DNA from: Streptomyces sp. GSL17-111
GTDB taxonomy: Bacteria > Actinomycetota > Actinomycetes > Streptomycetales > Streptomycetaceae
NCBI RefSeq assembly: GCF_037911585.1
Contig: NZ_JBAJNS010000001.1
Location: forward strand, 3,094,001-3,158,000
Length of the DNA stretch: 64,000 nucleotides
Reading direction: 5' to 3'
In this document: one piece after another, positions 1 through 64,000 of the stretch
How positions within the stretch are numbered: the first letter of the stretch is position 1
How the letters are laid out: each line of letters begins with the position of its first letter
Position numbers and translations under genes: made by a program
The notes under the pieces: model-generated
Databases searched by the model: none
What the model was told of the DNA's origin: nothing
The model's input: only the letters and a program-made list of their open reading frames with translations

Positions 1-2
1 TC

Positions 3-599
3 CACGGGTTCGCCCGCGACGGCCGCTGGCGCACCGTCCGGGCCGACGGGCGCACGGCCGCGTTCACCTGGCGGCTCGGCGCACCGTGGCCCTGGCCGGG
101 CACGGTGACGCAGCTCGTCGAGTTGGCGGAGGACGGCACCTCCCTCACTCTCACCCTCGGCGTGGAGACGGCGTCGGACTCCTTCCCCGCACAGGCCGGC
201 TGGCACCCCTGGTGGCGGCGGAACCTCGGGCGGGGCGGTTCCGACGTCCGGGTGGACTTCCGCCCCGCCTGGCAGGAGGAGCGCGGCCCCGACCACCTGC
301 CCACCGGGCGTCGTATCCCGCCCCGGCCGGGACCGTGGGACGACTGCTTCGGTATGCCCGACGGCGTCGACGTGACGCTCACCTGGCCCGATGAGCTGGA
401 GCTGTCGGTCACCAGCCGGGCGGAGTGGCTCGTGGTCTACGACGAGCAGGAGGCCGCGGTGTGCGTCGAACCGCAGTCGGGGCCGCCGAACGGACTGAAC
501 ACCCACCCCAGGTTCGTGACGCCCATCGAGCCGCTGGAGATCAGCACCACCTGGGCCTGGCGCGGGCTGGGCGCCGGGGACGCGCGGGACGCTGGATAG
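3..599 (+). CDS. aldose 1-epimerase family protein, 3' part
   Basis: The gene is truncated by the window start; the reading frame is open from base 3. The first visible residues, HGFARDGRW, match the active-site HGFAR block of aldose epimerases (galactose mutarotase fold), in which the His takes part in sugar-ring opening. Further on are a conserved Trp-rich stretch (GWHPWWR) and a C-terminal CVEPQSGPPNG block typical of the actinobacterial subfamily. The family converts alpha and beta anomers of aldoses in the cytoplasm; the true substrate here is unknown. It ends 10 bases before pyrE, so the two are probably co-transcribed. Confidence 0.8.
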   Translation, partial: HGFARDGRWRTVRADGRTAAFTWRLGAPWPWPGTVTQLVELAEDGTSLTLTLGVETASDSFPAQAGWHPWWRRNLGRGGSDVRVDFRPAWQEERGPDHLPTGRRIPPRPGPWDDCFGMPDGVDVTLTWPDELELSVTSRAEWLVVYDEQEAAVCVEPQSGPPNGLNTHPRFVTPIEPLEISTTWAWRGLGAGDARDAG

Positions 600-609
600 G
601 CTCGGGGCC

Positions 610-1149
610 ATGACCGACGCGTGCGCTGCGCTGCTGCAGCAGATCAAGGACAAGGCCGTGGTGCACGGCAAGGTGATCCTCTCCTCCGGGAAGGAGGCCG
701 ACTACTACGTCGACCTGCGCCGGATCACCCTGGACGGCGAGACGGCCCCGCTGGTCGGTCAGGTCATGCTCGATCTCACCGCCGACCTGGACTACGACGC
801 GGTGGGCGGCCTCACCCTCGGCGCCGACCCGGTGGCGACGGCCATGCTGCACGCCGCCGCCGCCCGGGGGCGGAGGCTGGACGCCTTCGTCGTGCGCAAG
901 ACGGGCAAGGCGCACGGCCTCCAGCGCCGCGTCGAAGGACCGGACGTGGCCGGCCGCCGGGTGCTGGCCGTGGAGGACACCTCCACCACGGGCGGCTCGG
1001 TGCTCACCGCCGTCGAGGCGCTGAAGGAGGCCGGAGCCGAGGTCGTCGGGGTCGCGGTGATCGTCGAGCGCGGTGCCGCGGCGGCGATCGAGGAGACCGG
1101 GCTGCCGTACTACCAGGCCTACCGCAGTGAGGATCTGGGCCTGAGCTGA
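610..1149 (+). CDS. pyrE: orotate phosphoribosyltransferase
   Basis: PyrE transfers the phosphoribosyl group of PRPP to orotate, making OMP in de novo pyrimidine synthesis. The 179-residue length is normal. The PRPP-binding loop is visible near residues 117-129 (VLAVEDTSTTGGS), as is the KxxD/H segment around residue 97 (RKTGKAHG). The ATG at 610 lies just downstream of a weak purine-rich site inside the preceding gene's end. It probably shares a transcript with the epimerase gene. The message appears to end at the long palindrome that follows, which also holds a parS core. Confidence 0.95.
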   Translation: MTDACAALLQQIKDKAVVHGKVILSSGKEADYYVDLRRITLDGETAPLVGQVMLDLTADLDYDAVGGLTLGADPVATAMLHAAAARGRRLDAFVVRKTGKAHGLQRRVEGPDVAGRRVLAVEDTSTTGGSVLTAVEALKEAGAEVVGVAVIVERGAAAAIEETGLPYYQAYRSEDLGLS

Positions 1150-1162
1150 ACGGCTGAACGTA

Positions 1163-1198
1163 CGGAGGCGGAGGTTTCACGTGAAACCTCCGCCTCCG
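1163..1198. promoter_or_regulatory. parS-like ParB-binding site inside a 36-bp perfect palindrome
   Basis: Bases 1163-1198 form a perfect 36-bp palindrome with no loop, centred between 1180 and 1181. Its middle 14 bases, 1174-1187, read GTTTCACGTGAAAC, which is the core parS consensus known for Streptomyces ParB. The palindrome starts 13 bases after the pyrE stop, so as RNA it could also act as a terminator. I found no second copy of the core in this window. Confidence 0.85.
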
Positions 1199-1349
1199 GG
1201 ACGCCCCACCGACGCCCCCACCGACGCGCTGCCGTTCGGACGGCCCCTCCGGAGCCGGGGTCGACGTCTGGGAAGATGGGTCCGACGACGGAGTCGCCCA
1301 CGGTCAGGGAACCCCTCGAACACCCGCACACTCCCAAGGAGCGGACAGA

Positions 1350-2372
1350 ATGCCCATCGCAACCCCCGAGATCTACAACGAGATGCTCGACCGGGCGAAG
1401 GCCGGCAAGTTCGCCTACCCGGCCATCAACGTCACCTCCACCCAGACCCTGCACGCGGCCCTGCGCGGGTTCGCCGAGGCCGAGAGCGACGGCATCGTCC
1501 AGATCTCCACCGGTGGCGCGGAGTTCCTCGGCGGCCAGTACAGCAAGGACATGGTGACGGGCGCGGTCGCCCTGGCCGAGTTCGCGCACGTCGTCGCCGA
1601 GAAGTACCCGGTGAACATCGCCCTGCACACCGACCACTGCCCGAAGGACAAGCTGGACGGCTACGTCCGGCCGCTGCTGGAGGTCTCCCGCGAGCGCGTC
1701 GCCGCCGGGCGTAACCCGCTGTTCCAGTCGCACATGTGGGACGGTTCGGCCGAGACGCTGGCGGACAACCTGGCCATCGGGCAGGAGCTGCTGGCCGTGG
1801 CCGCCGCCGCCAAGATCATCCTTGAGGTCGAGATCACCCCGACCGGCGGCGAGGAGGACGGCGTCACCCACGAGATCAACGACGAGCTCTACACCACCGT
1901 GGACGACGCCCTGCGCACCGCCGAGGCCCTGGGCCTGGGCGAGAAGGGCCGCTACCTGCTGGCCGCCTCGTTCGGCAACGTGCACGGCGTCTACAAGCCC
2001 GGCAACGTGGTGCTCCGCCCCGAGCTGCTGAAGGACCTCCAGGAGGGCGTGGCCGCCAAGTACGGCCGGCAGAACCCCTTCGACTTCGTCTTCCACGGCG
2101 GCTCCGGCTCCACCGAGCAGGAGATCGCGACCGCGCTGGAGAACGGCGTCGTCAAGATGAACCTCGACACCGACACCCAGTACGCGTTCACGCGGCCCGT
2201 CGCGGACCACATGTTCCGCAACTACGACGGCGTGCTGAAGGTGGACGGCGAGGTCGGCAACAAGAAGACCTACGACCCGCGCACCTGGGGCAAGCTGGCC
2301 GAGGCCTCCATGGCCGAGCGCGTGCAGTTGGCCTGCGCGAACCTGCGCTCGACGGGTACGAAGCTCGCCTGA
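1350..2372 (+). CDS. fba: class II fructose-bisphosphate aldolase
   Basis: This glycolytic and gluconeogenic enzyme reversibly splits fructose 1,6-bisphosphate into dihydroxyacetone phosphate and glyceraldehyde 3-phosphate. It is a class II, zinc-dependent enzyme: HTDHC at residues 93-97 supplies the catalytic Asp and a zinc His, and SFGNVHG and FHGGSGS further on bind metal and the phosphates. The 340-residue length is normal for the actinobacterial form. The ATG at 1350 has an AAGGAG ribosome-binding site 6-7 bases upstream. It is monocistronic, with a strong hairpin just after the stop. Confidence 0.95.
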   Translation: MPIATPEIYNEMLDRAKAGKFAYPAINVTSTQTLHAALRGFAEAESDGIVQISTGGAEFLGGQYSKDMVTGAVALAEFAHVVAEKYPVNIALHTDHCPKDKLDGYVRPLLEVSRERVAAGRNPLFQSHMWDGSAETLADNLAIGQELLAVAAAAKIILEVEITPTGGEEDGVTHEINDELYTTVDDALRTAEALGLGEKGRYLLAASFGNVHGVYKPGNVVLRPELLKDLQEGVAAKYGRQNPFDFVFHGGSGSTEQEIATALENGVVKMNLDTDTQYAFTRPVADHMFRNYDGVLKVDGEVGNKKTYDPRTWGKLAEASMAERVQLACANLRSTGTKLA

Positions 2373-2384
2373 CGCGTGACCACC

Positions 2385-2415
2385 CTCGGGGCCCGGCGAT
2401 CCGCCGGGCCCCGAG
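2385..2415. terminator. hairpin between fba and DUF3151 gene
   Basis: A perfect 14-bp stem (2385-2398 with 2402-2415) closes a 3-base loop 12 bases after the fba stop. It has no T run, which is usual for Streptomyces terminators. It lies between two convergent genes and could serve both. Confidence 0.8.
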
Positions 2416-2460
2416 CCCGTTTCCGGGCCGGGGTGGCCGACCGAGTGGTGTCGGGACGTC

Positions 2461-2874
2461 CTACGTCAGCGTCTCGGCGGCGGTGGGGCTGCTCTCGGCC
2501 AGGAACGCCGTGCAGCGCTCGTACTCCTCCTGCTCCCCGATGGCCTGCGCGGCGCGGGCCAGGGCGTGCAGGGCGCGGAGGAACCCGCGGTTCGGCTCGT
2601 GCTCGAAGGGCACCGGGCCGTGGCCCTTCCAGCCGCTGCGGCGGAGCGAGTCGAGGCCGCGGTGGTACCCGGTGCGGGCGTACGCGTACGACTCGACGAC
2701 CCGCCCGCCCTCGTACGCCTCGTCGGCGAGCTGCGCCCAGGCGAGGGAGGAAGCGGGGTACTGCGCGGCGACGTCCGCGGGCGCGGTGCCGGCGGCCAGC
2801 GCCTCGCGCGGCCCCGGGTCGTCGGGCAGGTGGGTCGGGGGCGGACCCCCGAGCAGGTTCTCGTGAATGGCCAT
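2461..2874 (-). CDS. DUF3151 family protein
   Basis: A 137-residue acidic cytoplasmic protein with no signal peptide or membrane segment. The N-terminus MAIHENLLGGPPPTHLP and the central WAQLADEAYEGGRVVESYAYARTGYHRGL segment (first part quoted) recall the actinobacterial family of unknown function DUF3151, in which a helical, TPR-like body is common. It converges on fba and diverges from kynA, with about 100 bases between the starts. The ATG at 2874 is the first credible start. No function is known to me. Confidence 0.75.
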   Translation of the reverse strand: MAIHENLLGGPPPTHLPDDPGPREALAAGTAPADVAAQYPASSLAWAQLADEAYEGGRVVESYAYARTGYHRGLDSLRRSGWKGHGPVPFEHEPNRGFLRALHALARAAQAIGEQEEYERCTAFLAESSPTAAETLT

Positions 2875-2977
2875 GCCCCCCAGTGTGCCCTGAGCCCCGC
2901 CCTTGCCGTCGCCCCGCCGTCCGGAGATGATCGCCGCAGGCCCGGTGACCCCGGGTGGATGTGCGAGGAGACCTTCG

Positions 2978-3799
2978 ATGACCGAAAGCCCCGAGACCCC
3001 GAACCTGGACTTCGCAGGTACGACGCCGTACGAGGACTACGTACAGGCCGACGTCCTCACCCACCTCCAGAAGCCGTTCACGGACGATCCCGGTGAGATG
3101 GTGTTCCTGGTGACGACCCAGGTCATGGAGCTGTGGTTCACGGTGCTCGTCCACGAGTGGGAGACGGCCGCCCGCGCGTTGCGCGAGGACGACCTGCGGA
3201 CGGCCCTGGACGCCCTGCGGCGCTCGACGTACGAGCTCCAGTCGCTGAACGCCTCGTGGGAGCCGCTGGCGCACCTGACCCCCGCGCAGTTCAACTCCTA
3301 CCGGGCGGCCCTGGGCGAGGGCTCCGGCTTCCAGTCGGCGATGTACCGGCGGCTGGAGTTCCTGTTGGGGGACAAGTCGGCGTCCATGCTCGTCCCGCAC
3401 CGGGGCGCGCCCCGGGTCCACGACGAGCTGGAGAAGGCCCTCCACGAGCCGAGCCTGTACGACGAGGTGCTGCACTACCTCTCCCGGCAGGGCGAGGACA
3501 TCCCGGCCGAGGTGCTGAACCGCGACGTGAGCGGCAGGTACGAGCCGTCCCCGCAGGTGGAGGCCGCCTGGGCGCGGATCTACTCCGGTGATCCGGAGGC
3601 CCCGGCCGCCCGGCTCGGGGAGGCGCTGACGGAGGTCGCGGAGCTGGTGTGGCGCTGGCGCAACGACCACCTGGTCGCGACTCGCCGCGCGATGGGCTCC
3701 AAGGTCGGCACGGGTGGCTCCGCCGGGGTCGCGTGGCTGGAGAAGCGGACGACGAAGAGCGTGTTCCCGGAGCTGTGGAGCGCGCGCAGCCATGTCTGA
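2978..3799 (+). CDS. kynA: tryptophan 2,3-dioxygenase
   Basis: This haem enzyme opens the indole ring of L-tryptophan to N-formylkynurenine, the first step of the kynurenine pathway. The protein has 273 residues. Family blocks seen are TPYEDY near residue 17, ELWF at 51-54, GFQSAMYRRLEF in the middle, and near the C-terminus WRNDH (proximal haem His) followed by GTGGSAGVAWL. The position matching the distal active-site His of Xanthomonas TDO (HQxxELW) is Thr47 here. I chose the ATG at 2978, with GCGAGGAG about 8 bases upstream, over an in-frame ATG at 2903. It overlaps kynU by 8 bases. Confidence 0.92.
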   Translation: MTESPETPNLDFAGTTPYEDYVQADVLTHLQKPFTDDPGEMVFLVTTQVMELWFTVLVHEWETAARALREDDLRTALDALRRSTYELQSLNASWEPLAHLTPAQFNSYRAALGEGSGFQSAMYRRLEFLLGDKSASMLVPHRGAPRVHDELEKALHEPSLYDEVLHYLSRQGEDIPAEVLNRDVSGRYEPSPQVEAAWARIYSGDPEAPAARLGEALTEVAELVWRWRNDHLVATRRAMGSKVGTGGSAGVAWLEKRTTKSVFPELWSARSHV

Positions 3800-5075
3800 G
3801 GAAGCCGGGACGGGGGAGTCGAAGGGGAGCGCCGTGCGGGGCACGATCGAGCCGAGCGCCGTGGCGGAGGAGCTGCGGGCCGAGGCCGCGCGGCGGGACA
3901 CCGCCGATCCGCTGGCGAAGCTGCGGGACCTGTTCGTCCTCGACGACCCCGCGCACCCCGAGGGCGCCGTCTACCTGGACGGCAACTCGCTCGGGGCACT
4001 GCCGCGCGCCGTGCCCGGCCGACTGGCCGACGTCGTGGCGCGGGAGTGGGGCGAGCTGCGCATCCGCTCGTGGACGGAGTCGGGCTGGTGGGAGACGCCC
4101 GAGCGGGTCGGCGACCTGATCGCCCCGCTCGTCGGCGCCGCACCGGGCCAGATCGTCGTGGGCGACTCGACGTCGGTGAACATCTTCAAGGCGGTCGTCG
4201 GCGCCGTCCGGCGGGCCGGGTCCGGCCGGGACGAGATCCTGGTGGACTCGGCGACGTTCCCTACGGACGGCTACATCGCGCAGTCGGCGGCGCGGATGAC
4301 GGGCGCGGCGGTGCGCCCCCTGCCGATGGGGGAGATGGCGGAGGCCGTCGGGCCGCGCACGGCCGCCCTGCTGGTCAATCACGTGGACTACCGCACCGGC
4401 GAGCTGCACGACCTGCCCGGTGTCACGGCGGCGGCGCACGCGGTCGGGGCCCTCGTCGTCGCGGACCTGTGCCACAGCGCGGGCGCTCTGCCGGTGGGCC
4501 TGGACGCGCACGGCGTCGACTTCGCCGTCGGCTGCACCTACAAGTACCTGAACGGGGGGCCGGGCGCGCCCGCGTACCTCTACGTCGCGCACCGGCACCA
4601 GGCGGCGTTCGACTCGCCGCTGCCGGGCTGGCACGGCCACCGCGACCCGTTCGGGATGGTGCCGGAGTACGCCCCGGCCGAGGGCGTCTCCCGGGGCCGG
4701 GTCGGGACGCCCGACCTGCTGTCCATGCTGGCGCTGGAGGCGGCGCTGAGTGTGTGGGACGGCGTGGACGTCGCCGAGGTGCGCGCCAAGTCCCTGGCCC
4801 TGACCGACTTCTTCCTGCGGGCCGTGGACGCCTACCTCCCGCCGGGGCGGGTGCGGCTGGTGACCCCGGCCGCGCACGAGCGGCGGGGGAGCCAGATCGC
4901 CCTGGAGTGCCCGGACGCGGAGGACGTCATGGCCCGGCTCATCGCCCGGGGCGTCGTCGGCGACTTCCGGCGGCCGGGTGTGCTGCGCTTCGGGTTCACA
5001 CCGCTGTACACGTCGTTCGCCGACGTCGAGCGGGCGGCGCGGACGCTGGCCGAGGTGTCGGGGGTGCCGCGGTGA
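3792..5075 (+). CDS. kynU: kynureninase
   Basis: A fold-type I PLP enzyme that cleaves L-kynurenine to anthranilate and alanine. It has 427 residues, a normal length. The Schiff-base lysine is expected at Lys251 in CTYKYLNGGPG. The upstream DLCHSAGALP block around residue 225 carries the PLP-contacting Asp and His, and LDGNSLG near residue 62 is a family hallmark. The ATG at 3792 overlaps the kynA stop by 8 bases, so translation is probably coupled. With its neighbours it forms a tryptophan-to-anthranilate operon. Confidence 0.93.
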   Translation: MSEEAGTGESKGSAVRGTIEPSAVAEELRAEAARRDTADPLAKLRDLFVLDDPAHPEGAVYLDGNSLGALPRAVPGRLADVVAREWGELRIRSWTESGWWETPERVGDLIAPLVGAAPGQIVVGDSTSVNIFKAVVGAVRRAGSGRDEILVDSATFPTDGYIAQSAARMTGAAVRPLPMGEMAEAVGPRTAALLVNHVDYRTGELHDLPGVTAAAHAVGALVVADLCHSAGALPVGLDAHGVDFAVGCTYKYLNGGPGAPAYLYVAHRHQAAFDSPLPGWHGHRDPFGMVPEYAPAEGVSRGRVGTPDLLSMLALEAALSVWDGVDVAEVRAKSLALTDFFLRAVDAYLPPGRVRLVTPAAHERRGSQIALECPDAEDVMARLIARGVVGDFRRPGVLRFGFTPLYTSFADVERAARTLAEVSGVPR

Positions 5076-5788
5076 GCGAGGCCGAGGAGCGGGACCTCAT
5101 GGGGCTCCCCCCGGTCCCGCCCGACGCGTCCGAGCGCTACGGGGACCACCCCTCGCAGGTCGTCGACTTCTACGGGCGCCGCACCGGGCCGCGCGTCACG
5201 GTCCTGCACGGCGGCTTCTGGCGGGAGCGGTACGACCGCGGCTACCTGACGCCGTTCGCCGCCGCCCTCGCGGAGCGCGGCTTCGCGGTGGAGCTGGTGG
5301 AGTACCGCAGGGTCGGCGGCGACGGCGGCTGGCCCGCGACCTTCGAGGACGTGGACGCGGCCCTGGACCACCTGGGCGGGCCGCCGAAGGCGCTGGTCGG
5401 CCACTCGGCGGGCGGGCACCTGGCGCTGTGCGCGGCGGCCCGGCGGGAGCGGGCGGCGGACCGGGTGGTCGCCGTCGCGCCCGTCGCGGACCTCTCGCGC
5501 GCGCACGACCTGGGGCTGAGCGAGGGCGCCGTCGCCGAGCTGCTGGGCGGCCCGGAACGGGTCGGTCCGCTGCTCGCGGAGGCCGACCCGATGCGGCTGC
5601 TGCCCCGGGTGCCGGTGGAGCTGGTGCACGGCACGGCGGACCGGGACGTGCCCATCGAGCTGTCCCGCCGCTACGCCGCCGACTGGGGGGCCCGGCTGCA
5701 CCTGCTGCCCGGAGTGGGGCACTACGCGGCCTTCCACCCGACGCGGCCCGCGTTCGGCGTGCTGCTGGACGTGATCCGCCGCCCGTAG
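5072..5788 (+). CDS. alpha/beta hydrolase, probable N-formylkynurenine formamidase
   Basis: An alpha/beta hydrolase of 238 residues. HGGFW at residues 46-50 is the oxyanion-hole block typical of arylformamidases, GHSAGG at 110-115 places the nucleophile at Ser112, GTADRDVP supplies the acid and GVGHYAAF the catalytic His. Bacterial KynB is usually an unrelated metal enzyme, so this would be the analogue that hydrolyses N-formylkynurenine between KynA and KynU. The GTG at 5072 overlaps the kynU stop by 4 bases; an in-frame ATG at 5099 is an alternative. The function rests on operon position plus motifs. Confidence 0.8.
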   Translation: MSEAEERDLMGLPPVPPDASERYGDHPSQVVDFYGRRTGPRVTVLHGGFWRERYDRGYLTPFAAALAERGFAVELVEYRRVGGDGGWPATFEDVDAALDHLGGPPKALVGHSAGGHLALCAAARRERAADRVVAVAPVADLSRAHDLGLSEGAVAELLGGPERVGPLLAEADPMRLLPRVPVELVHGTADRDVPIELSRRYAADWGARLHLLPGVGHYAAFHPTRPAFGVLLDVIRRP

Positions 5789-5866
5789 AGGGTCCGTCCG
5801 CACGGCGTGCGCGAGGCCCGCACGGCGTGCCGTACGGGCCTCGGGTGCCGATGGTGGAGCGGGACC

Positions 5867-7153
5867 TCAGTCCAGGAAGGACCGGACCTGGATGGTCTCG
5901 TCCCGGCCGGGGCCGACACCGATCGCGGAGATCGGCGCGCCGGACATCTCCTCCAGCGCCTTCACGTACCCCTGCGCGTTCTTCGGCAGGTCGGCGAAGG
6001 ACTTGGCCTGTGTGATGTCCTCGGACCAGCCGGGCAGGTACTCGTAGACCGGCTTCGCGTGGTGGAAGTCGCTCTGGCTGTACGGCAGCTCGGTGACGCG
6101 CCGGCCCTCGACCTCGTAGGCGACGCACACCGGGATCTCCTCCCAGCCGGTGAGCACGTCGAGCTTGGTGAGGAAGAAGTCGGTCAGGCCGTTGACCCGG
6201 GTCGCGTAGCGGGCGATCACCGCGTCGAACCAGCCGCAGCGGCGGTCGCGGCCGGTGGTGACGCCCTTCTCGCCGCCGATGGTGCGCAGCTTCTCGCCGT
6301 CCTCGTCCAGCAGCTCCGTCGGGAACGGGCCGGCGCCCACGCGCGTTGTGTAGGCCTTGAGGATGCCGATGACGCGACTGATGCGGGTCGGGCCGACGCC
6401 GGCACCGGTGCAGGCACCGCCCGCCGTCGGGTTGGAGGACGTCACGAAGGGGTAGGTGCCGTGGTCGACGTCCAGCAGAGTGCCCTGGCCGCCTTCGAAG
6501 AGGACGACCTTGCCGTCGTCGATGGCGTTGTTCAGCACGAGCGTGGTGTCGCACACGAACCCGGAGAGCTGGTCGGCGTAGCCCAGCAGCTCCTCGACGA
6601 CCTGGTCGATGCTGACCGACCGGCGGTTGTAGAGCTTGGCGAGCACCTGGTTCTTGAAGTCGAGCGCGGCCTCGACCTTCTGCCGCAGGATCGACTCGTC
6701 GAACAGGTCCTGCACCCGGATGCCGACGCGGTTGATCTTGTCCGCGTAGGTCGGGCCGATGCCCCGCCCGGTGGTGCCGATCTTGCGCTTGCCGAGGAAG
6801 CGCTCGGTGACCTTGTCGATCTCCGTGTGGTACGGCGTGATCAGGTGGGCGTTGCCGCTGAGCAGCAGCTTGGAGGTGTCGACGCCGCGGTCCTGGAGAC
6901 CGCGCAGCTCCGCGAGGAGCACGGCGGGGTCGACGACGACGCCGTTACCGATGACCGGGGTGCAGCCCGGGGAGAGGATGCCGGAAGGCAGCAGGTGCAG
7001 GGCGTATTTCTGGTCCCCGACGACGACCGTGTGGCCGGCGTTGTTCCCGCCCTGGAACCGGACGACGTAGTCGACCGAGCCGCCGAGCAGGTCGGTGGCC
7101 TTTCCCTTCCCTTCGTCACCCCACTGAGCACCGAGCAGCACGAGCGCGGGCAC
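5867..7153 (-). CDS. purA: adenylosuccinate synthetase
   Basis: PurA condenses IMP and aspartate using GTP to give adenylosuccinate, the first step of the AMP branch. It has 428 residues, the standard bacterial length. The N-terminal GTP loop [11 protein letters not shown] is at residues 8-18, and [12 protein letters not shown] and the late TKLDVLTG guanine-recognition block are present. The GTG at 7153 is preceded by AAAGGGGTG; the longer open frame upstream is not needed. It is monocistronic and divergent from the next gene across about 208 bases. Confidence 0.96.
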
Positions 7154-7361
7154 AGGCGTACACCCCTTTCGGGCGGGGCATGTCCATCGTGCGGAATGGT
7201 GGGCGAACCGCTTCGGCGCCGCCGCGTCACGCGTCGTTGCGCGACGTGCGGCGCACGCGCCACCACCAAGAGCCGTGAACCGGTGCCCCGGATAGTCGAA
7301 GCCCCTGACGCAACAGCGGCAGGGGCTCTTGCACCGAGAGATTACCTGAGGAAGGACGAAC

Positions 7362-8180
7362 GTGTCGGCTCCAGACCTGCTCGTGGTCGTCGATCCGGCT
7401 GCCCGGCACATCGACGGGGAGTCCGTCCGCATCGCCAGGGACGTCCTGAGCGCCGGGCCGGGCGGCGTCAAGGTGTGCCTGCCCCGGACCCGGGAGGAGA
7501 TCGGCCGGGTGGTGGGGCGGCGGGGGCGCCGCCGTCCGGTCCTCGTCGGTGACGACACCGCCCTGCTGTGCGCGGTGGAGCAGCTGCACCGCGAGGGCAC
7601 CGGGGCGCAGGCCGTCGCGCTGGGCGTCGTTCCGGTGGGCCCGCCCGGCGCGGTGAAGCTGGCGGAGGGCATGGGGCTGCCGCTGGACGCCGTCACCGCG
7701 GCGCGCGCGGTGCTGGCCGGAGTGGACCGGGCGGTGGACCTGCTGGTCGACGAGGCGGGGGCGGTGCTGCTGGGTGGCGTGCGCATTCCGGCGGCCCCGG
7801 CGGGCGGGCTCCGGCGACGTCCGGTGCCGGCCGCCTCGGCCTCGGTGCTGGGCCCGCTCGGACGCTGCGCCGCCCGTGTGTGGCCGGGGCTGCGCGGCGG
7901 CGCGCTGCCGCTGCCCCGGCTGCGGGTGGAGGCCGACGGCGTGGTGCTGGCCGATCCGGGCAGCCCGGTGGCGGAGGTCTCGGTGCGGACGGGTCCCGGC
8001 GGGGCGGGCGGCGGGTTGGCCGAGGTGGTGGTGCTCCCGGCGGACGCCCCCCGGGCGGCCGGGGCGGTGCCGCCGGTGCGGGCGCGGGCGCGGGCCGTCA
8101 CGGTGTCGGGCCCGGAGTTCCGCACCCGGACGTGGACGGTGTCGCCGTCAGCCCTGCGGCTGACCCTGCCCCTGTCCTGA
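7362..8180 (+). CDS. degenerate diacylglycerol-kinase-like protein
   Basis: The 272-residue protein has the outline of the DAGK/sphingosine-kinase catalytic fold, starting with a Rossmann-like strand and DPAA. The two defining nucleotide motifs are altered: where GGDGT is expected there is GDDTA (near residue 67), and where the LGxxPxGTGND block is expected there is [11 protein letters not shown]. Lipid kinase activity is therefore doubtful; a structural or regulatory role is possible. The GTG at 7362 has GAGGAAGGA in front. Its 3' end overlaps the convergent regulator gene by 33 bases. Confidence 0.65.
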
Positions 8181-8708
8181 CGGGCGCGGCCCGGGGCCGC
8201 CCTCCCCCCGCTCCTCGTACTCCCGCCAGCGCTCCATGATCCCCACCAGCTCGGACTGGAAGAACCTGAGGAACGCGGCGCTTTCGCCGATGCGCCGGCC
8301 GGCCGCCGAGTCCGGTCCGAGCACGGCGCGGCCGTGGTCGAAGGTGGTGAGCCAGCGGTTGAGCAGTGCCTCGCGGTTGGTCATGGACTCGTACCAGACG
8401 CCCGCGTGCACGCGGTACCGCTCGCGGCGTGACCCGGGCACGCGTTCCCGCGTCACGAGGTGCAGGGGAGCGAGGTAGCGGACGGCGCCGGAGATCGCGG
8501 CGGGGGAGATGCGCAGCCGTTCCCCGAGCTCGGCGGAGCCGAGCGCGCCCTGTTCGGAGGCGAGGAGGCACGCGAAGACGCGGGCGGCCATGCGCTGCAT
8601 CCCGGCGTCGGTCAGGTCGCCCGCCAGCCGCTCGACGAACGCGGCCACCGGGGCCGGGTATTCGAGGATCGCCGGGTCGGCCGGCTGCTTCGGTGCGTTG
8701 GGGGACAC
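8148..8708 (-). CDS. MarR/GbsR-like winged-helix regulator
   Basis: About 186 residues. A winged helix-turn-helix ([21 protein letters not shown], first part [13 protein letters not shown]) occupies the N-terminal half, followed by [14 protein letters not shown], which looks like the wing, and a helical C-terminus. I prefer the GTG at 8708, with GAGG 9 bases upstream; ATGs at 8717 and 8777 are in frame. It lies divergent from an ABC exporter operon only about 100 bases away, so it probably represses that exporter. The ligand is unknown. Confidence 0.8.
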
Positions 8709-8806
8709 GCGGATCATCCTCGCAGGTGAACGCGGGTGCGGGCGAAGGACGGTTTTGACGTTCTCCTGACTTCGCAAAGGTGTGAAACAAGCGTAGCGTC
8801 CGTTTT

Positions 8807-9772
8807 ATGACGAACGCGATCTCCGTCTCGGGCCTGGTCAAGTCCTTCGGCCGCACCCGCGCGCTCGACGGTCTCGACCTCACGGTGGCCGACGGCGAGG
8901 TGCACGGATTCCTCGGACCCAACGGCGCCGGCAAGTCGACGACGCTCCGCGTCCTGCTCGGCCTGCTGCGCGCGGACTCCGGCGCGGCCCGGCTGCTCGG
9001 CCGCGACCCCTGGCGCGACGCGGTGGCCCTCCACCGCAGACTGGCCTACGTCCCCGGCGACGTCGAGCTGTGGCCCAACCTCACCGGCGGTGAGGCCATC
9101 GACCTGCTGGCCCGGCTGCGCGGCGGCCTCGACCGGCGCCGCCGCGACGAACTGATCGAACGCTTCGACCTCGACCCCACGAAGAAGGGCCGCAGCTACT
9201 CCAAGGGGAACCGGCAGAAGGTGGCCATCGTCGCCGCGCTCGCCTCCGACGCCGAGCTGCTCCTGCTCGACGAACCCACCGCCGGGCTCGACCCGCTGAT
9301 GGAAGTGGTCTTCCAGGGCGTCATCGGCGAGGCGAAGGCCGCGGGCCGCACCGTCCTGCTGTCGAGTCACATCCTCGCCCAGGTGGAGAAGCTGTGCGAC
9401 CGCGTCAGCATCGTGCGGCTGGGCCGCGTCGTGCAGTCCGGGTCGCTGACCGAGCTGCGGCACCTCACGCGCACCACGGTGGAGGCGGAGACCGAGCGCC
9501 CGGTCGACGGGCTCGACGCGCTCGACGGCGTCCACGACCTGCGCACCGAGAACGGCCGAGTGCACTGCGCCGTCGACGGGGCCCGGCTGGACGACGTCGT
9601 GCGGCTGCTCGCCCGGGCCGGGGTGCGCAGCCTCGTCAGCCACCCACCCACGCTGGAGGAGCTGATGCTGCGTCACTACGGGGACGCGACGGGCGGCACC
9701 AACGGCAGCGACGGCCCCGACGGCCCGGACGGCCCCGGCGGCTCGGACAGCACGACGGAGGCCGCCCGGTGA
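8807..9772 (+). CDS. ABC exporter ATP-binding protein
   Basis: A 321-residue ATPase of the drug-exporter type. Walker [10 protein letters not shown] is near residue 38, the signature is a YSKGNRQKV variant near 131, Walker B is [13 protein letters not shown] near 150, and the H-loop SSH follows. The C-terminal tail is rich in Gly, Asp and Ser with repeated DGPDG units (bases 9700-9750), a low-complexity linker. It overlaps the permease by 4 bases (GTGA). The pair resembles exporters linked to polyketide resistance, but the cargo is not evident. Confidence 0.9.
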
Positions 9773-11430
9773 ACGCCGCCACCGCACCGCCCGCCGCCCG
9801 CCGCACGTCCGACCGCGACCCCGGCCGCGCCGGCCCGCTCACCGGCACCGGCACGCTGCTGCGCTTCGCCCTGCGCCGCGACCGCGTGCGGCTCCCGGTG
9901 TGGATCGTCGCCCTGGTCCTGGGCACGTCGTCCACCGCCGGGAGCTTTCCCGACCTCTACGCGACGGAGGAGGCCCGGCAGAGCGCCCGGCAGGCCAACA
10001 GCAGCCCCGCCGCGCTCGCCATGTCCGGGCCCGAGCACTTCCTGAGCGACTACACCTACGGGGCGATGCTCGCCCACCAGATGCTGGGATTCACGGCCGT
10101 GCTCGTGGCCCTGTTCAGCATCCTCACCGTCACCCGGCACACCCGCGCCGAGGAGGAGACCGGCCGCGCCGAGCTGGTGCGGTCCGCCGCCGTCGGGCGC
10201 TACGCGCCGCTCGCCGCCGCGCTGTCGACGGCCGTCCTGGCCAACGTCGTGCTCGCCCTCGGCCTGGCCGTCGCCCTCACCGGGGCGGGCATCCCCGACA
10301 TCGGCTGGGGCGGCTCCCTCCTCTACGGGAGCGCGCACGCGGCCGTCGGCCTCGTCTTCGCGGCGGTCGCCGCCGTGACGGCGCAGATCACCCCGCACGC
10401 GCGCGGCGCCTCGGGTATGGCGTTCGCCGTGCTCGGCCTCGCCTACATCCTGCGCGCCGCCGGGGACGTCGGGACCGACGCGCTGTCCTGGCTCTCGCCG
10501 ATCGGCTGGGCGCAGCGCACCTACGTCTACGTCGACGACCGCTGGTGGCCGTTGCTGCTGTCCCTGGCCGTCGCCGTCGCGGCGACCGCCCTCGCCGTGC
10601 GGCTCGCCGCCCGCCGCGACCTGGGCGCCGGGCTGCGTCCGGCGCGCGGCGGGCCCGCGCGGGCGAGCGCCGTGCTCACCCACCCCCTCGGCTTCGCCTG
10701 GCGGCTCCACCGGGGGCTGCTGTTCGGCTTCGCCGTGGCCCTGTTCGTGCTCGGCGTCGCCTACGGGTCGGTGCTGGGGGACGCCGAGGAGATGGTGGGG
10801 GACGTGGCCGCCCTGGAGGACGCCCTCGCGGCGCTGGGCGGCGCGAGCGTCGCCGAGTCCTTCGCCGCCATGGTCATGATCGTCCTCGCCGTGGTGGCGG
10901 CCGTCTACGCGGTGCTCGCCGCCGCCCGTCCGCGCGCCGAGGAGACCGGGCGCCGCGCCGAACCGCTGCTCGCCACCGCGCTGTCGCGCGGCCGGTGGAT
11001 GGGGAGCCACCTCGCCGTCGCCCTCGTGGGGAGCACGGCGGTGATGGCGCTGTCGGGGCTCGGGTTCGGCGCTCTGGGCGCCGCGACGACGGACGACGCC
11101 GCACTCGTCCCCGAGCTGACGGCCGCCGCGCTGGCGTACGCGCCCGCGCTGTGGGTGACCGTCGGGGTCGCCGCCGTGCTCTACGGATGGCTGCCGCGCG
11201 CGACGGCGCTGGCCTGGGCGCTGCCCCTGGGGGCGTTCGTCGTCGACTACCTGGGCCCGATCCTCCAGCTCCCGGAGTGGACGACCCGGCTCTCGCCCTT
11301 CGGGCACGTGCCCCGGCTGCCCGCCGAGTCCGTCGCCTGGACGCCACTGCTCGTGCTGACCCTCGTCGCCGCGGCGCTGCTCGCCGTCGGGCTGGCCGGC
11401 TTCCGGCGCCGCGACCTGGAGATGACCTGA
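9769..11430 (+). CDS. ABC exporter permease, polyketide-export type
   Basis: A 553-residue integral membrane protein with about twelve hydrophobic segments in two similar halves. Each half holds an ETGRAELV or ETGRRAEPL segment after a membrane span, characteristic of COG3559-type exporters of polyketide antibiotics. It starts with GTG at 9769, coupled to the ATPase gene. The product would sit in the plasma membrane as the partner of the preceding ATPase, under probable control of the divergent MarR-like regulator. Confidence 0.85.
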
Positions 11431-11655
11431 CGGGACGTCGGCCCGGCGGGTCGCGCCCGCGACGCCGCTCACCCGGGGGACGTCCGGGTGGACGGCCGGG
11501 GCGACCCGCCCTCCGTTGGCCCAAGGCGGCACCCGCCGGGCGGTACCCGAAGTGCGGCGCGCCCGGGGCGCTGCTGGCATGGGGACCGAGGCGCGCGGCA
11601 GCCGCCGGGGAACAGCCCCGGCACGCGCGCCAGCTGACCGGAGGTCACGCTCCTC

Positions 11656-12264
11656 ATGCAGAAGATGCGTTCTCTCGCCACCGCCGCCGCGTCCGCGGTG
11701 ATCGTCGTCGGGATGGCCGCTCCGGCCTTCGCCGGCGGTGACAGCGGCCACGGCGGTCTGAAGCTCCACCCGTCGTCCGGCGGTCCCGGCACCGTCGTCG
11801 AGGTCAAGGCGCTGTGCCGGGACGGCGGCCACGGCACCGTCGCCTCGGACGCCTTCGAGACCAGCCAGGCCCACACCGGCCGGCACCACGACCGCCACCA
11901 CGACCGGCACCACGACGGCCGCCACCACGACGACGGCAAGAACACCGGTGGCGACCCGCGCCACGACGACCGCCACCACCGGGTCTTCGCCACGGCCAAG
12001 GTCATGCACGAGGGCCTGACGCCGGGCAAGAAGTACGAGGTCACCGGCTACTGCAAGAACCACGAGCGGCTCACCGGCACGTTCACCTTCACCGGTGGCG
12101 TCGGCGGTGCCGCGAACGCCGGCCTCGGCGGCCTCGCGGCCGGCTCGGAGTCCGCCGTCCCGAACACCACGACGGCCGCCGCCGTCGCCGGTGGCCTCGC
12201 CGTCACCGGTGCCGCCGGGTACTTCCTGATCTGGCGCCGCCGGGCCGGCGGGGACCAGGCGTGA
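11656..12264 (+). CDS. secreted His-rich protein, possible sortase substrate
   Basis: A 202-residue protein with a clear signal peptide (about residues 1-26, ending APAFA). Residues 75-110 carry repeated HHDRHHD units rich in His, Asp and Arg that could bind metal. The last 40 residues form a hydrophobic stretch followed by WRRRAGGDQA. Within it is LAVTG, which fits the LAxTG pattern of actinobacterial sortase signals, although only about 8 hydrophobic residues follow it. The gene is directly coupled to a sortase. It could be wall-anchored or held by a single TM segment. The ATG at 11656 has GGAGGT 10 bases upstream. Confidence 0.7.
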   Translation: MQKMRSLATAAASAVIVVGMAAPAFAGGDSGHGGLKLHPSSGGPGTVVEVKALCRDGGHGTVASDAFETSQAHTGRHHDRHHDRHHDGRHHDDGKNTGGDPRHDDRHHRVFATAKVMHEGLTPGKKYEVTGYCKNHERLTGTFTFTGGVGGAANAGLGGLAAGSESAVPNTTTAAAVAGGLAVTGAAGYFLIWRRRAGGDQA

Positions 12265-12962
12265 GCCGCCCCCGGATACCCCGGATATCCATGACGACTC
12301 GTCAGCAGCGGATCGCGGCGCGCGGTCGCCGTCTGGAGACGGTGGCCGCCGCCGTGACCGTGCTCGTGGCAGGAGCCCTGTGCGCGGCCGTTCCCGCCGA
12401 GCGCGGCGCGGAGCGGGACGACCGCGGCGCGGGGCTCACCATGGTCGCCGAGGGGGTCTCGCGTCCCGACGCCGTGGACACCGAGCCGCCCGAGGCCGAG
12501 CCGTTCGTCATGCCCCGGTCCGCGCCGACCCGGCTGTACCTCCCGCAGCTCGACGCGGACATCGAGGTCTTCGGCGCGGACGCCGAGCCGGACGGCACCC
12601 CTCCCGTACCCGAGAAGGACGACGCGGACCGGGCCGCCTGGTGGCGCGGCGGCCCCTCACCCGGCCAGCAGGGCCCCGCCCTGCTCGTCGGACACCTGGA
12701 CAGCGTGAAGGGGCCGGCCGCCTTCGCGCGGATCGGCTCGCTGAAGCCGGGCGCCGAGGTCGTCGTCGAGCGCGAGGACGGCTCCTCGGTGACCTTCGCG
12801 GTCGACTCCGTCGAGCAGTACGCCAAGGACGACTTCCCCAACGCCCGGGTCTACGGACCCACCAAGACGGCCCAGCTGCGCCTGATCACCTGCGGTGGCA
12901 CCTGGACGAAGAAGGACGGGTATGACGCGAATATCGTCGCCTTCGCCACCATCAAGAGCTGA
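12261..12962 (+). CDS. class F sortase
   Basis: A 233-residue membrane-anchored cysteine transpeptidase. After a basic N-terminus there is one hydrophobic anchor (residues 27-45), a Pro/Glu-rich linker, and the sortase barrel with catalytic His145 (VGHLDS) and Cys211 (LRLITCGG). I could not assign the catalytic Arg with certainty. The GTG at 12261 overlaps the previous stop by 4 bases and has a GGCGGGGA site; an ATG at 12291 is in frame. The coupling points to the upstream protein as its substrate. Confidence 0.85.
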   Translation: MSRPRIPRISMTTRQQRIAARGRRLETVAAAVTVLVAGALCAAVPAERGAERDDRGAGLTMVAEGVSRPDAVDTEPPEAEPFVMPRSAPTRLYLPQLDADIEVFGADAEPDGTPPVPEKDDADRAAWWRGGPSPGQQGPALLVGHLDSVKGPAAFARIGSLKPGAEVVVEREDGSSVTFAVDSVEQYAKDDFPNARVYGPTKTAQLRLITCGGTWTKKDGYDANIVAFATIKS

Positions 12963-13130
12963 CCGGCGCGGGACGTCCCGGCCCCCACCGCGCTCCCCCG
13001 CCGCCTCCTCCGTCGCCGCCACCCCACCGGTGGCGGCGACGTGCGTCCCCGGCCCGGGCACCGCCCACCGCGCGGCCGCTACCCTGAACCTCCTGACACC
13101 GTGACGGGCGAGCAGCGAGGGACCCGGACC

Positions 13131-14510
13131 ATGAGCATCGAGCGCGCCGACCAGGCGGCCGTCAAGGCGGCGGACCGGGCCCACGTCTTCCACTCCTGGT
13201 CCGCCCAGGCCCACCTCGACCCGCTCCCCGTGCGGCGCGCGGCCGGCTCCTTCTTCTGGGACTACGACGACAACCGCTACCTGGACTTCGCCTCCCAGCT
13301 CGTCAACGCCAACATCGGCCACCAGCACCCCAAGGTCGTCGCCGCCATCCAGGAGCAGGCCGCGAACCTGTGCACGGTCGCCCCCGGCTTCGCCGTCGAC
13401 GTCCGCTCCGAGGCCGCCCGGCTCGTCGCCGAGCGCACCCCCGGCGACCTGGACAAGATCTTCTTCACCAACGGCGGCGCCGAGGCTGTGGAGAACGCCG
13501 TCCGCATGGCACGGCTCCACACCGGCCGCCCCAAGCTGCTCAGCGCCTATCGCTCCTACCACGGCGCCACCGGCACCGCGATCAACCTCACCGGCGACCC
13601 GCGCCGCTGGGCCAGCGACACCGGTACGGCCGGCGTCGTCCACTTCCGCGGCCCCTACCTGTACCGCTCCTCCTTCCACGCCACCACCGAGCGCGAGGAG
13701 TGCGAACGGGCGCTGGCCCACCTGGAGGAGACGATCGTCCTGGAGGGCCCGGACACCGTCGCCGCCGTCGTCCTGGAGACGATCCCCGGCGGCTCCGGCA
13801 TCCTGCTCCCGCCGCCCGGCTACCTCCCCGGCGTCCGTGCGCTCTGCGACCGGTACGGCATCGTGATGATCCTCGACGAGGTCATGGCGGGCTTCGGCCG
13901 CGCCGGCCGCTGGTTCGCGCTCGACCACTACCTCGACCAGGACGCCGCCCCCGACCTGGTCACCTTCGCCAAGGGCGTCAACTCCGGCTACGTCCCGCTC
14001 GGCGGCGTCGCGATCTCCGCCGCCATCGCCGCCGATTTCGACGACCGGCCCTACCCCGGCGGGCTCACCTACTCCGGCCATCCCCTGGCCTGTGCCGCCG
14101 CCGTCGCCACGCTCGGCGCCATGGCCGAGGAGGGCATCGTCGAGCACGCCGCCCACATCGGCGAGACCGTGCTCGGGCCCGGCCTGCGCACGCTCGCGGA
14201 GCGGCACCCCTCGATCGGGGAGGTGCGCGGAACGGGCGTCTTCTGGGCCCTGGAACTGGTGCGCGACCGCGAGACCCGCGAGCCGCTCGTCCCCTACCAG
14301 CCCCGGGGCGACGAGGGCCGGCCGACGGCCGAGCTCGCCGCCGCCTGCAAACGGCGCGGGCTGTGGCCCCTCGTGGCGGGCAACCGGCTGCACGTCGTGC
14401 CGCCCTGCACCATCGACGCCGCCGAGGTCGAGGAGGGGCTGGCGATCCTCGACGAGGCCCTCGCCGCCGCCGACGCCCACACCACGGCGGGGGCGACCCC
14501 CGCCGCGTAG
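13131..14510 (+). CDS. class III PLP-dependent aminotransferase
   Basis: A 459-residue fold-type I aminotransferase of the omega-amino-acid type. GGAEAVENAVRMAR (residues ~116-129) binds the cofactor phosphate, LDEVMAGFGRAG holds the PLP Asp, and FAKGVNSGYVPLG holds the Schiff-base Lys. The amino donor cannot be told from sequence; taurine, beta-alanine and putrescine enzymes share this layout. The ATG at 13131 has AGCGAGGGA upstream. The GntR regulator gene starts 10 bases after the stop, so a co-transcribed catabolic pair is likely. Confidence 0.85.
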   Translation: MSIERADQAAVKAADRAHVFHSWSAQAHLDPLPVRRAAGSFFWDYDDNRYLDFASQLVNANIGHQHPKVVAAIQEQAANLCTVAPGFAVDVRSEAARLVAERTPGDLDKIFFTNGGAEAVENAVRMARLHTGRPKLLSAYRSYHGATGTAINLTGDPRRWASDTGTAGVVHFRGPYLYRSSFHATTEREECERALAHLEETIVLEGPDTVAAVVLETIPGGSGILLPPPGYLPGVRALCDRYGIVMILDEVMAGFGRAGRWFALDHYLDQDAAPDLVTFAKGVNSGYVPLGGVAISAAIAADFDDRPYPGGLTYSGHPLACAAAVATLGAMAEEGIVEHAAHIGETVLGPGLRTLAERHPSIGEVRGTGVFWALELVRDRETREPLVPYQPRGDEGRPTAELAAACKRRGLWPLVAGNRLHVVPPCTIDAAEVEEGLAILDEALAAADAHTTAGATPAA

Positions 14511-14520
14511 GGTGTCCGCC

Positions 14521-15195
14521 ATGCCGTCCGCGCCCATCACCCGCAGCACCCTGCGCCAGCAGCTCGCGGAAGCCCTCCGCGACGAGGTGCTGGCCGGGCG
14601 GCTCCCGGCGGGCCGGCCGTTCACCGTCAAGGAGATCGCCGAGCAGTACGGGGTCTCCGCCACCCCCGTGCGGGAGGCGCTCGTCGACCTCGCCGCGCAG
14701 GGGCTGCTCGACGCCGACCACCACCGGGGCTTCCGCGTCCAGGAGATCACCCTCGCCGACTTCACGGCGATGGTGGAGGCCCGCACGCTGGTGATCGAGG
14801 GCATCTTCCGCACGGTCGCGTTCGCCGGGGGGCTCGAGCGGACGCCGCAGGCCCTGGCGTCGGTCCGGCGCCGCGCCGAGGCCGCCCGCCGCGCCGCCGT
14901 GGCCGGGGACCTCGACGTCCTGATCGGCTACGACCTGCGGTTCTGGCGCGAGCTGGGCGAGTTCGTCGGCAACCCGTACGTCTCGGAGTTCCTGGACCGG
15001 CTGCGCGTCCAGTGCTGGGTCTTCACCGTGCCGCTGCTGCGGGCGCGGGGCGAGGACCTGCGGGGGCTGCTGTGGGCCGGACACCTGGAGCTCGTCGCCG
15101 CCATCGAACAGGGCGACGTGGCGGGCGCCGAGCGCGTCATCACCGCGTACAACGCGCACGCCCTCGCCCTGGGACGCGCCCTGGCCTGCGGCTGA
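14521..15195 (+). CDS. GntR-family regulator, FadR/FCD type
   Basis: 224 residues. An N-terminal winged helix (residues 10-75, with VKEIAEQYGVSATPVREAL) is followed by an all-helical ligand-binding FCD domain with scattered His and Asp that could bind a metal. It lies 10 bases after the aminotransferase gene and probably senses that enzyme's substrate or product. The ATG at 14521 is the only good start. It converges on purC with only 21 bases between the stops. Confidence 0.88.
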   Translation: MPSAPITRSTLRQQLAEALRDEVLAGRLPAGRPFTVKEIAEQYGVSATPVREALVDLAAQGLLDADHHRGFRVQEITLADFTAMVEARTLVIEGIFRTVAFAGGLERTPQALASVRRRAEAARRAAVAGDLDVLIGYDLRFWRELGEFVGNPYVSEFLDRLRVQCWVFTVPLLRARGEDLRGLLWAGHLELVAAIEQGDVAGAERVITAYNAHALALGRALACG

Positions 15196-15216
15196 CGCGC
15201 CCGTTCGGAACACACC

Positions 15217-16119
15217 CTACGTCCAGGGCAGGCCGGTGAGGTGTTCGTACGCCTCGACGTACTTGGCCCGCGTCCGCTCCACGACCTCCGGCGGGAGCGG
15301 CGGGGGCGGCTGCTCGCTCCGGCGGTCCCACCCGGAGGCGTCGGACGTCAGCCAGTCCCGCACGAACTGCTTGTCGTACGACGGCTGCGCGCGGCCCGGC
15401 TCCCATCGGTCGGCCGGCCAGAAGCGCGAGGAGTCCGGCGTCAGGACCTCGTCGGCCAGCACCAGCTCGCCCTCGGCGGTGTGGCCGAACTCGAACTTCG
15501 TGTCGGCCAGGATGATGCCGCGCTCCCGTGCCGTGTCCCGACCCCGCCCGTAGACGGCGAGGGTCAGCTGACGCAGCTCGGCGGCCGTCTCGGCCCCCAC
15601 GCGGCGCGCGACCTCCTCGTACGACACGTTCTCGTCGTGCTCGCCCACGTCGGCCTTGGTGGCCGGCGTGAACAGCGGCGCGGGCAGCTCGGAGCCGTCG
15701 ACCAGGCCCTCCGGCAGGGCCAGCCCGCAGACGGTGCGGGAGGCGGTGTACTCGACCAGCCCCGACCCCGTCAGGTAGCCGCGCGCCACGCACTCCACGG
15801 GCACCATCGTCAGCGCCCGGCACACCATGACGCGCCCGGCCCAGTCCGCCGGCGCGCCCGCCGGGACGTCCGTGGAGACCAGGTGGTTCGGCACCAGGTC
15901 GGCCAGCTGTTCGAACCACCACAGGGAGAGCTGGGTGAGCACGCGTCCCTTGTCGGGGATCTCCGTCGGCAGCACCCAGTCGTACGCCGACAGCCGGTCG
16001 CTGGCGACCATGACGAGGTGGCCGTCCGCGTCGCGGTAGAGGTCACGCACCTTGCCGGTGTGCAGATGCTCCAAACCCGGTACCGCGACGGGCTGGGGCT
16101 TCTCGACGAATCCGGACAC
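15217..16119 (-). CDS. purC: SAICAR synthase
   Basis: PurC joins CAIR and aspartate using ATP to give SAICAR, step 8 of IMP synthesis. It has 300 residues, the normal size. HTGKVRDLY near residue 18, SDRLSAYDWVLPTEIPDKG, VARGYLTGS and LADTKFEFG are family blocks. The GTG at 16119 gives the usual N-terminus (SGFVEKP) and has GGAGGA a few bases upstream. It is the last of four minus-strand genes beginning with purD. Confidence 0.95.
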   Translation of the reverse strand: MSGFVEKPQPVAVPGLEHLHTGKVRDLYRDADGHLVMVASDRLSAYDWVLPTEIPDKGRVLTQLSLWWFEQLADLVPNHLVSTDVPAGAPADWAGRVMVCRALTMVPVECVARGYLTGSGLVEYTASRTVCGLALPEGLVDGSELPAPLFTPATKADVGEHDENVSYEEVARRVGAETAAELRQLTLAVYGRGRDTARERGIILADTKFEFGHTAEGELVLADEVLTPDSSRFWPADRWEPGRAQPSYDKQFVRDWLTSDASGWDRRSEQPPPPLPPEVVERTRAKYVEAYEHLTGLPWT

Positions 16120-16257
16120 CGGTCCTCCATGGAGAGTGCGACGACCCCCCGATTCTCCCGCACCCTGCCCGCCCCGGCGCGCAGGGGGGCGTTCGGCGGC
16201 TCCCCGGCCGGGGACGCACACGGCGGACGGGTGGCCGGACCCGGCACCGGGCGGGCG

Positions 16258-17748
16258 TCAGCCGTGCTTGCAGATGCGGTCCAGAAGGTTCGCCGTCGCA
16301 CGCTGGACGCGGGCGTCCACGTGGCCGGGGCGGTCCAGGGCGGGCGTCCAGGCGAAGGTGCCGGAACTGAAGACGAGGGCGCCGCCGGGCGCCCGGTACA
16401 GCGACGTCTCCTGGTGGCGGCGGGCTCCTCCGCAGTCCCGGTAGGGGGAGTGCGCCAGCAGGATGCGCCCCGTGTGGGACGGCAGCGGGGCGCGGGGGAA
16501 GTAGCGGTCCGCCTCACCCGCGACCAGACCGGGCAGCTCGTCACCCTCGGCGGCCTCCGTCCCCTCCCACAGCCAGTGCTCCGCGTTGCGCACGATCAGC
16601 GGGGCGGGCGCGGCGACCTGGCCGGCGTACTGGATGCCCAGCAGCGCCTGCTCGGGCTCGCCCTGCTCCCGCCACAGCCACGAGCGGCCGGGCCCCCGGC
16701 GCTTGCGGCAGCTCAGCAGCCGGTCCGGCTCGCCCGACGGCAGGTGCCCCAACTCGACCTGCCAGTACATCGTGTTCGCCGAGAGGAACACCAGGGACGT
16801 CCCGTGGTCGCGGGCCCGCTCCACGGCCCGGCGCATCGGCACCGTCCAGTACTCGTCGTGCCCGGCGAAGACGACGCCCCGGTACCGCGCCGGGTCGACG
16901 CGGCCGGCGTGCAGGTCCCGGGCCTCGGCGTAGGCCAGGTCGTAGCCGTAGCGCTCGGCCCACCGGATGAAGTCGTAGGAGTGCCCCACGTGCAGCGGTA
17001 GCCCCGCCCCGGCGTAGGGGCGGTCGAAGCTGACGGTGACGGCCGCCTCCTTCTCGCCCACGAGCCGCCCGTGCTCGTCCCAGGCGTGGTAGAGGCTCGC
17101 CCCGGTGCGGCCGTCCTCCGGAAAGAGGTTGTACGCCTGCCAGGTGATGTCGGGGAGGACCAGCAGCAGGTCGGCGGCCCGGGTGTCGCGCACGGTGAAC
17201 GGGATGTGCGAACGGTGGCCGTCCGCCGTGGTCAGGACGGCGACGTGCGCGCCCGTGCTCCAGTCCGACGGGACGGGCAGCCGCCAGGACAGCCACCAGT
17301 GGTGGCACGAGACGGTGCGCTCGGCGACCAGCGGCCCGGGCTGGACGGTGCCCGACAGGCGCGGGCTGGTGGTGATCTTCGTGGCGCCCGCACCGCCGTA
17401 GTGGCCGATGCGGTACACGTCGACGCCGAACGGCTGGGGCGGGTTGACGGTGACGCGGAAGTCGATGGACTCCCCGGGCGCCACCGAGCCCGTCGAGGCG
17501 AAACCCTTGATCTGACAGCCCACGTCGTCGGCCGTGTGCGTCGCCCGGCCACCGCCGCCGCGCGGGGCCGGCAAAATGCGCCCGTCGGCGGCCAGCGTCG
17601 TGCTGTCGACGTACCAGGGCACCACCCTGCCGTTGTCGAAGTAGTGTTCGCTGCCCCGCAGCCACGGCAGCGGGCCCTGCCCGAAGGGGTCCGTCACCGC
17701 GTGGGCGAGCGCCCCCGACTCCCAGCGCCGAATCTGCTCGATCGCCAC
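16258..17748 (-). CDS. N,N-dimethylformamidase beta-subunit-like protein
   Basis: A 496-residue protein without a signal peptide. An N-terminal beta-sandwich-like part (GESIDFRVTVNPPQPFGVDVYRIG region) precedes a glutamine-amidotransferase-like Rossmann part with DITWQAYNLFPEDG, VFAGHDEYWT and FLSANTMYWQ. These are hallmarks of the large subunit of dimethylformamidase. In the genuine enzyme a small alpha subunit is also needed; none is visible here, so amidase activity on formamides is uncertain. The GTG at 17748 has GGAGGG 5 bases upstream. It lies between purD and purC with no evident link to purine synthesis. Confidence 0.75.
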   Translation of the reverse strand: MAIEQIRRWESGALAHAVTDPFGQGPLPWLRGSEHYFDNGRVVPWYVDSTTLAADGRILPAPRGGGGRATHTADDVGCQIKGFASTGSVAPGESIDFRVTVNPPQPFGVDVYRIGHYGGAGATKITTSPRLSGTVQPGPLVAERTVSCHHWWLSWRLPVPSDWSTGAHVAVLTTADGHRSHIPFTVRDTRAADLLLVLPDITWQAYNLFPEDGRTGASLYHAWDEHGRLVGEKEAAVTVSFDRPYAGAGLPLHVGHSYDFIRWAERYGYDLAYAEARDLHAGRVDPARYRGVVFAGHDEYWTVPMRRAVERARDHGTSLVFLSANTMYWQVELGHLPSGEPDRLLSCRKRRGPGRSWLWREQGEPEQALLGIQYAGQVAAPAPLIVRNAEHWLWEGTEAAEGDELPGLVAGEADRYFPRAPLPSHTGRILLAHSPYRDCGGARRHQETSLYRAPGGALVFSSGTFAWTPALDRPGHVDARVQRATANLLDRICKHG

Positions 17749-17896
17749 CGCCGCCCTCCGTTCTCCGCCTCTACAGCACATCACATGGAGCAGCGGATCC
17801 GTCACTGTTCGTCGCGATTGGCGTCGTCCCGGCACCGTGGCCGCCGATGCACCCGGCCCCGCCGCACGGTGACCGCGCGGGCGCCACCGCCGGGGC

Positions 17897-19528
17897 TCAG
17901 GCCAGCCGCACGGGCCGGTCGGGGCGCAGACCCGCCGCCGTCAGCCAGTCCCGCAGGGGGCCCGCGTCCCCCTCCTCGGCCAGGGCCAGCACCGGCTGCC
18001 GCAGATCCGTGCGACGCTCCCCCTCGACGAGGAGGGCGGGGCCGTCCAGCCAGTCCAGCCCCGGCGCGCCGCTCCCGCCGTCGACGGCGGCGCAGCAGAC
18101 CACGGCGGTGATGTGGTCGGCCAGCAGCTCACGGGTGCCGCGCTCGGTCGGCGCGGGCAGCCCGAGCGGCCCGGTGTCCCCGGTGACGTCCGGTATCAGG
18201 CCCGCCGGGACGGGGGGCGGGGCGCGCCGCTCGTCCCGCGCGGCGTCCGCGGTGATCCGGGCGGCGACCACGCCACGGGACTCCTCCCCGGCCAGCCGGT
18301 CCATGACCCGCTCCAGCGTCGCCCCCGCGCCGCGCCCGGCCGAACCCGAACGCTCATCCCGGCCGGTCCGGGGTGCGAGGCCACCGGGGCCGGGGCGCTC
18401 CGCCGGGACCACGCTCGGCGCCCGCCGCGCCGACTCGGGGCTCTCCGTGGCGTCGAGCGCGCGGAACAGCCGGGCCGCCTCGGTGCGCCAGATGGGGTCC
18501 ACGACCTCGCGCGGATACGCCGGCCAGTCCACCGGGGACCAGGCGGGCCCCTCCGGCGGCGGGGCGCCGTAGAAGAGGCGGGCGGCGAGCAGCGACACCC
18601 GCTCGTCGACCTCGCCCGGATCCTCCAGCAGGTCGCACGCGGGACGCTCGCCGAGCCGCGAGGTGAAGCCCTCCGCCAGCCGGTCGCGCCGGGACAGCTC
18701 CGTCAGCGCCGAGACGACGCCCACGTCCAGCCGGGAGGGCCAGCGCCCGGCCCGCCAGGCGGGCAGCGCCACCCGCGTCAGCAGCCGGTCCCAGCCCGCG
18801 TAGGCCAGACCCACCTGCTCCTGGGCGCGCAGCCGCGGCCCGCGCTCGACGTCCGCCGCTCGGGCCGCCACGGCGGCGGCCACCAGCCGCTCCATCTCCG
18901 CCGCGTGCCCGCCGGACGCGCGGAGCAGCAGCCGGGCGAGGCGGCCGACGCGCGGTCGGACGGCCGCCGCGTCCAGCGCCCGGACGAAGCGGCGGGCCGC
19001 CGCGATGTCGGGGTGGGCCGCCGGGCCCGTGCCGGCGACGACGGGCGCGAGCAGGGCCCGCAGCTCCGCCACGCGCATCCACCACAGGAACGGCGAGCCG
19101 ACGACGAGGACGGGGGGCGTGGAGCCGGCCCGGCCGTGCTCCTCCAGCCAGCAGTCACAGTCGGGCGTCAGGGCGACCCCGGAGGGCACGGGGACGTCGA
19201 GCTCCCCGGCCAGCTCCCGCACCATCCGGTAGAGGTCCGGGGCGGCCCGCTCCTCGACCGGCACCGTGGGGGAGACCGCCGTGCGGGCCCGGGCGATGAC
19301 GGCCGTGACGGCCGCCCCCGCCCCCGCCACCGCGACGGCCAGCAGGACGGCGGGCAGCCGCAGCGCCGCCCAGACGCCGTCGAGGTGGCCGGTGCCGACG
19401 GCGGTGAGCAGAACGACGGCCACGGCACCGGGCAGGAGCACGGCCGCGAAGGCCGCTCCCCGCACCCGCAGGACGGCCAGTGCGTGCTCCCGCGCCGACC
19501 GTGCACCGCCCGCTGCAACTCCTGCCAT
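17897..19528 (-). CDS. membrane protein resembling an M48 peptidase without its active site
   Basis: About 543 residues. Two hydrophobic segments near residues 18-65 are followed by a cytoplasmic or extracytoplasmic body. The stretch MVRELAGELDVPVPSGVALTP and then VGSPFLWWMRVAELRALLAPVVAG follows the layout of M48 (HtpX-like) proteases. The zinc motif expected as AHELxH reads APVVAG, so it should be inactive. The C-terminal half is Arg/Pro/Gly rich and not recognisable. The start is uncertain: ATG at 19528 or at 19567. It lies between purD and the dimethylformamidase-like gene. Confidence 0.6.
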   Translation of the reverse strand: MAGVAAGGARSAREHALAVLRVRGAAFAAVLLPGAVAVVLLTAVGTGHLDGVWAALRLPAVLLAVAVAGAGAAVTAVIARARTAVSPTVPVEERAAPDLYRMVRELAGELDVPVPSGVALTPDCDCWLEEHGRAGSTPPVLVVGSPFLWWMRVAELRALLAPVVAGTGPAAHPDIAAARRFVRALDAAAVRPRVGRLARLLLRASGGHAAEMERLVAAAVAARAADVERGPRLRAQEQVGLAYAGWDRLLTRVALPAWRAGRWPSRLDVGVVSALTELSRRDRLAEGFTSRLGERPACDLLEDPGEVDERVSLLAARLFYGAPPPEGPAWSPVDWPAYPREVVDPIWRTEAARLFRALDATESPESARRAPSVVPAERPGPGGLAPRTGRDERSGSAGRGAGATLERVMDRLAGEESRGVVAARITADAARDERRAPPPVPAGLIPDVTGDTGPLGLPAPTERGTRELLADHITAVVCCAAVDGGSGAPGLDWLDGPALLVEGERRTDLRQPVLALAEEGDAGPLRDWLTAAGLRPDRPVRLA

Positions 19529-19940
19529 GGACCGCTCACCCCCTGCCGGGACGACCTGCTGCCGCATTTCCGAACATCCACCCACTGTGGCACCGGGCAC
19601 CGACACCGCAATGTGCGGTGGGCCAGTTGACCGACCACCCCCCGGTGCCGCCCGGGCACCGCGTCGAGACGGGCGCGGACGTGGCGTGACCTGCGACGAC
19701 GGCGGGCCGAGGGCCCGTCGGTGCCGCACGTCACGCCGTGCCCGCCGCGCGGAACCCTAGTGCGGCCGGTGCCCGCCCGTCAGCGGGTCACGGGCGACGG
19801 TCACTCGATGGAATGGCTTTGGGTAGAGCTCTTGCGGACGGCCCGCTGCCGTAGGTGCCCCGATTGGTTCCGTTACCGGCGGTACTCCCCCAGGGACCCA
19901 CAGGCGGCCCACAGGTGGCCCGGGACGTGGCCCGCAGGCG

Positions 19941-21227
19941 TCAGCCGACGGGCCCGGCGGCCCGGGCGTCCTCGGCGGCCGCGCGGGCGATGTCGGTGCG
20001 GTGGTGCGAGCCGTCCAGGGAGATCCGGCGCACGGCGCGGTAGGCACGCTCGCGCGCCACGGTGAGGTCCGGCCCCGTGGCCGTCACGGACAGCACACGG
20101 CCGCCCGCGCTCACGATCCGGCCGTCGTCGGAGCGCTTGGTCCCCGCGTGCAGCACGTAGGCGTCCGGGGCGTCCTCGGCGGCCACCTCGTCCAGGCCCT
20201 CGACCGGGTCACCGGTGCGCGGCGCGGCCGGGTAATCCTTGGCCGCGACCACGACGGTGACGGCGGCGCCCTCGGTCCAGCGCAGCGGCGGGAAGGCGGC
20301 CAGCTCACCGGTCGCGGCGGCGTGCAGCAGGGCCGCGAGCGGTGTCCGGAGCAGCGCCAGCACGGCCTGCGTCTCCGGGTCGCCGAAGCGGGCGTTGAAC
20401 TCGATGACCCGCACGCCGCGCGACGTCACCGCGAGCCCCGCGTACAGCAGCCCGGCGAACGGGGTCCCCCTGCGGCGCAGTTCGTCCACGGTGGGCTGGA
20501 GGACGGTGTCGACGACCTCGTCCACCAGCTTCGGGTCGGCCCACGGCAGCGGCGCGTAGGCCCCCATGCCGCCGGTGTTGGGGCCCTCGTCGGCGTCGTG
20601 GGCCCGCTTGAAGTCCTGGGCGGGCCGCAGCGGCACGACGGTCTCGCCGTCGGTCACCGCGAACAGCGACACCTCCGGGCCGTCGAGGAACTCCTCGATG
20701 ACGACCCGCTCGCAGGAGAGCGCGTGGGCGCGCGCGGCGGCCAGGTCGCCGGTGACGACGACGCCCTTGCCGGCGGCGAGCCCGTCGTCCTTCACCACGT
20801 ACGGGGGGCCGAAGGCGTCCAGCGCCTCGTCGACCTCCGGCTCGGTCGTGCAGACGTACGCGCGGGCCGTCGGGACGCCGGCCGCGGCCATGACGTCCTT
20901 CGCGAACGCCTTGGACCCCTCCAGCCGGGCCGCCTCGGCGGACGGGCCGAAGGCGGGGACGCCACGGGCGCGGACGGCGTCGGCCACTCCGGCGACGAGC
21001 GGGGCCTCCGGGCCGACGACCACGAGGTCGCCGCCGCCGAGCCCGAGGGCACCGGCCAGTTCGGCGACGGCCGTGCCGTCGAGGGGGTCCACCGCGTGCA
21101 GGGTCGCCACCTCGGCGATCCCCGCGTTGCCGGGAGCGCAGTGCAGCGCGGTGACGTCAGGGTCGAGGGAGAGGGAGCGGCACAGGGCGTGTTCGCGGGC
21201 GCCGCCGCCGATGACGAGGACCTTCAC
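19941..21227 (-). CDS. purD: phosphoribosylamine-glycine ligase (GAR synthetase)
   Basis: PurD couples phosphoribosylamine with glycine using ATP, step 2 of IMP synthesis. It has 428 residues. [13 protein letters not shown] at residues 3-15 is the N-domain signature; the ATP-grasp body shows [31 protein letters not shown] and the metal-binding FNARFGDPE. The GTG at 21227 gives the canonical N-terminus. It is divergent from the SLATT gene across about 304 bases. Confidence 0.96.
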
Positions 21228-21531
21228 GCACCGAAGCCTATGCGGTGACCGGCCGGTGGGCCGAACGTGTCCACCGGGGGCCGTCCGAGCGCGGTGACGG
21301 ACACCACAGGAACACGACGGCTGCGACGGCTGCGACGGCGACCACGGCGACGGCAAGGTCGGCGGCCGTGCGTCACCCACTCGTTCGGGTGAGTGACGTG
21401 GGGACGCCTTACCTGACCGGAGGCCCCTTCGGCGCCGAAACCGAGGGAAATGCGCCTGAACGGCCGTGCGCCAGACGGTAGGAAGGAGTGCTTGGTGAGG
21501 TGCGAGAGCGGCCTGTGGTTGGGAGTGGCGG
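21228..21531. other. divergent intergenic region purD / SLATT gene
   Basis: These 304 bases must hold both promoters. A short direct repeat of ACGGCTGCG occurs near 21317-21340, and a stem can form around the two TCACCC/GGGTGA blocks near 21373-21394. I could not pick a convincing -35/-10 pair and see no coding capacity. Confidence 0.4.
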
Positions 21532-22269
21532 GTGAGTCAGCCGGAGAAGGAGCCCGGGGGTGGCGGGCGGGAGGGCCGGGGCGACCTGCTCGGGCGCACC
21601 TTCCCGCCGGGGGACTGGGGGGAGCCGGCCGAGCGGCTCGACGAGCTGTTCCCTTGGGTGGAGCAGCGCGCGCTCGACGTCGTCGCCTGGTACCTGGCGG
21701 ACCGGGCGTGGAAGCGGCGGGGCGCGCGCCTGTTGCGGGCCGGGACGGCGCTCGGCGTCGTCGGCGGAGCGGTCCTGCCCGCCCTGGAGCTCACCGGCGT
21801 CCGGCCGGAGAGCGCCGCCTGGGGTCTCCTGTCTCTGATCGGCGCGGCCGTGTGCTTCGGCGCCGACCGCTGGTTCGGCTGTACGGCGGGCTGGATGCGG
21901 GACGTCGCCACCGCCCAGGCCGTCCAACGTCGCCTGGAGACCCTCCAGTACGACTGGGCGGCCGAGGCCGTCCGGGAGGTGCTCGGCCCGGCCGAGGGCA
22001 CGGCGGGTGAGGCGGCCGATCGCTGCCTGGCCCTCCTCCGGCGCTTCAGCGAGGACCTGACGGAGCTGGTGCGGGACGAGACCGCCGAGTGGATGGAGCG
22101 GTTCCGCGCCGGCCCGGTGCCGCGCCCGGACCGGCACGCGCCCCCGGCACACTGGTCCTCCGCCCGGCACGAGCCGAGCACACCGGGCGGCTTCGCCCGC
22201 TTCTCCGTCCCGCCGCCCGGGGCCCGACCCAACATGCCCCGGCAGCGGCCACCCGAGAATCCCCGATAG
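21532..22269 (+). CDS. SLATT-domain membrane protein
   Basis: A 245-residue protein. After an acidic N-terminus ([15 protein letters not shown]) come two adjacent membrane helices (about residues 65-85 and 92-112) followed by a helix-rich cytoplasmic tail ([18 protein letters not shown]) and a Pro/Arg-rich, probably disordered end. This is the layout of SLATT proteins, two-TM proteins that serve as membrane effectors in several nucleotide-signalling defence systems. No nucleotide cyclase, SLOG or SMODS gene lies nearby, so a housekeeping role is equally possible. The GTG at 21532 is preceded by GGGAG. Confidence 0.65.
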
Positions 22270-22310
22270 CCCGCCGGCCCGGTGACTCGCCGGCCCGGTG
22301 CCCCGGGGCG

Positions 22311-22967
22311 TCAGGAAAAGACGATCATCGACCCCTGCGCCAGACTGCGCGTCGTGGCGGCGTGCAGACCGAGCCACACGTGCCGCTCCCGGGCGAACGG
22401 CCCCTCCGCGAGCTCGGGCGGGGGAGCGGCGGCGGGCTCGCTCAGCTCCGTCGGCCCGGCGGGCGGCGGCGGGGCGGGCGGCGGGTTGTCCGGGTCGATC
22501 CCGAGCACGGGCGCCACGGCGTGCAGTTCCCGCAGCAGCCCGTGGCTGGACCCCAGCGGCCCGCCCGACTCCATCAGCTCGCCGCCCGTCAGCGGCGCCG
22601 CGAAGTCCAGCGGGACGTACGCGCCCGCGTGGTCGTAGTGCCACACGAGGTGCGACTGTTTGGCGGTCGCCTCGAACATCTCCAGCAGCTGCTCGTAGTC
22701 GCTGCCCAGTGAGTCCACCGGCGTCACCTGGAGGCCGTGCAGGTGCAGCAGGTAGGCACGGCGCAGGAAGTGCAGGGCGTCGTAGTCGAACCCGGCCACG
22801 GGCGCGACGTCCCCGGACAGGCCGGGCATGTAGCCGTGCACGGGCACCGGGGGCAGGCCCGCCTGGTGCAGGGCCTTGTCGTAGGCGGCGATCTCCTCGG
22901 CCAACGGGTTGTCGGGACTGTGGCACAGCACGTCGACGAGCGGAACCAGCCAGAGATCACAGGCCAA
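22311..22967 (-). CDS. conserved hypothetical protein
   Basis: About 218 residues; I do not recognise a named domain. The N-terminus is WLVPLVDVLCHSPDNPLAEE, then GYMPGLSGDVAPVAGFDYDALHFLRRAYLL and a stretch with HLVWHYDHAGAYVPLDF, followed by a Pro-rich segment of at least ten prolines. No signal peptide or TM helix. No ATG lies near the beginning of the conserved part; a TTG at 22967 with GGGAG just upstream is the best start. The frame stays open through the tRNA gene upstream, which is a coincidence. Confidence 0.65.
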   Translation of the reverse strand: MACDLWLVPLVDVLCHSPDNPLAEEIAAYDKALHQAGLPPVPVHGYMPGLSGDVAPVAGFDYDALHFLRRAYLLHLHGLQVTPVDSLGSDYEQLLEMFEATAKQSHLVWHYDHAGAYVPLDFAAPLTGGELMESGGPLGSSHGLLRELHAVAPVLGIDPDNPPPAPPPPAGPTELSEPAAAPPPELAEGPFARERHVWLGLHAATTRSLAQGSMIVFS

Positions 22968-23111
22968 CTTGACTCCCGGAGCGGCGGACGGCGTCGTCCG
23001 GCCAGCGTAGTGCGCCCGGCGATCACCGCGAAGGCTCCGGCCCAGGTGCGGCCGGATTTCCGCTCCGGCCGCCCCGGGACGCGGGGGGAGCGGGCGGGGT
23101 GCCGACACGAC

Positions 23112-23140
23112 GCAGGGCCCCGGCGATGCCGGGGCCCTGC
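23112..23140 (-). terminator. terminator of tRNA-Gly(GCC) copy 1
   Basis: A perfect 13-bp stem (23112-23124 with 23128-23140) with a 3-base loop lies 9 bases beyond the tRNA 3' end on the transcribed strand. Confidence 0.85.
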
Positions 23141-23149
23141 ACCCTGCGG

Positions 23150-23222
23150 AGCGGACGACGAGGCTCGAACTCGCGACCTCAACCTTGGCAAGGTTGCGCT
23201 CTACCAACTGAGCTACGTCCGC
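23150..23222 (-). tRNA. tRNA-Gly(GCC), copy 1
   Basis: A 73-base cloverleaf: 7-bp acceptor (23216-23222 with 23151-23157), D loop AGTTGGTA with the GG pair, anticodon loop TTGCCAA giving GCC, and T loop TTCGAGC. CCA is not encoded. It is identical across the gene to the copy at 27188-27260. Confidence 0.96.
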
Positions 23223-23336
23223 ACTGCGCCCTGCGGCGCGCAGCCGAGTATATGCCACACCCGCGCCGGCACCCACCGTGTCCCGCACGGCCGCCCCCGC
23301 CCCGCCGGACGTCCGCCCCGCCGGACGTCCGCCGTC

Positions 23337-23945
23337 TCACACCCAGCCGCGCTCCCGGGCCGCGCGCACCGCCGCGTGCCGGTTCTCCGCCCCCAGCTTG
23401 GCCGCCGCCGAGGAGAGGTAGTTGCGGACGGTGCCCTGGGCCAGGGCCGCGCGCCGGGCGATGTCGGCGATCGGAGCACCGTCGGCGGCCAGCTCCAGCA
23501 GCTCCGCCTCGCGGGCGGTCAGCGGGGAGTCGCCGGAACTGATGGCGTCGGCGGCCAGTTCCGGGTCCACGTACCGGTCGCCGCCGTGCACGCTGCGGAT
23601 GATCTCCGCGAGCCGCTGCGCCGACACCGTCTTGGGCAGGAAGCCGCGCACGCCCGCCGCGAGCGCCCGCTTGAGATGCCCCGGCCGACCGTGCCCGGTG
23701 ACGATCATCGTCGTGCAGCCGGGCAGGTCCGTGCGCAGGGCCTCGGCGACGGCGACGCCGTCCGTCCCCGGCATCTGGAGGTCGAGGACCGCCACGTCCG
23801 GCGCGTGCGCGCGGGCCATGGCCAGGGCCTCGGGGCCCGACGCCGCCTCGGCCACGACCGTCAGGTCGTCCTCCAGGGCGAGCAGCGCGGCCAACGCGCC
23901 ACGGATGAGGTGCTCGTCGTCGGCGAGCAGGACCCGGATCGTCAT
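23337..23945 (-). CDS. NarL/FixJ-type response regulator
   Basis: 202 residues. The receiver domain has DDE at residues 9-11, the phospho-accepting Asp in VLDLQMPG (about residue 55) and Lys in FLPK. The C-terminal LuxR-type helix-turn-helix (LTAREAELLELAADG ... TVRNYLSSAAAKL) binds DNA. The ATG at 23945 overlaps the kinase gene stop by 4 bases (ATGA). It presumably activates the adjacent ABC transporter genes in response to the kinase. Confidence 0.92.
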   Translation of the reverse strand: MTIRVLLADDEHLIRGALAALLALEDDLTVVAEAASGPEALAMARAHAPDVAVLDLQMPGTDGVAVAEALRTDLPGCTTMIVTGHGRPGHLKRALAAGVRGFLPKTVSAQRLAEIIRSVHGGDRYVDPELAADAISSGDSPLTAREAELLELAADGAPIADIARRAALAQGTVRNYLSSAAAKLGAENRHAAVRAARERGWV

Positions 23946-25195
23946 CGGCACCCTTCGTCGTCCCACGCCGTGTCGTGCGTGGGGAGCTCGGCGGTGAGCC
24001 GGAACCGCCCGTCGGCGACGGACCCGGCGGTCAGCGTCCCGTGCAGCGGGCCCAGCCGTTCGCGCAGCCCCGGCAGGCCCGTGCCGACGCCCGTCGTCCG
24101 CGCCTGCGGCCGGTGCCGCACCCCGTCGTTCTCCATGGTCAGCACCGTGCGGCCGGTCCCGGCCCGCAGCGTGATGGTGCACTGCGCGGCGTCCGCGTGC
24201 CGCAGGACGTTCGTCGTTCCCTCCCGGACGACCCAGGCCAGCGCCGACTGCACCGGCTGCGGCAGCCGGGCCTCCCGGCCGGTGTCGATACGGCAGCTGA
24301 TCCCGGCGGCCTCCAGCACCCCGCGCGCCCCCGCCAGTTCGGCGTCGAGCCCGGCCTCGCGGTAGCCGCGCACGACGTCCCGCATCTCCCGCTGCGACTC
24401 CCGCGCGATGCGCTGCACCTCGGCCATCTGCTCCACCGCCGCGGCCGACCCGCGCTGCGCCAGCTGCGCGGCCAGCTCGCTCTTGAGCGCGATGACGGAC
24501 AGGTTGCGCCCGAGCACGTCGTGCAGGTCCCGTCCGAAGCGCAGGCGCTCCTCCGCGACCGCGAGCCGCGCCTGCGTCTCGCGGGCGGCGTCCAGTTCCA
24601 GCACCGCGCCCAGCAGCCAGGCCGAGAAGCGCCCGGTGAACGCCATGGCACCGGTCAGCAGCAGGGTGAAGACCGCCGCCGCGACGAGCCCACGGAGCGC
24701 GCCCGTGACCGCCAGCGCCAGGCCGGCCGCCAGCGCCGTCGCCCCGCACACCAGCCACAGGACCTGCCGGGCCCGGCGCAGGTTGATGACGAGCGGTGTC
24801 GCCGCGAACGCCAGGAGGCCGCCGCACAGCGTCATCGCCACCCCGAAGTCCGGTTGCCGACCGATGCCGTGCAGCACCATCGACGCCGTCCCCACGAGCA
24901 CGGCCAGCACGCCCTGGGTGGCGAGGAGCCCGGTGGGACGGTCGCGGCGGCCGAGCGCCCAGTCCAGCGCGCGGGACGTGGCCACCGCGCCGAGGACCGC
25001 GTGGACGACGACCGTGCCCGCCAGCACGCCCTTCGCCCACAGGACGGAGGCCGCGAGCACGGCCGTCGGCGCGAAGCCGAACGCCTCGCAGACGAAGAAG
25101 AAGTGGAACGTCCAGCGGGTGTACAGCTCGATCCGGGCCGGATCGCTGCGCCGGTCCCACCAGGCCGTCAGCACCCTCGGCGACACCGTGCCCAT
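23942..25195 (-). CDS. sensor histidine kinase, HisKA_3 type
   Basis: A 417-residue DesK-like kinase. Five or six membrane helices fill residues 30-200, followed by the dimerisation motif FGRDLHDVLGRNLSVIALK with the phospho-His in LHDVLG, and a HATPase domain (VREGTTNVLRHADA, then GTGLPGLRERL). There is no large extracellular loop, so the signal is probably sensed in the membrane. I chose the ATG at 25195, with GGAAGAGG upstream. It is coupled to the response regulator. Confidence 0.9.
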   Translation of the reverse strand: MGTVSPRVLTAWWDRRSDPARIELYTRWTFHFFFVCEAFGFAPTAVLAASVLWAKGVLAGTVVVHAVLGAVATSRALDWALGRRDRPTGLLATQGVLAVLVGTASMVLHGIGRQPDFGVAMTLCGGLLAFAATPLVINLRRARQVLWLVCGATALAAGLALAVTGALRGLVAAAVFTLLLTGAMAFTGRFSAWLLGAVLELDAARETQARLAVAEERLRFGRDLHDVLGRNLSVIALKSELAAQLAQRGSAAAVEQMAEVQRIARESQREMRDVVRGYREAGLDAELAGARGVLEAAGISCRIDTGREARLPQPVQSALAWVVREGTTNVLRHADAAQCTITLRAGTGRTVLTMENDGVRHRPQARTTGVGTGLPGLRERLGPLHGTLTAGSVADGRFRLTAELPTHDTAWDDEGCR

Positions 25196-25291
25196 CCGCC
25201 TCTTCCCGTTCTCATCGCCCGCAACTGCCCGCATCGCCGGCATCGTCTCGCGTCCCCTGCGACCGCCCGCGACCGTCGGCCCCGGCGCCGC

Positions 25292-26059
25292 TCAGCGGCG
25301 CGGCTCCCAGCGGAACCACCGCCGTACAGCAAACACCGCCAGCGCGCACCAGACCACCGACAGGCCGAGGGCCCGCAGCACGTCCACGCCGTCGCCCTCC
25401 CCGAGCCAGCCGTGCCGGACCAGCTCCATGACCGGGCTGAGCGGCAGCAGCCGGGCGACCGCCGCGAGGCCGTCGGGCAGCATCTCCAGCGGCACCATCA
25501 GCCCCGAGCCGATGAGGGAGAGCATCATCAGCGGCAGGACGGTCAGCTGCGCGCTCTCCGTGCTCTTGGTGAACGCCGAGGTCGCGGCGGCCAGTGCCGT
25601 CATCATGACCACGCCCACCAGCAGTCCGGCGAGCAGCACGTCCACCCGCGCCGGTGCCCGCACGTCCAGCGCCAGCACCCCGGCGACGACGAGTACCGCG
25701 CACTGCGTGAGGCCGATCGCGACCGAGGGCAGCGCCGTGCCCCCGAGGATCTCCGCGCCTGAGGGCTCCCCGGTGCGCAGCCGCTTCAGCGTCAACTCCT
25801 GGCGGCGGGCCACGAACGAGGCGACGAGGTTGGAGTAGACGACGAGGACGAGGACGATGCCCAGCCCGGCCGACAGGACGAGCCCGCCGACGCTGAACCC
25901 CGTGGCGTCCAGCGCCTCCTCCGTCACCGACATGCGCGTGAAGAGGACGAAGAGCAGCGGCATCAGCATCGCCGTGAAGAGCGCCGTGCGGTTGCGCAGC
26001 AGTAGGGTCATCTCGGCCCGGCCCAGCGCCCGCATCCGTGTCATGACCACCGTGTTCAT
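25292..26059 (-). CDS. ABC-2 type permease
   Basis: 255 residues with six predicted membrane helices and the ABC2 membrane topology (first loop with ARRQELTLKRLRTG). The ATG at 26059 overlaps the ATPase stop by 4 bases. ABC-2 permeases beside DesK-like two-component systems typically export lipids or membrane-active compounds; the substrate here is not identifiable. Confidence 0.88.
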   Translation of the reverse strand: MNTVVMTRMRALGRAEMTLLLRNRTALFTAMLMPLLFVLFTRMSVTEEALDATGFSVGGLVLSAGLGIVLVLVVYSNLVASFVARRQELTLKRLRTGEPSGAEILGGTALPSVAIGLTQCAVLVVAGVLALDVRAPARVDVLLAGLLVGVVMMTALAAATSAFTKSTESAQLTVLPLMMLSLIGSGLMVPLEMLPDGLAAVARLLPLSPVMELVRHGWLGEGDGVDVLRALGLSVVWCALAVFAVRRWFRWEPRR

Positions 26060-27021
26060 GCCGCCACCTCCGCGTGCTCGTGCCCGCCCGGTGCGTCGGC
26101 CCCCGGGCCACCGCGGGCGATCTCCAGAAACGCCTCCTCCAACGTCGCCGACCTGGCGTCGAGTCCTTCCAGCGTCAGCTCCTCGCGGCGGGCCCACAGC
26201 AGGAGTTCGGTCAGCGCCTCCTGCAGCCGGTCGGTGCGCACCTCGACGCGGCGTCCGTCGACGGCGGCCGGCACCGACAGGGGCAGCCGCGCGGGCAGCA
26301 CGCCCTCCGGCAGGTCGAAGCGGATGCGGGACGGCCGCGCCGCCGTGACCTCGGCGGGGGTGCCCGCGACGACGATGCGTCCCTCGCGCATGATCGCCAG
26401 CCGGTCGGCCAGCTCCTCGGCCTCCTCCAGGTAGTGCGTCGTCAGCACCACCGTCGTGCCCCGGGCACGCAGTTCGCGCACCAGTCGCCAGGTGTCCTGG
26501 CGTCCCTCCGGGTCCATCCCCGTCGTGGGTTCGTCCAGGAACAGCACCTCGGGGTGGCCGAGCAGGGCCAGGGCCAGGTCCAGGCGCCGCCGCTCGCCGC
26601 CGGACAGCTGCTTGATCCGCACCTTCTCGCGCCGCCCGAGGCCGACCAGGTCCAGGGTCTCGCCGATGTCGCGGGGGTCGGTGGTGATGCCCGCCCACAT
26701 GCGGGCGGTCTCGCGGACGCTCAGGTCGGCGGGGAAGCCGCCCTCCTGGAGCATGATGCCGATGCGCGGACGGACCGCCCGTCGCTCGCCGTACGGATCG
26801 TGGCCGAGCACCCGGACGGTGCCGCGGCTCGGTCGCTCCAGCCCCTCCAGCAGTTCGACGGTGGACGTCTTGCCCGCGCCGTTCGTGCCGAGCAGCGCGA
26901 AGAGTTCGCCGCGCGCCACGGTGAAGTCCAGTCCGCGGACGGCGTCGAAACCGCCCTCACCCTTCGGGCCGTAGCGCCGCCACAGCCCGCTCACCTCGAT
27001 CGCTTGTTCCTGATGCCGCAT
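26056..27021 (-). CDS. ABC transporter ATP-binding protein
   Basis: 321 residues. Walker A GTNGAGKTS (about residues 45-53), signature LSGGERRRLDLA, Walker B VLFLDEPTTGMDP and the H-loop TTHYLEEAE are all intact. The C-terminal 80 residues form the DUF4162-like extension of drug exporters. It is the first gene of a four-gene minus-strand cluster (ATPase, permease, kinase, regulator); about 96 bases separate the permease and kinase genes. Confidence 0.92.
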   Translation of the reverse strand: MRHQEQAIEVSGLWRRYGPKGEGGFDAVRGLDFTVARGELFALLGTNGAGKTSTVELLEGLERPSRGTVRVLGHDPYGERRAVRPRIGIMLQEGGFPADLSVRETARMWAGITTDPRDIGETLDLVGLGRREKVRIKQLSGGERRRLDLALALLGHPEVLFLDEPTTGMDPEGRQDTWRLVRELRARGTTVVLTTHYLEEAEELADRLAIMREGRIVVAGTPAEVTAARPSRIRFDLPEGVLPARLPLSVPAAVDGRRVEVRTDRLQEALTELLLWARREELTLEGLDARSATLEEAFLEIARGGPGADAPGGHEHAEVAA

Positions 27022-27147
27022 ACCCGAAGCCTCTCCTGCGGCGGGGGCGGCGAGCAGTGCGGGCTGTCATCGGGCGGGATGACAAATGTCAGCCCGCCCG
27101 CGCCCACCGGGGGAGGGGAGGGCTTGAGAGGGAAACGAGAAGATGCG

Positions 27148-27180
27148 GAAGGCCCCGACCTCTGGGAGGGCGGGGCCTTC
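27148..27180 (-). terminator. terminator of tRNA-Gly(GCC) copy 2
   Basis: A 10-bp perfect stem (27148-27157 with 27171-27180), extended by an inner CCT/AGG pairing, lies 7 bases after the tRNA 3' end on the minus strand; a few T residues follow. Confidence 0.8.
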
Positions 27181-27187
27181 TCGATGG

Positions 27188-27260
27188 AGCGGACGACGAG
27201 GCTCGAACTCGCGACCTCAACCTTGGCAAGGTTGCGCTCTACCAACTGAGCTACGTCCGC
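27188..27260 (-). tRNA. tRNA-Gly(GCC), copy 2
   Basis: It has the same 73-base sequence as the gene at 23150-23222, with normal D loop (AGTTGGTA) and T loop (TTCGAGC) and anticodon GCC. It is transcribed downstream of the tRNA-Gly(UCC) gene, with 74 bases between them. No CCA is encoded. Confidence 0.96.
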
Positions 27261-27334
27261 ACGCTTCCACCCGGCTCTCACCGAGTGGCGCAACAGATAC
27301 TCTACCCGATCGCGAGGACCGGTTGAGTACGCGG

Positions 27335-27406
27335 AGCGGGTGACAGGGATTGCACACTGCGCCTCCCTCTTGGAAAGAGGGCGCTCTACTACTGAGCTAC
27401 ACCCGC
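27335..27406 (-). tRNA. tRNA-Gly(UCC) with non-canonical D and T loops
   Basis: Acceptor stem 27400-27406 with 27336-27342, D stem GCTC/GAGC, anticodon stem CCCTC/GAGGG and loop TTTCCAA give anticodon UCC. The D loop is AGTAGTA and lacks the universal GG. The T arm has a mismatch in its stem and a 6-base loop TGCAAT (27349-27354) instead of TTCRANY. The G18-psi55 and G19-C56 contacts that form the tRNA elbow cannot be made. See findings. The anticodon and acceptor make the glycine identity secure; use in ribosomal translation is doubtful. Confidence 0.85.
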
Positions 27407-27618
27407 GTGACCTGCGATGTCGGACCGTTTCCGGCCCGCCCTCGCGGCGTGTTCCAGACTCTAGCCGATCACCCGGGGGCGGATGCAAGTCGGCGCCGGG
27501 CGGAGCGGTGGGCGGCGTTCCGCCCAGGGTCGGCAAGAGGGCCTCCGTCGCACCCGGTTGCCGGAGGGGGGCCGGCGCCCGCCGGGGCGGGCGCTTCCCC
27601 GGGCCGCCGCGTGGAGGC

Positions 27619-27936
27619 TCAACTCGCGGAGCTGAACGCCTCGTAGACCTTCTTCGGGATCCTGCCGCGGGCCGGGACGTCGTACCCGTTGGACTGCGCC
27701 CAGGCGCGGACCGTCTGCGGGTCGGGGGCGAGTGCCGTGTGCCGAAACGTCTTCCCCGTCCGTGCCCGCTTCCGGCCGGCCCGCACATAGGGGGCCAGCG
27801 CACCACGCAGCTTTTTGGCGTTTGCCGTGCTGAGATCGATCTCGTACGTCTTCCCGTCGAGTCCGAACGTGACGGTCTCGACGGCTTCCCCGCCTTCCAG
27901 ATCGTCGGAGAGTGTGACCACAACGCGCTGTGCCAC
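27619..27936 (-). CDS. lsrL: Lsr2-family nucleoid protein
   Basis: A 105-residue xenogeneic-silencer protein. The N-terminal dimerisation domain (AQRVVVTLSDDLEGGEA, then KTYEIDLS) leads through a basic linker to the C-terminal DNA-binding domain, with the minor-groove AT-hook-like RGR in PARGRIP. I chose the GTG at 27936, with AAAGGA 9 bases upstream. Its position beside purS matches the second Streptomyces Lsr2 paralogue, LsrL; the symbol rests on that. It would bind AT-rich DNA such as the accessory island in this window. Confidence 0.88.
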   Translation of the reverse strand: MAQRVVVTLSDDLEGGEAVETVTFGLDGKTYEIDLSTANAKKLRGALAPYVRAGRKRARTGKTFRHTALAPDPQTVRAWAQSNGYDVPARGRIPKKVYEAFSSAS

Positions 27937-28309
27937 GGATATCGGTCCTTTCGGGAGGATCCCTGCCTCAGTGGGTCGGCAAACCCAATCTGACGTGCGG
28001 CGACGCGGGGGATCACGGGCGAGCGGACGCCGCGTATTCCTTTCTACAGCGGCCATCATTGCATGGTGAAGCCCGCGTAATTTCCTCCGCGTGTCATGCC
28101 GCTATCGGACCCTACGTTTTTCCCGTCGTTTCGTGCAGGGTTTCTGGCCCCCGAGATGTGAACGTGATAAATGACGGATGATATCTACCCGCGTAGAATT
28201 TCTCGCCCGGTACGCTGAAGCTGCGGTCGCGCAGGAACCGAGGGGCTCACCCAGGCCCCCGGCGGGACGCGGCACCGGGCAGCCAAGATCAACACCACCA
28301 GGAGTACCT
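27937..28309. other. divergent control region lsrL / purSQL
   Basis: These 373 bases between two divergent starts are clearly richer in A and T than their surroundings, especially 28060-28200. No ORF is credible. The forward promoter is listed separately; on the minus strand I could not choose a convincing hexamer pair. Given its composition, the region is a natural site for Lsr2-type autoregulation, which is inference. Confidence 0.5.
28171..28199 (+). promoter_or_regulatory. candidate promoter of purSQL
   Basis: ATGACG (28171-28176) and TAGAAT (28194-28199) are spaced by 17 bases, resembling a sigma-HrdB promoter. Transcription would begin near 28206, leaving a leader of about 100 bases before purS. 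Confidence 0.5.
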
Positions 28310-28582
28310 GTGGCTCGCGTCGTAGTCGACGTCATGCTCAAGCCGGAGATCCTCGACCCCCAGGGTCAGGCCGTGCAGCGCGCGCTGCCGCGGCTGGGTT
28401 TCGAGGGCATCAAGGACGTCCGTCAGGGGAAGCGTTTCGAGCTGGACGTGGAGGGGCCGGTGGACGACGCCGCGCTCGCCCGCGTCCGCGAGATGGCCGA
28501 GACGTTCCTGGCCAACACCGTCATCGAGGACTTCACCGTCCGCGTCGAGGCTGCCGGGGCCCAGGAAGGAGCCCCGGCATGA
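28310..28582 (+). CDS. purS: phosphoribosylformylglycinamidine synthase subunit PurS
   Basis: A 90-residue small subunit that bridges PurQ and PurL in the three-part FGAM synthase, step 4 of IMP synthesis. [20 protein letters not shown] and [12 protein letters not shown] are the family blocks. The GTG at 28310 has CAGGAG 5 bases upstream. Its stop overlaps the purQ start by 4 bases. Confidence 0.95.
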
Positions 28583-29256
28583 CCACGCGGATCGGAGTCG
28601 TGACGTTCCCCGGCTCCCTCGACGACGCCGACGCGCTGCGCGCCGTCCGCATCGCGGGTGGCGAGCCCGTCAAGCTGTGGCACCGGGACACCGACCTGCG
28701 GCAGGTCGACGCGGTCGTCCTGCCGGGCGGCTTCTCCTACGGCGACTACCTGCGCTGCGGCGCCATCGCCCGCTTCTCGCCCGTCATGGGGACGGTCATC
28801 GAGCAGGCCCGGGCCGGAATGCCCGTCCTCGGCATCTGCAACGGCTTCCAGGTGCTCTGCGAGTCGCACCTGCTGCCCGGCGCCCTCACCCGCAACGACC
28901 ACCTGCACTTCGTCTGTCGCGACCAGCGGCTCACCGTCGAGAACGCCGACACCGCCTGGACCCGTGACTACCGCGCGGGCCAGGAGATCACCGTCCCGCT
29001 GAAGAACGGTGAGGGCGGTTACGTCGCCGACGAGCGCACGCTGGACGAGCTGGAGGCCGAGGGCCGCGTCGTCGTCCGCTACCTGGACGGCAACCCCAAC
29101 GGCTCCCGCCGCGACATCGCCGGGATCACCAACGCCGCCGGCAACGTCGTCGGCCTCATGCCGCACCCCGAGCACGCCGTCGAGACCCTCACCGGGCCGA
29201 CGACCGAGGGGCTGCCCTTCTTCACCTCCGTACTCAAGCAGCTGGTGAACGCCTGA
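28579..29256 (+). CDS. purQ: phosphoribosylformylglycinamidine synthase subunit PurQ
   Basis: A 225-residue class I glutaminase that supplies ammonia to PurL. The nucleophile is Cys87 in GICNGFQ; the His and Glu of the triad lie in MPHPEHA near residues 196-198. It overlaps purS by 4 bases and purL by 1 (TGATG), so the three subunits should be made in step. Confidence 0.97.
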
Positions 29257-31505
29257 TGACCCTCGACACCGTCAAGCACGCGGCCGGAACCCCGGACGCC
29301 CCCCAGCCCTGGGCCGAGCTGGGGCTGAAGGAGAACGAGTACGAGCAGATCCGCGAGATCCTCGGCCGCCGCCCCACCGGCGCCGAGCTCGCCATGTACT
29401 CGGTGATGTGGTCCGAGCACTGCTCGTACAAGAGCAGCAAGGTCCACCTGAAGCAGTTCGGCGAGAAGGCGCCCGCGTCCGAGGCCATGCTCGTCGGCAT
29501 CGGCGAGCAGGCGGGCGTCGTCGACGTCGGCCAGGGCTACGCCGTCACCTTCAAGGTCGAGTCGCACAACCACCCGTCCTACGTCGAGCCCTACCAGGGC
29601 GCGGCCACCGGCATCGGCGGCATCGTGCGGGACATCATCGCCATGGGCGCCCGCCCGGTCGCGGTGATGGACCCGCTGCGCTTCGGCGCCGCCGACCACC
29701 CCGACACCCGCCGTGTGCTGCCCGGCGTCGTCGCGGGCATCGGCGGCTACGGCAACTGCCTGGGCCTGCCCAACATCGGCGGCGAGGTCGTCTTCGACGC
29801 CTGCTACCAGGGCAACCCGCTGGTGAACGCGCTGTGCGTCGGCGTGATGAAGCACGAGGACATCCACCTCGCCAAGGCCAGCGGCGTCGGCAACAAGGTC
29901 ATCCTCTACGGCGCCCGCACCGGCGGCGACGGCATCGGCGGCGCGTCGATCCTCGCCTCCGAGACCTTCGACTCGACGAAGCCCTCGAAGCGGCCCGCCG
30001 TGCAGGTCGGCGACCCCTTCCAGGAGAAGCTGCTCATCGAGTGCACCCTCGAGGCGTTCGCCGAGGAGCTGGTCGTCGGCATCCAGGACCTCGGCGCGGC
30101 CGGGCTCTCCTGCGCCACCTCCGAGCTGGCCTCCAACGGCACCGGCGGCATGCGCGTCGAGCTGGACGACGTGCCGCTGCGCGACGCGACCCTCTCGCCC
30201 GAGGAGATCCTCATGAGCGAGTCGCAGGAGCGCATGTGCGCCGTCGTGGAGCCGTCGAAGGTGAACCGCTTCCTCGCCATCTGCGAGAAGTGGGACGTCA
30301 CCGCGACCGTCATCGGCGAGGTCACCGACGGCGACCGGCTGGAGATCTTCTGGCACGGCGAGCAGATCGTCGACGTCCCGCCGCGCACCGTCGCGCACGA
30401 CGGCCCGGTCTACGAGCGCCCGATGGCCCGCCCCGAGTGGCTCGACGCCCTCCAGGCGGACGCCGCCGAGGCGCTCGCCCGCCCGCAGGACGGCGACGCG
30501 CTGCGCGCGCAGGTCCTGCGCCTCGTCGGCTCACCGAACCAGGCCGACAAGTCGTGGATCACCGCGCAGTACGACAAGTACGTGCTCGGCAACACCGTCC
30601 TGGCACAGCCCGAGGACAGCGGCATGATCCGCGTCGACGAGGAGACCAACCTCGGCGTCGCCGTCTCCACCGACGGCAACGGCCGCTACGCCAAGCTCGA
30701 CCCGTACGCGGGCGCCCAGCTGGCCCTCGCCGAGTCCTACCGCAACGTCGCCGCGACCGGCGCGAAGCCGCTCGCCGTCACCGACTGCCTGAACTTCCCC
30801 TCGCCGGAGGACCCGGCGGGCATGTGGCAGTTCGCCGAGGCCTGCCGGGGCCTGGCCGACGCCTGCCAGGTCCTCGGCACCCCCGTGACCGGCGGCAACG
30901 TCTCGCTCTACAACCAGACCGGTGACGTCGCCATCCACCCGACGCCGGTCGTCGGCGTCCTCGGCGTCATCGACGACGTCACCCGGCGCACCCCGATGGC
31001 GTTCGCCGAGGAGGGCCAGCTCCTCTACCTGCTGGGGGACACCCGCGAGGAGCTCGGCGGCTCGGCCTGGTCCCAGGTCGTCCACGACCACCTCGGCGGC
31101 CGGCCCCCGGCCGTCGACCTGGAGCGGGAGCGGCTGCTCGCGGAGATCCTGATCTCCGCCTCGCGGGACGGCATGATCGACGCCGCGCACGACCTGAGCG
31201 ACGGCGGCCTCGTCCAGGCGGTCGTCGAGTCCTGCCTGCGCGGCGGCGCCGGGGCCCGGCTCGTCACGCCCGACGGGCTGGACCCGTTCGTGTTCCTGTT
31301 CTCCGAGTCGCAGGGCCGGGCCGTCGTCTCCGTGCCGCGCAGCGAGGAGCTGCGGTTCACGGACATGTGCGGCGCACGCGGCCTGCCCGCCACCCGGATC
31401 GGCGTGGTCGACGGCGACGCGGTCGAGCTCCAGGGCCAGTTCTCCCTGCCGCTGAGCGAGCTGCGCTCGGTGTGGGAGGCGACGATCCCCGGTCTGTTCG
31501 CCTGA
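29256..31505 (+). CDS. purL: phosphoribosylformylglycinamidine synthase subunit PurL
   Basis: The 749-residue synthetase subunit (small PurL type, paired with PurS and PurQ) makes FGAM from FGAR, ATP and ammonia. It holds two AIRS-like repeats: an N-terminal one with [10 protein letters not shown] near residue 52 and [20 protein letters not shown], and a second with [15 protein letters not shown]. The ATG at 29256 overlaps the purQ stop. A strong hairpin follows. Confidence 0.97.
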
Positions 31506-31549
31506 CGGCCGCCTGACCCCGACGGCACCGGCCCGACGGCACACGGCAG

Positions 31550-31591
31550 CGGGGCCCGGCGCGGGAGGAGACCCTCCCGCGCCGGGCCCCG
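31550..31591. terminator. terminator of purSQL
   Basis: A perfect 19-bp stem (31550-31568 with 31573-31591) and a 4-base loop begin 45 bases after the purL stop, before a convergent gene. Confidence 0.88.
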
Positions 31592-31637
31592 TCAGCGTTC
31601 CGGGCGCGTCCCCGGGGCGGCGCGGCCCGGCGGCCGA

Positions 31638-32153
31638 TCACCGCAGGACGCCGTCGCCCCGCTGCTCCTCGTCCACCTGCTGGTAGATCAGCGCCTTCAG
31701 ACTCTCCGGGTCCGGCACGTGCCGCAGCGTCATCACGCCCTGCTCGGAGGCCGACTGGATGGTCAGCGTCCCGTACCCCAGCAGCCGCTGCCACAGGTGC
31801 GCCCGGAACGACACGTCGTTCACCCGCACCAGCGGGATGCTCCGGCCGCGCTTCGTCAGGAAGCCCGACCGCTTGTAGATCCGCTTCGTGGTGAGGATGT
31901 ACACGGTGAACCGCCACCGCAGCAGTGGCACCAGGGCCCACCACAGCGACGCGACGGCCGCCGCCCCGAGCACGACGAGCGACGCGCCACCGCTCCACCC
32001 GGCGTCCTGCGGGACGGCCCACAGCAGCAGCCCCGCGCCGCACCAGATCAGGCAGAGCAGCACGAACTCGCTCACCGTCTCCATCCAGTGCTGGCGCGTC
32101 AGGTGCACCAGCTCCTCGTCGTCCGCGAGATACCGATCAGCGATGCCAGCCAT
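31638..32153 (-). CDS. PH-domain membrane protein (bPH2 family)
   Basis: 171 residues. Two adjacent membrane helices (about residues 28-48 and 56-78) are followed by a bacterial PH-like domain (RFTVYILTTKRIYKRSGF, then IPLVRVNDVSF and GTLTIQSASE). Such proteins sit in the plasma membrane; their role is unknown. The ATG at 32153 (second Met of the frame) has CAGGA 8 bases upstream. It is divergent from the next gene with 77 bases between starts. Confidence 0.8.
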   Translation of the reverse strand: MAGIADRYLADDEELVHLTRQHWMETVSEFVLLCLIWCGAGLLLWAVPQDAGWSGGASLVVLGAAAVASLWWALVPLLRWRFTVYILTTKRIYKRSGFLTKRGRSIPLVRVNDVSFRAHLWQRLLGYGTLTIQSASEQGVMTLRHVPDPESLKALIYQQVDEEQRGDGVLR

Positions 32154-32230
32154 GCCGGAATCCTGGCACACGCCACCCGTGCTGCCTACGGAGGCGAGGA
32201 GTGCGGGGGCCCGGCCGCTACGCTCCCCCC

Positions 32231-33037
32231 ATGCCGCCAGCAGCCTCCCGCAAGCCCCGCGCCTACGATCCGCTCCGGGTCCGCAACGCGCTCGCCGCGC
32301 AGGCCGAGACGGTCCGCGCCGCCGCCCACCGCGTCAGCCGCGACCAGCTGACGCGGCCCACCGCGCTCCCCGGCTGGGACGTCCGGCACCTGCTGGTGCA
32401 CCTCGCCGGCCAGATCGACGCCGTGCCGCGCCTGCTGGCCGAGCCGGCGCCGAAGGCCGACCGGGCGCAGGCCGGGCTGACGGCCTGGGTCACCTCCACC
32501 GCGGGGATCTCCGAGCTGCTGGACGCCCGCACCCGGGAGGACGCCGCCGGCGCCGGGGACCCGGCCGCCCTGATCGACGCGGCCACCGAGGAGCTGGAGC
32601 CGGTGCTGGAGATGGCCGTCCGCGACGACGTCCTGCTCCCGCACCGCTTCGGGGCCATGCGGGCGCTGGACTTCGCCGTCACCCGGCTCGTCGAGCTGAT
32701 CGTCCACTCCGACGACCTGGCCCGCGCCCTCGCCGCCCCCGTCACGCTGGACCGCTACGCGCTCGCCGCCACCGTCCGGGTGCTCGCCGACGCCCTGGCG
32801 GCCGTGGCACCGGGCGGCGCCGTCGAGATGCGGGTGCCGCCCTTCGCGGTCGTGCAGTGCGCGGAGGGCCCGCGGCACACCCGGGGCACTCCGCCCAACG
32901 TCGTCGAGACGGACTCGCTGACCTGGGTGCGGCTGGCGACCGGCCGGCTGGCGTGGGACCGCGCGGTGAGCGCGCACGCGGTGACGGCGACGGGGGCCCG
33001 TGCCGACCTCTCCGCGCACCTGCCCGTGATGCGCTGA
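32231..33037 (+). CDS. maleylpyruvate isomerase/DinB-type family protein with sterol-carrier-like C-terminus
   Basis: 268 residues. The N-terminal part (LAAQAETVRAAAHRVSRDQL, LPGWDVRHLLVHLAGQID) has the four-helix-bundle pattern of mycothiol-dependent isomerases, with His residues placed to bind a metal. The C-terminal third (VVETDSLTWVRLATGRLAWD) fits the sterol-carrier-like domain of the same proteins. The substrate is unknown. It is monocistronic, and about 165 bases separate it from purF. Confidence 0.75.
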   Translation: MPPAASRKPRAYDPLRVRNALAAQAETVRAAAHRVSRDQLTRPTALPGWDVRHLLVHLAGQIDAVPRLLAEPAPKADRAQAGLTAWVTSTAGISELLDARTREDAAGAGDPAALIDAATEELEPVLEMAVRDDVLLPHRFGAMRALDFAVTRLVELIVHSDDLARALAAPVTLDRYALAATVRVLADALAAVAPGGAVEMRVPPFAVVQCAEGPRHTRGTPPNVVETDSLTWVRLATGRLAWDRAVSAHAVTATGARADLSAHLPVMR

Positions 33038-33166
33038 CGGCCCGCCCCGACCCGGCCCGGGCCCGCCCCGGCCCCTGTGCTCGTGCGAATCGCTGACGCC
33101 GCCGTGACGTCCGTCTCGTAGGAAAACCCTCCCGGCCTGGTCAGCGGCTGCGCGCCGGTTCCCCGG

Positions 33167-33196
33167 TTCGGCGTATCCGGCCGCCGCGTCTAGACT
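33167..33196 (+). promoter_or_regulatory. candidate promoter for leaderless purF
   Basis: TTCGGC (33167-33172) and TAGACT (33191-33196) are 18 bases apart. The purF GTG begins 8 bases after the -10 hexamer and has no Shine-Dalgarno sequence, so transcription probably starts at or next to the start codon. Confidence 0.55.
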
Positions 33197-33203
33197 CGGC
33201 GGC

Positions 33204-34769
33204 GTGGCACGTGGTGATGGACGACTCAATCACGATCTTCTTCCCGGCGAGAAAGGTCCGCAGGACGCCTGCGGCGTCTTCGGCGTCTGGGCCCCCGGTG
33301 AAGAGGTCGCCAAGCTCTCCTATTTCGGGCTGTACGCGCTGCAGCACCGAGGTCAGGAGTCCGCCGGCATCGCGGTGAGCAACGGCTCGCAGATCCTGGT
33401 CTTCAAGGACATGGGCCTGGTCTCCCAGGTGTTCGACGAGACGTCGCTGGGCTCGCTGCGCGGCCACATCGCCGTCGGCCACGCCCGCTACTCGACGACC
33501 GGCGCCTCGGTGTGGGAGAACGCGCAGCCCACCTTCCGCGCCACCGGCCACGGGTCGATCGCGCTCGGCCACAACGGCAACCTGGTGAACACCGCCGAGC
33601 TGGCCGAGATGGTCGCCGCGCTCGCCGACGGCCGCCGGAGCGGCCGGGCCAACCAGGTCGCGGCCACCAACGACACCGACCTCGTCACCGCGCTGCTGGC
33701 CGGGCAGACCGACGAGGACGGCAAGCCGCTCACCGTCGAGGAGGCGGCACCGCGCGTGCTGCCCCACGTCCAGGGCGCCTTCTCCTTCGTCTTCATGGAC
33801 GAGCACACCCTCTACGCCGCCCGCGACCCGCAGGGCATCCGCCCGCTGGTGCTGGGCCGGCTGGAGCGCGGCTGGGTCGTCGCCAGCGAGACGGCCGCGC
33901 TGGACATCTGCGGCGCGTCGTTCATCCGCGAGATCGAGCCCGGTGAGCTGATCGCGGTCGACGAGGACGGTCTGCGCAGCAGCCGGTTCGCCGAGGCCAG
34001 GCCGAAGGGCTGCGTCTTCGAGTACGTCTACCTGGCCCGGCCCGACACCGACATCGCAGGCCGCAACGTCTACCTGTCGCGTGTCGAGATGGGTCGCCGG
34101 CTGGCCGCCGAGGCCCCGGCCGAGGCCGATCTCGTCATAGCGACCCCGGAGTCCGGCACCCCGGCCGCGATCGGCTACGCGGAGGCGAGCGGCATCCCGT
34201 TCGGCGCGGGCCTGGTGAAGAACTCCTACGTCGGACGCACGTTCATCCAGCCGTCGCAGACCATCCGGCAGCTCGGTATCCGGCTCAAGCTGAACCCGCT
34301 GAAGGAGGTCATCCGCGGCAAGCGGCTCGTCGTCGTCGACGACTCGATCGTGCGCGGCAACACCCAGCGGGCCCTGGTGCGGATGCTGCGCGAGGCGGGC
34401 GCCGCCGAGGTGCACGTCCGCATCTCGTCGCCGCCGATCAAGTGGCCGTGCTTCTTCGGCATCGACTTCGCCACCCGGGCCGAGCTGATCGCCAACGGGC
34501 TCACCGTCGACGAGATCGGCACCTCCCTCGGGGCCGACTCGCTCTCCTACATCTCCATCGACGGCATGATCGAGGCGACGAAGATCGCCAAGCCGAACCT
34601 CTGCCGCGCCTGCTTCGACGGCGAGTACCCCATGGACCTGCCGGACCCGGAGCTGCTGGGCAAGCACTTCCTGGAGTCCGACGCCGACACCACCGCGCGT
34701 CCCGACGCCGACGGCGTGCAGACCCTGTTGACCGGGCCCGGCGGCGCCGACGCGCTGCGCCGCCCCTGA
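33204..34769 (+). CDS. purF: amidophosphoribosyltransferase
   Basis: PurF makes phosphoribosylamine from PRPP and glutamine, the committed step of purine synthesis. It has 521 residues. A 22-residue propeptide precedes the N-terminal nucleophile Cys23 (DACGVFG), as in B. subtilis-type enzymes that are processed. The PRPP loop is VVVDDSIVRGNT. Cys residues in KWPCFFG and CRACFDG fit a 4Fe-4S cluster. The GTG at 33204 appears leaderless. purM follows after 53 bases. Confidence 0.96.
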   Translation: MARGDGRLNHDLLPGEKGPQDACGVFGVWAPGEEVAKLSYFGLYALQHRGQESAGIAVSNGSQILVFKDMGLVSQVFDETSLGSLRGHIAVGHARYSTTGASVWENAQPTFRATGHGSIALGHNGNLVNTAELAEMVAALADGRRSGRANQVAATNDTDLVTALLAGQTDEDGKPLTVEEAAPRVLPHVQGAFSFVFMDEHTLYAARDPQGIRPLVLGRLERGWVVASETAALDICGASFIREIEPGELIAVDEDGLRSSRFAEARPKGCVFEYVYLARPDTDIAGRNVYLSRVEMGRRLAAEAPAEADLVIATPESGTPAAIGYAEASGIPFGAGLVKNSYVGRTFIQPSQTIRQLGIRLKLNPLKEVIRGKRLVVVDDSIVRGNTQRALVRMLREAGAAEVHVRISSPPIKWPCFFGIDFATRAELIANGLTVDEIGTSLGADSLSYISIDGMIEATKIAKPNLCRACFDGEYPMDLPDPELLGKHFLESDADTTARPDADGVQTLLTGPGGADALRRP

Positions 34770-34822
34770 CGTCCGATCCGGCCGACCACCGCCGCACCAC
34801 GGCGCCCCGCCACGGGAGAGAC

Positions 34823-35923
34823 ATGACTGACGCTGCTTCCCACGAACCCGTTTCCTACAAGACCGCGGGCGTGGACATCGAGGCCGGCGACCGCGCCGTC
34901 GACCTGATGAAGGAGTGGGTCCGCAAGGCCCAGCGTCCGGAGTCGCTCGGCGGCCTCGGCGGATTCGCCGGACTGTTCGACGCCTCGGCGCTGGGGCGCT
35001 ACGAGCGTCCGCTGCTCGCCTCGGCCACGGACGGCGTCGGCACGAAGGTGGCCGTCGCCCAGCGGATGGGCGTGCACGACACCATCGGCCAGGACCTCGT
35101 CGCGATGGTCGTGGACGACATCGTGGTGTGCGGCGCGGAGCCGCTGTTCCTCACCGACTACATCTGCGTGGGCAAGGTCGTGCCCGAGCGGGTCTCGGCC
35201 ATCGTCAAGGGCATCGCCGAGGGCTGCGTCCTGGCGGGCTGCGCCCTGGTCGGCGGCGAGACGGCCGAGCACCCCGGGCTGCTGGGCCCGGAGGAGTACG
35301 ACGTCGCCGGTGCGGCCACCGGCGTCGTGGAGGCCGACCGGCTGCTGGGCGCCGAGCGCATCCGTCCGGGTGACGTCGTCATCGGCATGGCCTCCTCCGG
35401 ACTTCACTCGAACGGGTACTCCCTGGTGCGGCACGTCTTCCTGGAGCGGGCCGGCTGGGCGCTCGACCGCGACGTGCCGGAGTTCGGCCGGACGCTGGGC
35501 GAGGAGCTGCTGGAGCCCACCCGCATCTACTCCCTGGACTGCCTCGCCCTCACCCGCACCACCGAGGTGCACGCCTTCGCGCACATCACCGGCGGCGGCC
35601 TGGCCGGGAACCTGGCCCGCGTCGTGCCGGACCACCTGCACGCGACGCTGGACCGCGCCACCTGGGCGCCGGGCCCGGTGTTCGACGCGGTGGGCCGGGT
35701 CGGCGGGGTCACCCGCGCGGAGCTGGAGAAGACGCTGAACATGGGCGTCGGCATGGTGGCCGTCGTGGCGCGCGAGGCCGCCGACGCGGCGCTCACCACG
35801 CTCGCCGACCGGGGTGTGGACGCCTGGGTGGCGGGGGAGATCACCGACCGTGACCCGGACGCCGGTTCGACGGGTGACGCGGCGGCCGCCGCCGTCACCC
35901 TCACCGGTGACTACGCCGTCTGA
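34823..35923 (+). CDS. purM: AIR synthetase (phosphoribosylformylglycinamidine cyclo-ligase)
   Basis: PurM closes the imidazole ring of FGAM to AIR with ATP, step 5 of IMP synthesis. It has 366 residues. SATDGVGTKV near residue 67, DLVAMVVDDIVVCGAEPLF, LVGGETAEHPG and GLHSNGYSLVR are conserved. The ATG at 34823 has GGGAGAG upstream. It is probably co-transcribed with purF and ends before a bidirectional hairpin. Confidence 0.96.
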   Translation: MTDAASHEPVSYKTAGVDIEAGDRAVDLMKEWVRKAQRPESLGGLGGFAGLFDASALGRYERPLLASATDGVGTKVAVAQRMGVHDTIGQDLVAMVVDDIVVCGAEPLFLTDYICVGKVVPERVSAIVKGIAEGCVLAGCALVGGETAEHPGLLGPEEYDVAGAATGVVEADRLLGAERIRPGDVVIGMASSGLHSNGYSLVRHVFLERAGWALDRDVPEFGRTLGEELLEPTRIYSLDCLALTRTTEVHAFAHITGGGLAGNLARVVPDHLHATLDRATWAPGPVFDAVGRVGGVTRAELEKTLNMGVGMVAVVAREAADAALTTLADRGVDAWVAGEITDRDPDAGSTGDAAAAAVTLTGDYAV

Positions 35924-36078
35924 CCCGCCTGGCCGACCCGCCTGGCCTGCCTGACCGGTCAGACGCCGTACCCACCGCGCTCTCCTGCGCGCCCCGACCG
36001 CTCCGGCGGAGGGCCTGCCGGAGGGCGCGGCCCCGCCCGGGCCGCCCGCGCCCCGGGGGCGTGCTCCGCGCATGCCTG

Positions 36079-36103
36079 AGGGCCCCACCACAGGTGGGGC
36101 CCT
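36079..36103. terminator. hairpin between purM and DUF3073 gene
   Basis: An 11-bp perfect stem (36079-36089 with 36093-36103) and 3-base loop lie between two convergent genes, 156 bases after the purM stop and 71 bases beyond the DUF3073 stop. Confidence 0.8.
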
Positions 36104-36173
36104 TCACAGGCGGAAATCCTTTACGCCCTGCGCGGCGCTCGTCCAGCGATTGTTCCGGCGGAACCGGCGAACG

Positions 36174-36425
36174 TCACGCGCGGCGACGCTGGGGCGAGTC
36201 GTCCCGCTGGGACTCCTCGTCCTCGTCGTCGGCGTTGTAGAGGTCGGCGTACCGTGCGTACGGGTCGTCTTCCTCGTCGTCCTCGAACGGCTCACCGTTC
36301 GGCGGCTGCTGCGCCGGCGTTGCACCCAGCTCTTCGGCCAGACGCGAGAGATCCGTCCCGCCGCTGTTGTACTTCAGCTGGCGGGCGACCTTCGTCTGCT
36401 TGGCCTTGGCCCGGCCGCGCCCCAT
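36174..36425 (-). CDS. DUF3073 family protein
   Basis: An 83-residue two-part protein. The basic N-terminus (MGRGRAKAKQTKVARQLKY) could contact nucleic acid; the rest is strongly acidic (FEDDEEDDPYARYADLYNADDEDEE region) and probably disordered. Members are found across actinobacteria, and the position next to purM is shared in Streptomyces as far as I recall. The function is unknown. Confidence 0.82.
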   Translation of the reverse strand: MGRGRAKAKQTKVARQLKYNSGGTDLSRLAEELGATPAQQPPNGEPFEDDEEDDPYARYADLYNADDEDEESQRDDSPQRRRA

Positions 36426-36730
36426 GGCTCGACCCCCTCAACGACGGGGCTCGACGGCCCCAGAGTCTTGACACGCGTTCATGGTGGAGAGCGGACTCTC
36501 GGTGGAGAGACCGGCTCTTAGAGCTTCAACGGTACCTGCTTCCGCGCCCGTACGGTACGCCGTCCGCGCGACCGGGCAGGTCCCCGGCACGCCCGGTGAC
36601 CGATGCTTCGCTGGTCAGAAGGTATTTTACCGTCCCCCGAGCGGAAGACCCGCCGGGGGGTGGTGAGAGAAATCTCCCCCACCACCCGTCACCCACCGTG
36701 ACGGCGGCGACGCCGGGCGGGTCTCCCGCC
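36426..36730. other. intergenic region upstream of DUF3073 gene
   Basis: 305 bases between the DUF3073 start and the vdh stop. It contains an A/T-rich island at 36620-36630 (a TAAAAT on the minus strand that could be a -10 element, with no clear -35) and tandem GGTGGAGAG elements near 36482-36506. No ORF is supported. Confidence 0.35.
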
Positions 36731-37882
36731 TCAGCCCACCGCGCCCGGCAGGCGCGTCCCGGCCGAGATCCGCTGTTCGGCGATGCGGTCGGCCGCGACG
36801 GCCGGCGGCACCCCCTCGGTGTCGGCCCTCCGGAAGATCTCCAGGGTCGTGTCGAAGATCCGCTCCGCCTTCGCCTTCGCGCGCGCGAAGTCGAACCCGT
36901 GCAGCTCGTCGGCGACCTGGATCACGCCGCCCGCGTTCACGACGTAGTCCGGCGCGTAGAGCACGCCACGGTCCGCGAGGTCCTTCTCCACCCCCGGGTG
37001 GGCGAGCTGGTTGTTCGCGGCGCCGCAGACGACCGTGGCCGTCAGCTCCGGCACCGTCGCGTCGTTCAGGGCGCCCCCGAGGGCGCACGGGGCGTACACG
37101 TCCAGCCCCGGCAGGCGGACCAGGGCGTCGGCGTCGGCCACCGCCGTGACCTCCGGGTGGGCGGTGCGCACCCGCTCGACCGCCTCCTCCCGCACGTCGG
37201 TGACCACGACCTCGGCGCCGTCCGCCAGCAGGTGCTCCACGAGGTGGTGGCCCACCTTGCCGACGCCCGCGACGCCCACCGTCCGGCCGCGCAGCGTCGG
37301 CGCGCCCCAGCGGTGCTGCGCGCTGGCCCGCATGCCCTGGAAGACGCCGAAGGCGGTCAGCACCGAGGAGTCGCCCGCACCGCCGTGCTCGGGGGAGCGG
37401 CCCGTCGTCCAGCGGCACTCCCGGGCGACGACGTCCATGTCGCGCACGTACGTGCCGACGTCGCACGCGGTCACGTAGCGCCCGCCGAGCGAGGCGACGA
37501 AGCGCCCGTAGGCGAGCAGGAGCTCCTCGCTCTTGATCCTCTCCGGGTCACCGATGATGACGGCCTTGCCGCCGCCGTGGTCGAGGCCCGCGAGCGCGTT
37601 CTTGTACGACATGCCCCGCGCGAGGTCGAGGGCGTCCTGCGCGGCGGCCGCCTCGGGGAAGTCCTCGCCCTCGTAGGCGTGGAACCGGGTGCCGCCGAGC
37701 GCCGGACCGAGCGCGGTGGAGTGGAGGGCGATGACGGCCTTGAGGCCGCTCGCCGGGTCCTGGCAGAACACGACCTGCTCGTGACCACCCAGCTCCGAGC
37801 GGAAGAGCCCGGCCAGCACGGCGTCGGTCGGTGTTCCGTGCACGCCGTCGACGTTGACGGCGGCGCTACGTACGTCAGTCAC
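36731..37882 (-). CDS. vdh: valine/leucine dehydrogenase
   Basis: An NAD-dependent branched-chain amino acid dehydrogenase of 383 residues that deaminates valine, leucine or isoleucine. LGGTRFHAY near residue 62, [18 protein letters not shown] (both active-site lysines) and the Rossmann [12 protein letters not shown] are the family landmarks. In Streptomyces this enzyme feeds acyl-CoA precursors into polyketides. The ATG at 37882 follows AGGAGT. It is divergent from the next gene. Confidence 0.9.
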
Positions 37883-38078
37883 GGTGGTGACTCCTGTAGT
37901 CGCGGTGGACGCCCTCCTGTGGGTGGGGAGGGCCTGTGGGCAGCAGAGTACGACCTCGCGGTGGAGTGTGGAGTCGTCCGATCATGGGGAGTGCCACTAT
38001 GTCCCGCGGGCACGTCCCGCGGACCTGCGGTACCGGCCCCTGAGCGGGCCGCCGAGCGCGTCGAGAGGAGGGGCGAGC

Positions 38079-38963
38079 GTGGGCCCGACCCCCGGTGTTC
38101 CCGTGCCGTACACGGCGTATCTGCGCGTGTACGAGCCGCTGGCCGCCTTCCCCGAGCCGGAGCGCACCCACTGGGCGCGGTACGCCCGCACGGAGCGCCG
38201 CCCCGGTGCCCAGGACGAGCTGCGTCGGGCCCTGGCCGGCCTGCTGCCCGTGCCACCGCTCGCCGTCCCCGAGCAGGAGAGCGGCGACGCGTTCGTCGCC
38301 GAGATCGGCGGGGTGGTGTGCGTCTGCCCGTGGCGGACGCGGCTGCGCGCCTGGCTCGCCCTGGCCGAGGCCGACCGGGAGCTGCCGGCACCGCTGCTGG
38401 AGGCCGCGCTGCCGTCCGTCGTCCGCCGACAGGCCGAGGCCGACTACGAGAGCTGGCGGGAGCGGAACCCGGACGCCCGCCCGTGGCTGCGCTCCGCGCT
38501 CTGGCACGTCCCGGTCCGGTGGTTCCTGCTCTTCTCGGACGAGGAGCGGGAGTACCGCAAGCCGGGCGGCGACGGCGACCGTGACAGTCCTGGTGACGGG
38601 GCCGGCGAGGGCGACGGGGCGGTCATGCTGCGCTACCGGACGCCCATGGTGCAGGCCCGGCGCCGGCTCGCGCGCTCCCTGCGGACGCTGCGCACGGAGG
38701 TGCAGGAGGGGCCGCTCGTCGACGGCCTGGTAGATGTGGGGCGGTGGCTGGAGGAGTTCCATCCCCGTTCACTCGTTGAGCTGGACTACGGCGGGCTGGT
38801 GCATACGATCTCCGAGGACGACCTCGCGGCCGACCACTCGGCGGCGGACGCGGCCGAGGGGATCGCCGCCCTGCGGGAGGGTGACACCGAGCGCGCGGGT
38901 GAGTGCTTCGAGGTGCTCACCGATCGGTGGCGTGCGGTGCAGGAGCGGCAGTTCGCGAGCTGA
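38079..38963 (+). CDS. conserved hypothetical protein upstream of bldC
   Basis: 294 residues, no signal peptide or TM helix, and no domain I can name. Features are YLRVYEPLAAFPEPER at the start, VCPWRTRLRAWLAL, WHVPVRWFLLFSDEER and a C-terminus of helices with HPRSLVELDYGGLVHT. An internal Gly/Asp linker lies near residues 170-185. The GTG at 38079 has GAGAGGAGG about 8 bases upstream. The neighbourhood (vdh, this gene, bldC) is one I associate with Streptomyces, which supports it being a real gene. Confidence 0.75.
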   Translation: MGPTPGVPVPYTAYLRVYEPLAAFPEPERTHWARYARTERRPGAQDELRRALAGLLPVPPLAVPEQESGDAFVAEIGGVVCVCPWRTRLRAWLALAEADRELPAPLLEAALPSVVRRQAEADYESWRERNPDARPWLRSALWHVPVRWFLLFSDEEREYRKPGGDGDRDSPGDGAGEGDGAVMLRYRTPMVQARRRLARSLRTLRTEVQEGPLVDGLVDVGRWLEEFHPRSLVELDYGGLVHTISEDDLAADHSAADAAEGIAALREGDTERAGECFEVLTDRWRAVQERQFAS

Positions 38964-39488
38964 CGGGCGTCCCCGGCCCCCGTCGGGACTCCCGCCGTGC
39001 GGGTGCGTGACGGTAGGGTACCGGGACCTTGGTCCCGAACCGGGTCAATGGGCTCAAGCGTGACGGATGGCACGCAAGTGTGCGTAAAGAGCCCCTTGCC
39101 CGCAAGCCCACTCCTCGTGTCAAAATAGGACAAGGAGTCCGGACGGTCTCCTTCCGTCCTCCTGGGGGCGGACACTTCGGATACTTCGGTACCGCACCGC
39201 TTGTTCACGTTGGTGCCACCTCGTCTGGGATTGTGACGTATTGTCACACGGCCGTGACCGCCCGTTATAGGGCGGTCCATCGTCATCCGTCGAGGTTGCG
39301 CCCCGGAGAGGGCAATTCCGTCAGTTTGGCCGACGTGGCTGGACCGATGGTGTAGTTGTAGTGCCGAGGACAAGCCGTTCGTCCTATAACCGACTCGTCC
39401 CGCGTGCGCCATTTCGGGCAACGCGGGCCAAGGTGCAGAATTTAGAGGAAAGAACCGTGATGGTTCGGTTCTCCCGAGGAGGCCGCTC
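38964..39488 (+). promoter_or_regulatory. long bldC upstream region with several dyads
   Basis: 525 non-coding bases precede bldC and are less GC-rich than the surroundings. A 7-bp hairpin with TT loop at 39022-39037 may end the preceding gene. TGTGAC-N5-GTCACA (39232-39248) and an 8-bp stem (39256-39263 with 39270-39277) follow. TATAAC at 39385-39390 could be a -10 element about 100 bases before the start; it is overlapped by the dyad AGGAC-N9-GTCCT (39367-39385). No ORF is convincing. Confidence 0.5.
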
Positions 39489-39695
39489 ATGACCGCTCGC
39501 ACCCCTGATGCCGAGCCGCTGCTGACCCCGGCTGAGGTCGCCACCATGTTCCGCGTCGACCCGAAGACGGTCACGCGCTGGGCAAAGGCGGGCAAGCTCA
39601 CGTCGATCCGCACGCTCGGTGGTCACCGCCGCTACCGTGAGGCGGAGGTGCGCGCACTGCTCGCGGGTATCCCGCAGCAGCGCAGCGAGGTCTGA
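39489..39695 (+). CDS. bldC: developmental regulator BldC
   Basis: A 68-residue MerR-like DNA-binding protein consisting of little more than the winged helix-turn-helix (LLTPAEVATMFRVDPKTVTRWAKAGKL, quoted in part: AEVATMFRVDPKTVTRW) and a short C-terminal arm ending SEV. In Streptomyces it binds as asymmetric head-to-tail oligomers to direct repeats and controls the onset of aerial growth and sporulation. The ATG at 39489 has CGAGGAGG upstream. The match to known BldC is nearly unmistakable by eye. Confidence 0.96.
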   Translation: MTARTPDAEPLLTPAEVATMFRVDPKTVTRWAKAGKLTSIRTLGGHRRYREAEVRALLAGIPQQRSEV

Positions 39696-40213
39696 ACAAC
39701 CGCATAACGGACGTACCGGGATGACTCCCGGTGGCGTACCGCCCCCACGAAACACGTCAGGACGCCGCGCTGCGGCGCCTGGTCATGCTCGTCGACGATC
39801 GCGTCGGACTCCGCCGGGTCCGGCGCGATTCGCGTTGTGCGGGCAGTTGCCTTCCCCTCGATCATCCCCGCGACGCCCTCGGGGTCGGACCGGTGCCCGC
39901 CCCCGGGTGGGCTCGCGCCGGCTCGGTGGCTGCCCGGACCGGGCCCGTCAGGGGAGTGTGCCGCTGCCCGGCGCGGGCACACGAAGGGTTGGTTGAAGGC
40001 TTCGTGCAATTGCACATATTAAATTGATCGCGTGTAGGGGTGGTATAAAGTCCCCGTTCTCACCACCCATTTCGGTGACTCCCGTCACACGAACGTGTTC
40101 TTGCCGCCCCAACGTACTGTGCGGTAATGGGACTTCGGTGTTCCGTCCGCCCGTACGGCCGCCTGCCCACGACCACCCTCCCACCTCGGGGGACCCGCCG
40201 GAGCGGGCTTTCG
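39696..40213. other. convergent intergenic region bldC / DUF6274 gene
   Basis: 518 bases downstream of both flanking genes. Bases 39990-40060 are strikingly A/T-rich for this genome and include TGCAATTGCA (39993-40020 area), ATATTAAATT and a TATAAA-like block near 40045. This could be a promoter for an unannotated small RNA. Open frames on either strand lack ribosome-binding sites and recognisable protein sequence. Confidence 0.4.
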
Positions 40214-40444
40214 TCACGACGTCCCGGGACTTTCGTCACCCGTCGACCGGGAGGGCCGCTCGGCACCGCCCGACGGGCGTTCACCGGCCTCCTCCTGGGC
40301 CAGGAGCAGCAACCGGTGGCAGACCGGGCAGCGCCGCGTCACGTGGCGGTAGCGGGCGTTCAGCGACAGGTGCGCGGCGGCGGACAGATGGGCCCGCAGC
40401 AGGGCGGCCGTCTCCCGGCGCCGTCCGCGCTCCACCGATCCCAT
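40214..40444 (-). CDS. small CxxC-containing protein, DUF6274-like
   Basis: 76 residues. The central RAHLSAAAHLSLNARYRHVTRRCPVCHRLL region (core CPVCHRLL) has one CxxCH unit, which might bind zinc or join a dimer through a shared site. The C-terminus is Ser/Gly/Glu rich. The ATG at 40444 is credible. I associate it with a Streptomyces family of unknown function located beside bldC. Confidence 0.65.
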   Translation of the reverse strand: MGSVERGRRRETAALLRAHLSAAAHLSLNARYRHVTRRCPVCHRLLLLAQEEAGERPSGGAERPSRSTGDESPGTS

Positions 40445-40580
40445 GGGCGCCCCCCTTCGTTGTAGCAGGGGTACTCGCGCTCCGTAGCGGCGTCAAGACG
40501 GCATGGCCCCGCTCGCGTTCCCGCCCGCACCCTCCGCCCGCGTCCCCGCCTGCGTCGCGGACCGTGTTCCGGCCACGAGA

Positions 40581-40614
40581 AAGGGCCCGGATCTCTGGCG
40601 AGATCCGGGCCCTT
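40581..40614 (-). terminator. terminator of tRNA-Asp copy 1
   Basis: A perfect 15-bp stem (40581-40595 with 40600-40614), 4-base loop, beginning 9 bases after the tRNA 3' end on the minus strand. Confidence 0.88.
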
Positions 40615-40623
40615 CGACTCCAG

Positions 40624-40698
40624 CGGTCCTGACGGGATTTGAACCCGCGGCCTCCACCTTGACAGGGTGGCGAGCACTCCAAACTGCTCCACAGGACC
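40624..40698 (-). tRNA. tRNA-Asp(GUC), copy 1
   Basis: A 75-base cloverleaf with acceptor GGTCCTG/CAGGACC, anticodon loop CTGTCAA (GUC) and T loop TTCAAAT. It is the same sequence as the gene at 47537-47611. CCA is not encoded. Confidence 0.96.
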
Positions 40699-40837
40699 AT
40701 CGCGCCGATCTGCTCGACCGGCGCGAGACCAGACTGTACAGCAGCGTGGCCCACCTGTGCGAATCCGTCGTCCCCCGCCCCCGTACGGGACCGCCCGCGG
40801 CCGGTGTGGGCCCTGAGCGGGGACGCCCGGCCGCGCC

Positions 40838-43800
40838 CTACGGAGCGGCCGCGTCCACCGCCTTCACGATCCGCTTGTCCGAGACCGGGTACGCCGTTCC
40901 CAGCGCGTGGGCGAAGTAGCTGACCCGCAGTTCCTCGATCATCCAGCGGATCTCGCGTGCCGACGCCGGCACCGGCCGTCCCGCCGGGAACTGCTCCAGC
41001 AGCCACGCGTACTCGTCCTGCATCTCCCTGACCTTCGCCATGCGGCTGCGGTCCCGTTCCGCGTGCGTCGGCAACTGCTGGAGCCGCCGGTCGACGGCCG
41101 TGAGGTACCGCAGCAGGTCCGGCAGCCGCCGGGCGCCGTGCGCGGTCACGAAGCCCGGGCACATCAGCGCGGCCAGCTGCTCCCGGACGTCCGCCAGCGA
41201 CGGCAGCAACGTCGCGCTGCGCGCCAACGGCGGCGACTTCATGCGGCGTTCGCACGACTGCCAGGCGATCAGCACCTCCTGCACCTGCCGCACCGTCTTC
41301 AGCGTCGCGTCCACGACGTCCGTGCGCACCGCGTCGAACAGCTTGCGGAAGCCCTCCTCGTCCCAGGCGGGGCCGCCGTGCGCGGCGACGAGCAGGTCCG
41401 TCGCCGCGCTCACGCAGTCCTCGAACAGGGCCTGGACGCTGCCGTGCGGGGACGCGGCCAGCGCCAGCTTCTGCTGGTTCGTCAGCTTCGACTGGGCGAA
41501 CTTCCCGGGATCCGAGGGCAGGTTCAGCCGGATCAGCCGACGCGTGCCGCGCCACATGGCCTCCTGCTGCTCGGCCTCGGTGTCGAAGAGCCGCACGGAC
41601 ACCGAGGCGCCGTCGTCCACGAGCGCCGGGAAGGCCTTGACCGGCTGCCCGGCCCGCCTGGTCTCGAAGGTGCGCTCCAGCGTGCCGATGGTCCAGGCCG
41701 TCAGCCCGCTGCGCGGCTGCGTCCCGGCCTCCGGTCCGGCCGCCCGCTCGCCGTGGCCACCGGCGTCCCGCGGGCCCGTCCCGGCGTCGCCGCGGCCCCG
41801 GCGGCCGCCGCGCCCGCCCTGACCCGCCGAGGCCTCGAAGGCCCGCGAGAGCGCCTCCCGCGCCTGCGGCCTGAACCGCAGCCGGAGCGCCTCCAGATCC
41901 TTGTCCTCGGCCTCCGCCGCGGCCTTGCCCCGCACCGGCCGGCCGCGTTCGTCCACCACCCGGAAGGTGACCCGCAGGTGGGCGGGGACCTTGGCCCAGT
42001 CGAAGTCGTCCTGCGCCACGGGCACGCCCGTCATCCGGTGCAGCGCTCTGCCCAGCACGGCGGCGAGCGGCTCGTCCAGCGGCACGTCCGCCAGCGTCGC
42101 GTACCCGGCGAGGAAGCGCTCGGCGAAGTTCGGCGCCGGCACGCAGTTGCGCCGGATCGGCTTGGGCAGGGAGCGGATCAGCTCCGTGACGACGTCGCGC
42201 CGCAGCCCCGGGATCTGCCAGTCGAAGCCCTCGGGCCGCACCTGGTTGAGCACCTGCAGCGGCACGTGGACCGTGACGCCGTCCGCGTCCGTCCCCGGCT
42301 CGAACTGGTAGGTCACCTTCAGCCGCAGCCCGCCCTGCCGCCACACGTCCGGGTAGTCGTCCTTGGTGACGGCCCCGGCCCGCTCGTTCATGAGCATCGA
42401 CTTCTCGAAACTCAGCAGGTCCGGATCCTCGCGCCGCCGGTGCTTCCACCAGGAGTCGAAGTGCGCGCCGGAGACGACGTGGTCGGGGACGCGCTGGTCG
42501 TAGAAGTCGTAGAGCGTCTCGTCGTCGACGAGGATGTCCCGGCGCCGGGCGCGGTGCTCCAGCTCCTCCACCTCGCCGAGCAGCTTGCGGTTGTCGTGGA
42601 AGAACTGGTGGTGCGTACGCCAGTCCCCCTCGACGAGGGCGTTGCGGATGAACAGGTCGCGGCACGTCTCCGGGTCGATCCGGCCGTAGTTGACCTTCCG
42701 CTGCGCGACGACCGGGACGCCGTACAGCGTCACCTTCTCGTACGCCATCACCGCCGCCTGCTTCTGCTCCCAGTGCGGCTCGCTGTAGGTGCGCTTCACC
42801 AGGTGCTGCGCCAGCGGCTCGATCCAGTCGGGATCGATCTTGGCGTTGACGCGGGCCCACAGCCGCGACGTCTCCACCAGCTCCGCCGACATCACCCACC
42901 GCGGCGCCTTCTTGAACAGCGCCGAGCCCGGGAACAGGGCGAACTTCGCGCTCCGCGCCCCCAGGTACTCGTTCCCCCGCGCCGCCGCCCTGCCGTTCTC
43001 CCCGCCGGTGTCCTTCAGCCCGACGTGCGACAGCAGACCGGCCAGCAGCGAGCGGTGGACGGCGTCCGGCGACGCCTCCGCCTCCCCGATCGTGACGCCG
43101 AGCGTCTTCGCCACCTGCCGCAGCTGCGCGTAGATGTCCTGCCACTCCCGTATGCGCAGGTAGTTCAGGAACTCCGCCTTGCACATCCGGCGGAACGCCG
43201 ACGAGGACAGCTCCCGCTGCTGCTCCCGCACGTAGTTCCACAGGTTGAGGAAGGCGAGGAAGTCACTCGTCTCGTCCCGGAAACGCGCGTGGTGCTGGTC
43301 CGCCTGCTGCTGCTTGTCCGCGGGCCGTTCGCGCGGGTCCTGGATGGACAGCGCCGCCGCGATCACCATGACCTCGCGCACGCAGCCGTTGCGGTCCGCC
43401 TCCAGCACCATGCGGGCCAGCCGGGGGTCGACCGGCAGCTGCGCCAGCTTCCGGCCCGTCTCCGTCAGCCGCTTGCGCGGATCCTTCTCCGCCGTGTCCA
43501 GCGCCCCCAGCTCCTCCAGGAGCTGCACGCCCGCCTTGACGCTGCGCTGGTCCGGCGGGTCGATGAACGGGAAGCGCGCGATGTCGCCGAGCCCGGCCGC
43601 CGTCATCTGGAGGATCACGGACGCCAGGTTCGTCCGCAGGATCTCCGCGTCCGTGAACTCCGGCCGGGAGAGGAAGTCCTCCTCCGAGTACAGCCGGACG
43701 CAGATGCCGTCCGAGGTCCGCCCGCAGCGCCCCTTGCGCTGGTTGGCGCTGGCCTGCGAGATGCGCTCGATCGGCAGCCGCTGCACCTTCGTGCGGTGGC

Positions 43801-44995
43801 TGTAGCGGGAGATGCGGGCGGTGCCCGGGTCGATCACGTACTTGATGCCCGGCACCGTCAGCGACGTCTCCGCCACGTTCGTGGCCAGCACGATGCGCCG
43901 ACCGGAGTGCGCCTGGAACACGCGGTGCTGCTCGGCGTGCGAGAGCCGCGCGTACAGCGGCAGCACCTCGGTGGACCGCAGTCTCTTCTTGACGAGCGCG
44001 TCCGCCGTGTCGCGGATCTCGCGCTCCCCGGACAGGAAGACCAGGATGTCGCCCGGCCCCTCGGCCTGGAGCTCGTCCACCGCGTCGCAGATCGCCGTGA
44101 CCTGGTCGCGGTCGCCCTCCTCGCCGTCCTCCTCCAGCAACGGCCGGTACCGCACCTCCACCGGGTACGTCCGCCCGCTGACCTCGACGATCGGGGCGCC
44201 CGGCCCGGCGCCGTCCCCGGCCTCCCCGCCCGCTTCGGCGCGCGGGCCGGCCGACACGGTCGCGAAGCGGCCGAAGTGCCGGGAGAACCGCTCCGGGTCG
44301 ATCGTCGCGGAGGTGATGACCACCTTGAGGTCCGGGCGCCGGGGCAGCAGCTGCGCCAGGTACCCCAGCAGGAAGTCGATGTTGAGGCTGCGCTCGTGCG
44401 CCTCGTCGATGATGATCGTGTCGTACTGGCGCAGCTCCCGGTCGGTCTGGATCTCCGCCAGCAGGATGCCGTCCGTCATCAGCTTGACGAGCGTGGTGTC
44501 CTTCACCTGGTCGGTGAACCGCACCTTCCAGCCCACGGCCTCGCCGAGCGACGTCCCCAGCTCGTCCGCCACCCGCTCGGCGACGGTGCGCGCCGCGATC
44601 CGGCGCGGCTGCGTGTGCCCGATCAGCCCCTTGACGCCCCGGCCCAGCTCCAGGCAGATCTTCGGGATCTGCGTGGTCTTGCCCGAGCCCGTCTCGCCCG
44701 CGACGATCACCACCTGGTGGTCCCGGACGGCGGCCAGGATCTCGTCCTTCTTCTGGCTGACGGGCAGCGCCTCCGGGTAGCTGATCCGGGGCACGGCCGC
44801 GCGCCGGGCGGCGATCCGGGCCTCCGCCCGCTCCACCTCGGCGGCGATCTCGGCCAGCACGGCCTCCCTCGCCTCCGGCTTGCGGACACGCCGAACACCG
44901 TCGAGACGGCGGCCCAGCCGCCGCTCGTCGCGCGGCATCAGTTCGGAGACCCGCTCCAGCAGGGCGGGCAGGGTGAGGGCAGGCGCAGCAGACAT
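40838..44995 (-). CDS. hrpA: ATP-dependent RNA helicase HrpA
   Basis: A 1385-residue DEAH-box helicase, the usual large bacterial HrpA size. Walker A GETGSGKTT (about residue 100), DEAHERS, SATIDPERFSRHF and the C-terminal motif QRKGRCGR are present, followed by winged-helix, OB and a long C-terminal domain (DUF3418). It acts on RNA, with roles in mRNA processing and resolution of stalled ribosomes in other bacteria. I chose the ATG at 44995; an in-frame upstream ATG adds 15 unlikely residues. It is preceded by GGGGG at short spacing. Confidence 0.93.
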   Translation of the reverse strand: MSAAPALTLPALLERVSELMPRDERRLGRRLDGVRRVRKPEAREAVLAEIAAEVERAEARIAARRAAVPRISYPEALPVSQKKDEILAAVRDHQVVIVAGETGSGKTTQIPKICLELGRGVKGLIGHTQPRRIAARTVAERVADELGTSLGEAVGWKVRFTDQVKDTTLVKLMTDGILLAEIQTDRELRQYDTIIIDEAHERSLNIDFLLGYLAQLLPRRPDLKVVITSATIDPERFSRHFGRFATVSAGPRAEAGGEAGDGAGPGAPIVEVSGRTYPVEVRYRPLLEEDGEEGDRDQVTAICDAVDELQAEGPGDILVFLSGEREIRDTADALVKKRLRSTEVLPLYARLSHAEQHRVFQAHSGRRIVLATNVAETSLTVPGIKYVIDPGTARISRYSHRTKVQRLPIERISQASANQRKGRCGRTSDGICVRLYSEEDFLSRPEFTDAEILRTNLASVILQMTAAGLGDIARFPFIDPPDQRSVKAGVQLLEELGALDTAEKDPRKRLTETGRKLAQLPVDPRLARMVLEADRNGCVREVMVIAAALSIQDPRERPADKQQQADQHHARFRDETSDFLAFLNLWNYVREQQRELSSSAFRRMCKAEFLNYLRIREWQDIYAQLRQVAKTLGVTIGEAEASPDAVHRSLLAGLLSHVGLKDTGGENGRAAARGNEYLGARSAKFALFPGSALFKKAPRWVMSAELVETSRLWARVNAKIDPDWIEPLAQHLVKRTYSEPHWEQKQAAVMAYEKVTLYGVPVVAQRKVNYGRIDPETCRDLFIRNALVEGDWRTHHQFFHDNRKLLGEVEELEHRARRRDILVDDETLYDFYDQRVPDHVVSGAHFDSWWKHRRREDPDLLSFEKSMLMNERAGAVTKDDYPDVWRQGGLRLKVTYQFEPGTDADGVTVHVPLQVLNQVRPEGFDWQIPGLRRDVVTELIRSLPKPIRRNCVPAPNFAERFLAGYATLADVPLDEPLAAVLGRALHRMTGVPVAQDDFDWAKVPAHLRVTFRVVDERGRPVRGKAAAEAEDKDLEALRLRFRPQAREALSRAFEASAGQGGRGGRRGRGDAGTGPRDAGGHGERAAGPEAGTQPRSGLTAWTIGTLERTFETRRAGQPVKAFPALVDDGASVSVRLFDTEAEQQEAMWRGTRRLIRLNLPSDPGKFAQSKLTNQQKLALAASPHGSVQALFEDCVSAATDLLVAAHGGPAWDEEGFRKLFDAVRTDVVDATLKTVRQVQEVLIAWQSCERRMKSPPLARSATLLPSLADVREQLAALMCPGFVTAHGARRLPDLLRYLTAVDRRLQQLPTHAERDRSRMAKVREMQDEYAWLLEQFPAGRPVPASAREIRWMIEELRVSYFAHALGTAYPVSDKRIVKAVDAAAP

Positions 44996-45079
44996 ACGCC
45001 CCCAAGCATCCCACCCGCCGCCCGGAACCGGCGAGCGCATTACCGTCGCCGGGCCGGGCCGGGCCGGCGACGGGGCCGG

Positions 45080-45454
45080 TCAGCGGAAGTCGTTCTCCTC
45101 CAGTCCGACCACCCAGGCCCGCCGTTCGGCGATCAGCCCGTCCCGCATGACGAAGACCTCCGCCATGGACAGCCGCGCCTCCGCGCCGCCCTCCCCGGGG
45201 ACCACGCCCGTCAGCTCAGCCATCACCACGTCGCCCTCCTCGACCATCCGCACGACGTCGAGACGCGGCGGACCGACGAACCCGGGCCCCTCGATGGCCT
45301 CCGCGTACGCCTGCTTCCCGGTCAGTTGGAAGGCCCCGAAGACGGTCCACTCGATGTCGTCGGTCAGGCAGGACAGGATCCGGGCGTGGTCGTTGCGGCG
45401 GAAGCCGTCCAGGTACCGCTCCACCGTCTCCTTGTTCCGCGACCGCCGCACCAT
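45080..45454 (-). CDS. SnoaL/NTF2-like protein
   Basis: A 124-residue single-domain protein of the cone-shaped NTF2-like fold: an N-terminal helix (ETVERYLDGFRRNDHARILSCLTDDIEW, core VERYLDGFRRND) followed by strands with FGAFQLTGKQAYAEAIE and AEVFVMRDGLIAERRAW. Such proteins are small isomerases, hydrolases or binding proteins; no catalytic residue can be assigned. It stands alone, 84 bases upstream of hrpA in the same direction. Confidence 0.75.
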   Translation of the reverse strand: MVRRSRNKETVERYLDGFRRNDHARILSCLTDDIEWTVFGAFQLTGKQAYAEAIEGPGFVGPPRLDVVRMVEEGDVVMAELTGVVPGEGGAEARLSMAEVFVMRDGLIAERRAWVVGLEENDFR

Positions 45455-45843
45455 CGCACGCTCCCTCCGAGACCCGTTTCGACGACCCTAGGCCCGCCCA
45501 CCGACAACCGCCGCACGGCACGGCACGGCGCCGCCCGGCTCCCGAACCGGCGCTGCGGCCGTGTCGTACGTCACGCGCGGGGTCGTCCGGCCGGGACGGA
45601 GGGGACATCCGGCGCACGCTCCGCCCGTCCACAGTCGGTGAACGCTCGACCCGTCCTCACGGACCGGGCAGTATGGGACCCACCGCTCCCGTGGGACACA
45701 CGCTGGCCCGGGGGCCCATGGTGTGTGTGCCGACCGAGTCGGGACGCGCACGCGGAGAACCCCACCCCCGGAGTGTGGCAACCGACAGGGGCGAGGTTCC
45801 CCACAGCGACGGGAGCCTCGGCCGCAGAGCCGGGGCTCCCTGG

Positions 45844-45966
45844 TCACAGGTGGGAGAGGATCTCCCGGATCATCCGGAAGACCGCCCAGCCCAAGGTCAG
45901 CCACTGGAGCCGTGCCTTGAGCTCCTTCCACCTGTCGCGGCCGTCCTCGTCCTTCGGATCGGCCAC
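45844..45966 (-). CDS. predicted 40-residue amphipathic protein
   Basis: A short frame with a very good ribosome-binding site: GGGAGG six bases before the GTG at 45966. The product starts VADPKDEDGRDRWKEL and continues with a strongly amphipathic helix rich in Trp, Leu, Arg and Ile (LQWLTLGWAVFRMIREILSHL, in part WAVFRMIREILSHL). Charged N-terminus plus amphipathic C-terminus suggests membrane association. No family is recognised. The longer frame upstream lacks coding character. Confidence 0.5.
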   Translation of the reverse strand: MADPKDEDGRDRWKELKARLQWLTLGWAVFRMIREILSHL

Positions 45967-46491
45967 AGCCAACCTCCCTGTCCCGGCCCGACGTTCGCGA
46001 GCCCCGCGGGAGACCCGCGACCCTTCTGACGCGGGTTCAGGTCGTTGGTGGAGCCACGTTACCCGTCCCCGCGTGCCATACCTCGGTCCCGGCGGCGCCC
46101 GCGGACGTCCCGAAGGTGGCACGCAGTGCCTCCCTGCGCTCACCACCGGGCCCGGTGTCGCCGCGACGGCGACCCGACCAGCCGCCTTGCAATCGAAGGC
46201 GCCTGCATCCAGTGTCGCCCCGGCCGTCGAAGGGCATCTCAGCCGGTGAGGGGAGTCACACCCGCCGTTCCGCGCGCCGTACGGCCTTCAAGGTCGCCAA
46301 CCACGCACCTCGTTTCGCTTGCGCCCTTGGAATCAAAGGTGCGGAGTGCGGATGGACAAGGCCACGGAGTCGCCCAACGCCTCTTCCCCGTGCCGGGCGG
46401 CTCTTCTTCGGGCCCTTCCGGTCGGGCCGCCCGTCGTGCTGACGTGTCAGCGCGGAGAGCGGGCGGTCGTCACCGCTGAGATGTCCGGAAT
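45967..46491. other. intergenic region between small ORF and toxin gene
   Basis: 525 bases upstream of the small ORF and downstream of the toxin gene. It contains a dyad at 46435-46454 (core GCTGAC-GT-GTCAGC) that matches the centre of the palindrome at 47308-47337 on the other side of the toxin-antitoxin genes. Overlapping frames on both strands read as low-complexity Arg/Pro and are not supported. Confidence 0.45.
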
Positions 46492-46884
46492 CTACTGGAC
46501 CGGGAACCACTCCATGAGCCGCTTGGCGATCACGGGCACGTCGAGATGGTCTTGGGCGATGGCCTCGACGAACGGGCCCGCCTCCTCGGCCGGCGGGACC
46601 GGATGCCCGGCGGGCAGGCCGTTGACGCGCAGGAAGAAGCGCATGGCGATCCAGGCGGTGCGCTTGTTGCCGTCGATCAGCGCGTGGTTGCGGGCGATGG
46701 CATGCAGTAGCGCTGCCGCCTTCTCGTGGAGGGTGGGGTACAGCACGGCGCCGAACACGTTGGTGCGTGGCCGCTCGATGGCCGAGACGAGCAGGCCGAG
46801 GTCACGCACGCTGTGTTCGTTGCCGTTGATCTTGGCTGCGATCACCAGGATCTCGTCGAGTTGGACGTAGCGGGCTTCGCTCAC
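46492..46884 (-). CDS. Doc-type Fic toxin
   Basis: 130 residues of the death-on-curing family. The Fic motif reads HALIDGNKRTA (family form HxFxDGNKR) and is intact except for Leu in place of Phe. LDEILVIAAKING at the N-terminus and LYPTLHEKAAALLHAIARNH before the motif are typical. Doc proteins inactivate EF-Tu by phosphorylation. The GTG at 46884 overlaps the antitoxin stop by 4 bases (GTGA), so the pair is coupled. Confidence 0.88.
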   Translation of the reverse strand: MSEARYVQLDEILVIAAKINGNEHSVRDLGLLVSAIERPRTNVFGAVLYPTLHEKAAALLHAIARNHALIDGNKRTAWIAMRFFLRVNGLPAGHPVPPAEEAGPFVEAIAQDHLDVPVIAKRLMEWFPVQ

Positions 46885-47075
46885 TTCAGGTAATCCAGGA
46901 TCTCCGAGTCGGTGTCCGTCAGCTCGGCCAGGATCTCGTGCACGTTGAGTTCGGCGCGGGCTTCGGCGTCGCGGATCGCCTCGATGGCAAGCGCCTGCTT
47001 GCTGCGGCCGGTGCGCTCGGCGCGCGCGGTGAGCTTGGCGTCGAGGTCGTCGGGGAGTCGGAGCGTCATCGCCAT
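46881..47075 (-). CDS. ribbon-helix-helix antitoxin
   Basis: 64 residues. The N-terminal MTLRLPDDLDAKLTARAERTG segment (core LRLPDDLDAKL) and SKQALAIEAI form a ribbon-helix-helix DNA-binding domain; the acidic C-terminus (LAELTDTDSEILDYLK) should wrap the toxin. It lies upstream of and overlapping the Doc gene, the normal order. Operator-like half-sites lie just ahead of its start. Confidence 0.88.
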   Translation of the reverse strand: MAMTLRLPDDLDAKLTARAERTGRSKQALAIEAIRDAEARAELNVHEILAELTDTDSEILDYLK

Positions 47076-47083
47076 GCAGGCAT

Positions 47084-47118
47084 GATACCGCGCTGGTATC
47101 AGATATGACCGCGATACC
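47084..47118 (-). promoter_or_regulatory. probable toxin-antitoxin operator
   Basis: GATACC (47084-47089) and GGTATC (47095-47100) form an inverted repeat with a 5-base spacer 9 bases upstream of the antitoxin start. A third GATACC lies at 47113-47118. Repeated hexamers of this kind suit a ribbon-helix-helix autorepressor. Confidence 0.65.
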
Positions 47119-47307
47119 GGACGGGATCAGTGCAGGCACGAGCGGCGGCACGGAGGAGGTGAGCCGCAGGCGTCGCCCCGTCGGCGAGGCTGCCCTCTGA
47201 TGGACCGGTGGCCCCCCGTCGCTGGGTCCGTCGGGCGGGTGTTCTGGCCGCAAGGGTGCGAGAACGTCGGGCGAGGGGTGTCGCACGCGGGAGAAGCGGG
47301 ACTCAGC

Positions 47308-47337
47308 CATCCGGTGCTGACACGTCAGCACCGGATG
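47308..47337. repeat. 30-bp palindrome flanking the toxin-antitoxin locus
   Basis: Two perfect 14-base arms (47308-47321 and 47324-47337) around AC. The core GCTGAC-N2-GTCAGC recurs at 46435-46454. It does not directly follow any gene, so a terminator role is not obvious. Confidence 0.6.
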
Positions 47338-47392
47338 CCTCTGAGGGGCGATTGTCGCCGGAAGCTGTTCTTCACAGGGAGTATGCAACGAA

Positions 47393-47430
47393 AACGTCCC
47401 GGATGACGGCATGCCGTCATCCGGGACGTT
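47393..47430 (-). terminator. terminator of the tRNA Glu-Asp-Phe cluster
   Basis: A perfect 38-bp palindrome (19-base arms, no loop), 10 bases beyond the tRNA-Phe 3' end on the transcribed strand. Confidence 0.88.
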
Positions 47431-47440
47431 CCTGCTCTGG

Positions 47441-47514
47441 TGGCTGGGGCCGGGGTCGAACCGGCGACCTTCCGCTTTTCAGGCGGACGCTCGTACCAAC
47501 TGAGCTACCCAGCC
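47441..47514 (-). tRNA. tRNA-Phe(GAA)
   Basis: A 74-base cloverleaf: acceptor GGCTGGG/CCCAGCC, D loop with GG, anticodon loop CTGAAAA (GAA), T loop TTCGACC. Last gene of a three-tRNA cluster. Confidence 0.96.
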
Positions 47515-47536
47515 ACGCAACCCCGAGGGGCTGCAG

Positions 47537-47611
47537 CGGTCCTGACGGGATTTGAACCCGCGGCCTCCACCTTGACAGGGTGGCGAGCACTCCAAACTGC
47601 TCCACAGGACC
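47537..47611 (-). tRNA. tRNA-Asp(GUC), copy 2
   Basis: A 75-base gene identical to 40624-40698, with anticodon loop CTGTCAA. Middle gene of the Glu-Asp-Phe cluster, 22 bases before tRNA-Phe. Confidence 0.96.
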
Positions 47612-47647
47612 AAGCGTGTGCGGAACGGATTCCGCACGGGTGGTGCG

Positions 47648-47720
47648 TGCCCCCAACGGGATTCGAACCCGTGCTACCGCCTTGAAAGGGCGGCGTCCTG
47701 GGCCACTAGACGATGAGGGC
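47648..47720 (-). tRNA. tRNA-Glu(UUC)
   Basis: A 73-base gene with acceptor GCCCTCA/TGGGGGC, anticodon loop CTTTCAA (UUC) and T loop TTCGAAT. First gene of the minus-strand cluster. Confidence 0.96.
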
Positions 47721-47835
47721 TGATGGCCCACCTGGGCGCTTCGTCAGCGCGTCGGGGACGTGAGAAGCATATGGGATACCGCGACGGTTCGCCAAAACGG
47801 ATTTCCGGTGGTGGCGCCGGTGGCGGCCGGGCCGG

Positions 47836-49569
47836 TCAGTTCGGGGTGGCGGTGGACGCGGGTTCGCGGGCGGGCGGCGAGGGCGGGTCCTCCGGGGTGG
47901 CGGTGCCGGACGGTGCGGAGCCGGTCGGGGACGGCTGGGCCGAGGGGGCGTCGGACGGTTCGGCGAGCGGGTCGTCGACGTAGTGTCGGCGGACCTCGGC
48001 GGACGTCAGCCCGAGCCCCCCGAGCGTGATCTCGTCCCACGCCTGGAGACGGCGGGTGTCCTGGTTGAGGTAGAGGACGGAGGCCTGGACGTCCGCCGGT
48101 GCCTCGCCCTCGACCGCGCGCAGGCCGTCGCCGCCGGTGGAGCCCTCGACCATGAGCCGGGTGCCGCGCGGCAGGTCGTGCTGCTTGCGGTTGTGCGTGT
48201 GCCCGGCGAGGGCGAGCGGGACGGCTCCGTCGATCTCCTCGGCCAGGACGGGGTTGTGGGCCACGGCGATGTCCGCCGGACGTCCTGCCTCGGCGTGCAG
48301 GCGCAGGATCTCGGCCAGGGCGCGGCCCGAGGCCCGTTCGGCGGGGTCGCCGGCGGCGATGACGGAGCGGTCGGGTGTGAACTGGGGGTCGCCCATCCCG
48401 GCGATGCGCAGCCCCGCGACGTCGACGGGCTCGCCGTTGTCGAGGACGTGCACGTTGTCCATCTCCCGCAGGTACTGCTGCGTGGTCAGCGAGTCGTGGT
48501 TGCCGCGCACCCAGACGAAGGGGGCGCCGAGCTCGGCGGCCGGGTCCAGGAAGGAGTTCTCGGCGGCGGTGCCGTGGTCCATGGTGTCGCCGCTGTCGAT
48601 GACGACGTCGATCTCGTACTGGTCGACGAGGGACTCGATGATCGACCACGACGCCGGGTTGAGGTGGAGGTCCGAGACGTGCAGGACCCGGATCGTCGAG
48701 GGGTCGGGCGCGTAGGTGGGGAGCGTGGAGACGGCGTTGTAGAGCTTGGTGACGTTCGTGACGAGCCGGGCCAGCTCCTTCTGGTAGACGTCGAAGTCGG
48801 ACGCGATGCTGCGCGCGTTGCCGACCAGGCTGGGGGCGCCCGCGAGGAGGCCGGAGAACTTGGGTTCCAGGACGGCCTTCGGGTTCCAGGTGGCGGCGGC
48901 GGTCCCGGCGGAGGCGGCCAGCAGCGCCAGGGCGAGGCCGCCGGCGGCCAGCGCGCGCCGGGGCCTGCGGTAGACGGCCAGGCCCAGGGTCGTCGCCCCC
49001 AGGACGACGGCCAGGGAGGAGCGTACGGCCAGGTCGCGGGTGCCGGACTCGACGTCCGCCGTGACGCGGTCCTGGAGCCCGTCGATGGTCTCCGGACGGT
49101 CCACGAGGAAGCCGACGCGTTCCGGGTCCAGCCGGGTCACGTCCACGTCGAGCCGCAAGGGTGCCGTGTGGCTCTCCAGCTCCAGCGCGCCGAGCGGTGC
49201 CACGTTGATGCGGGTGCCGCCCTCGATCGACGGGCGCAGCGTCATCGTGGTGTCCATCGGGCCGACGGGCTTGTGCACGTTGCCCACGGTGAGGAGGCCG
49301 AGCCAGGCGCCGAGGACGGTCACGGCGGTCAGACCGAGGGCGCGCAGCCACGGGCGGGCGCGGCGCTCGCGGGCCAGTTCGGGGAGGACGCCCGCGTGAC
49401 GCTCCGGGGCGCGCCGGAGCGGGCGCCGGGCGGGCTGCCCGGGGGCGCCGGGGCGGTCGGGACGGCGGAGCAGGGCGCGGGCGGCGGTTCCGCGGCGTCC
49501 GACGGCCTTGCCGAAGCTGCGGACGGCGGCGCCGAACGACCTGAGCGGGGCACGGGCCATGTTCGGCAT
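47836..49569 (-). CDS. membrane-anchored metallophosphoesterase
   Basis: About 577 residues. An Arg-rich N-terminus precedes one membrane helix (about 78-95); two more follow near residues 190-235, then the calcineurin-like catalytic domain with DLHLNP, DSGDTMDHG, GNHDS, AVAHNP and GHTHNRK, a complete two-metal site. The C-terminus is Pro/Ser/Thr rich. The phosphoesterase domain is probably extracytoplasmic if the three-helix topology is right. The start is ATG 49569 or 49560. It stands upstream of the tRNA cluster in the same direction. Confidence 0.85.
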   Translation of the reverse strand: MPNMARAPLRSFGAAVRSFGKAVGRRGTAARALLRRPDRPGAPGQPARRPLRRAPERHAGVLPELARERRARPWLRALGLTAVTVLGAWLGLLTVGNVHKPVGPMDTTMTLRPSIEGGTRINVAPLGALELESHTAPLRLDVDVTRLDPERVGFLVDRPETIDGLQDRVTADVESGTRDLAVRSSLAVVLGATTLGLAVYRRPRRALAAGGLALALLAASAGTAAATWNPKAVLEPKFSGLLAGAPSLVGNARSIASDFDVYQKELARLVTNVTKLYNAVSTLPTYAPDPSTIRVLHVSDLHLNPASWSIIESLVDQYEIDVVIDSGDTMDHGTAAENSFLDPAAELGAPFVWVRGNHDSLTTQQYLREMDNVHVLDNGEPVDVAGLRIAGMGDPQFTPDRSVIAAGDPAERASGRALAEILRLHAEAGRPADIAVAHNPVLAEEIDGAVPLALAGHTHNRKQHDLPRGTRLMVEGSTGGDGLRAVEGEAPADVQASVLYLNQDTRRLQAWDEITLGGLGLTSAEVRRHYVDDPLAEPSDAPSAQPSPTGSAPSGTATPEDPPSPPAREPASTATPN

Positions 49570-49635
49570 GTGCCCAGCCGGTGACCGAGTATGCGGCCCC
49601 GGCCCCGCGTGACCGACAATGGCCCGGTGGTGGAG

Positions 49636-49989
49636 ATGACGCGCGAGGAGTTCGAGGAGCTGGTCGCCGAGGCGCTCGACCGGGTTCCGCCCGAGCTGAC
49701 CCGGCTGATGGACAACGTGGCCGTCTTCGTCGAGGACGAGCCGTCCCCCGACGATCCCGAACTGCTCGGCCTGTACGAGGGCACGCCGCTGACCGAGCGG
49801 GGCGAGTGGTACGCGGGCGTCCTGCCGGACCGCATCTCGATCTACATGGGCCCCACGCTGCGGCTGTGTGAGCGGGAGGGCGGCGGGCGGGAGCTGGTCG
49901 TCGAGGAGGTCGAGATCACCGTGGTGCACGAGATCGCGCACCACTTCGGGATCGACGACGAGCGGCTCCACGCGCTGGGCTACGGGTGA
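49636..49989 (+). CDS. minimal zinc metallopeptidase family protein
   Basis: 117 residues with HEIAHHFG near the C-terminus, the HExxHxxG zinc motif of the small zincins (PF06262 type), preceded by RISIYMGPTLR. The N-terminus MTREEFEELVAEALDRVP is typical of that family. No protease activity has been shown for most members as far as I know. The ATG at 49636 follows GGTGGTGGAG; a GTG at 49627 is possible. It overlaps the first fluoride-channel gene by 4 bases. Confidence 0.82.
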   Translation: MTREEFEELVAEALDRVPPELTRLMDNVAVFVEDEPSPDDPELLGLYEGTPLTERGEWYAGVLPDRISIYMGPTLRLCEREGGGRELVVEEVEITVVHEIAHHFGIDDERLHALGYG

Positions 49990-50504
49990 GCCGCGAGACG
50001 GCGGAGGGCCGCGGCGGCCCGGATGACGCCTGGAGCGTGGCGGGGGCCGTCGACCCGGACGTGGACCTGCACGTCCCGGCCGACCGGGCCGAGACGGCCG
50101 GGGGGCGTCGCCGGGCGGTGCTGGCCGCGATCGCGCTGGGCGGCGCGGCGGGCGGCCTCGCCCGCTACGCGGCCGTGCGGTGGTGGCCCGCCGGGTCCGG
50201 GGAGTTCCCGGCAGCGCTCCTCGGCGTGAACGTCGTGGGATGCGCGCTCCTCGGCCTGCTGATGGCGTGGATCGCGGCGCGGGACGCGCACCCCCTGCTG
50301 CGGCCCTTCCTGGGCGTCGGCGTGCTGGGCGGCTTCACCAGCTTCTCCGCCTACGCCCTCGACGGCACGTTGCTGTTCGACGCCGGTGCGCCCGGGACGG
50401 CGCTGGCCTACCTCGCCGGGACGCTGCTGCTCTCGCTGGCGGCGGTGTGGGCGGGCGTCACCCTGGGGCGGCGCGTCCTCGGCGGAGGGAGGGCGGCCGG
50501 GTGA
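49986..50504 (+). CDS. crcB: fluoride channel CrcB/Fluc, subunit 1
   Basis: 172 residues. About 45 extra hydrophilic residues precede four membrane helices: GGAAGGLARY, LLGVNVVGCALLGLL (with the pore Asn in the GVNVVG helix), FLGVGVLGGFTSFSAYALD and a last helix. The GGFTSFS block carries the phenylalanine box. Two tandem genes usually form a heterodimeric double-barrelled channel exporting fluoride. GTG at 49986, coupled on both sides. Confidence 0.92.
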   Translation: MSRETAEGRGGPDDAWSVAGAVDPDVDLHVPADRAETAGGRRRAVLAAIALGGAAGGLARYAAVRWWPAGSGEFPAALLGVNVVGCALLGLLMAWIAARDAHPLLRPFLGVGVLGGFTSFSAYALDGTLLFDAGAPGTALAYLAGTLLLSLAAVWAGVTLGRRVLGGGRAAG

Positions 50505-50875
50505 CGTGGCTGCTGGTGGCGGCCGGGGCCGCCGTGGGCGCGCCGCTGCGGTACCTCGTCGATCGCGCGGTGCAGTCCCGGCACCCGTCCGACTTCCCCT
50601 GGGGGACCTTCACCGTCAACGTCGCCGGGTGCCTGCTCCTCGGGGTGCTGACGGGCGCGGTGCGCGGCGGCGGGCTCGGCACGGCGGCCCAGACGTGGAT
50701 CGGCACCGGGCTGTGCGGTGCGCTCACCACCTACTCGACGTTCTCCTACGAGTGCCTGCGCCTCGTGGAGCGGGGACGGCCGGGCCCGGCCGTGGCGAAC
50801 GTGCTGGGGACGACGGTGGTCGGCCTGGGCGCGGTGGCGCTCGGGCTCTCCGTGGTGCGCGCCGGGGTGGGGTGA
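50501..50875 (+). CDS. crcB: fluoride channel CrcB/Fluc, subunit 2
   Basis: 124 residues, the normal Fluc length: GAPLRYLVDR, WGTFTVNVAGCLLLGVL (pore Asn in the TVNVAG helix) and GTGLCGALTTYSTFSYE with the channel phenylalanines. GTG at 50501 overlaps the first subunit's stop (GTGA). No fluoride riboswitch is visible ahead of the operon. Confidence 0.93.
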   Translation: MTWLLVAAGAAVGAPLRYLVDRAVQSRHPSDFPWGTFTVNVAGCLLLGVLTGAVRGGGLGTAAQTWIGTGLCGALTTYSTFSYECLRLVERGRPGPAVANVLGTTVVGLGAVALGLSVVRAGVG

Positions 50876-51023
50876 GCCGGGGCGGCGGTGCGGCGGGGGC
50901 GTGTCCTTGACGCGGACAACGGAGTTGGGCAGGAGGCCCGCCCCGTCGCCGGCCCGCCCGGAGCCGCCCTGGGGAGTCCGTCGCCGGCCCGCCCGGCCCG
51001 CCCGCCCTCGGAGGAGTCCGACC

Positions 51024-51635
51024 GTGCGCCCTGCTCCCGCCGCTCGCCCCGGTACGCCGGAAGACCGCCCCCGTACGCCGGTGCTGAGCGCCGTGCGCCC
51101 CTGCGTGTCCCGTCTCGTCCCCACCGTGCGGACCGGGCTCGTGGCGCTCGGCCTGCTCGGCGTGGCCGGGTGCATGACGGTGGGCGGGGACCCGGGCCCG
51201 CCCGTCCCCCAACCGGCCGGCCACACCTCCGCCCCCTCGCCGTCCGGCTCGGCGGAGGACGGCGCCCCGGAGGGCGGCCCCCGGGCCCCGGTCGGGCCGG
51301 ACGGGCGGCGGTCCGAGGCGGCGGCGGAGGACACGCCCTCGTCGGGGGCCGACGACGCGGAGGAGCGGAACGACGCGGCCGAGGAGCCCGGCCCCGGCGA
51401 GGACCCGGACCGTGCCCCGGAACCCGCCGACCCGCCCCCCGGGCCCGGCGCCGAGGAACCCTCCGACGACCCGGGCGGGGGCCCCGGGCGGCCGGAGCCG
51501 CCGGGCGACGACGACCCCGAACCCGACCCGACGCCCACGCCGTCGCCGTCCGATCCGGAAACGACCCCGGAGCCCGAGCCGCCGACCACGTCCCCGGGGC
51601 CGTCCGGCGGCGGGGGCGAGGCGCCTGAGGAGTAG
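51024..51635 (+). CDS. Pro/Glu/Asp-rich lipoprotein
   Basis: 203 residues. After a basic start a hydrophobic segment ends in LLGVAGC, a good lipobox, with the lipidated Cys at about residue 52. Nearly all of the remainder is Pro, Asp, Glu, Gly, Ala and Ser (for example PDRAPEPADPPPGPG), presumably an extended spacer in the cell wall. No folded domain can be seen. The GTG at 51024 has GGAGGAG 7 bases upstream. Weak composition evidence makes the function unassignable. Confidence 0.6.
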   Translation: MRPAPAARPGTPEDRPRTPVLSAVRPCVSRLVPTVRTGLVALGLLGVAGCMTVGGDPGPPVPQPAGHTSAPSPSGSAEDGAPEGGPRAPVGPDGRRSEAAAEDTPSSGADDAEERNDAAEEPGPGEDPDRAPEPADPPPGPGAEEPSDDPGGGPGRPEPPGDDDPEPDPTPTPSPSDPETTPEPEPPTTSPGPSGGGGEAPEE

Positions 51636-51883
51636 GGCGTGCGGAGTAGGGGACGGAGTGGGCGAGCCCACAGCCCCGACCCCGGCGGGGAGTTTGCACG
51701 ATGCACGGGGAGGTGCGTATGGTGGTAGATCGTTTGATCCCATTTGACCCGGCGCCCAATTGAAGCGCGCCGCGTGGCGCGTTCCGTTGCTTAGCCGTGG
51801 GCTTGACCGCATAAGGCGGTCCTGTTGCGAATTCACGGAAGTTTGTGGCGCGTGCCGATGAACTCCGGAAGGTTCGCATCAGC

Positions 51884-53968
51884 ATGTCTGTTTCCACGCC
51901 CGAAACCGTCTCCGTTCTCACGGACGACGTCGAGCGTTCCCCCGAGACCGTGGCGGACGTCGCGGTCGACACCCCCGTCGACGCGCAGGCCGACGCCCCC
52001 GTCGACGCCCTGGCCGTCGACGCCGAGGCCGCGGACGCCGTCGCGGACGAGCCCACGACGACCTTCGGCGCCCTCGGTCTCCCCGACAACGTCGTGCGCA
52101 AGCTCGCGCAGAACGGCGTCACCAGCCCCTTCCCCATCCAGGCCGCGACCATCCCGGACGCCCTGGCCGGCAAGGACATCCTCGGCCGTGGCCGCACCGG
52201 CTCCGGCAAGACGCTGAGCTTCGGCCTCCCGACGCTCGCCCGGCTCGCCGGGGGCCGCACCGCCCGGCACCGCCCGCGCGCCGTCATCATGACGCCGACG
52301 CGTGAGCTCGCCATGCAGGTCTCCGACGCCCTCCAGCCCTACGGCGACGTGCTCGGCCTCAAGCTGAAGGTCGTCTGCGGCGGCACCTCCATGGGCAACC
52401 AGATCGGCGCGCTGGAGCGCGGCGTCGACGTCCTCGTCGCCACCCCCGGCCGACTGCGCGACCTGATCAACCGGGGCGCCTGCTCGCTCGACGACGTCGA
52501 GGTCGCCGTCCTCGACGAGGCCGACCAGATGGCCGACCTCGGCTTCCTGCCCGAGGTCACCGAGATCCTCGACCTCGTTCCCGAGGGCGGTCAGCGCATG
52601 CTGTTCTCCGCCACGCTGGAGCGCGAGATCGACACCCTCGTCAAGCGCTACCTCGTCGACCCCGTCAGCCACGAGGTCGACGCGGCCCAGGGCGCGGTCA
52701 CGACGATGACGCACCACATCCTCATCGTGAAGCCGCAGGACAAGGCACCCGTCACCGCCGCCATCGCCGCCCGCAAGGGCCGCACGATCGCGTTCGTCCG
52801 CACCCAGATGGGGGCCGACCGCGTCGCCGAGCAGCTCCGCGAGTCCGGCGTGCGCGCCGACGCCCTGCACGGCGGCATGACCCAGGGCGCCCGCACCCGC
52901 ACGCTGGCCGACTTCAAGGACGGGCACGTCAACGTCCTCGTCGCCACCGACGTCGCCGCGCGCGGCATCCACGTCGACGGCATCGACCTCGTCCTCAACG
53001 TCGACCCGGCCGGGGACCACAAGGACTACCTGCACCGCTCGGGCCGCACCGCCCGCGCCGGTCAGTCCGGCACCGTCGTCTCCCTGGCCCTGCCGCACCA
53101 GCGGCGGCAGACGTTCCGCCTGATGGAGGACGCCGGCGTCGACGCCTCCCGGCACCTCATCGGCCGCGGTGACGTCTTCGACGACGACGTGGCAGCCATC
53201 ACCGGGGCCCGCTCCCTCAGCGAGGTCCAGGCCGAGGCCGCCGCGAACTCCGCCCGCCAGGCCGACCGCGACGTCGCCAACCTCTCCCGCAAGCTCGACG
53301 AGGCCAAGCGGCGCGCCCAGGAACTGCGCGACGAGGCCGGCCGCCTGACCGCCCGTGCCGCCCGCGACCGGGGCGCCGACGCCGACGAGGCCGTCGCCCG
53401 GCTCACCGAGGAGATGGACCGCGCGGCCGTCGAGGAGGCCGAGCGCGCCGTCAAGGCCGCAGCGGCCCGTGCCGCCGAGCAGGAGCGCAAGGCGGCCCAG
53501 CAGCGCGAGGACCGCAAGCGCGAGGGCGGCAACTACCCGCGCCGCGACGACCGCGGCGGCCACCGGGGTGGCGGCTTCAACCGCGACCGCCGCGACGACC
53601 GGGGCGGCTTCAACCGCGACCGGGACCGCCGCGACGACCGCCGCTCCGACGACCGCGGCGGCTTCCGCCGGGACGACCGTCCGTTCAACCGCGACCGTCG
53701 CTCCGACGACCGACGTTCCGACGACCGACGTTCCGACGACCGCGGCGGCCACCGCGGCGGCGGCTTCAACCGCGACCGCCGCTCGGACGACCGCGGCGGC
53801 TACCGCCGCGACGACCGTCGCTACGACGACCGTCCGTTCAACCGCGACCGTCGCTCCGACGACCGCCGCCCCTACGGCCGTCGCGACGACCACCGCGCCG
53901 CCCCCAGCACCGGCAGCCGCTCCTTCGGCCGCCGCACCGACAAGCCCCGCTGGAAGCAGAACGGCTGA
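51884..53968 (+). CDS. DEAD-box RNA helicase with basic/acidic repeat tail
   Basis: 694 residues. An acidic N-terminus is followed by the core: Q-motif, GRTGSGKT, PTRELAMQ, DEAD in LDEADQMADLGF, SAT, and HRSGRTARAG. The tail from about residue 470 has a coiled-coil-like Ala/Glu/Arg stretch and then repeated RRDDRGG, GFNRDRR and RRSDDR units. It resembles cold-induced CsdA/DeaD-like helicases that unwind structured mRNA and rRNA. I prefer the ATG at 51884; a GTG at 51845 is in frame. Confidence 0.9.
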   Translation: MSVSTPETVSVLTDDVERSPETVADVAVDTPVDAQADAPVDALAVDAEAADAVADEPTTTFGALGLPDNVVRKLAQNGVTSPFPIQAATIPDALAGKDILGRGRTGSGKTLSFGLPTLARLAGGRTARHRPRAVIMTPTRELAMQVSDALQPYGDVLGLKLKVVCGGTSMGNQIGALERGVDVLVATPGRLRDLINRGACSLDDVEVAVLDEADQMADLGFLPEVTEILDLVPEGGQRMLFSATLEREIDTLVKRYLVDPVSHEVDAAQGAVTTMTHHILIVKPQDKAPVTAAIAARKGRTIAFVRTQMGADRVAEQLRESGVRADALHGGMTQGARTRTLADFKDGHVNVLVATDVAARGIHVDGIDLVLNVDPAGDHKDYLHRSGRTARAGQSGTVVSLALPHQRRQTFRLMEDAGVDASRHLIGRGDVFDDDVAAITGARSLSEVQAEAAANSARQADRDVANLSRKLDEAKRRAQELRDEAGRLTARAARDRGADADEAVARLTEEMDRAAVEEAERAVKAAAARAAEQERKAAQQREDRKREGGNYPRRDDRGGHRGGGFNRDRRDDRGGFNRDRDRRDDRRSDDRGGFRRDDRPFNRDRRSDDRRSDDRRSDDRGGHRGGGFNRDRRSDDRGGYRRDDRRYDDRPFNRDRRSDDRRPYGRRDDHRAAPSTGSRSFGRRTDKPRWKQNG

Positions 53969-53975
53969 CGCGTCG

Positions 53976-54008
53976 GGGGCCCGGGCGACACCCACGCGCC
54001 CGGGCCCC
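53976..54008 (+). terminator. terminator after the DEAD-box helicase gene
   Basis: A 12-bp stem (53976-53987 with 53997-54008) and 9-base loop begin 8 bases after the stop codon. Confidence 0.8.
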
Positions 54009-54063
54009 GATACCCACTCGGCCCTCCGGCCCCCGCCCGGCTATGCTCGACCCAGCACACCCC

Positions 54064-54136
54064 GGGCCGTTAGCTCAATTGGCAGAGCAGTGGACTTTTA
54101 ATCCATTGGTTGTGGGTTCGAGTCCCACACGGCCTA
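54064..54136 (+). tRNA. tRNA-Lys(UUU)
   Basis: A 73-base cloverleaf: acceptor GGGCCGT/ACGGCCT with a terminal G-T pair, D loop with GG, anticodon loop CTTTTAA (UUU), T loop TTCGAGT. Its 3' end borders the accessory island that follows. Confidence 0.95.
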
Positions 54137-54656
54137 CTCGAAGCAGGGAGGGGAACCTCGTCTGACCTGCACCGGAGCGCCTCAGACAGTTTCTTCTGGT
54201 TGAGGCGCTCCGTCGTCATCGGCCGCTTTGCGTGAGCGCGAGTGTCACCAGGTTCTCTGAAGACCGCTATGGAGGGGTTGGCTCGCTTCTAATAGAGTTC
54301 AGCTGGACAGGACCCTCTCCGCGCTCTGGCCCGAGGCCAGACACCGAGGCATCACGTGTGGCGGTGCGGCGGACCCTTCGTGATCTTCTATCTCACTTGC
54401 GGCCTGGGGTCCCTCGTTCAAGCAGTCTCTGTTCTCTTCGCTCGTCTCCGGCCCGGGGCGCCAGAGCGCGTCACCAACGTTCTTCAGCATGGGTCCGATG
54501 ACGTGCATGCACCGGGCTCGTATCCGTGCTGAACCGTCAGGCTCCCATCCCGTGATGGCGTCGACGACGACATCCAGAGCCTAAGCAACAGCAGCATGGT
54601 CCCGGCGGTGGACCGCGCATCGGGCCGTCGTCCATCGGGCACTCGCGACTCCCTCG
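54137..54656. other. non-coding edge of the accessory island
   Basis: 520 bases between tRNA-Lys and the helicase stop. An 11-bp stem with a 16-base loop (54174-54184 with 54201-54211) probably ends the tRNA transcript. The rest is lower in GC than the flanking core. I see no integrase fragment and no second copy of the tRNA 3' end here. Small frames on both strands are not convincing. Confidence 0.5.
54174..54211 (+). terminator. probable terminator of tRNA-Lys
   Basis: Perfect 11-base arms (GGAGCGCCTCA and its complement) around a 16-base loop rich in T, starting 37 bases after the tRNA. Confidence 0.65.
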
Positions 54657-56129
54657 TCACATGGCGAGTGATCGGCAGCGAGCGCGGGTGAGTGCCACGT
54701 AGAGCTTGCGGTGGTCTTCGTTGTCCCGGTCCAGGCCGCAGCGTAGGGCTCGTGTATCGCTGTCCTCGAGTCGCACAGCGACGGTGTCCCACTCACGTCC
54801 CTTGGCCTGATGCGTGGTCAGACCGAGAACGAGGTCGTCTAAGGGGCGGAGGAGGCGGGTGCGCAACTGTTGGAGGCGATTGATGTGGTCGCGGTGCCTC
54901 CGGGGGATTTTGGCGGACGACTCAGTTGCGATTTGTGCCGTGAGGTACGCGAGCGTGGCAGGCAGGTCGTCGCTGTCGGTGAGCCGCGCGAGAACTGCGT
55001 CTAGGCGGGGTTCTAGTCGGGCGCGAGCTTCAAAGCCTAGGCGTAGCGTGGCGGCCGCGTCGGCCGCGTAGGTGGCGTGCTCGCCGAAGGCGCTGCGAGT
55101 GAGCCGGTCGAGCAACAGGGTGGAGGCGGCCTCCTGGGTGTTGCCGCTGGCGGATCGGAAGGCGAGGGGTAGTACGCGGGGGTGCGTATCCCACAGGGGC
55201 TTCCATTCGCGGGCTAGGACAACATCGACACCGTCCATCGCGGCGCCGGGCACCGTGATGGGTTCGCTTCGGCGCAGGGCCGTGGCGAGGTGTTCTTGGT
55301 CGGGCGTGCGCCAGCGGAAGGACGTGGTCAGCTGGAGGGTGGCCATCTCGGCGCGCTCCACGAGGGTGGGTACGAGGTCGGGGCGGGCGCCTCGGAAGCC
55401 GTACAGGGCTTGCCAGGGATCGCCGACGACGGTGATGTGCAGCCCAGCTTGTGCTGCGAGTTTGACTACGGCCAGGTCGAGGCTGTTGGCGTCGAAGATC
55501 TCGTCGACGATCAGGGCTCGCGTGGTGGTGGCGAGGTAGTCGATGAGGCAGCTCGTGATGTCCGTTTCGTCCAGGGCCTGTTCGAGGATCGCGCGGACGT
55601 TGTCGTGGGTGCATTGGCCGTCGTGCACGGCGGCGTCAAAGTCAGGCTGGACTGGGTGGTTGTCCTTGGTATGGCCGTAGGTATGGGCAGTGACGATCTG
55701 GCGACCTTCGAGTGTGAGGACCGGCTCCCGGGCCGTATAGCGGGTCGGGTAGTGGGCCTTCCAGGTATCCAGGACCTCAAGGTCGGTGTGGCCGCCGGGC
55801 CAGTGGAGCTTGTTGTTGTGCAGGAGATGGGCGAGCAGGTCGTAGACGACGGTGTCCAGGGTGACGATGCGGTGCGGTGGATTGATCGCGGCGCGGCCCC
55901 AGGTGGCACGGACGCGTGCGCGCAGTTCCGCGGTGGCGGAGCGAGTGAAGCTGACTGCGACCACCGCGCGCGGGTCGCTTGCCAGGGCGAAGCGCTGCAC
56001 GCCGAAGCGGTGTGCGGACACTGTGGTTTTTCCGGAGCCGGGGGCGGCTTCAATGTAAAGGCGTGGGAGGGGTGTGCCAGCGGCGATGAGCTGTTCGGGG
56101 GTCAGCCGCTCCAGAGCAGCCTCAGCCAC
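54657..56129 (-). CDS. gajB: UvrD-type helicase, Gabija GajB-like
   Basis: 490 residues, close to the known GajB length of about 490. Superfamily 1 motifs run in order: Walker A APGSGKTT (29-36), [14 protein letters not shown] (Ia), VDE at 208-210 (II), [12 protein letters not shown] (236-247, III), TSFRW (IV), [10 protein letters not shown] (439-448, V) and YVALTRAR (VI). In Gabija the helicase is activated by DNA ends produced by GajA and contributes to nucleotide depletion. The GTG at 56129 lies inside the end of the nuclease gene (8-base overlap). Leu430 is encoded by TTA, the rare bldA-read codon. Base composition is below that of neighbours. Confidence 0.82.
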
Positions 56130-58146
56130 GGTGCTCGCCCCAGCTGGTGACGTCGAGTTCCGGACCGAACCGGGGGTTAGCAGTAGGAGGCAGAACGTCG
56201 CCCGACTCGTCGGACTTACCTGGTACGTCGCTGTCGTCCCCACTCGGCTGGGGACGGTCGTCCGGCTTGGTGGTGGCAGGTGGCACCGGGTACAAGAAGT
56301 CGAACATTGCCTGCAGATGGTCTGGGACGACCGGGTTGATCATTGCTTCGTTGGCGTCGGCGAGTTGTTGGGCGAGTGCGAGCGCGAACTCCGCCTTGCG
56401 CTTGGCCCCCGCGCCAGCGGGTGTGGCGCCCTTTCCGTCCGTGGCCTTGCGAGCGCTGCGAAACAGGGCATGGACTGACTCGGGATCCAGTGGCTCCGGT
56501 ACGGGCAGGGACAAGTCGGCCAAGGCATCGGCGATCAGCTTTTCGTTGCCTGCGGTGATGGCTGGCTCAAGCGTGGGGTGACTGATAAACGCCTGGGCTA
56601 CATCGGGGTCATGAGCGGTGATCCAAGTCGGGTCAGCGGGGACTGCGTCGAAGGCCAGGTCGCTGTCGCGCAGGACGGCGATCTTGGTGCACAACTCCGC
56701 GCCCTTAGTCGCGAGCAACCGCACTGCCCACGCTCCGACTTTGGTGCCCATGGGCACGACGCTCAGGGCTTCGACGAACGCTTGCTTGTCTGCGTCCTGA
56801 GCGGCCCAGGCACGGGCGAACTCGCGCACTACGGCCACCTCGGTGACACCCTCGACCAGGACCAGACGTTCAGCGAACAATGCGGCGGAGCGGCTGGTGT
56901 CTAGATGGAGCCGCGTCATGCGCAGCGTCTTGTCGCGCTCGACCATCGGCAAGGCGGCGATGGGGCGGCACACCCGGCGTCCGTCGCTAGTCCGGCGCAA
57001 CACGACGATATGCTCTGGGCGGCAGGACGCTATGACGTCGGTGGCGTGGCTGGACAGGACGATCTGCAGTTCTGGTCGCCGAGCGGTGACGCCCCGCAAG
57101 TAGCGGACTAGTGCATGCTGAAGCTGCGGGTGCAGGTGAGCCTCGGGCTCCTCAATGACCACGGTGGCATGGAAAGGATCTGGCGGGAAGAAGGAGTCTT
57201 CTGCGGACTCGGCCTCGGCCTGCGCCTGCACGAGCTGCTCGTGAGCCTGACGCGCAGCCTCCTCCACGTCACCAGGCCCGGGCGCAATCCCCATACCCGG
57301 GCCGTCGGGCATGCCTGTGGCGCGCTTGGCGGGGTCGGGGATTGCGGCCAGCGTGACGGCGACGTGGAGGAGGTTAACGTAGCCCAGGCCGGATACCTCC
57401 AATGGGCGTGCCTGAGCCCGGCCCTCGATCACCGCGAGCATCAGCTCCAGAACGCGCGCTAGGTAGTTGTCGTTGATGACCTGCCCGCGAACATAGGACC
57501 ACTGCCGACCCACGCCCGCCGTCATCGCCGAGAGGTGTGCGCCGATACGCTCCTCAACGGCTTCGATGATGCCGTCCTTGGCCAGCCCTTCTAGGAGTTG
57601 CGACGCCCGCGCCCGCAGCGATACCAAACTGCGCTGCCCGTTCAGGCGCTCCTGCTGAGCACGCAGCAATTCGATCAAGATGCGGACCTCACGTCTGGCG
57701 AGCTCATCCAGCGGGTGACGCCACGCGGGCAGGTAAAGGATCTTGAAGGGGTCGAGCGTGTCCAGTGGTCCCTGGCGCTGACCTGCCTGCGCCTGGATGC
57801 TGCCCAGACTTCGGGTCAAATTCGTACTCCAGCGCTGCACGACAGTGCCGGGCGAACCGTGGTGGATGGCGTGGAGCTGGCGTCCCAGGGCCCCTTCGGC
57901 GTCAGGGTCACAGTCCAGGGAGTACTGGACCGTGATGCTGCGTTCACCGCCGCCCAGCGCAGTAGCACTAGGGCGCGGCAGGCTGGGGAAACGGCTGGGA
58001 TGAGCCAAGTACAGGGCATCAGTGACGGTAGTCTTCCCGACACCGTTCGCGCCGATCAAAACACTGAACCGGCCGGGAAGATCGCAGACGATCTCCGACT
58101 CGGCGCTCGCGCGCAGACCTTTGACTTCCATCCGGCTCAGATGCAC
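56122..58146 (-). CDS. gajA: OLD-family ATPase/TOPRIM nuclease, Gabija GajA-like
   Basis: 674 residues. An ABC-type ATPase forms the N-terminal half: Walker [10 protein letters not shown] (32-40), a signature-like [10 protein letters not shown] near 251, Walker [14 protein letters not shown] (329-341) and the H-loop SSHATD (366-370). A TOPRIM domain follows, with LVEGVTE (430-436) and DSD (494-496) as metal ligands. This is the GajA plan, a sequence-specific nicking endonuclease released when phage replication depletes NTPs. It is about 95 residues longer than the B. cereus form, mostly in a charged, Pro-rich C-terminus. I chose the GTG at 58146; ATGs at 58188 and 58131 are in frame. Confidence 0.82.
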
Positions 58147-58187
58147 GCGCGTCGCCCCCCCACTTTGCAATCCCACCCGACTGTCCA

Positions 58188-58218
58188 ATTATCGCCCTGC
58201 ACGCTGAGCCTGTTCCAA
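58188..58218 (-). promoter_or_regulatory. candidate promoter of the gajA-gajB operon
   Basis: On the minus strand TTGGAA (58213-58218) and GATAAT (58188-58193) are spaced by 19 bases. Transcription would start near 58181, about 35 bases before the GTG. The region is A/T-rich compared with the core genome. Confidence 0.45.
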
Positions 58219-58257
58219 CCTGATTGTGGTACCTGCCCGTTGGCCTGACACTACAGC

Positions 58258-58300
58258 GGTCGGGTGGCCCGGAGATGAGCCCCCTCCGGGCCACCCGACC
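58258..58300. terminator. strong hairpin between IS remnant and gajA promoter
   Basis: A perfect 17-bp stem (58258-58274 with 58284-58300) with a 9-base loop. It would stop transcription from the transposase gene before the gajA promoter, or mark the old edge of the island. Confidence 0.75.
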
Positions 58301-58310
58301 ATCCATCCCT

Positions 58311-59168
58311 TAGAGCTTGTCTCATTTGGCGAGTCTGCGGTAGCAGATGAGCGTGCAGACGATGCTGGTGAAGGCGAGGAAGTGGTCGGCCTTGTGTTCG
58401 TATCGGCGGTGTAGTCGGCGGCAGTCGGCGAGCCAGGCAATGGTGCGTTCGATGGTCCAGCGGTGCTGGCCCAGGCGATGTGAGGCATCGACACCCTTGC
58501 GGGCGATGCGGTGTCGGATGCCACGCCGGGACAGCCATTTCCGCAGGTTGCGGTAGTCGTAGCCCTTGTCAGCGTGAAGCTTGCCGGGCTTGCGTCGACG
58601 GCGGCCTCAGCGAGACCGGATGGGCGGTATCCCCCTCACGAGGGGGATCAGAGCCTGGCTGTCGGGGACGTTGGCGCCGGAGATCCCGACGGAGATGGGC
58701 AGACCCGTCCGCTCGGTGATCAGGTGGATCTTCGACCCGTACTTGCCCCGGTCGAAAGGATTCGGACCTGTCAGGTCCCCCTTTTCAGGGCCCGCATGTT
58801 CACCGAGTCGATCGCGCACCTCGACCAGTCCAGCTCACCCCGGGAGCCGAGTTCATCCAGGACCAGGCGGTGCAGCTTGGCCCACACCCGGGCCTTCGTC
58901 CACTCGGCGAACCGGCGGTGGGCCGTGGCCCCGGAAGGCCCGAACGACGCCGCGGGCAACTGCTGCCACGTGCACCCCGAGGTCGCCACGAACACGATCG
59001 CGGCCAGCACCTCCCGGTCACCGTGGCGGCGCCGACCACCACCCTGCGGCCGCGAAGGCGCCTCCGGCACCACCCGCTGGAACAACTCCCACAACTCATC
59101 CGGCACCAGCCGCTCAACGATCCCCACCACAACCCACAGCTTACCGAGCCAATTGAGATAATTTCCTA
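58311..59168 (-). mobile_element. IS5-family insertion sequence, decayed
   Basis: About 858 bp. The ends pair imperfectly: TAGAGCTTGTCTCATTTGGC at 58311-58330 against the complement of 59148-59167 (14 of 20 match), giving terminal inverted repeats. The interior encodes a two-frame transposase of the IS427-like subgroup. I could not see a clear target-site duplication. Confidence 0.75.
58322..59130 (-). pseudogene. IS5-family transposase, two frames plus a nonsense codon
   Basis: The first frame (59130 to 58771) gives the N-terminal part, LVPDELWELFQRVVPEA to IDSVNMRALKRG. The second frame, shifted by -1, is entered at an AAAAGGGGG run near 58777-58785, the usual programmed-frameshift site of this group, and gives DLTGPNPFDRGKYGSKIH with the catalytic second Asp region nearby. 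It then meets an in-frame TGA at 58607-58609 where an Arg codon is expected, and continues in frame (KLHADKGYDYRNLRKWL, RWTIERTIAWL) to a TGA at 58322-58324. The nonsense codon should inactivate it. Confidence 0.8.
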
Positions 59169-59267
59169 GCCCAACCATCATGCGCTCGGCAAGTCGGCAA
59201 ACACTCACTGGCGTCACGTGCTTAGCGGTCCGAGCCCGGGAATTTTCGCGTAGCGCATCATGGGGGT

Positions 59268-59774
59268 ATGCGGGTGCGGGGTGTGCGGCGGGGGGAGCTG
59301 GAGTTGCTGCGGGACATCGAGAGGGCCGCGGGGCGGTGCTTCCGGGACATCGGCATGGCCGAGATCGCCGACGACGAGCCGCTGGCCGTCGCGGAGTTGG
59401 ACCGCTACCGCCGGGCCGGGGCGGCCTGGGTCGCGGTCGACGGCACGGATCGGCCGGTCGCCTACGCGCTCGCGGACCGCGTTGACGGGAACCTCCACGT
59501 CGAGCAGGTGTCGGTCCACCCGGCCTGGGCGCGGCGCGGTGTCGGGCGGGGTCTGCTGGAGCATCTGGCCGGTGAGGCCCGGGCCGTCGGGGCGCCCGCG
59601 CTGACGCTGACCACGTTCGCGGAGGTGCCGTGGAACGCGCCCTACTACGAGCGGTGCGGGTTCGGGCGCCTGGACGACGGGGAGCTCTCCCCGGGGCTGC
59701 GGGAGATCCGGGCGCGGGAGGCGGCGCACGGACTGGACCGGTGGCCCCGCGTCTGTATGCGCCGGACGCTGTGA
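59268..59774 (+). CDS. GNAT N-acetyltransferase
   Basis: A 168-residue single-domain acetyltransferase. The acetyl-CoA loop reads VHPAWARRGVGRGLLEHL (Q/RxxGxG/A near residue 89), after strand EQVSVHP; YYERCGFGRL near residue 125 is the conserved C-terminal block. The amine substrate is unknown. The ATG at 59268 opens the core genome again after the island. Confidence 0.85.
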   Translation: MRVRGVRRGELELLRDIERAAGRCFRDIGMAEIADDEPLAVAELDRYRRAGAAWVAVDGTDRPVAYALADRVDGNLHVEQVSVHPAWARRGVGRGLLEHLAGEARAVGAPALTLTTFAEVPWNAPYYERCGFGRLDDGELSPGLREIRAREAAHGLDRWPRVCMRRTL

Positions 59775-59876
59775 CCCCCGGCGGGGCCGTGACGCCGGCG
59801 GTCGGCGGGCGAACCGGTGACCCCTGCGCCCGTGTCCGTGGTACCGGACGCGGCACGTCCCGAAGGAGGTTGAGCG

Positions 59877-60344
59877 GTGACCACTGAGCCCACGCCCACG
59901 CCCGCCGCCCCGACACCCCCCACGCCCGCGCCGGACGCCGCCGCGCACCTGCGGGCGTTGGACGACGTGCAGCAGCTCTTCGCCCGGGCCGACACCAAGG
60001 CGAGCCTGCTGCTGGCCCTCGACGGAGCGTTGCTCGCGGTCGTCGCGGGTGCCGCGAAGGAGGTGCCGGGGGACGTCGCGGTCCGGGTGACCGGTGGGTG
60101 CGCGGTGGCGGTGCTGGCCGTGGCCGCCGTCCTGCTGCTGCGGGCCGTCCGCCCCCGCAACACGGCGCAGCTCACCACGGACCACCTCCTCGCCACGGCG
60201 CACGACCCCGTGCGGCAGCTCGCCCGGCTGGACCGGCTGACTCGCACGGCGCGGCGCAAGTACGCGCTCATCGGGTGGGCCGTCGACTGCGTCCTCGTCG
60301 GCGGTGCGCTGCTCGCGCTGGCCACCGTGCTCGCCGTCCTGTAG
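59877..60344 (+). CDS. two-TM protein resembling Pycsar effector (PycTM)
   Basis: 155 residues. A Thr/Pro-rich leader is followed by a helix with LFARADTKASLLLALDGALLAVV, whose ADTKAS core and first membrane helix are typical of PycTM/DUF5706 proteins; a second helix (AVLAVAAVLLLRAV) follows, and a third hydrophobic segment closes the protein. Known relatives disrupt the membrane when cyclic UMP or CMP is made, but no pyrimidine cyclase gene is adjacent. The GTG at 59877 has AAGGAGG 7 bases ahead. Confidence 0.65.
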   Translation: MTTEPTPTPAAPTPPTPAPDAAAHLRALDDVQQLFARADTKASLLLALDGALLAVVAGAAKEVPGDVAVRVTGGCAVAVLAVAAVLLLRAVRPRNTAQLTTDHLLATAHDPVRQLARLDRLTRTARRKYALIGWAVDCVLVGGALLALATVLAVL

Positions 60345-60356
60345 AACGCCGCACCG

Positions 60357-61286
60357 CTACAGCGGCGTGGCGGCGTGGAGGAGGGTGATCAGGGCGAACG
60401 CGGAGTTGGCGGACGCCAGGGCGGAGACGGTGGTGCCCGCGGCGGCGGTCCAGGCGGCCAGCCCCGTGGCGGTCCACAGCGCGGGCCAGGCGGACGGTGC
60501 GGGGGGCGGTTCGAGCAGGGCGGCGATGCGACGGGGCACCGGGCCCGGGGCGGCGAGACCGGCGATCGTGGGGCTCGGGGTCCGGTGGCCGGCCAGCGCG
60601 GCCTTGCCCACGGCGCGGGCCATGAGGCGGCGGTCACCGAGGAGTCGGGCCGCCTCCTCGTCGGCCCAGCGCTCGGCTCCGAACGCGACGGCGTGGTGCA
60701 GGGGTCGGAGGAAGGGGTTGGCCCGGGCGGCGAGCCGGGTGGTGAGGAGGTAGCGGTGGTGGCGTGCGGTGAGGTGGACGCGTTCGTGCGCGAACAGCGC
60801 GCGCCGCTCGGCGGAGTCGAGACGGGCGAGCATCCCGGTGGAGGCGACGACGCGGTCCGGCCTGCCCGGGAGCGCGTAGGCGTAGGGCCGCGCGTCGCGG
60901 ACGACGGCGACGGGCCGCCGGGGCAGGTGGTCCAGGGCCTGTGCGGCGCGGCGCCGGACCCGGTGGTGACGCCACAGGGTCGCCGTGCCGAGCACGGTGA
61001 CGGCTGTGAGGGCCGGGATGGCCGCCGTCCCGGCCACGTCGTCGTAGGGGACGGCTTCGCGCACCTCCGGGTCGGACCAGCCGTCGGGCAGCGGGTTGTG
61101 CGGCAGCTGCGCGGTGCCGACGACCATGATGAGGGCGAGGGAGAGGGTGCTGCAGACCGCCATGACGGCGCTGAGCCAGGCGAGCAGCCGGGTGGCACGC
61201 CGGGGGTGCAGGTGCTGCTCGGCGAGGCGTGCGATCGGCCACGCGGTCAGCGGCAGGACGAGGGGGAGGAAGACGAAGAGGCCCAC
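60357..61286 (-). CDS. M56/BlaR1-like membrane metallopeptidase
   Basis: 309 residues. Four or more membrane helices surround a zincin motif HERVH at 167-171, with a downstream Glu in AERWADEEAARLL as probable third ligand. There is no C-terminal penicillin-binding sensor domain, unlike true BlaR1. It starts 3 bases from the BlaI-like gene stop and should form a signalling pair, cleaving the repressor or a partner on an unknown signal. Confidence 0.85.
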   Translation of the reverse strand: MGLFVFLPLVLPLTAWPIARLAEQHLHPRRATRLLAWLSAVMAVCSTLSLALIMVVGTAQLPHNPLPDGWSDPEVREAVPYDDVAGTAAIPALTAVTVLGTATLWRHHRVRRRAAQALDHLPRRPVAVVRDARPYAYALPGRPDRVVASTGMLARLDSAERRALFAHERVHLTARHHRYLLTTRLAARANPFLRPLHHAVAFGAERWADEEAARLLGDRRLMARAVGKAALAGHRTPSPTIAGLAAPGPVPRRIAALLEPPPAPSAWPALWTATGLAAWTAAAGTTVSALASANSAFALITLLHAATPL

Positions 61287-61288
61287 GG

Positions 61289-61678
61289 TCAGCCGTCCCG
61301 GTCCTGGCCCGCCTCGTTCAGCAGTTCGCGGACGACGCGTTCGTCCTCGGGCGTCAGGGACGTCACGAAGCTGGCCAGGACGGCTTCCCGGTCGGCCTCG
61401 CCGTCGAGGAGGCGGCGCATGCGCAGGGCGGCGAGCCCGGCCTCGTCAGCGGTGGAGGTCCACAGGAACGCCCTGCTCATACGTTCGCGGCTGACGGCGT
61501 TCTTGGCCAGCAGCCGGGTGAGGATGGTGAGGACGGTGGTGTAGGCGAGGTCGCCGCCCAGTCGTTCCCGCACCCAGGCCGCCGTCACGGGGCCGGGGGC
61601 CTGCCGCAGGGCGAGGAGGACCTGTGCCTCCAGTTCGCCCTGGCCGCGACGCCGGGCCGGTTGTCGGTGGTCGGTCAC
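61289..61678 (-). CDS. BlaI/MecI/CopY-family repressor
   Basis: 129 residues. A winged helix (ELEAQVLLALRQAP, then AYTTVLTILTRLLAK and WTSTADEA) is followed by a helical dimerisation region (RRLLDGEADREAVLASFV). Such repressors are cleaved when their M56 partner is activated. The ATG at 61678 has AAGGGGTGCGAGGTG upstream. A matching TACA/TGTA palindrome lies about 80 bases upstream. Confidence 0.9.
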   Translation of the reverse strand: MTDHRQPARRRGQGELEAQVLLALRQAPGPVTAAWVRERLGGDLAYTTVLTILTRLLAKNAVSRERMSRAFLWTSTADEAGLAALRMRRLLDGEADREAVLASFVTSLTPEDERVVRELLNEAGQDRDG

Positions 61679-61759
61679 CTCGCACCCCTTCCGCGCGGTG
61701 GACCCGCGCCTACCATCGGTGCAGCGTAGCCGGGCGCAGGGCGGCCCTCCCCGTCAACT

Positions 61760-61775
61760 TCTACAGTGCTGTAGA
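61760..61775. promoter_or_regulatory. BlaI-type operator
   Basis: TCTACAG-TG-CTGTAGA is a perfect dyad containing the TACA/TGTA half-sites used by BlaI/MecI repressors. It sits between blaI-like (start 61678, minus) and the CNNM genes (start 61905, plus), so it could control both. Confidence 0.75.
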
Positions 61776-61904
61776 TTTCCAGGAAGTGCGGCTGCCGCAC
61801 CAGCGACCACCGCCCGACCGTAGGAGCCCCTTCTTGTCTCCCCGACCTCGGCGACGGCCCGTCCCGGCCTGCCGCCGCGCACCGAAGCGTGGGGGCGGTG
61901 AGCC

Positions 61905-63239
61905 GTGAGCGCGTGGCTCGGCCTCCTCGCCGTCGTCGTCCTCACCTTCGGCACCGGCTACTTCGTGGCCCAGGAGTTCGCCTACGTGGCCGCCGACCGG
62001 CTGGCCCTGGAACGCGAGGCGGCGGCCGGTGACAAGCGCGCCGCCCGCGCCGTGCGGGTGCTCAGCCGGTTGTCGTTCATGCTGTCGGGGGCTCAACTCG
62101 GCATCACCGTCACGGGCCTGGTCGTCGGCTTCCTCGCCGAACCGGCCATGGCCGAGCTGCTGCGTCCGGTGCTCACCGGCATCGGCGTGCCGGACGCGGC
62201 GGTGGGAGGCATCGCGCTGGTGACGGCGTTCGTGCTGGCCACAGCGCTGCAGATGGTCGTCGGAGAACTGGCCCCGAAGAACCTGGCGCTGGCGGTCCCG
62301 GACCGGCTGGCCAAGTCGCTCGCCGTCTCCACCCTGGGGTACCTGAAGGTGGCCGGACCGGCGATCCGGGTCTTCGACAGCGCCGCCAACCGGCTGCTGC
62401 GCCGGATCGGCATCGAGCCGGTGGAGGAACTGCACCACGGGGCCACGCTGGAGGAGCTGGGCCACCTCATAGAGGCCGCGCACGAGCAGGGCCACCTGCC
62501 GCAGCACACCGCTCTCCTGATCGACCACGCCCTGGAGTTCGGCGACCGCAACACCGGGGCCGTCATGGTGCCCCGCGTCAACACCGCGTTCATCGCGGCC
62601 GGGGCCCCGGCGACGGAGGTGGTGGAGCTGATCGCCCGCTACGGGCACAGCAACTACCCGGTGCTCGGGGACCGTCCGGACGACGTCGTCGGCGTGGTCG
62701 GGGTGCGGGAACTGATGCGCCGGGACGCCGACGCGCTCGCCGGGACGACGGCGGGCGCCCTCGCCCGCCCGGCCCTGCTGCTGCCCGACACGCAGCCCCT
62801 CCCGGACGCCGTGTCCCAGATGCGCGACCGCAACGAGGAGTTCGCCGTCGTGCTCGACGAACACGGAGGGCTGGCCGGAATCATCACCTACGAGGACATC
62901 GCCGAGGAGCTCGTCGGTGAGATCGCCGACGAGTCGGACCGGCCGGAGTTCACCGCCTTCGCGGAGGGGGACGGCTGGATCGTCGACGCGGGCCGTCGGC
63001 CGGACGAGGTGGCCGAGGCCACCGGCGTCCACCTCCCCGAGGCCGAGGACTACGAGACGGTGGGCGGCCTGGTCATCGACCGGCTCGGCCGGTTCCCGAC
63101 GATCGGCGACCGCGTGACGGTGGAGCTGTCCACCGGCGGTGCGGCCGTCGTCGACGTGCTGTCCCTGGACCGGCACGTGCCCGAGCGCCTCCGGCTGACC
63201 CGGGTGGACGCGACGCAGGACGAGGGGGAGCGCGCATGA
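61905..63239 (+). CDS. CNNM/CorC-type membrane protein with CBS domains, 1
   Basis: 444 residues. A CNNM transmembrane domain (three or four helices, residues 1-180, with GELAPKNLAL) is followed by two CBS domains (MVPRVNTAFI, VLDEHGGLAGIITYEDI) and a CorC/HlyC C-terminal domain. Members are Mg2+/Co2+ transporters or regulators. The GTG at 61905 is at short distance from GGGGCGGTGAG. It overlaps the next gene by 4 bases (ATGA). Confidence 0.9.
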   Translation: MSAWLGLLAVVVLTFGTGYFVAQEFAYVAADRLALEREAAAGDKRAARAVRVLSRLSFMLSGAQLGITVTGLVVGFLAEPAMAELLRPVLTGIGVPDAAVGGIALVTAFVLATALQMVVGELAPKNLALAVPDRLAKSLAVSTLGYLKVAGPAIRVFDSAANRLLRRIGIEPVEELHHGATLEELGHLIEAAHEQGHLPQHTALLIDHALEFGDRNTGAVMVPRVNTAFIAAGAPATEVVELIARYGHSNYPVLGDRPDDVVGVVGVRELMRRDADALAGTTAGALARPALLLPDTQPLPDAVSQMRDRNEEFAVVLDEHGGLAGIITYEDIAEELVGEIADESDRPEFTAFAEGDGWIVDAGRRPDEVAEATGVHLPEAEDYETVGGLVIDRLGRFPTIGDRVTVELSTGGAAVVDVLSLDRHVPERLRLTRVDATQDEGERA

Positions 63240-64000
63240 GTCCGCTGACCGCCGTGTTCGTCACCGTCCTGCTGCTCATCGCCAGCGGCTTCTTCGTGGC
63301 CGCCGAGTTCGCCCTCGTCGCCGCGAAGCACCACCGCATGGAGCACTACGCCGACCAGGGCCGACGGGGGGCGAAGGCGGCGCTGGCGGGCATGCAGGAG
63401 CTGTCGTTGATGCTCGCGGGCGCCCAGCTCGGCATCACCGTCTGCACGCTGGGCCTCGGCAGCATCTCCAAGCCGGCGATCTCCCACCGCGTCGAGCCGC
63501 TGCTGGAATCGTGGGGCCTGCCCGGCGGGCTGTCGTACGGCATCGCCTTCGTCTTCGCGATGGCCATCGTCGTCTTCCTCCACATGGTGATCGGTGAGAT
63601 GGCGCCCAAGTCCTGGGCCATCGCCCACCCGGAGAGCTCCGCGATGCTGCTGGCTCCGGCCTTCCGCGGGGTCACGCTGCTCGTCCGGCCGCTCATCTGG
63701 GTGCTGAACAAGATCAGCAACGGTCTGGTGAGGCTGTGCCGGGTGACGCCGCGCGAGGAGCTGACGTCCGTCCACAACCGGGAGCAGCTGGCGCACCTGA
63801 TCACCGAGTCCCAGCGTCTCGGCCTCATCAGCCAGGACGACTCCGGCCTGCTCAAGCGGAGCCTGACCGCCCCCCAGGAGCGCGTCGGGACGCTGATGGT
63901 CCCGGCCGACCGGATCGACGCCGTCCCGGCCGACGCCGACGCCGACGCCGTCCTCGCCACCGCGTCCGCGCACGACCGCACGCGCCTCCTGGTCCGCGAC
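63236..64000 (+). CDS. CNNM/CorC-type membrane protein with CBS domains, 2 (partial)
   Basis: The first 255 residues before the window end. The CNNM domain is complete (FFVAAEFALVAAKHHRME, then GEMAPKSWAIAHP) and the first CBS domain begins at VGTLMVPADRIDAVPAD. Residues DADADA near the end come from a short GCCGACGCC-type repeat. It is co-transcribed with its paralogue; the two probably form a heteromer. Confidence 0.9.
   Translation, partial: MSPLTAVFVTVLLLIASGFFVAAEFALVAAKHHRMEHYADQGRRGAKAALAGMQELSLMLAGAQLGITVCTLGLGSISKPAISHRVEPLLESWGLPGGLSYGIAFVFAMAIVVFLHMVIGEMAPKSWAIAHPESSAMLLAPAFRGVTLLVRPLIWVLNKISNGLVRLCRVTPREELTSVHNREQLAHLITESQRLGLISQDDSGLLKRSLTAPQERVGTLMVPADRIDAVPADADADAVLATASAHDRTRLLVRD

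Follow-up and report, generated by a model that had tools for sequence, protein, structure and literature searches.

The two overlapping genes at 54657–58146 of the window (the whole 64,000-nucleotide stretch of DNA that was analysed) are probably a divergent member of the known Gabija kind. We assign a probability of roughly 0.8 to the full reading, i.e., a two-gene anti-phage system of the Gabija (class 2 OLD) type, whose role in defence we infer, belonging to a divergent and mainly actinobacterial branch and carried as a mobile cassette. A class 2 OLD nuclease with a UvrD-like helicase is the best-supported reading of the pair, and the Gabija-like identity given in the original prediction is supported by the gene order, the active-site residues, the domain architecture, the profile scores, and the defence-rich neighbourhoods of the orthologs. 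Gabija is among the commonest defence systems, found in 8.5–15% of genomes according to passages of two reports (PMC10781630, PMC10568477). Among the titles listed in literature searches, none is on a Streptomyces Gabija or describes this OLD/GajA branch. The mechanistic Gabija work that we looked at was carried out on B. cereus, P. aeruginosa, and OLD domains in isolation; the present pair is an outlier for testing which Gabija features are essential.

The gene pair and its active sites

The features of the locus are as follows.
54064–54137: tRNA-Lys beside the cassette
54657–56129, minus strand: UvrD-like SF1 helicase gene (GajB-like; gene 2), 490 aa, GTG start at 56129, stop at 54657
56122–56129, minus strand: 8-bp overlap of the nuclease and helicase frames
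56122–58146, minus strand: OLD-type ABC ATPase/Toprim nuclease gene (GajA-like; gene 1), 674 aa, GTG start
56125–56280, minus strand: C-terminal tail of the nuclease (residues 623–674), predicted disordered, unconserved
56284–56580, minus strand: C-terminal helical domain (residues 523–621) with T525, E527, and K584, compared with BpOLD from published passages
56581–56868, minus strand: Toprim core (residues 427–522) with E432, E436, G467, D494, and D496
58147–58207, minus strand: stretch upstream of the nuclease gene, part of the conserved cassette, likely a promoter and ribosome-binding site as judged by eye, without a listing in the consensus scan
58258–58300, strand not assigned: perfect inverted repeat of 17 bp, located between the remnant of the transposase and the cassette
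58310–59160: IS4/5-type transposase, decayed or frameshifted, immediately upstream of the cassette, with DUF4096 and DDE_Tnp_1 pieces

Both frames are intact, and the nuclease gene comes first, overlapping the helicase gene by 8 bases as had been predicted. Starting instead at the alternative TTG at 58188 would lengthen the nuclease by 14 aa. We prefer the GTG at 58146: it is preceded by a G-rich run, and the TTG is overlapped by a promoter-like TTGGAA/GATAAT pair, which was seen by eye alone and is absent from the output of the consensus promoter scan. The GC content of the window is mostly 0.70–0.79 and drops to 0.66 at 54–58 kb, where the gene pair sits. The host genome (6.03 Mb, 99.96% complete) carries one full-length copy of the system, with weak partial matches at two other places.

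The nuclease matches the Pfam families AAA_21, AAA_15, and OLD-like_TOPRIM, all above their cut-offs. The OLD-type ATPase with an intact TOPRIM metal site that had been read from the sequence was confirmed, with LVEGVTE at residues 430–436 and DSD at 494–496. Among 36 nuclease sequences (window included), E432, G467, D494, D496, T525, E527, and K584 are present without exception, position 436 is occupied by E or D, and 35 and 34 of the sequences have the Walker A Lys and the H-loop His, respectively. An AlphaFold2 model built from these 36 sequences (pLDDT 76.8, pTM 0.74) has five helices after the last Toprim strand. Residues 1–621 of the model align equally well with Thermus scotoductus OLD, TsOLD (6p74; Z 18.0, 4.4 Å over 367 residues), and with GajA (8x5i_D; Z 18.0, 4.6 Å over 404 residues), so that the fold leaves the class of the nuclease undecided. 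The retron Eco8 OLD is also listed by Foldseek, below TsOLD and GajA, and other families in the structural match list reach no further than about residue 431.

An Insert 3 helix between Toprim α3 and β4 occurs in BpOLD (Burkholderia pseudomallei) and XccOLD (Xanthomonas) and is described as variable in passages of PMC6755086. The spacing from DxD to T-x-E is 49 residues in BpOLD vs. 29 in the window nuclease, where the model has one 5-residue helix, suggesting that the Insert 3 helix is probably missing from the window nuclease.

The original prediction also pointed to a long, charged C-terminus, about 95 residues beyond the B. cereus form, that could set specificity or bind an accessory factor. 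B. cereus GajA has 578 aa, and the nuclease indeed exceeds it by 96 aa. However, residue 621 of the model aligns with GajA residue 575, and the tail beyond GajA is therefore only about 53 aa, the remaining length difference being internal. The pLDDT is below 50 from residue 623 on, the part after residue 618 ranges from 6 to 110 aa across the 36 sequences, and these sequences have no motif common to all tails. A PPWEEL-like stretch is shared by several other Streptomyces tails and is absent from the window nuclease. Given the variable length and the lack of a common motif among the 36 sequences, a function for the tail was rejected, which leaves the proposed specificity element or accessory binder without support.

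The partner was predicted to be a helicase of 490 residues with all SF1 motifs, and this holds: it carries all SF1A helicase motifs, most of whose residues are invariant in 34 aligned helicases (window included). The segments PGSGKT (30–35), VDE (208–210), a 13-residue stretch (236–248), HQAKGREWD (440–448), and YVALTRAR (477–484) are those we take to be the SF1 motifs. The protein is modelled as a compact SF1 helicase (pLDDT 92.8, pTM 0.87). It is nearer UvrD than GajB both by profile (94 bits vs. 62 bits) and by structure, with Z 21.8 and 7.3 Å over 427 residues for E. coli UvrD (3lfu) vs. Z 18.4 and 7.3 Å over 312 residues for GajB (8sm3_B).

Assignment among the OLD families

PADLOC matching of nucleases and helicases was performed at E 1e-5, and the scores compared here are bit scores rather than curated PADLOC cut-offs. 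At this threshold, GajA models match all 36 nucleases and GajB models all 34 helicases. The window nuclease matches GajA at E 3.3e-44, and its best GajA model gives 153 bits vs. 63 bits for Old, whereas three members of the modelled GajA families score 619–973 bits with their own model. The nuclease thus leans to GajA without a member-level score. For comparison, phage P2 Old reaches 712 bits with Old and 109 bits with its best GajA model, and a helicase-less actinobacterial OLD scores 174 bits with Old and 97 bits with GajA. A genome search with the GajA model PDLC00073 at E 1e-25, in which 8 of 25 candidates were scored, did not have the own genome among the matches listed. When a profile of the clade was searched against solved structures, TsOLD was the best match of the nuclease (79 bits), followed by PtuA (38 bits) and B. 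cereus GajA (28 bits). PARIS, Septu, and retron effectors were rejected as identities, since AriAB and PtuA reach 59 and 55 bits vs. 153 for GajA and form a different gene pair; with the NCBIfam PtuA model, the nuclease scores 47 against a cut-off of 500.

On the helicase side, the PADLOC models also return the predicted partner, with a GajB match at E 1.4e-38. However, one ORF of the control set beats the window helicase with a GajB model (E 1.2e-46), so that this match is not specific. The match was therefore rejected as proof of GajB, another UvrD-like helicase scoring better in the control, and the GajB model match alone is weak evidence. The better-scoring control ORF is probably the one at 2–1063 of locus L101, near AdnAB-like genes, which also matches the helicase profile.

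Two quick trees, whose sampling excluded TsOLD, BpOLD, XccOLD, and B. cereus GajA, place the orthologs in one clade (support 100) on a long stem. In the first, the nearest group (L112/L113/L116; support 92) consists of members or relatives of PDLC00073, and five rows with no helicase-profile match fall among the pair rows. In the second tree, which is smaller, four selected OLDs without a helicase, including P2 Old, separate from the rest with support 100, and the placement of the ortholog clade among class 2 OLDs/GajA has support 35. According to the original prediction, a nuclease placed outside the GajA clade would speak against Gabija, and these trees neither refute nor prove that identity: the separation from the helicase-less OLDs stands, whereas the nesting within GajA is left at that low value.

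Several features of class 2 are found here, i.e., a tandem, overlapping helicase of the SF1A type, a complete ABC and Toprim site, and a C-terminal helical domain with T-x-E and Lys. The pair does not conform to class 1, which is defined by a single gene, no helicase, and no C-terminal helical domain. One may instead consider a separate OLD/helicase defence system that has the Gabija-like gene order with its own assembly and activation, e.g., a TsOLD-like dimer with a UvrD-like partner. This would be in line with a best GajA score far below those of the modelled-family members, the long stem of the clade, the lead of TsOLD over GajA and of UvrD over GajB in the profile searches, and an Insert 3 helix that is probably missing judging from model and spacing. 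However, the helical domain with its conserved Lys is of the class 2 type, the GajA models score far above Old, and class 2 OLD is equated with GajA in a published definition that rests on the tandem helicase (passages of PMC10568477). We therefore regard a separate system as distinctly improbable and prefer the class 2, Gabija-like reading.

Orthologs, selection, and mobility

Relatives were collected by a scan of one genome per species, and the best 80 of 160 loci were kept. Among these, 44 loci (L017–L060) are orthologs at 38–89% identity, nearly all from Actinomycetota, with one each from Chloroflexota, Myxococcota, and a record labelled Rhodospirillales. In 40 of the 44, the OLD ORF is overlapped by a helicase ORF or followed by one within 65 bp of its end. 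These 40 include L046, whose helicase is split, L054, whose OLD gene is split, and L026, where the helicase is matched in two frames; of the remaining four, two carry the helicase in pieces (L050, L051), L053 has it at a distance of about 1.4 kb, and no helicase is seen at L055. The more distant L061–L096 have a helicase match in 29 of 36 loci. Interrupted, split, or fragmentary copies were observed at L046, L050, L051, L053, and L054 and in the genomes G094, G375, G114, and G360; several broken ortholog copies are as expected of a defence system that is often gained and lost.

Both genes are under purifying selection and co-varying. Over the 33 loci with both proteins aligned, their distance matrices are correlated (Mantel r 0.937; none of 5000 permutations reached this value), and dN/dS against the three nearest orthologs is 0.12–0.16 for the nuclease and 0.15–0.17 for the helicase (0.12 and 0.15, respectively, against the nearest). 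Together with the E values of the GajA and GajB matches, the ratios against the nearest ortholog show that the two frames are no chance finding. The broken transposase directly upstream could be taken as a sign of a decaying remnant whose function is lost. However, the frames are full-length with intact active-site residues, the upstream stretch is conserved, and the dN/dS values stay at 0.12–0.17, leaving decay with a negligible probability. No conserved third gene was found in the flanks of 31 loci, where the largest shared clusters comprise four loci, and the shared flanking ORFs of the window fall within the insertion sequence. A conserved accessory gene was rejected, several of the flank clusters being opposite-strand shadows of one ORF.

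Within 53900–59400, DNA homology to the ortholog locus L017 is limited to 54657–58207, ending on one side at the helicase stop codon and on the other roughly 60 bp upstream of the nuclease gene. L018 and L019 have nearly the same limits, and Cellulomonas L030 and Nocardioides L031 share only the gene pair. Homology confined to the pair and about 60 bp upstream suggests a mobile cassette. In the own genus, a match at E 1e-20 is found in 11 of 392 genomes (own included), and four of the other ten have split or stop-containing copies. Among plasmids, 2 of 72,556 records cover at least 80% of the query, at 58% and 64% identity, with no near DNA match. The scan of 50,697 phage records gave one partial match and none covering 80% of the query, and a viral-contig scan gave one partial relative. 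As a separate observation, about 17.8 kb including the pair is 99.98–99.99% identical in four Prauserella/Amycolatopsis records, and 11.1 kb of it in a fifth at a contig end (L039–L043; five species in all), which reflects either recent horizontal transfer or contamination.

Across 28 ortholog loci, ORFs in the flanks (95 of 133 picked) match 122 PADLOC families at E 1e-15. Among the 25 of these that are listed are Argonaute, Lamassu LmuA/LmuB, SAVED and TRIP13 of CBASS, pPIWI-RE, JetD, MADS, and restriction of types I, II, and IV; XhoI, Mrr, and N6_Mtase come in addition from Pfam. As a control, 71 ORFs (window, adnAB region, and GNAT loci) matched 28 families, the 25 listed being 22 GajB models, RTasHel, mad3, and BrxH, with one ORF each. 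The control is not genome-matched and ORFs are uncounted in either list, so that the comparison is a contrast and not a statistic. The window neighbours of the pair are the tRNA-Lys, a DEAD-box helicase gene (named from motifs), and the decayed transposase rather than other defence genes. The transposase remnant has related sequences in the vicinity of L026 and L028.

A pair that acts in DNA repair or in the maintenance of replication forks and has no part in defence would be in line with the UvrD-like helicase and with an ATPase fold that, by structural matches, is shared with SMC/Rad50 heads. Nevertheless, the patchy presence within the genus, the horizontal spread, the defence genes adjoining the orthologs, and the broken copies in several relatives all argue against such a role, which we consider very unlikely in comparison with the Gabija-type reading.

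An integration hotspot may exist at the tRNA-Lys beside the cassette. In several genomes of the genus (loci L156–L163), a second, partial copy of the tRNA-Lys 3′ half lies on the same strand, 3–21 kb away, and in a few genomes the cargo at this tRNA is mixed, including a desaturase, a transposase, and, at L157, a protein with a Tox-REase-2 domain. Site-specific integration at the tRNA-Lys was rejected for the present cassette, as the tRNA 3′ end occurs only once in the window and 53900–60000 has no long direct repeats. On the other side of the cassette, no tRNA lies near the GNAT gene in the loci of nine relatives (about 3.5 kb or less each), and thus no empty site is defined.

Host AdnAB, proposed mechanism, and comparison with known systems

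In the own genome, two ORFs of 1130 and 1114 aa lie next to each other on the same strand, separated by about 1 kb, and match chains B and A of AdnAB structures with 651 and 416 bits, respectively; the RecC family has no match in this genome. According to passages of a 2025 preprint (PMC12407980), Gabija is proposed to attack linear DNA that is not processed by RecBCD, with RecBCD as the self-protection factor; these passages dispute the abortive nucleotide-depletion model and only mention AdnAB as an analogue. A host with AdnAB-like genes therefore makes this locus suitable for testing the RecBCD self-protection idea.

By sequence and model, the pair comprises an ABC-ATPase fold, a Toprim domain with a complete metal site, a helical domain with a conserved Lys, and a compact SF1 helicase. 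Its assembly, trigger, target, and protection we infer from characterised Gabija, in which GajA and GajB form a 4:4 complex and are both needed for defence (passages of PMC10781630) and cleavage by GajA is inhibited by ATP (passages of PMC10568477). By analogy, the nuclease would oligomerise via its ATPase/dimerisation part and dock the helicase, which would engage the DNA ends or single-stranded regions that are typical of phage during infection. The engaged DNA would then be nicked or cut by the Toprim domain, with nucleotide in the ABC site keeping the nuclease in check. Self DNA would be protected by the host end-processing complex, i.e., AdnAB in place of RecBCD. It is conceivable, if on balance unlikely, that the pair represents a deep, mainly actinobacterial OLD–helicase branch that works without RecBCD and treats ends not processed by AdnAB as foreign, possibly without the B. 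cereus 4:4 assembly, given a Toprim domain that probably lacks Insert 3 and a UvrD-like partner.

We compare the pair with three known systems. First, class 1 OLD proteins (Thermus TsOLD, 6P74, and phage P2 Old; passages of PMC7049728) share with the window nuclease an ABC ATPase with an inserted dimerisation part and an OLD-type Toprim domain, whereas the helicase and the C-terminal helical domain are found only in the window pair; P2 Old also far exceeds the window nuclease with the Old model (712 vs. 63 bits). Second, BpOLD and XccOLD (passages of PMC6755086) share the Toprim and C-terminal helical domains, the ligands E, E/D, DxD, T-x-E, and Lys in the same order, and a tandem, often overlapping helicase. 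The correspondence of BpOLD E400, E404, D455, D457, T506, E508, and K562 to the window residues, with T506, E508, and K562 matching T525, E527, and K584, is by order and spacing only and not by superposition; the two differ in the DxD to T-x-E spacing and probably in Insert 3. Third, the Gabija of B. cereus VD045 (GajA/GajB, 8SM3; passages of PMC10781630) has the same gene order, an ABC ATPase with Toprim E/G/DxD, and an SF1 partner, and the window nuclease aligns structurally with GajA over its full length (1–621) at 16–18% identity over the structural alignment. It differs from this system in the disordered tail of about 53 aa, in a helicase nearer UvrD than GajB, and in a host with AdnAB-like genes instead of RecBCD.
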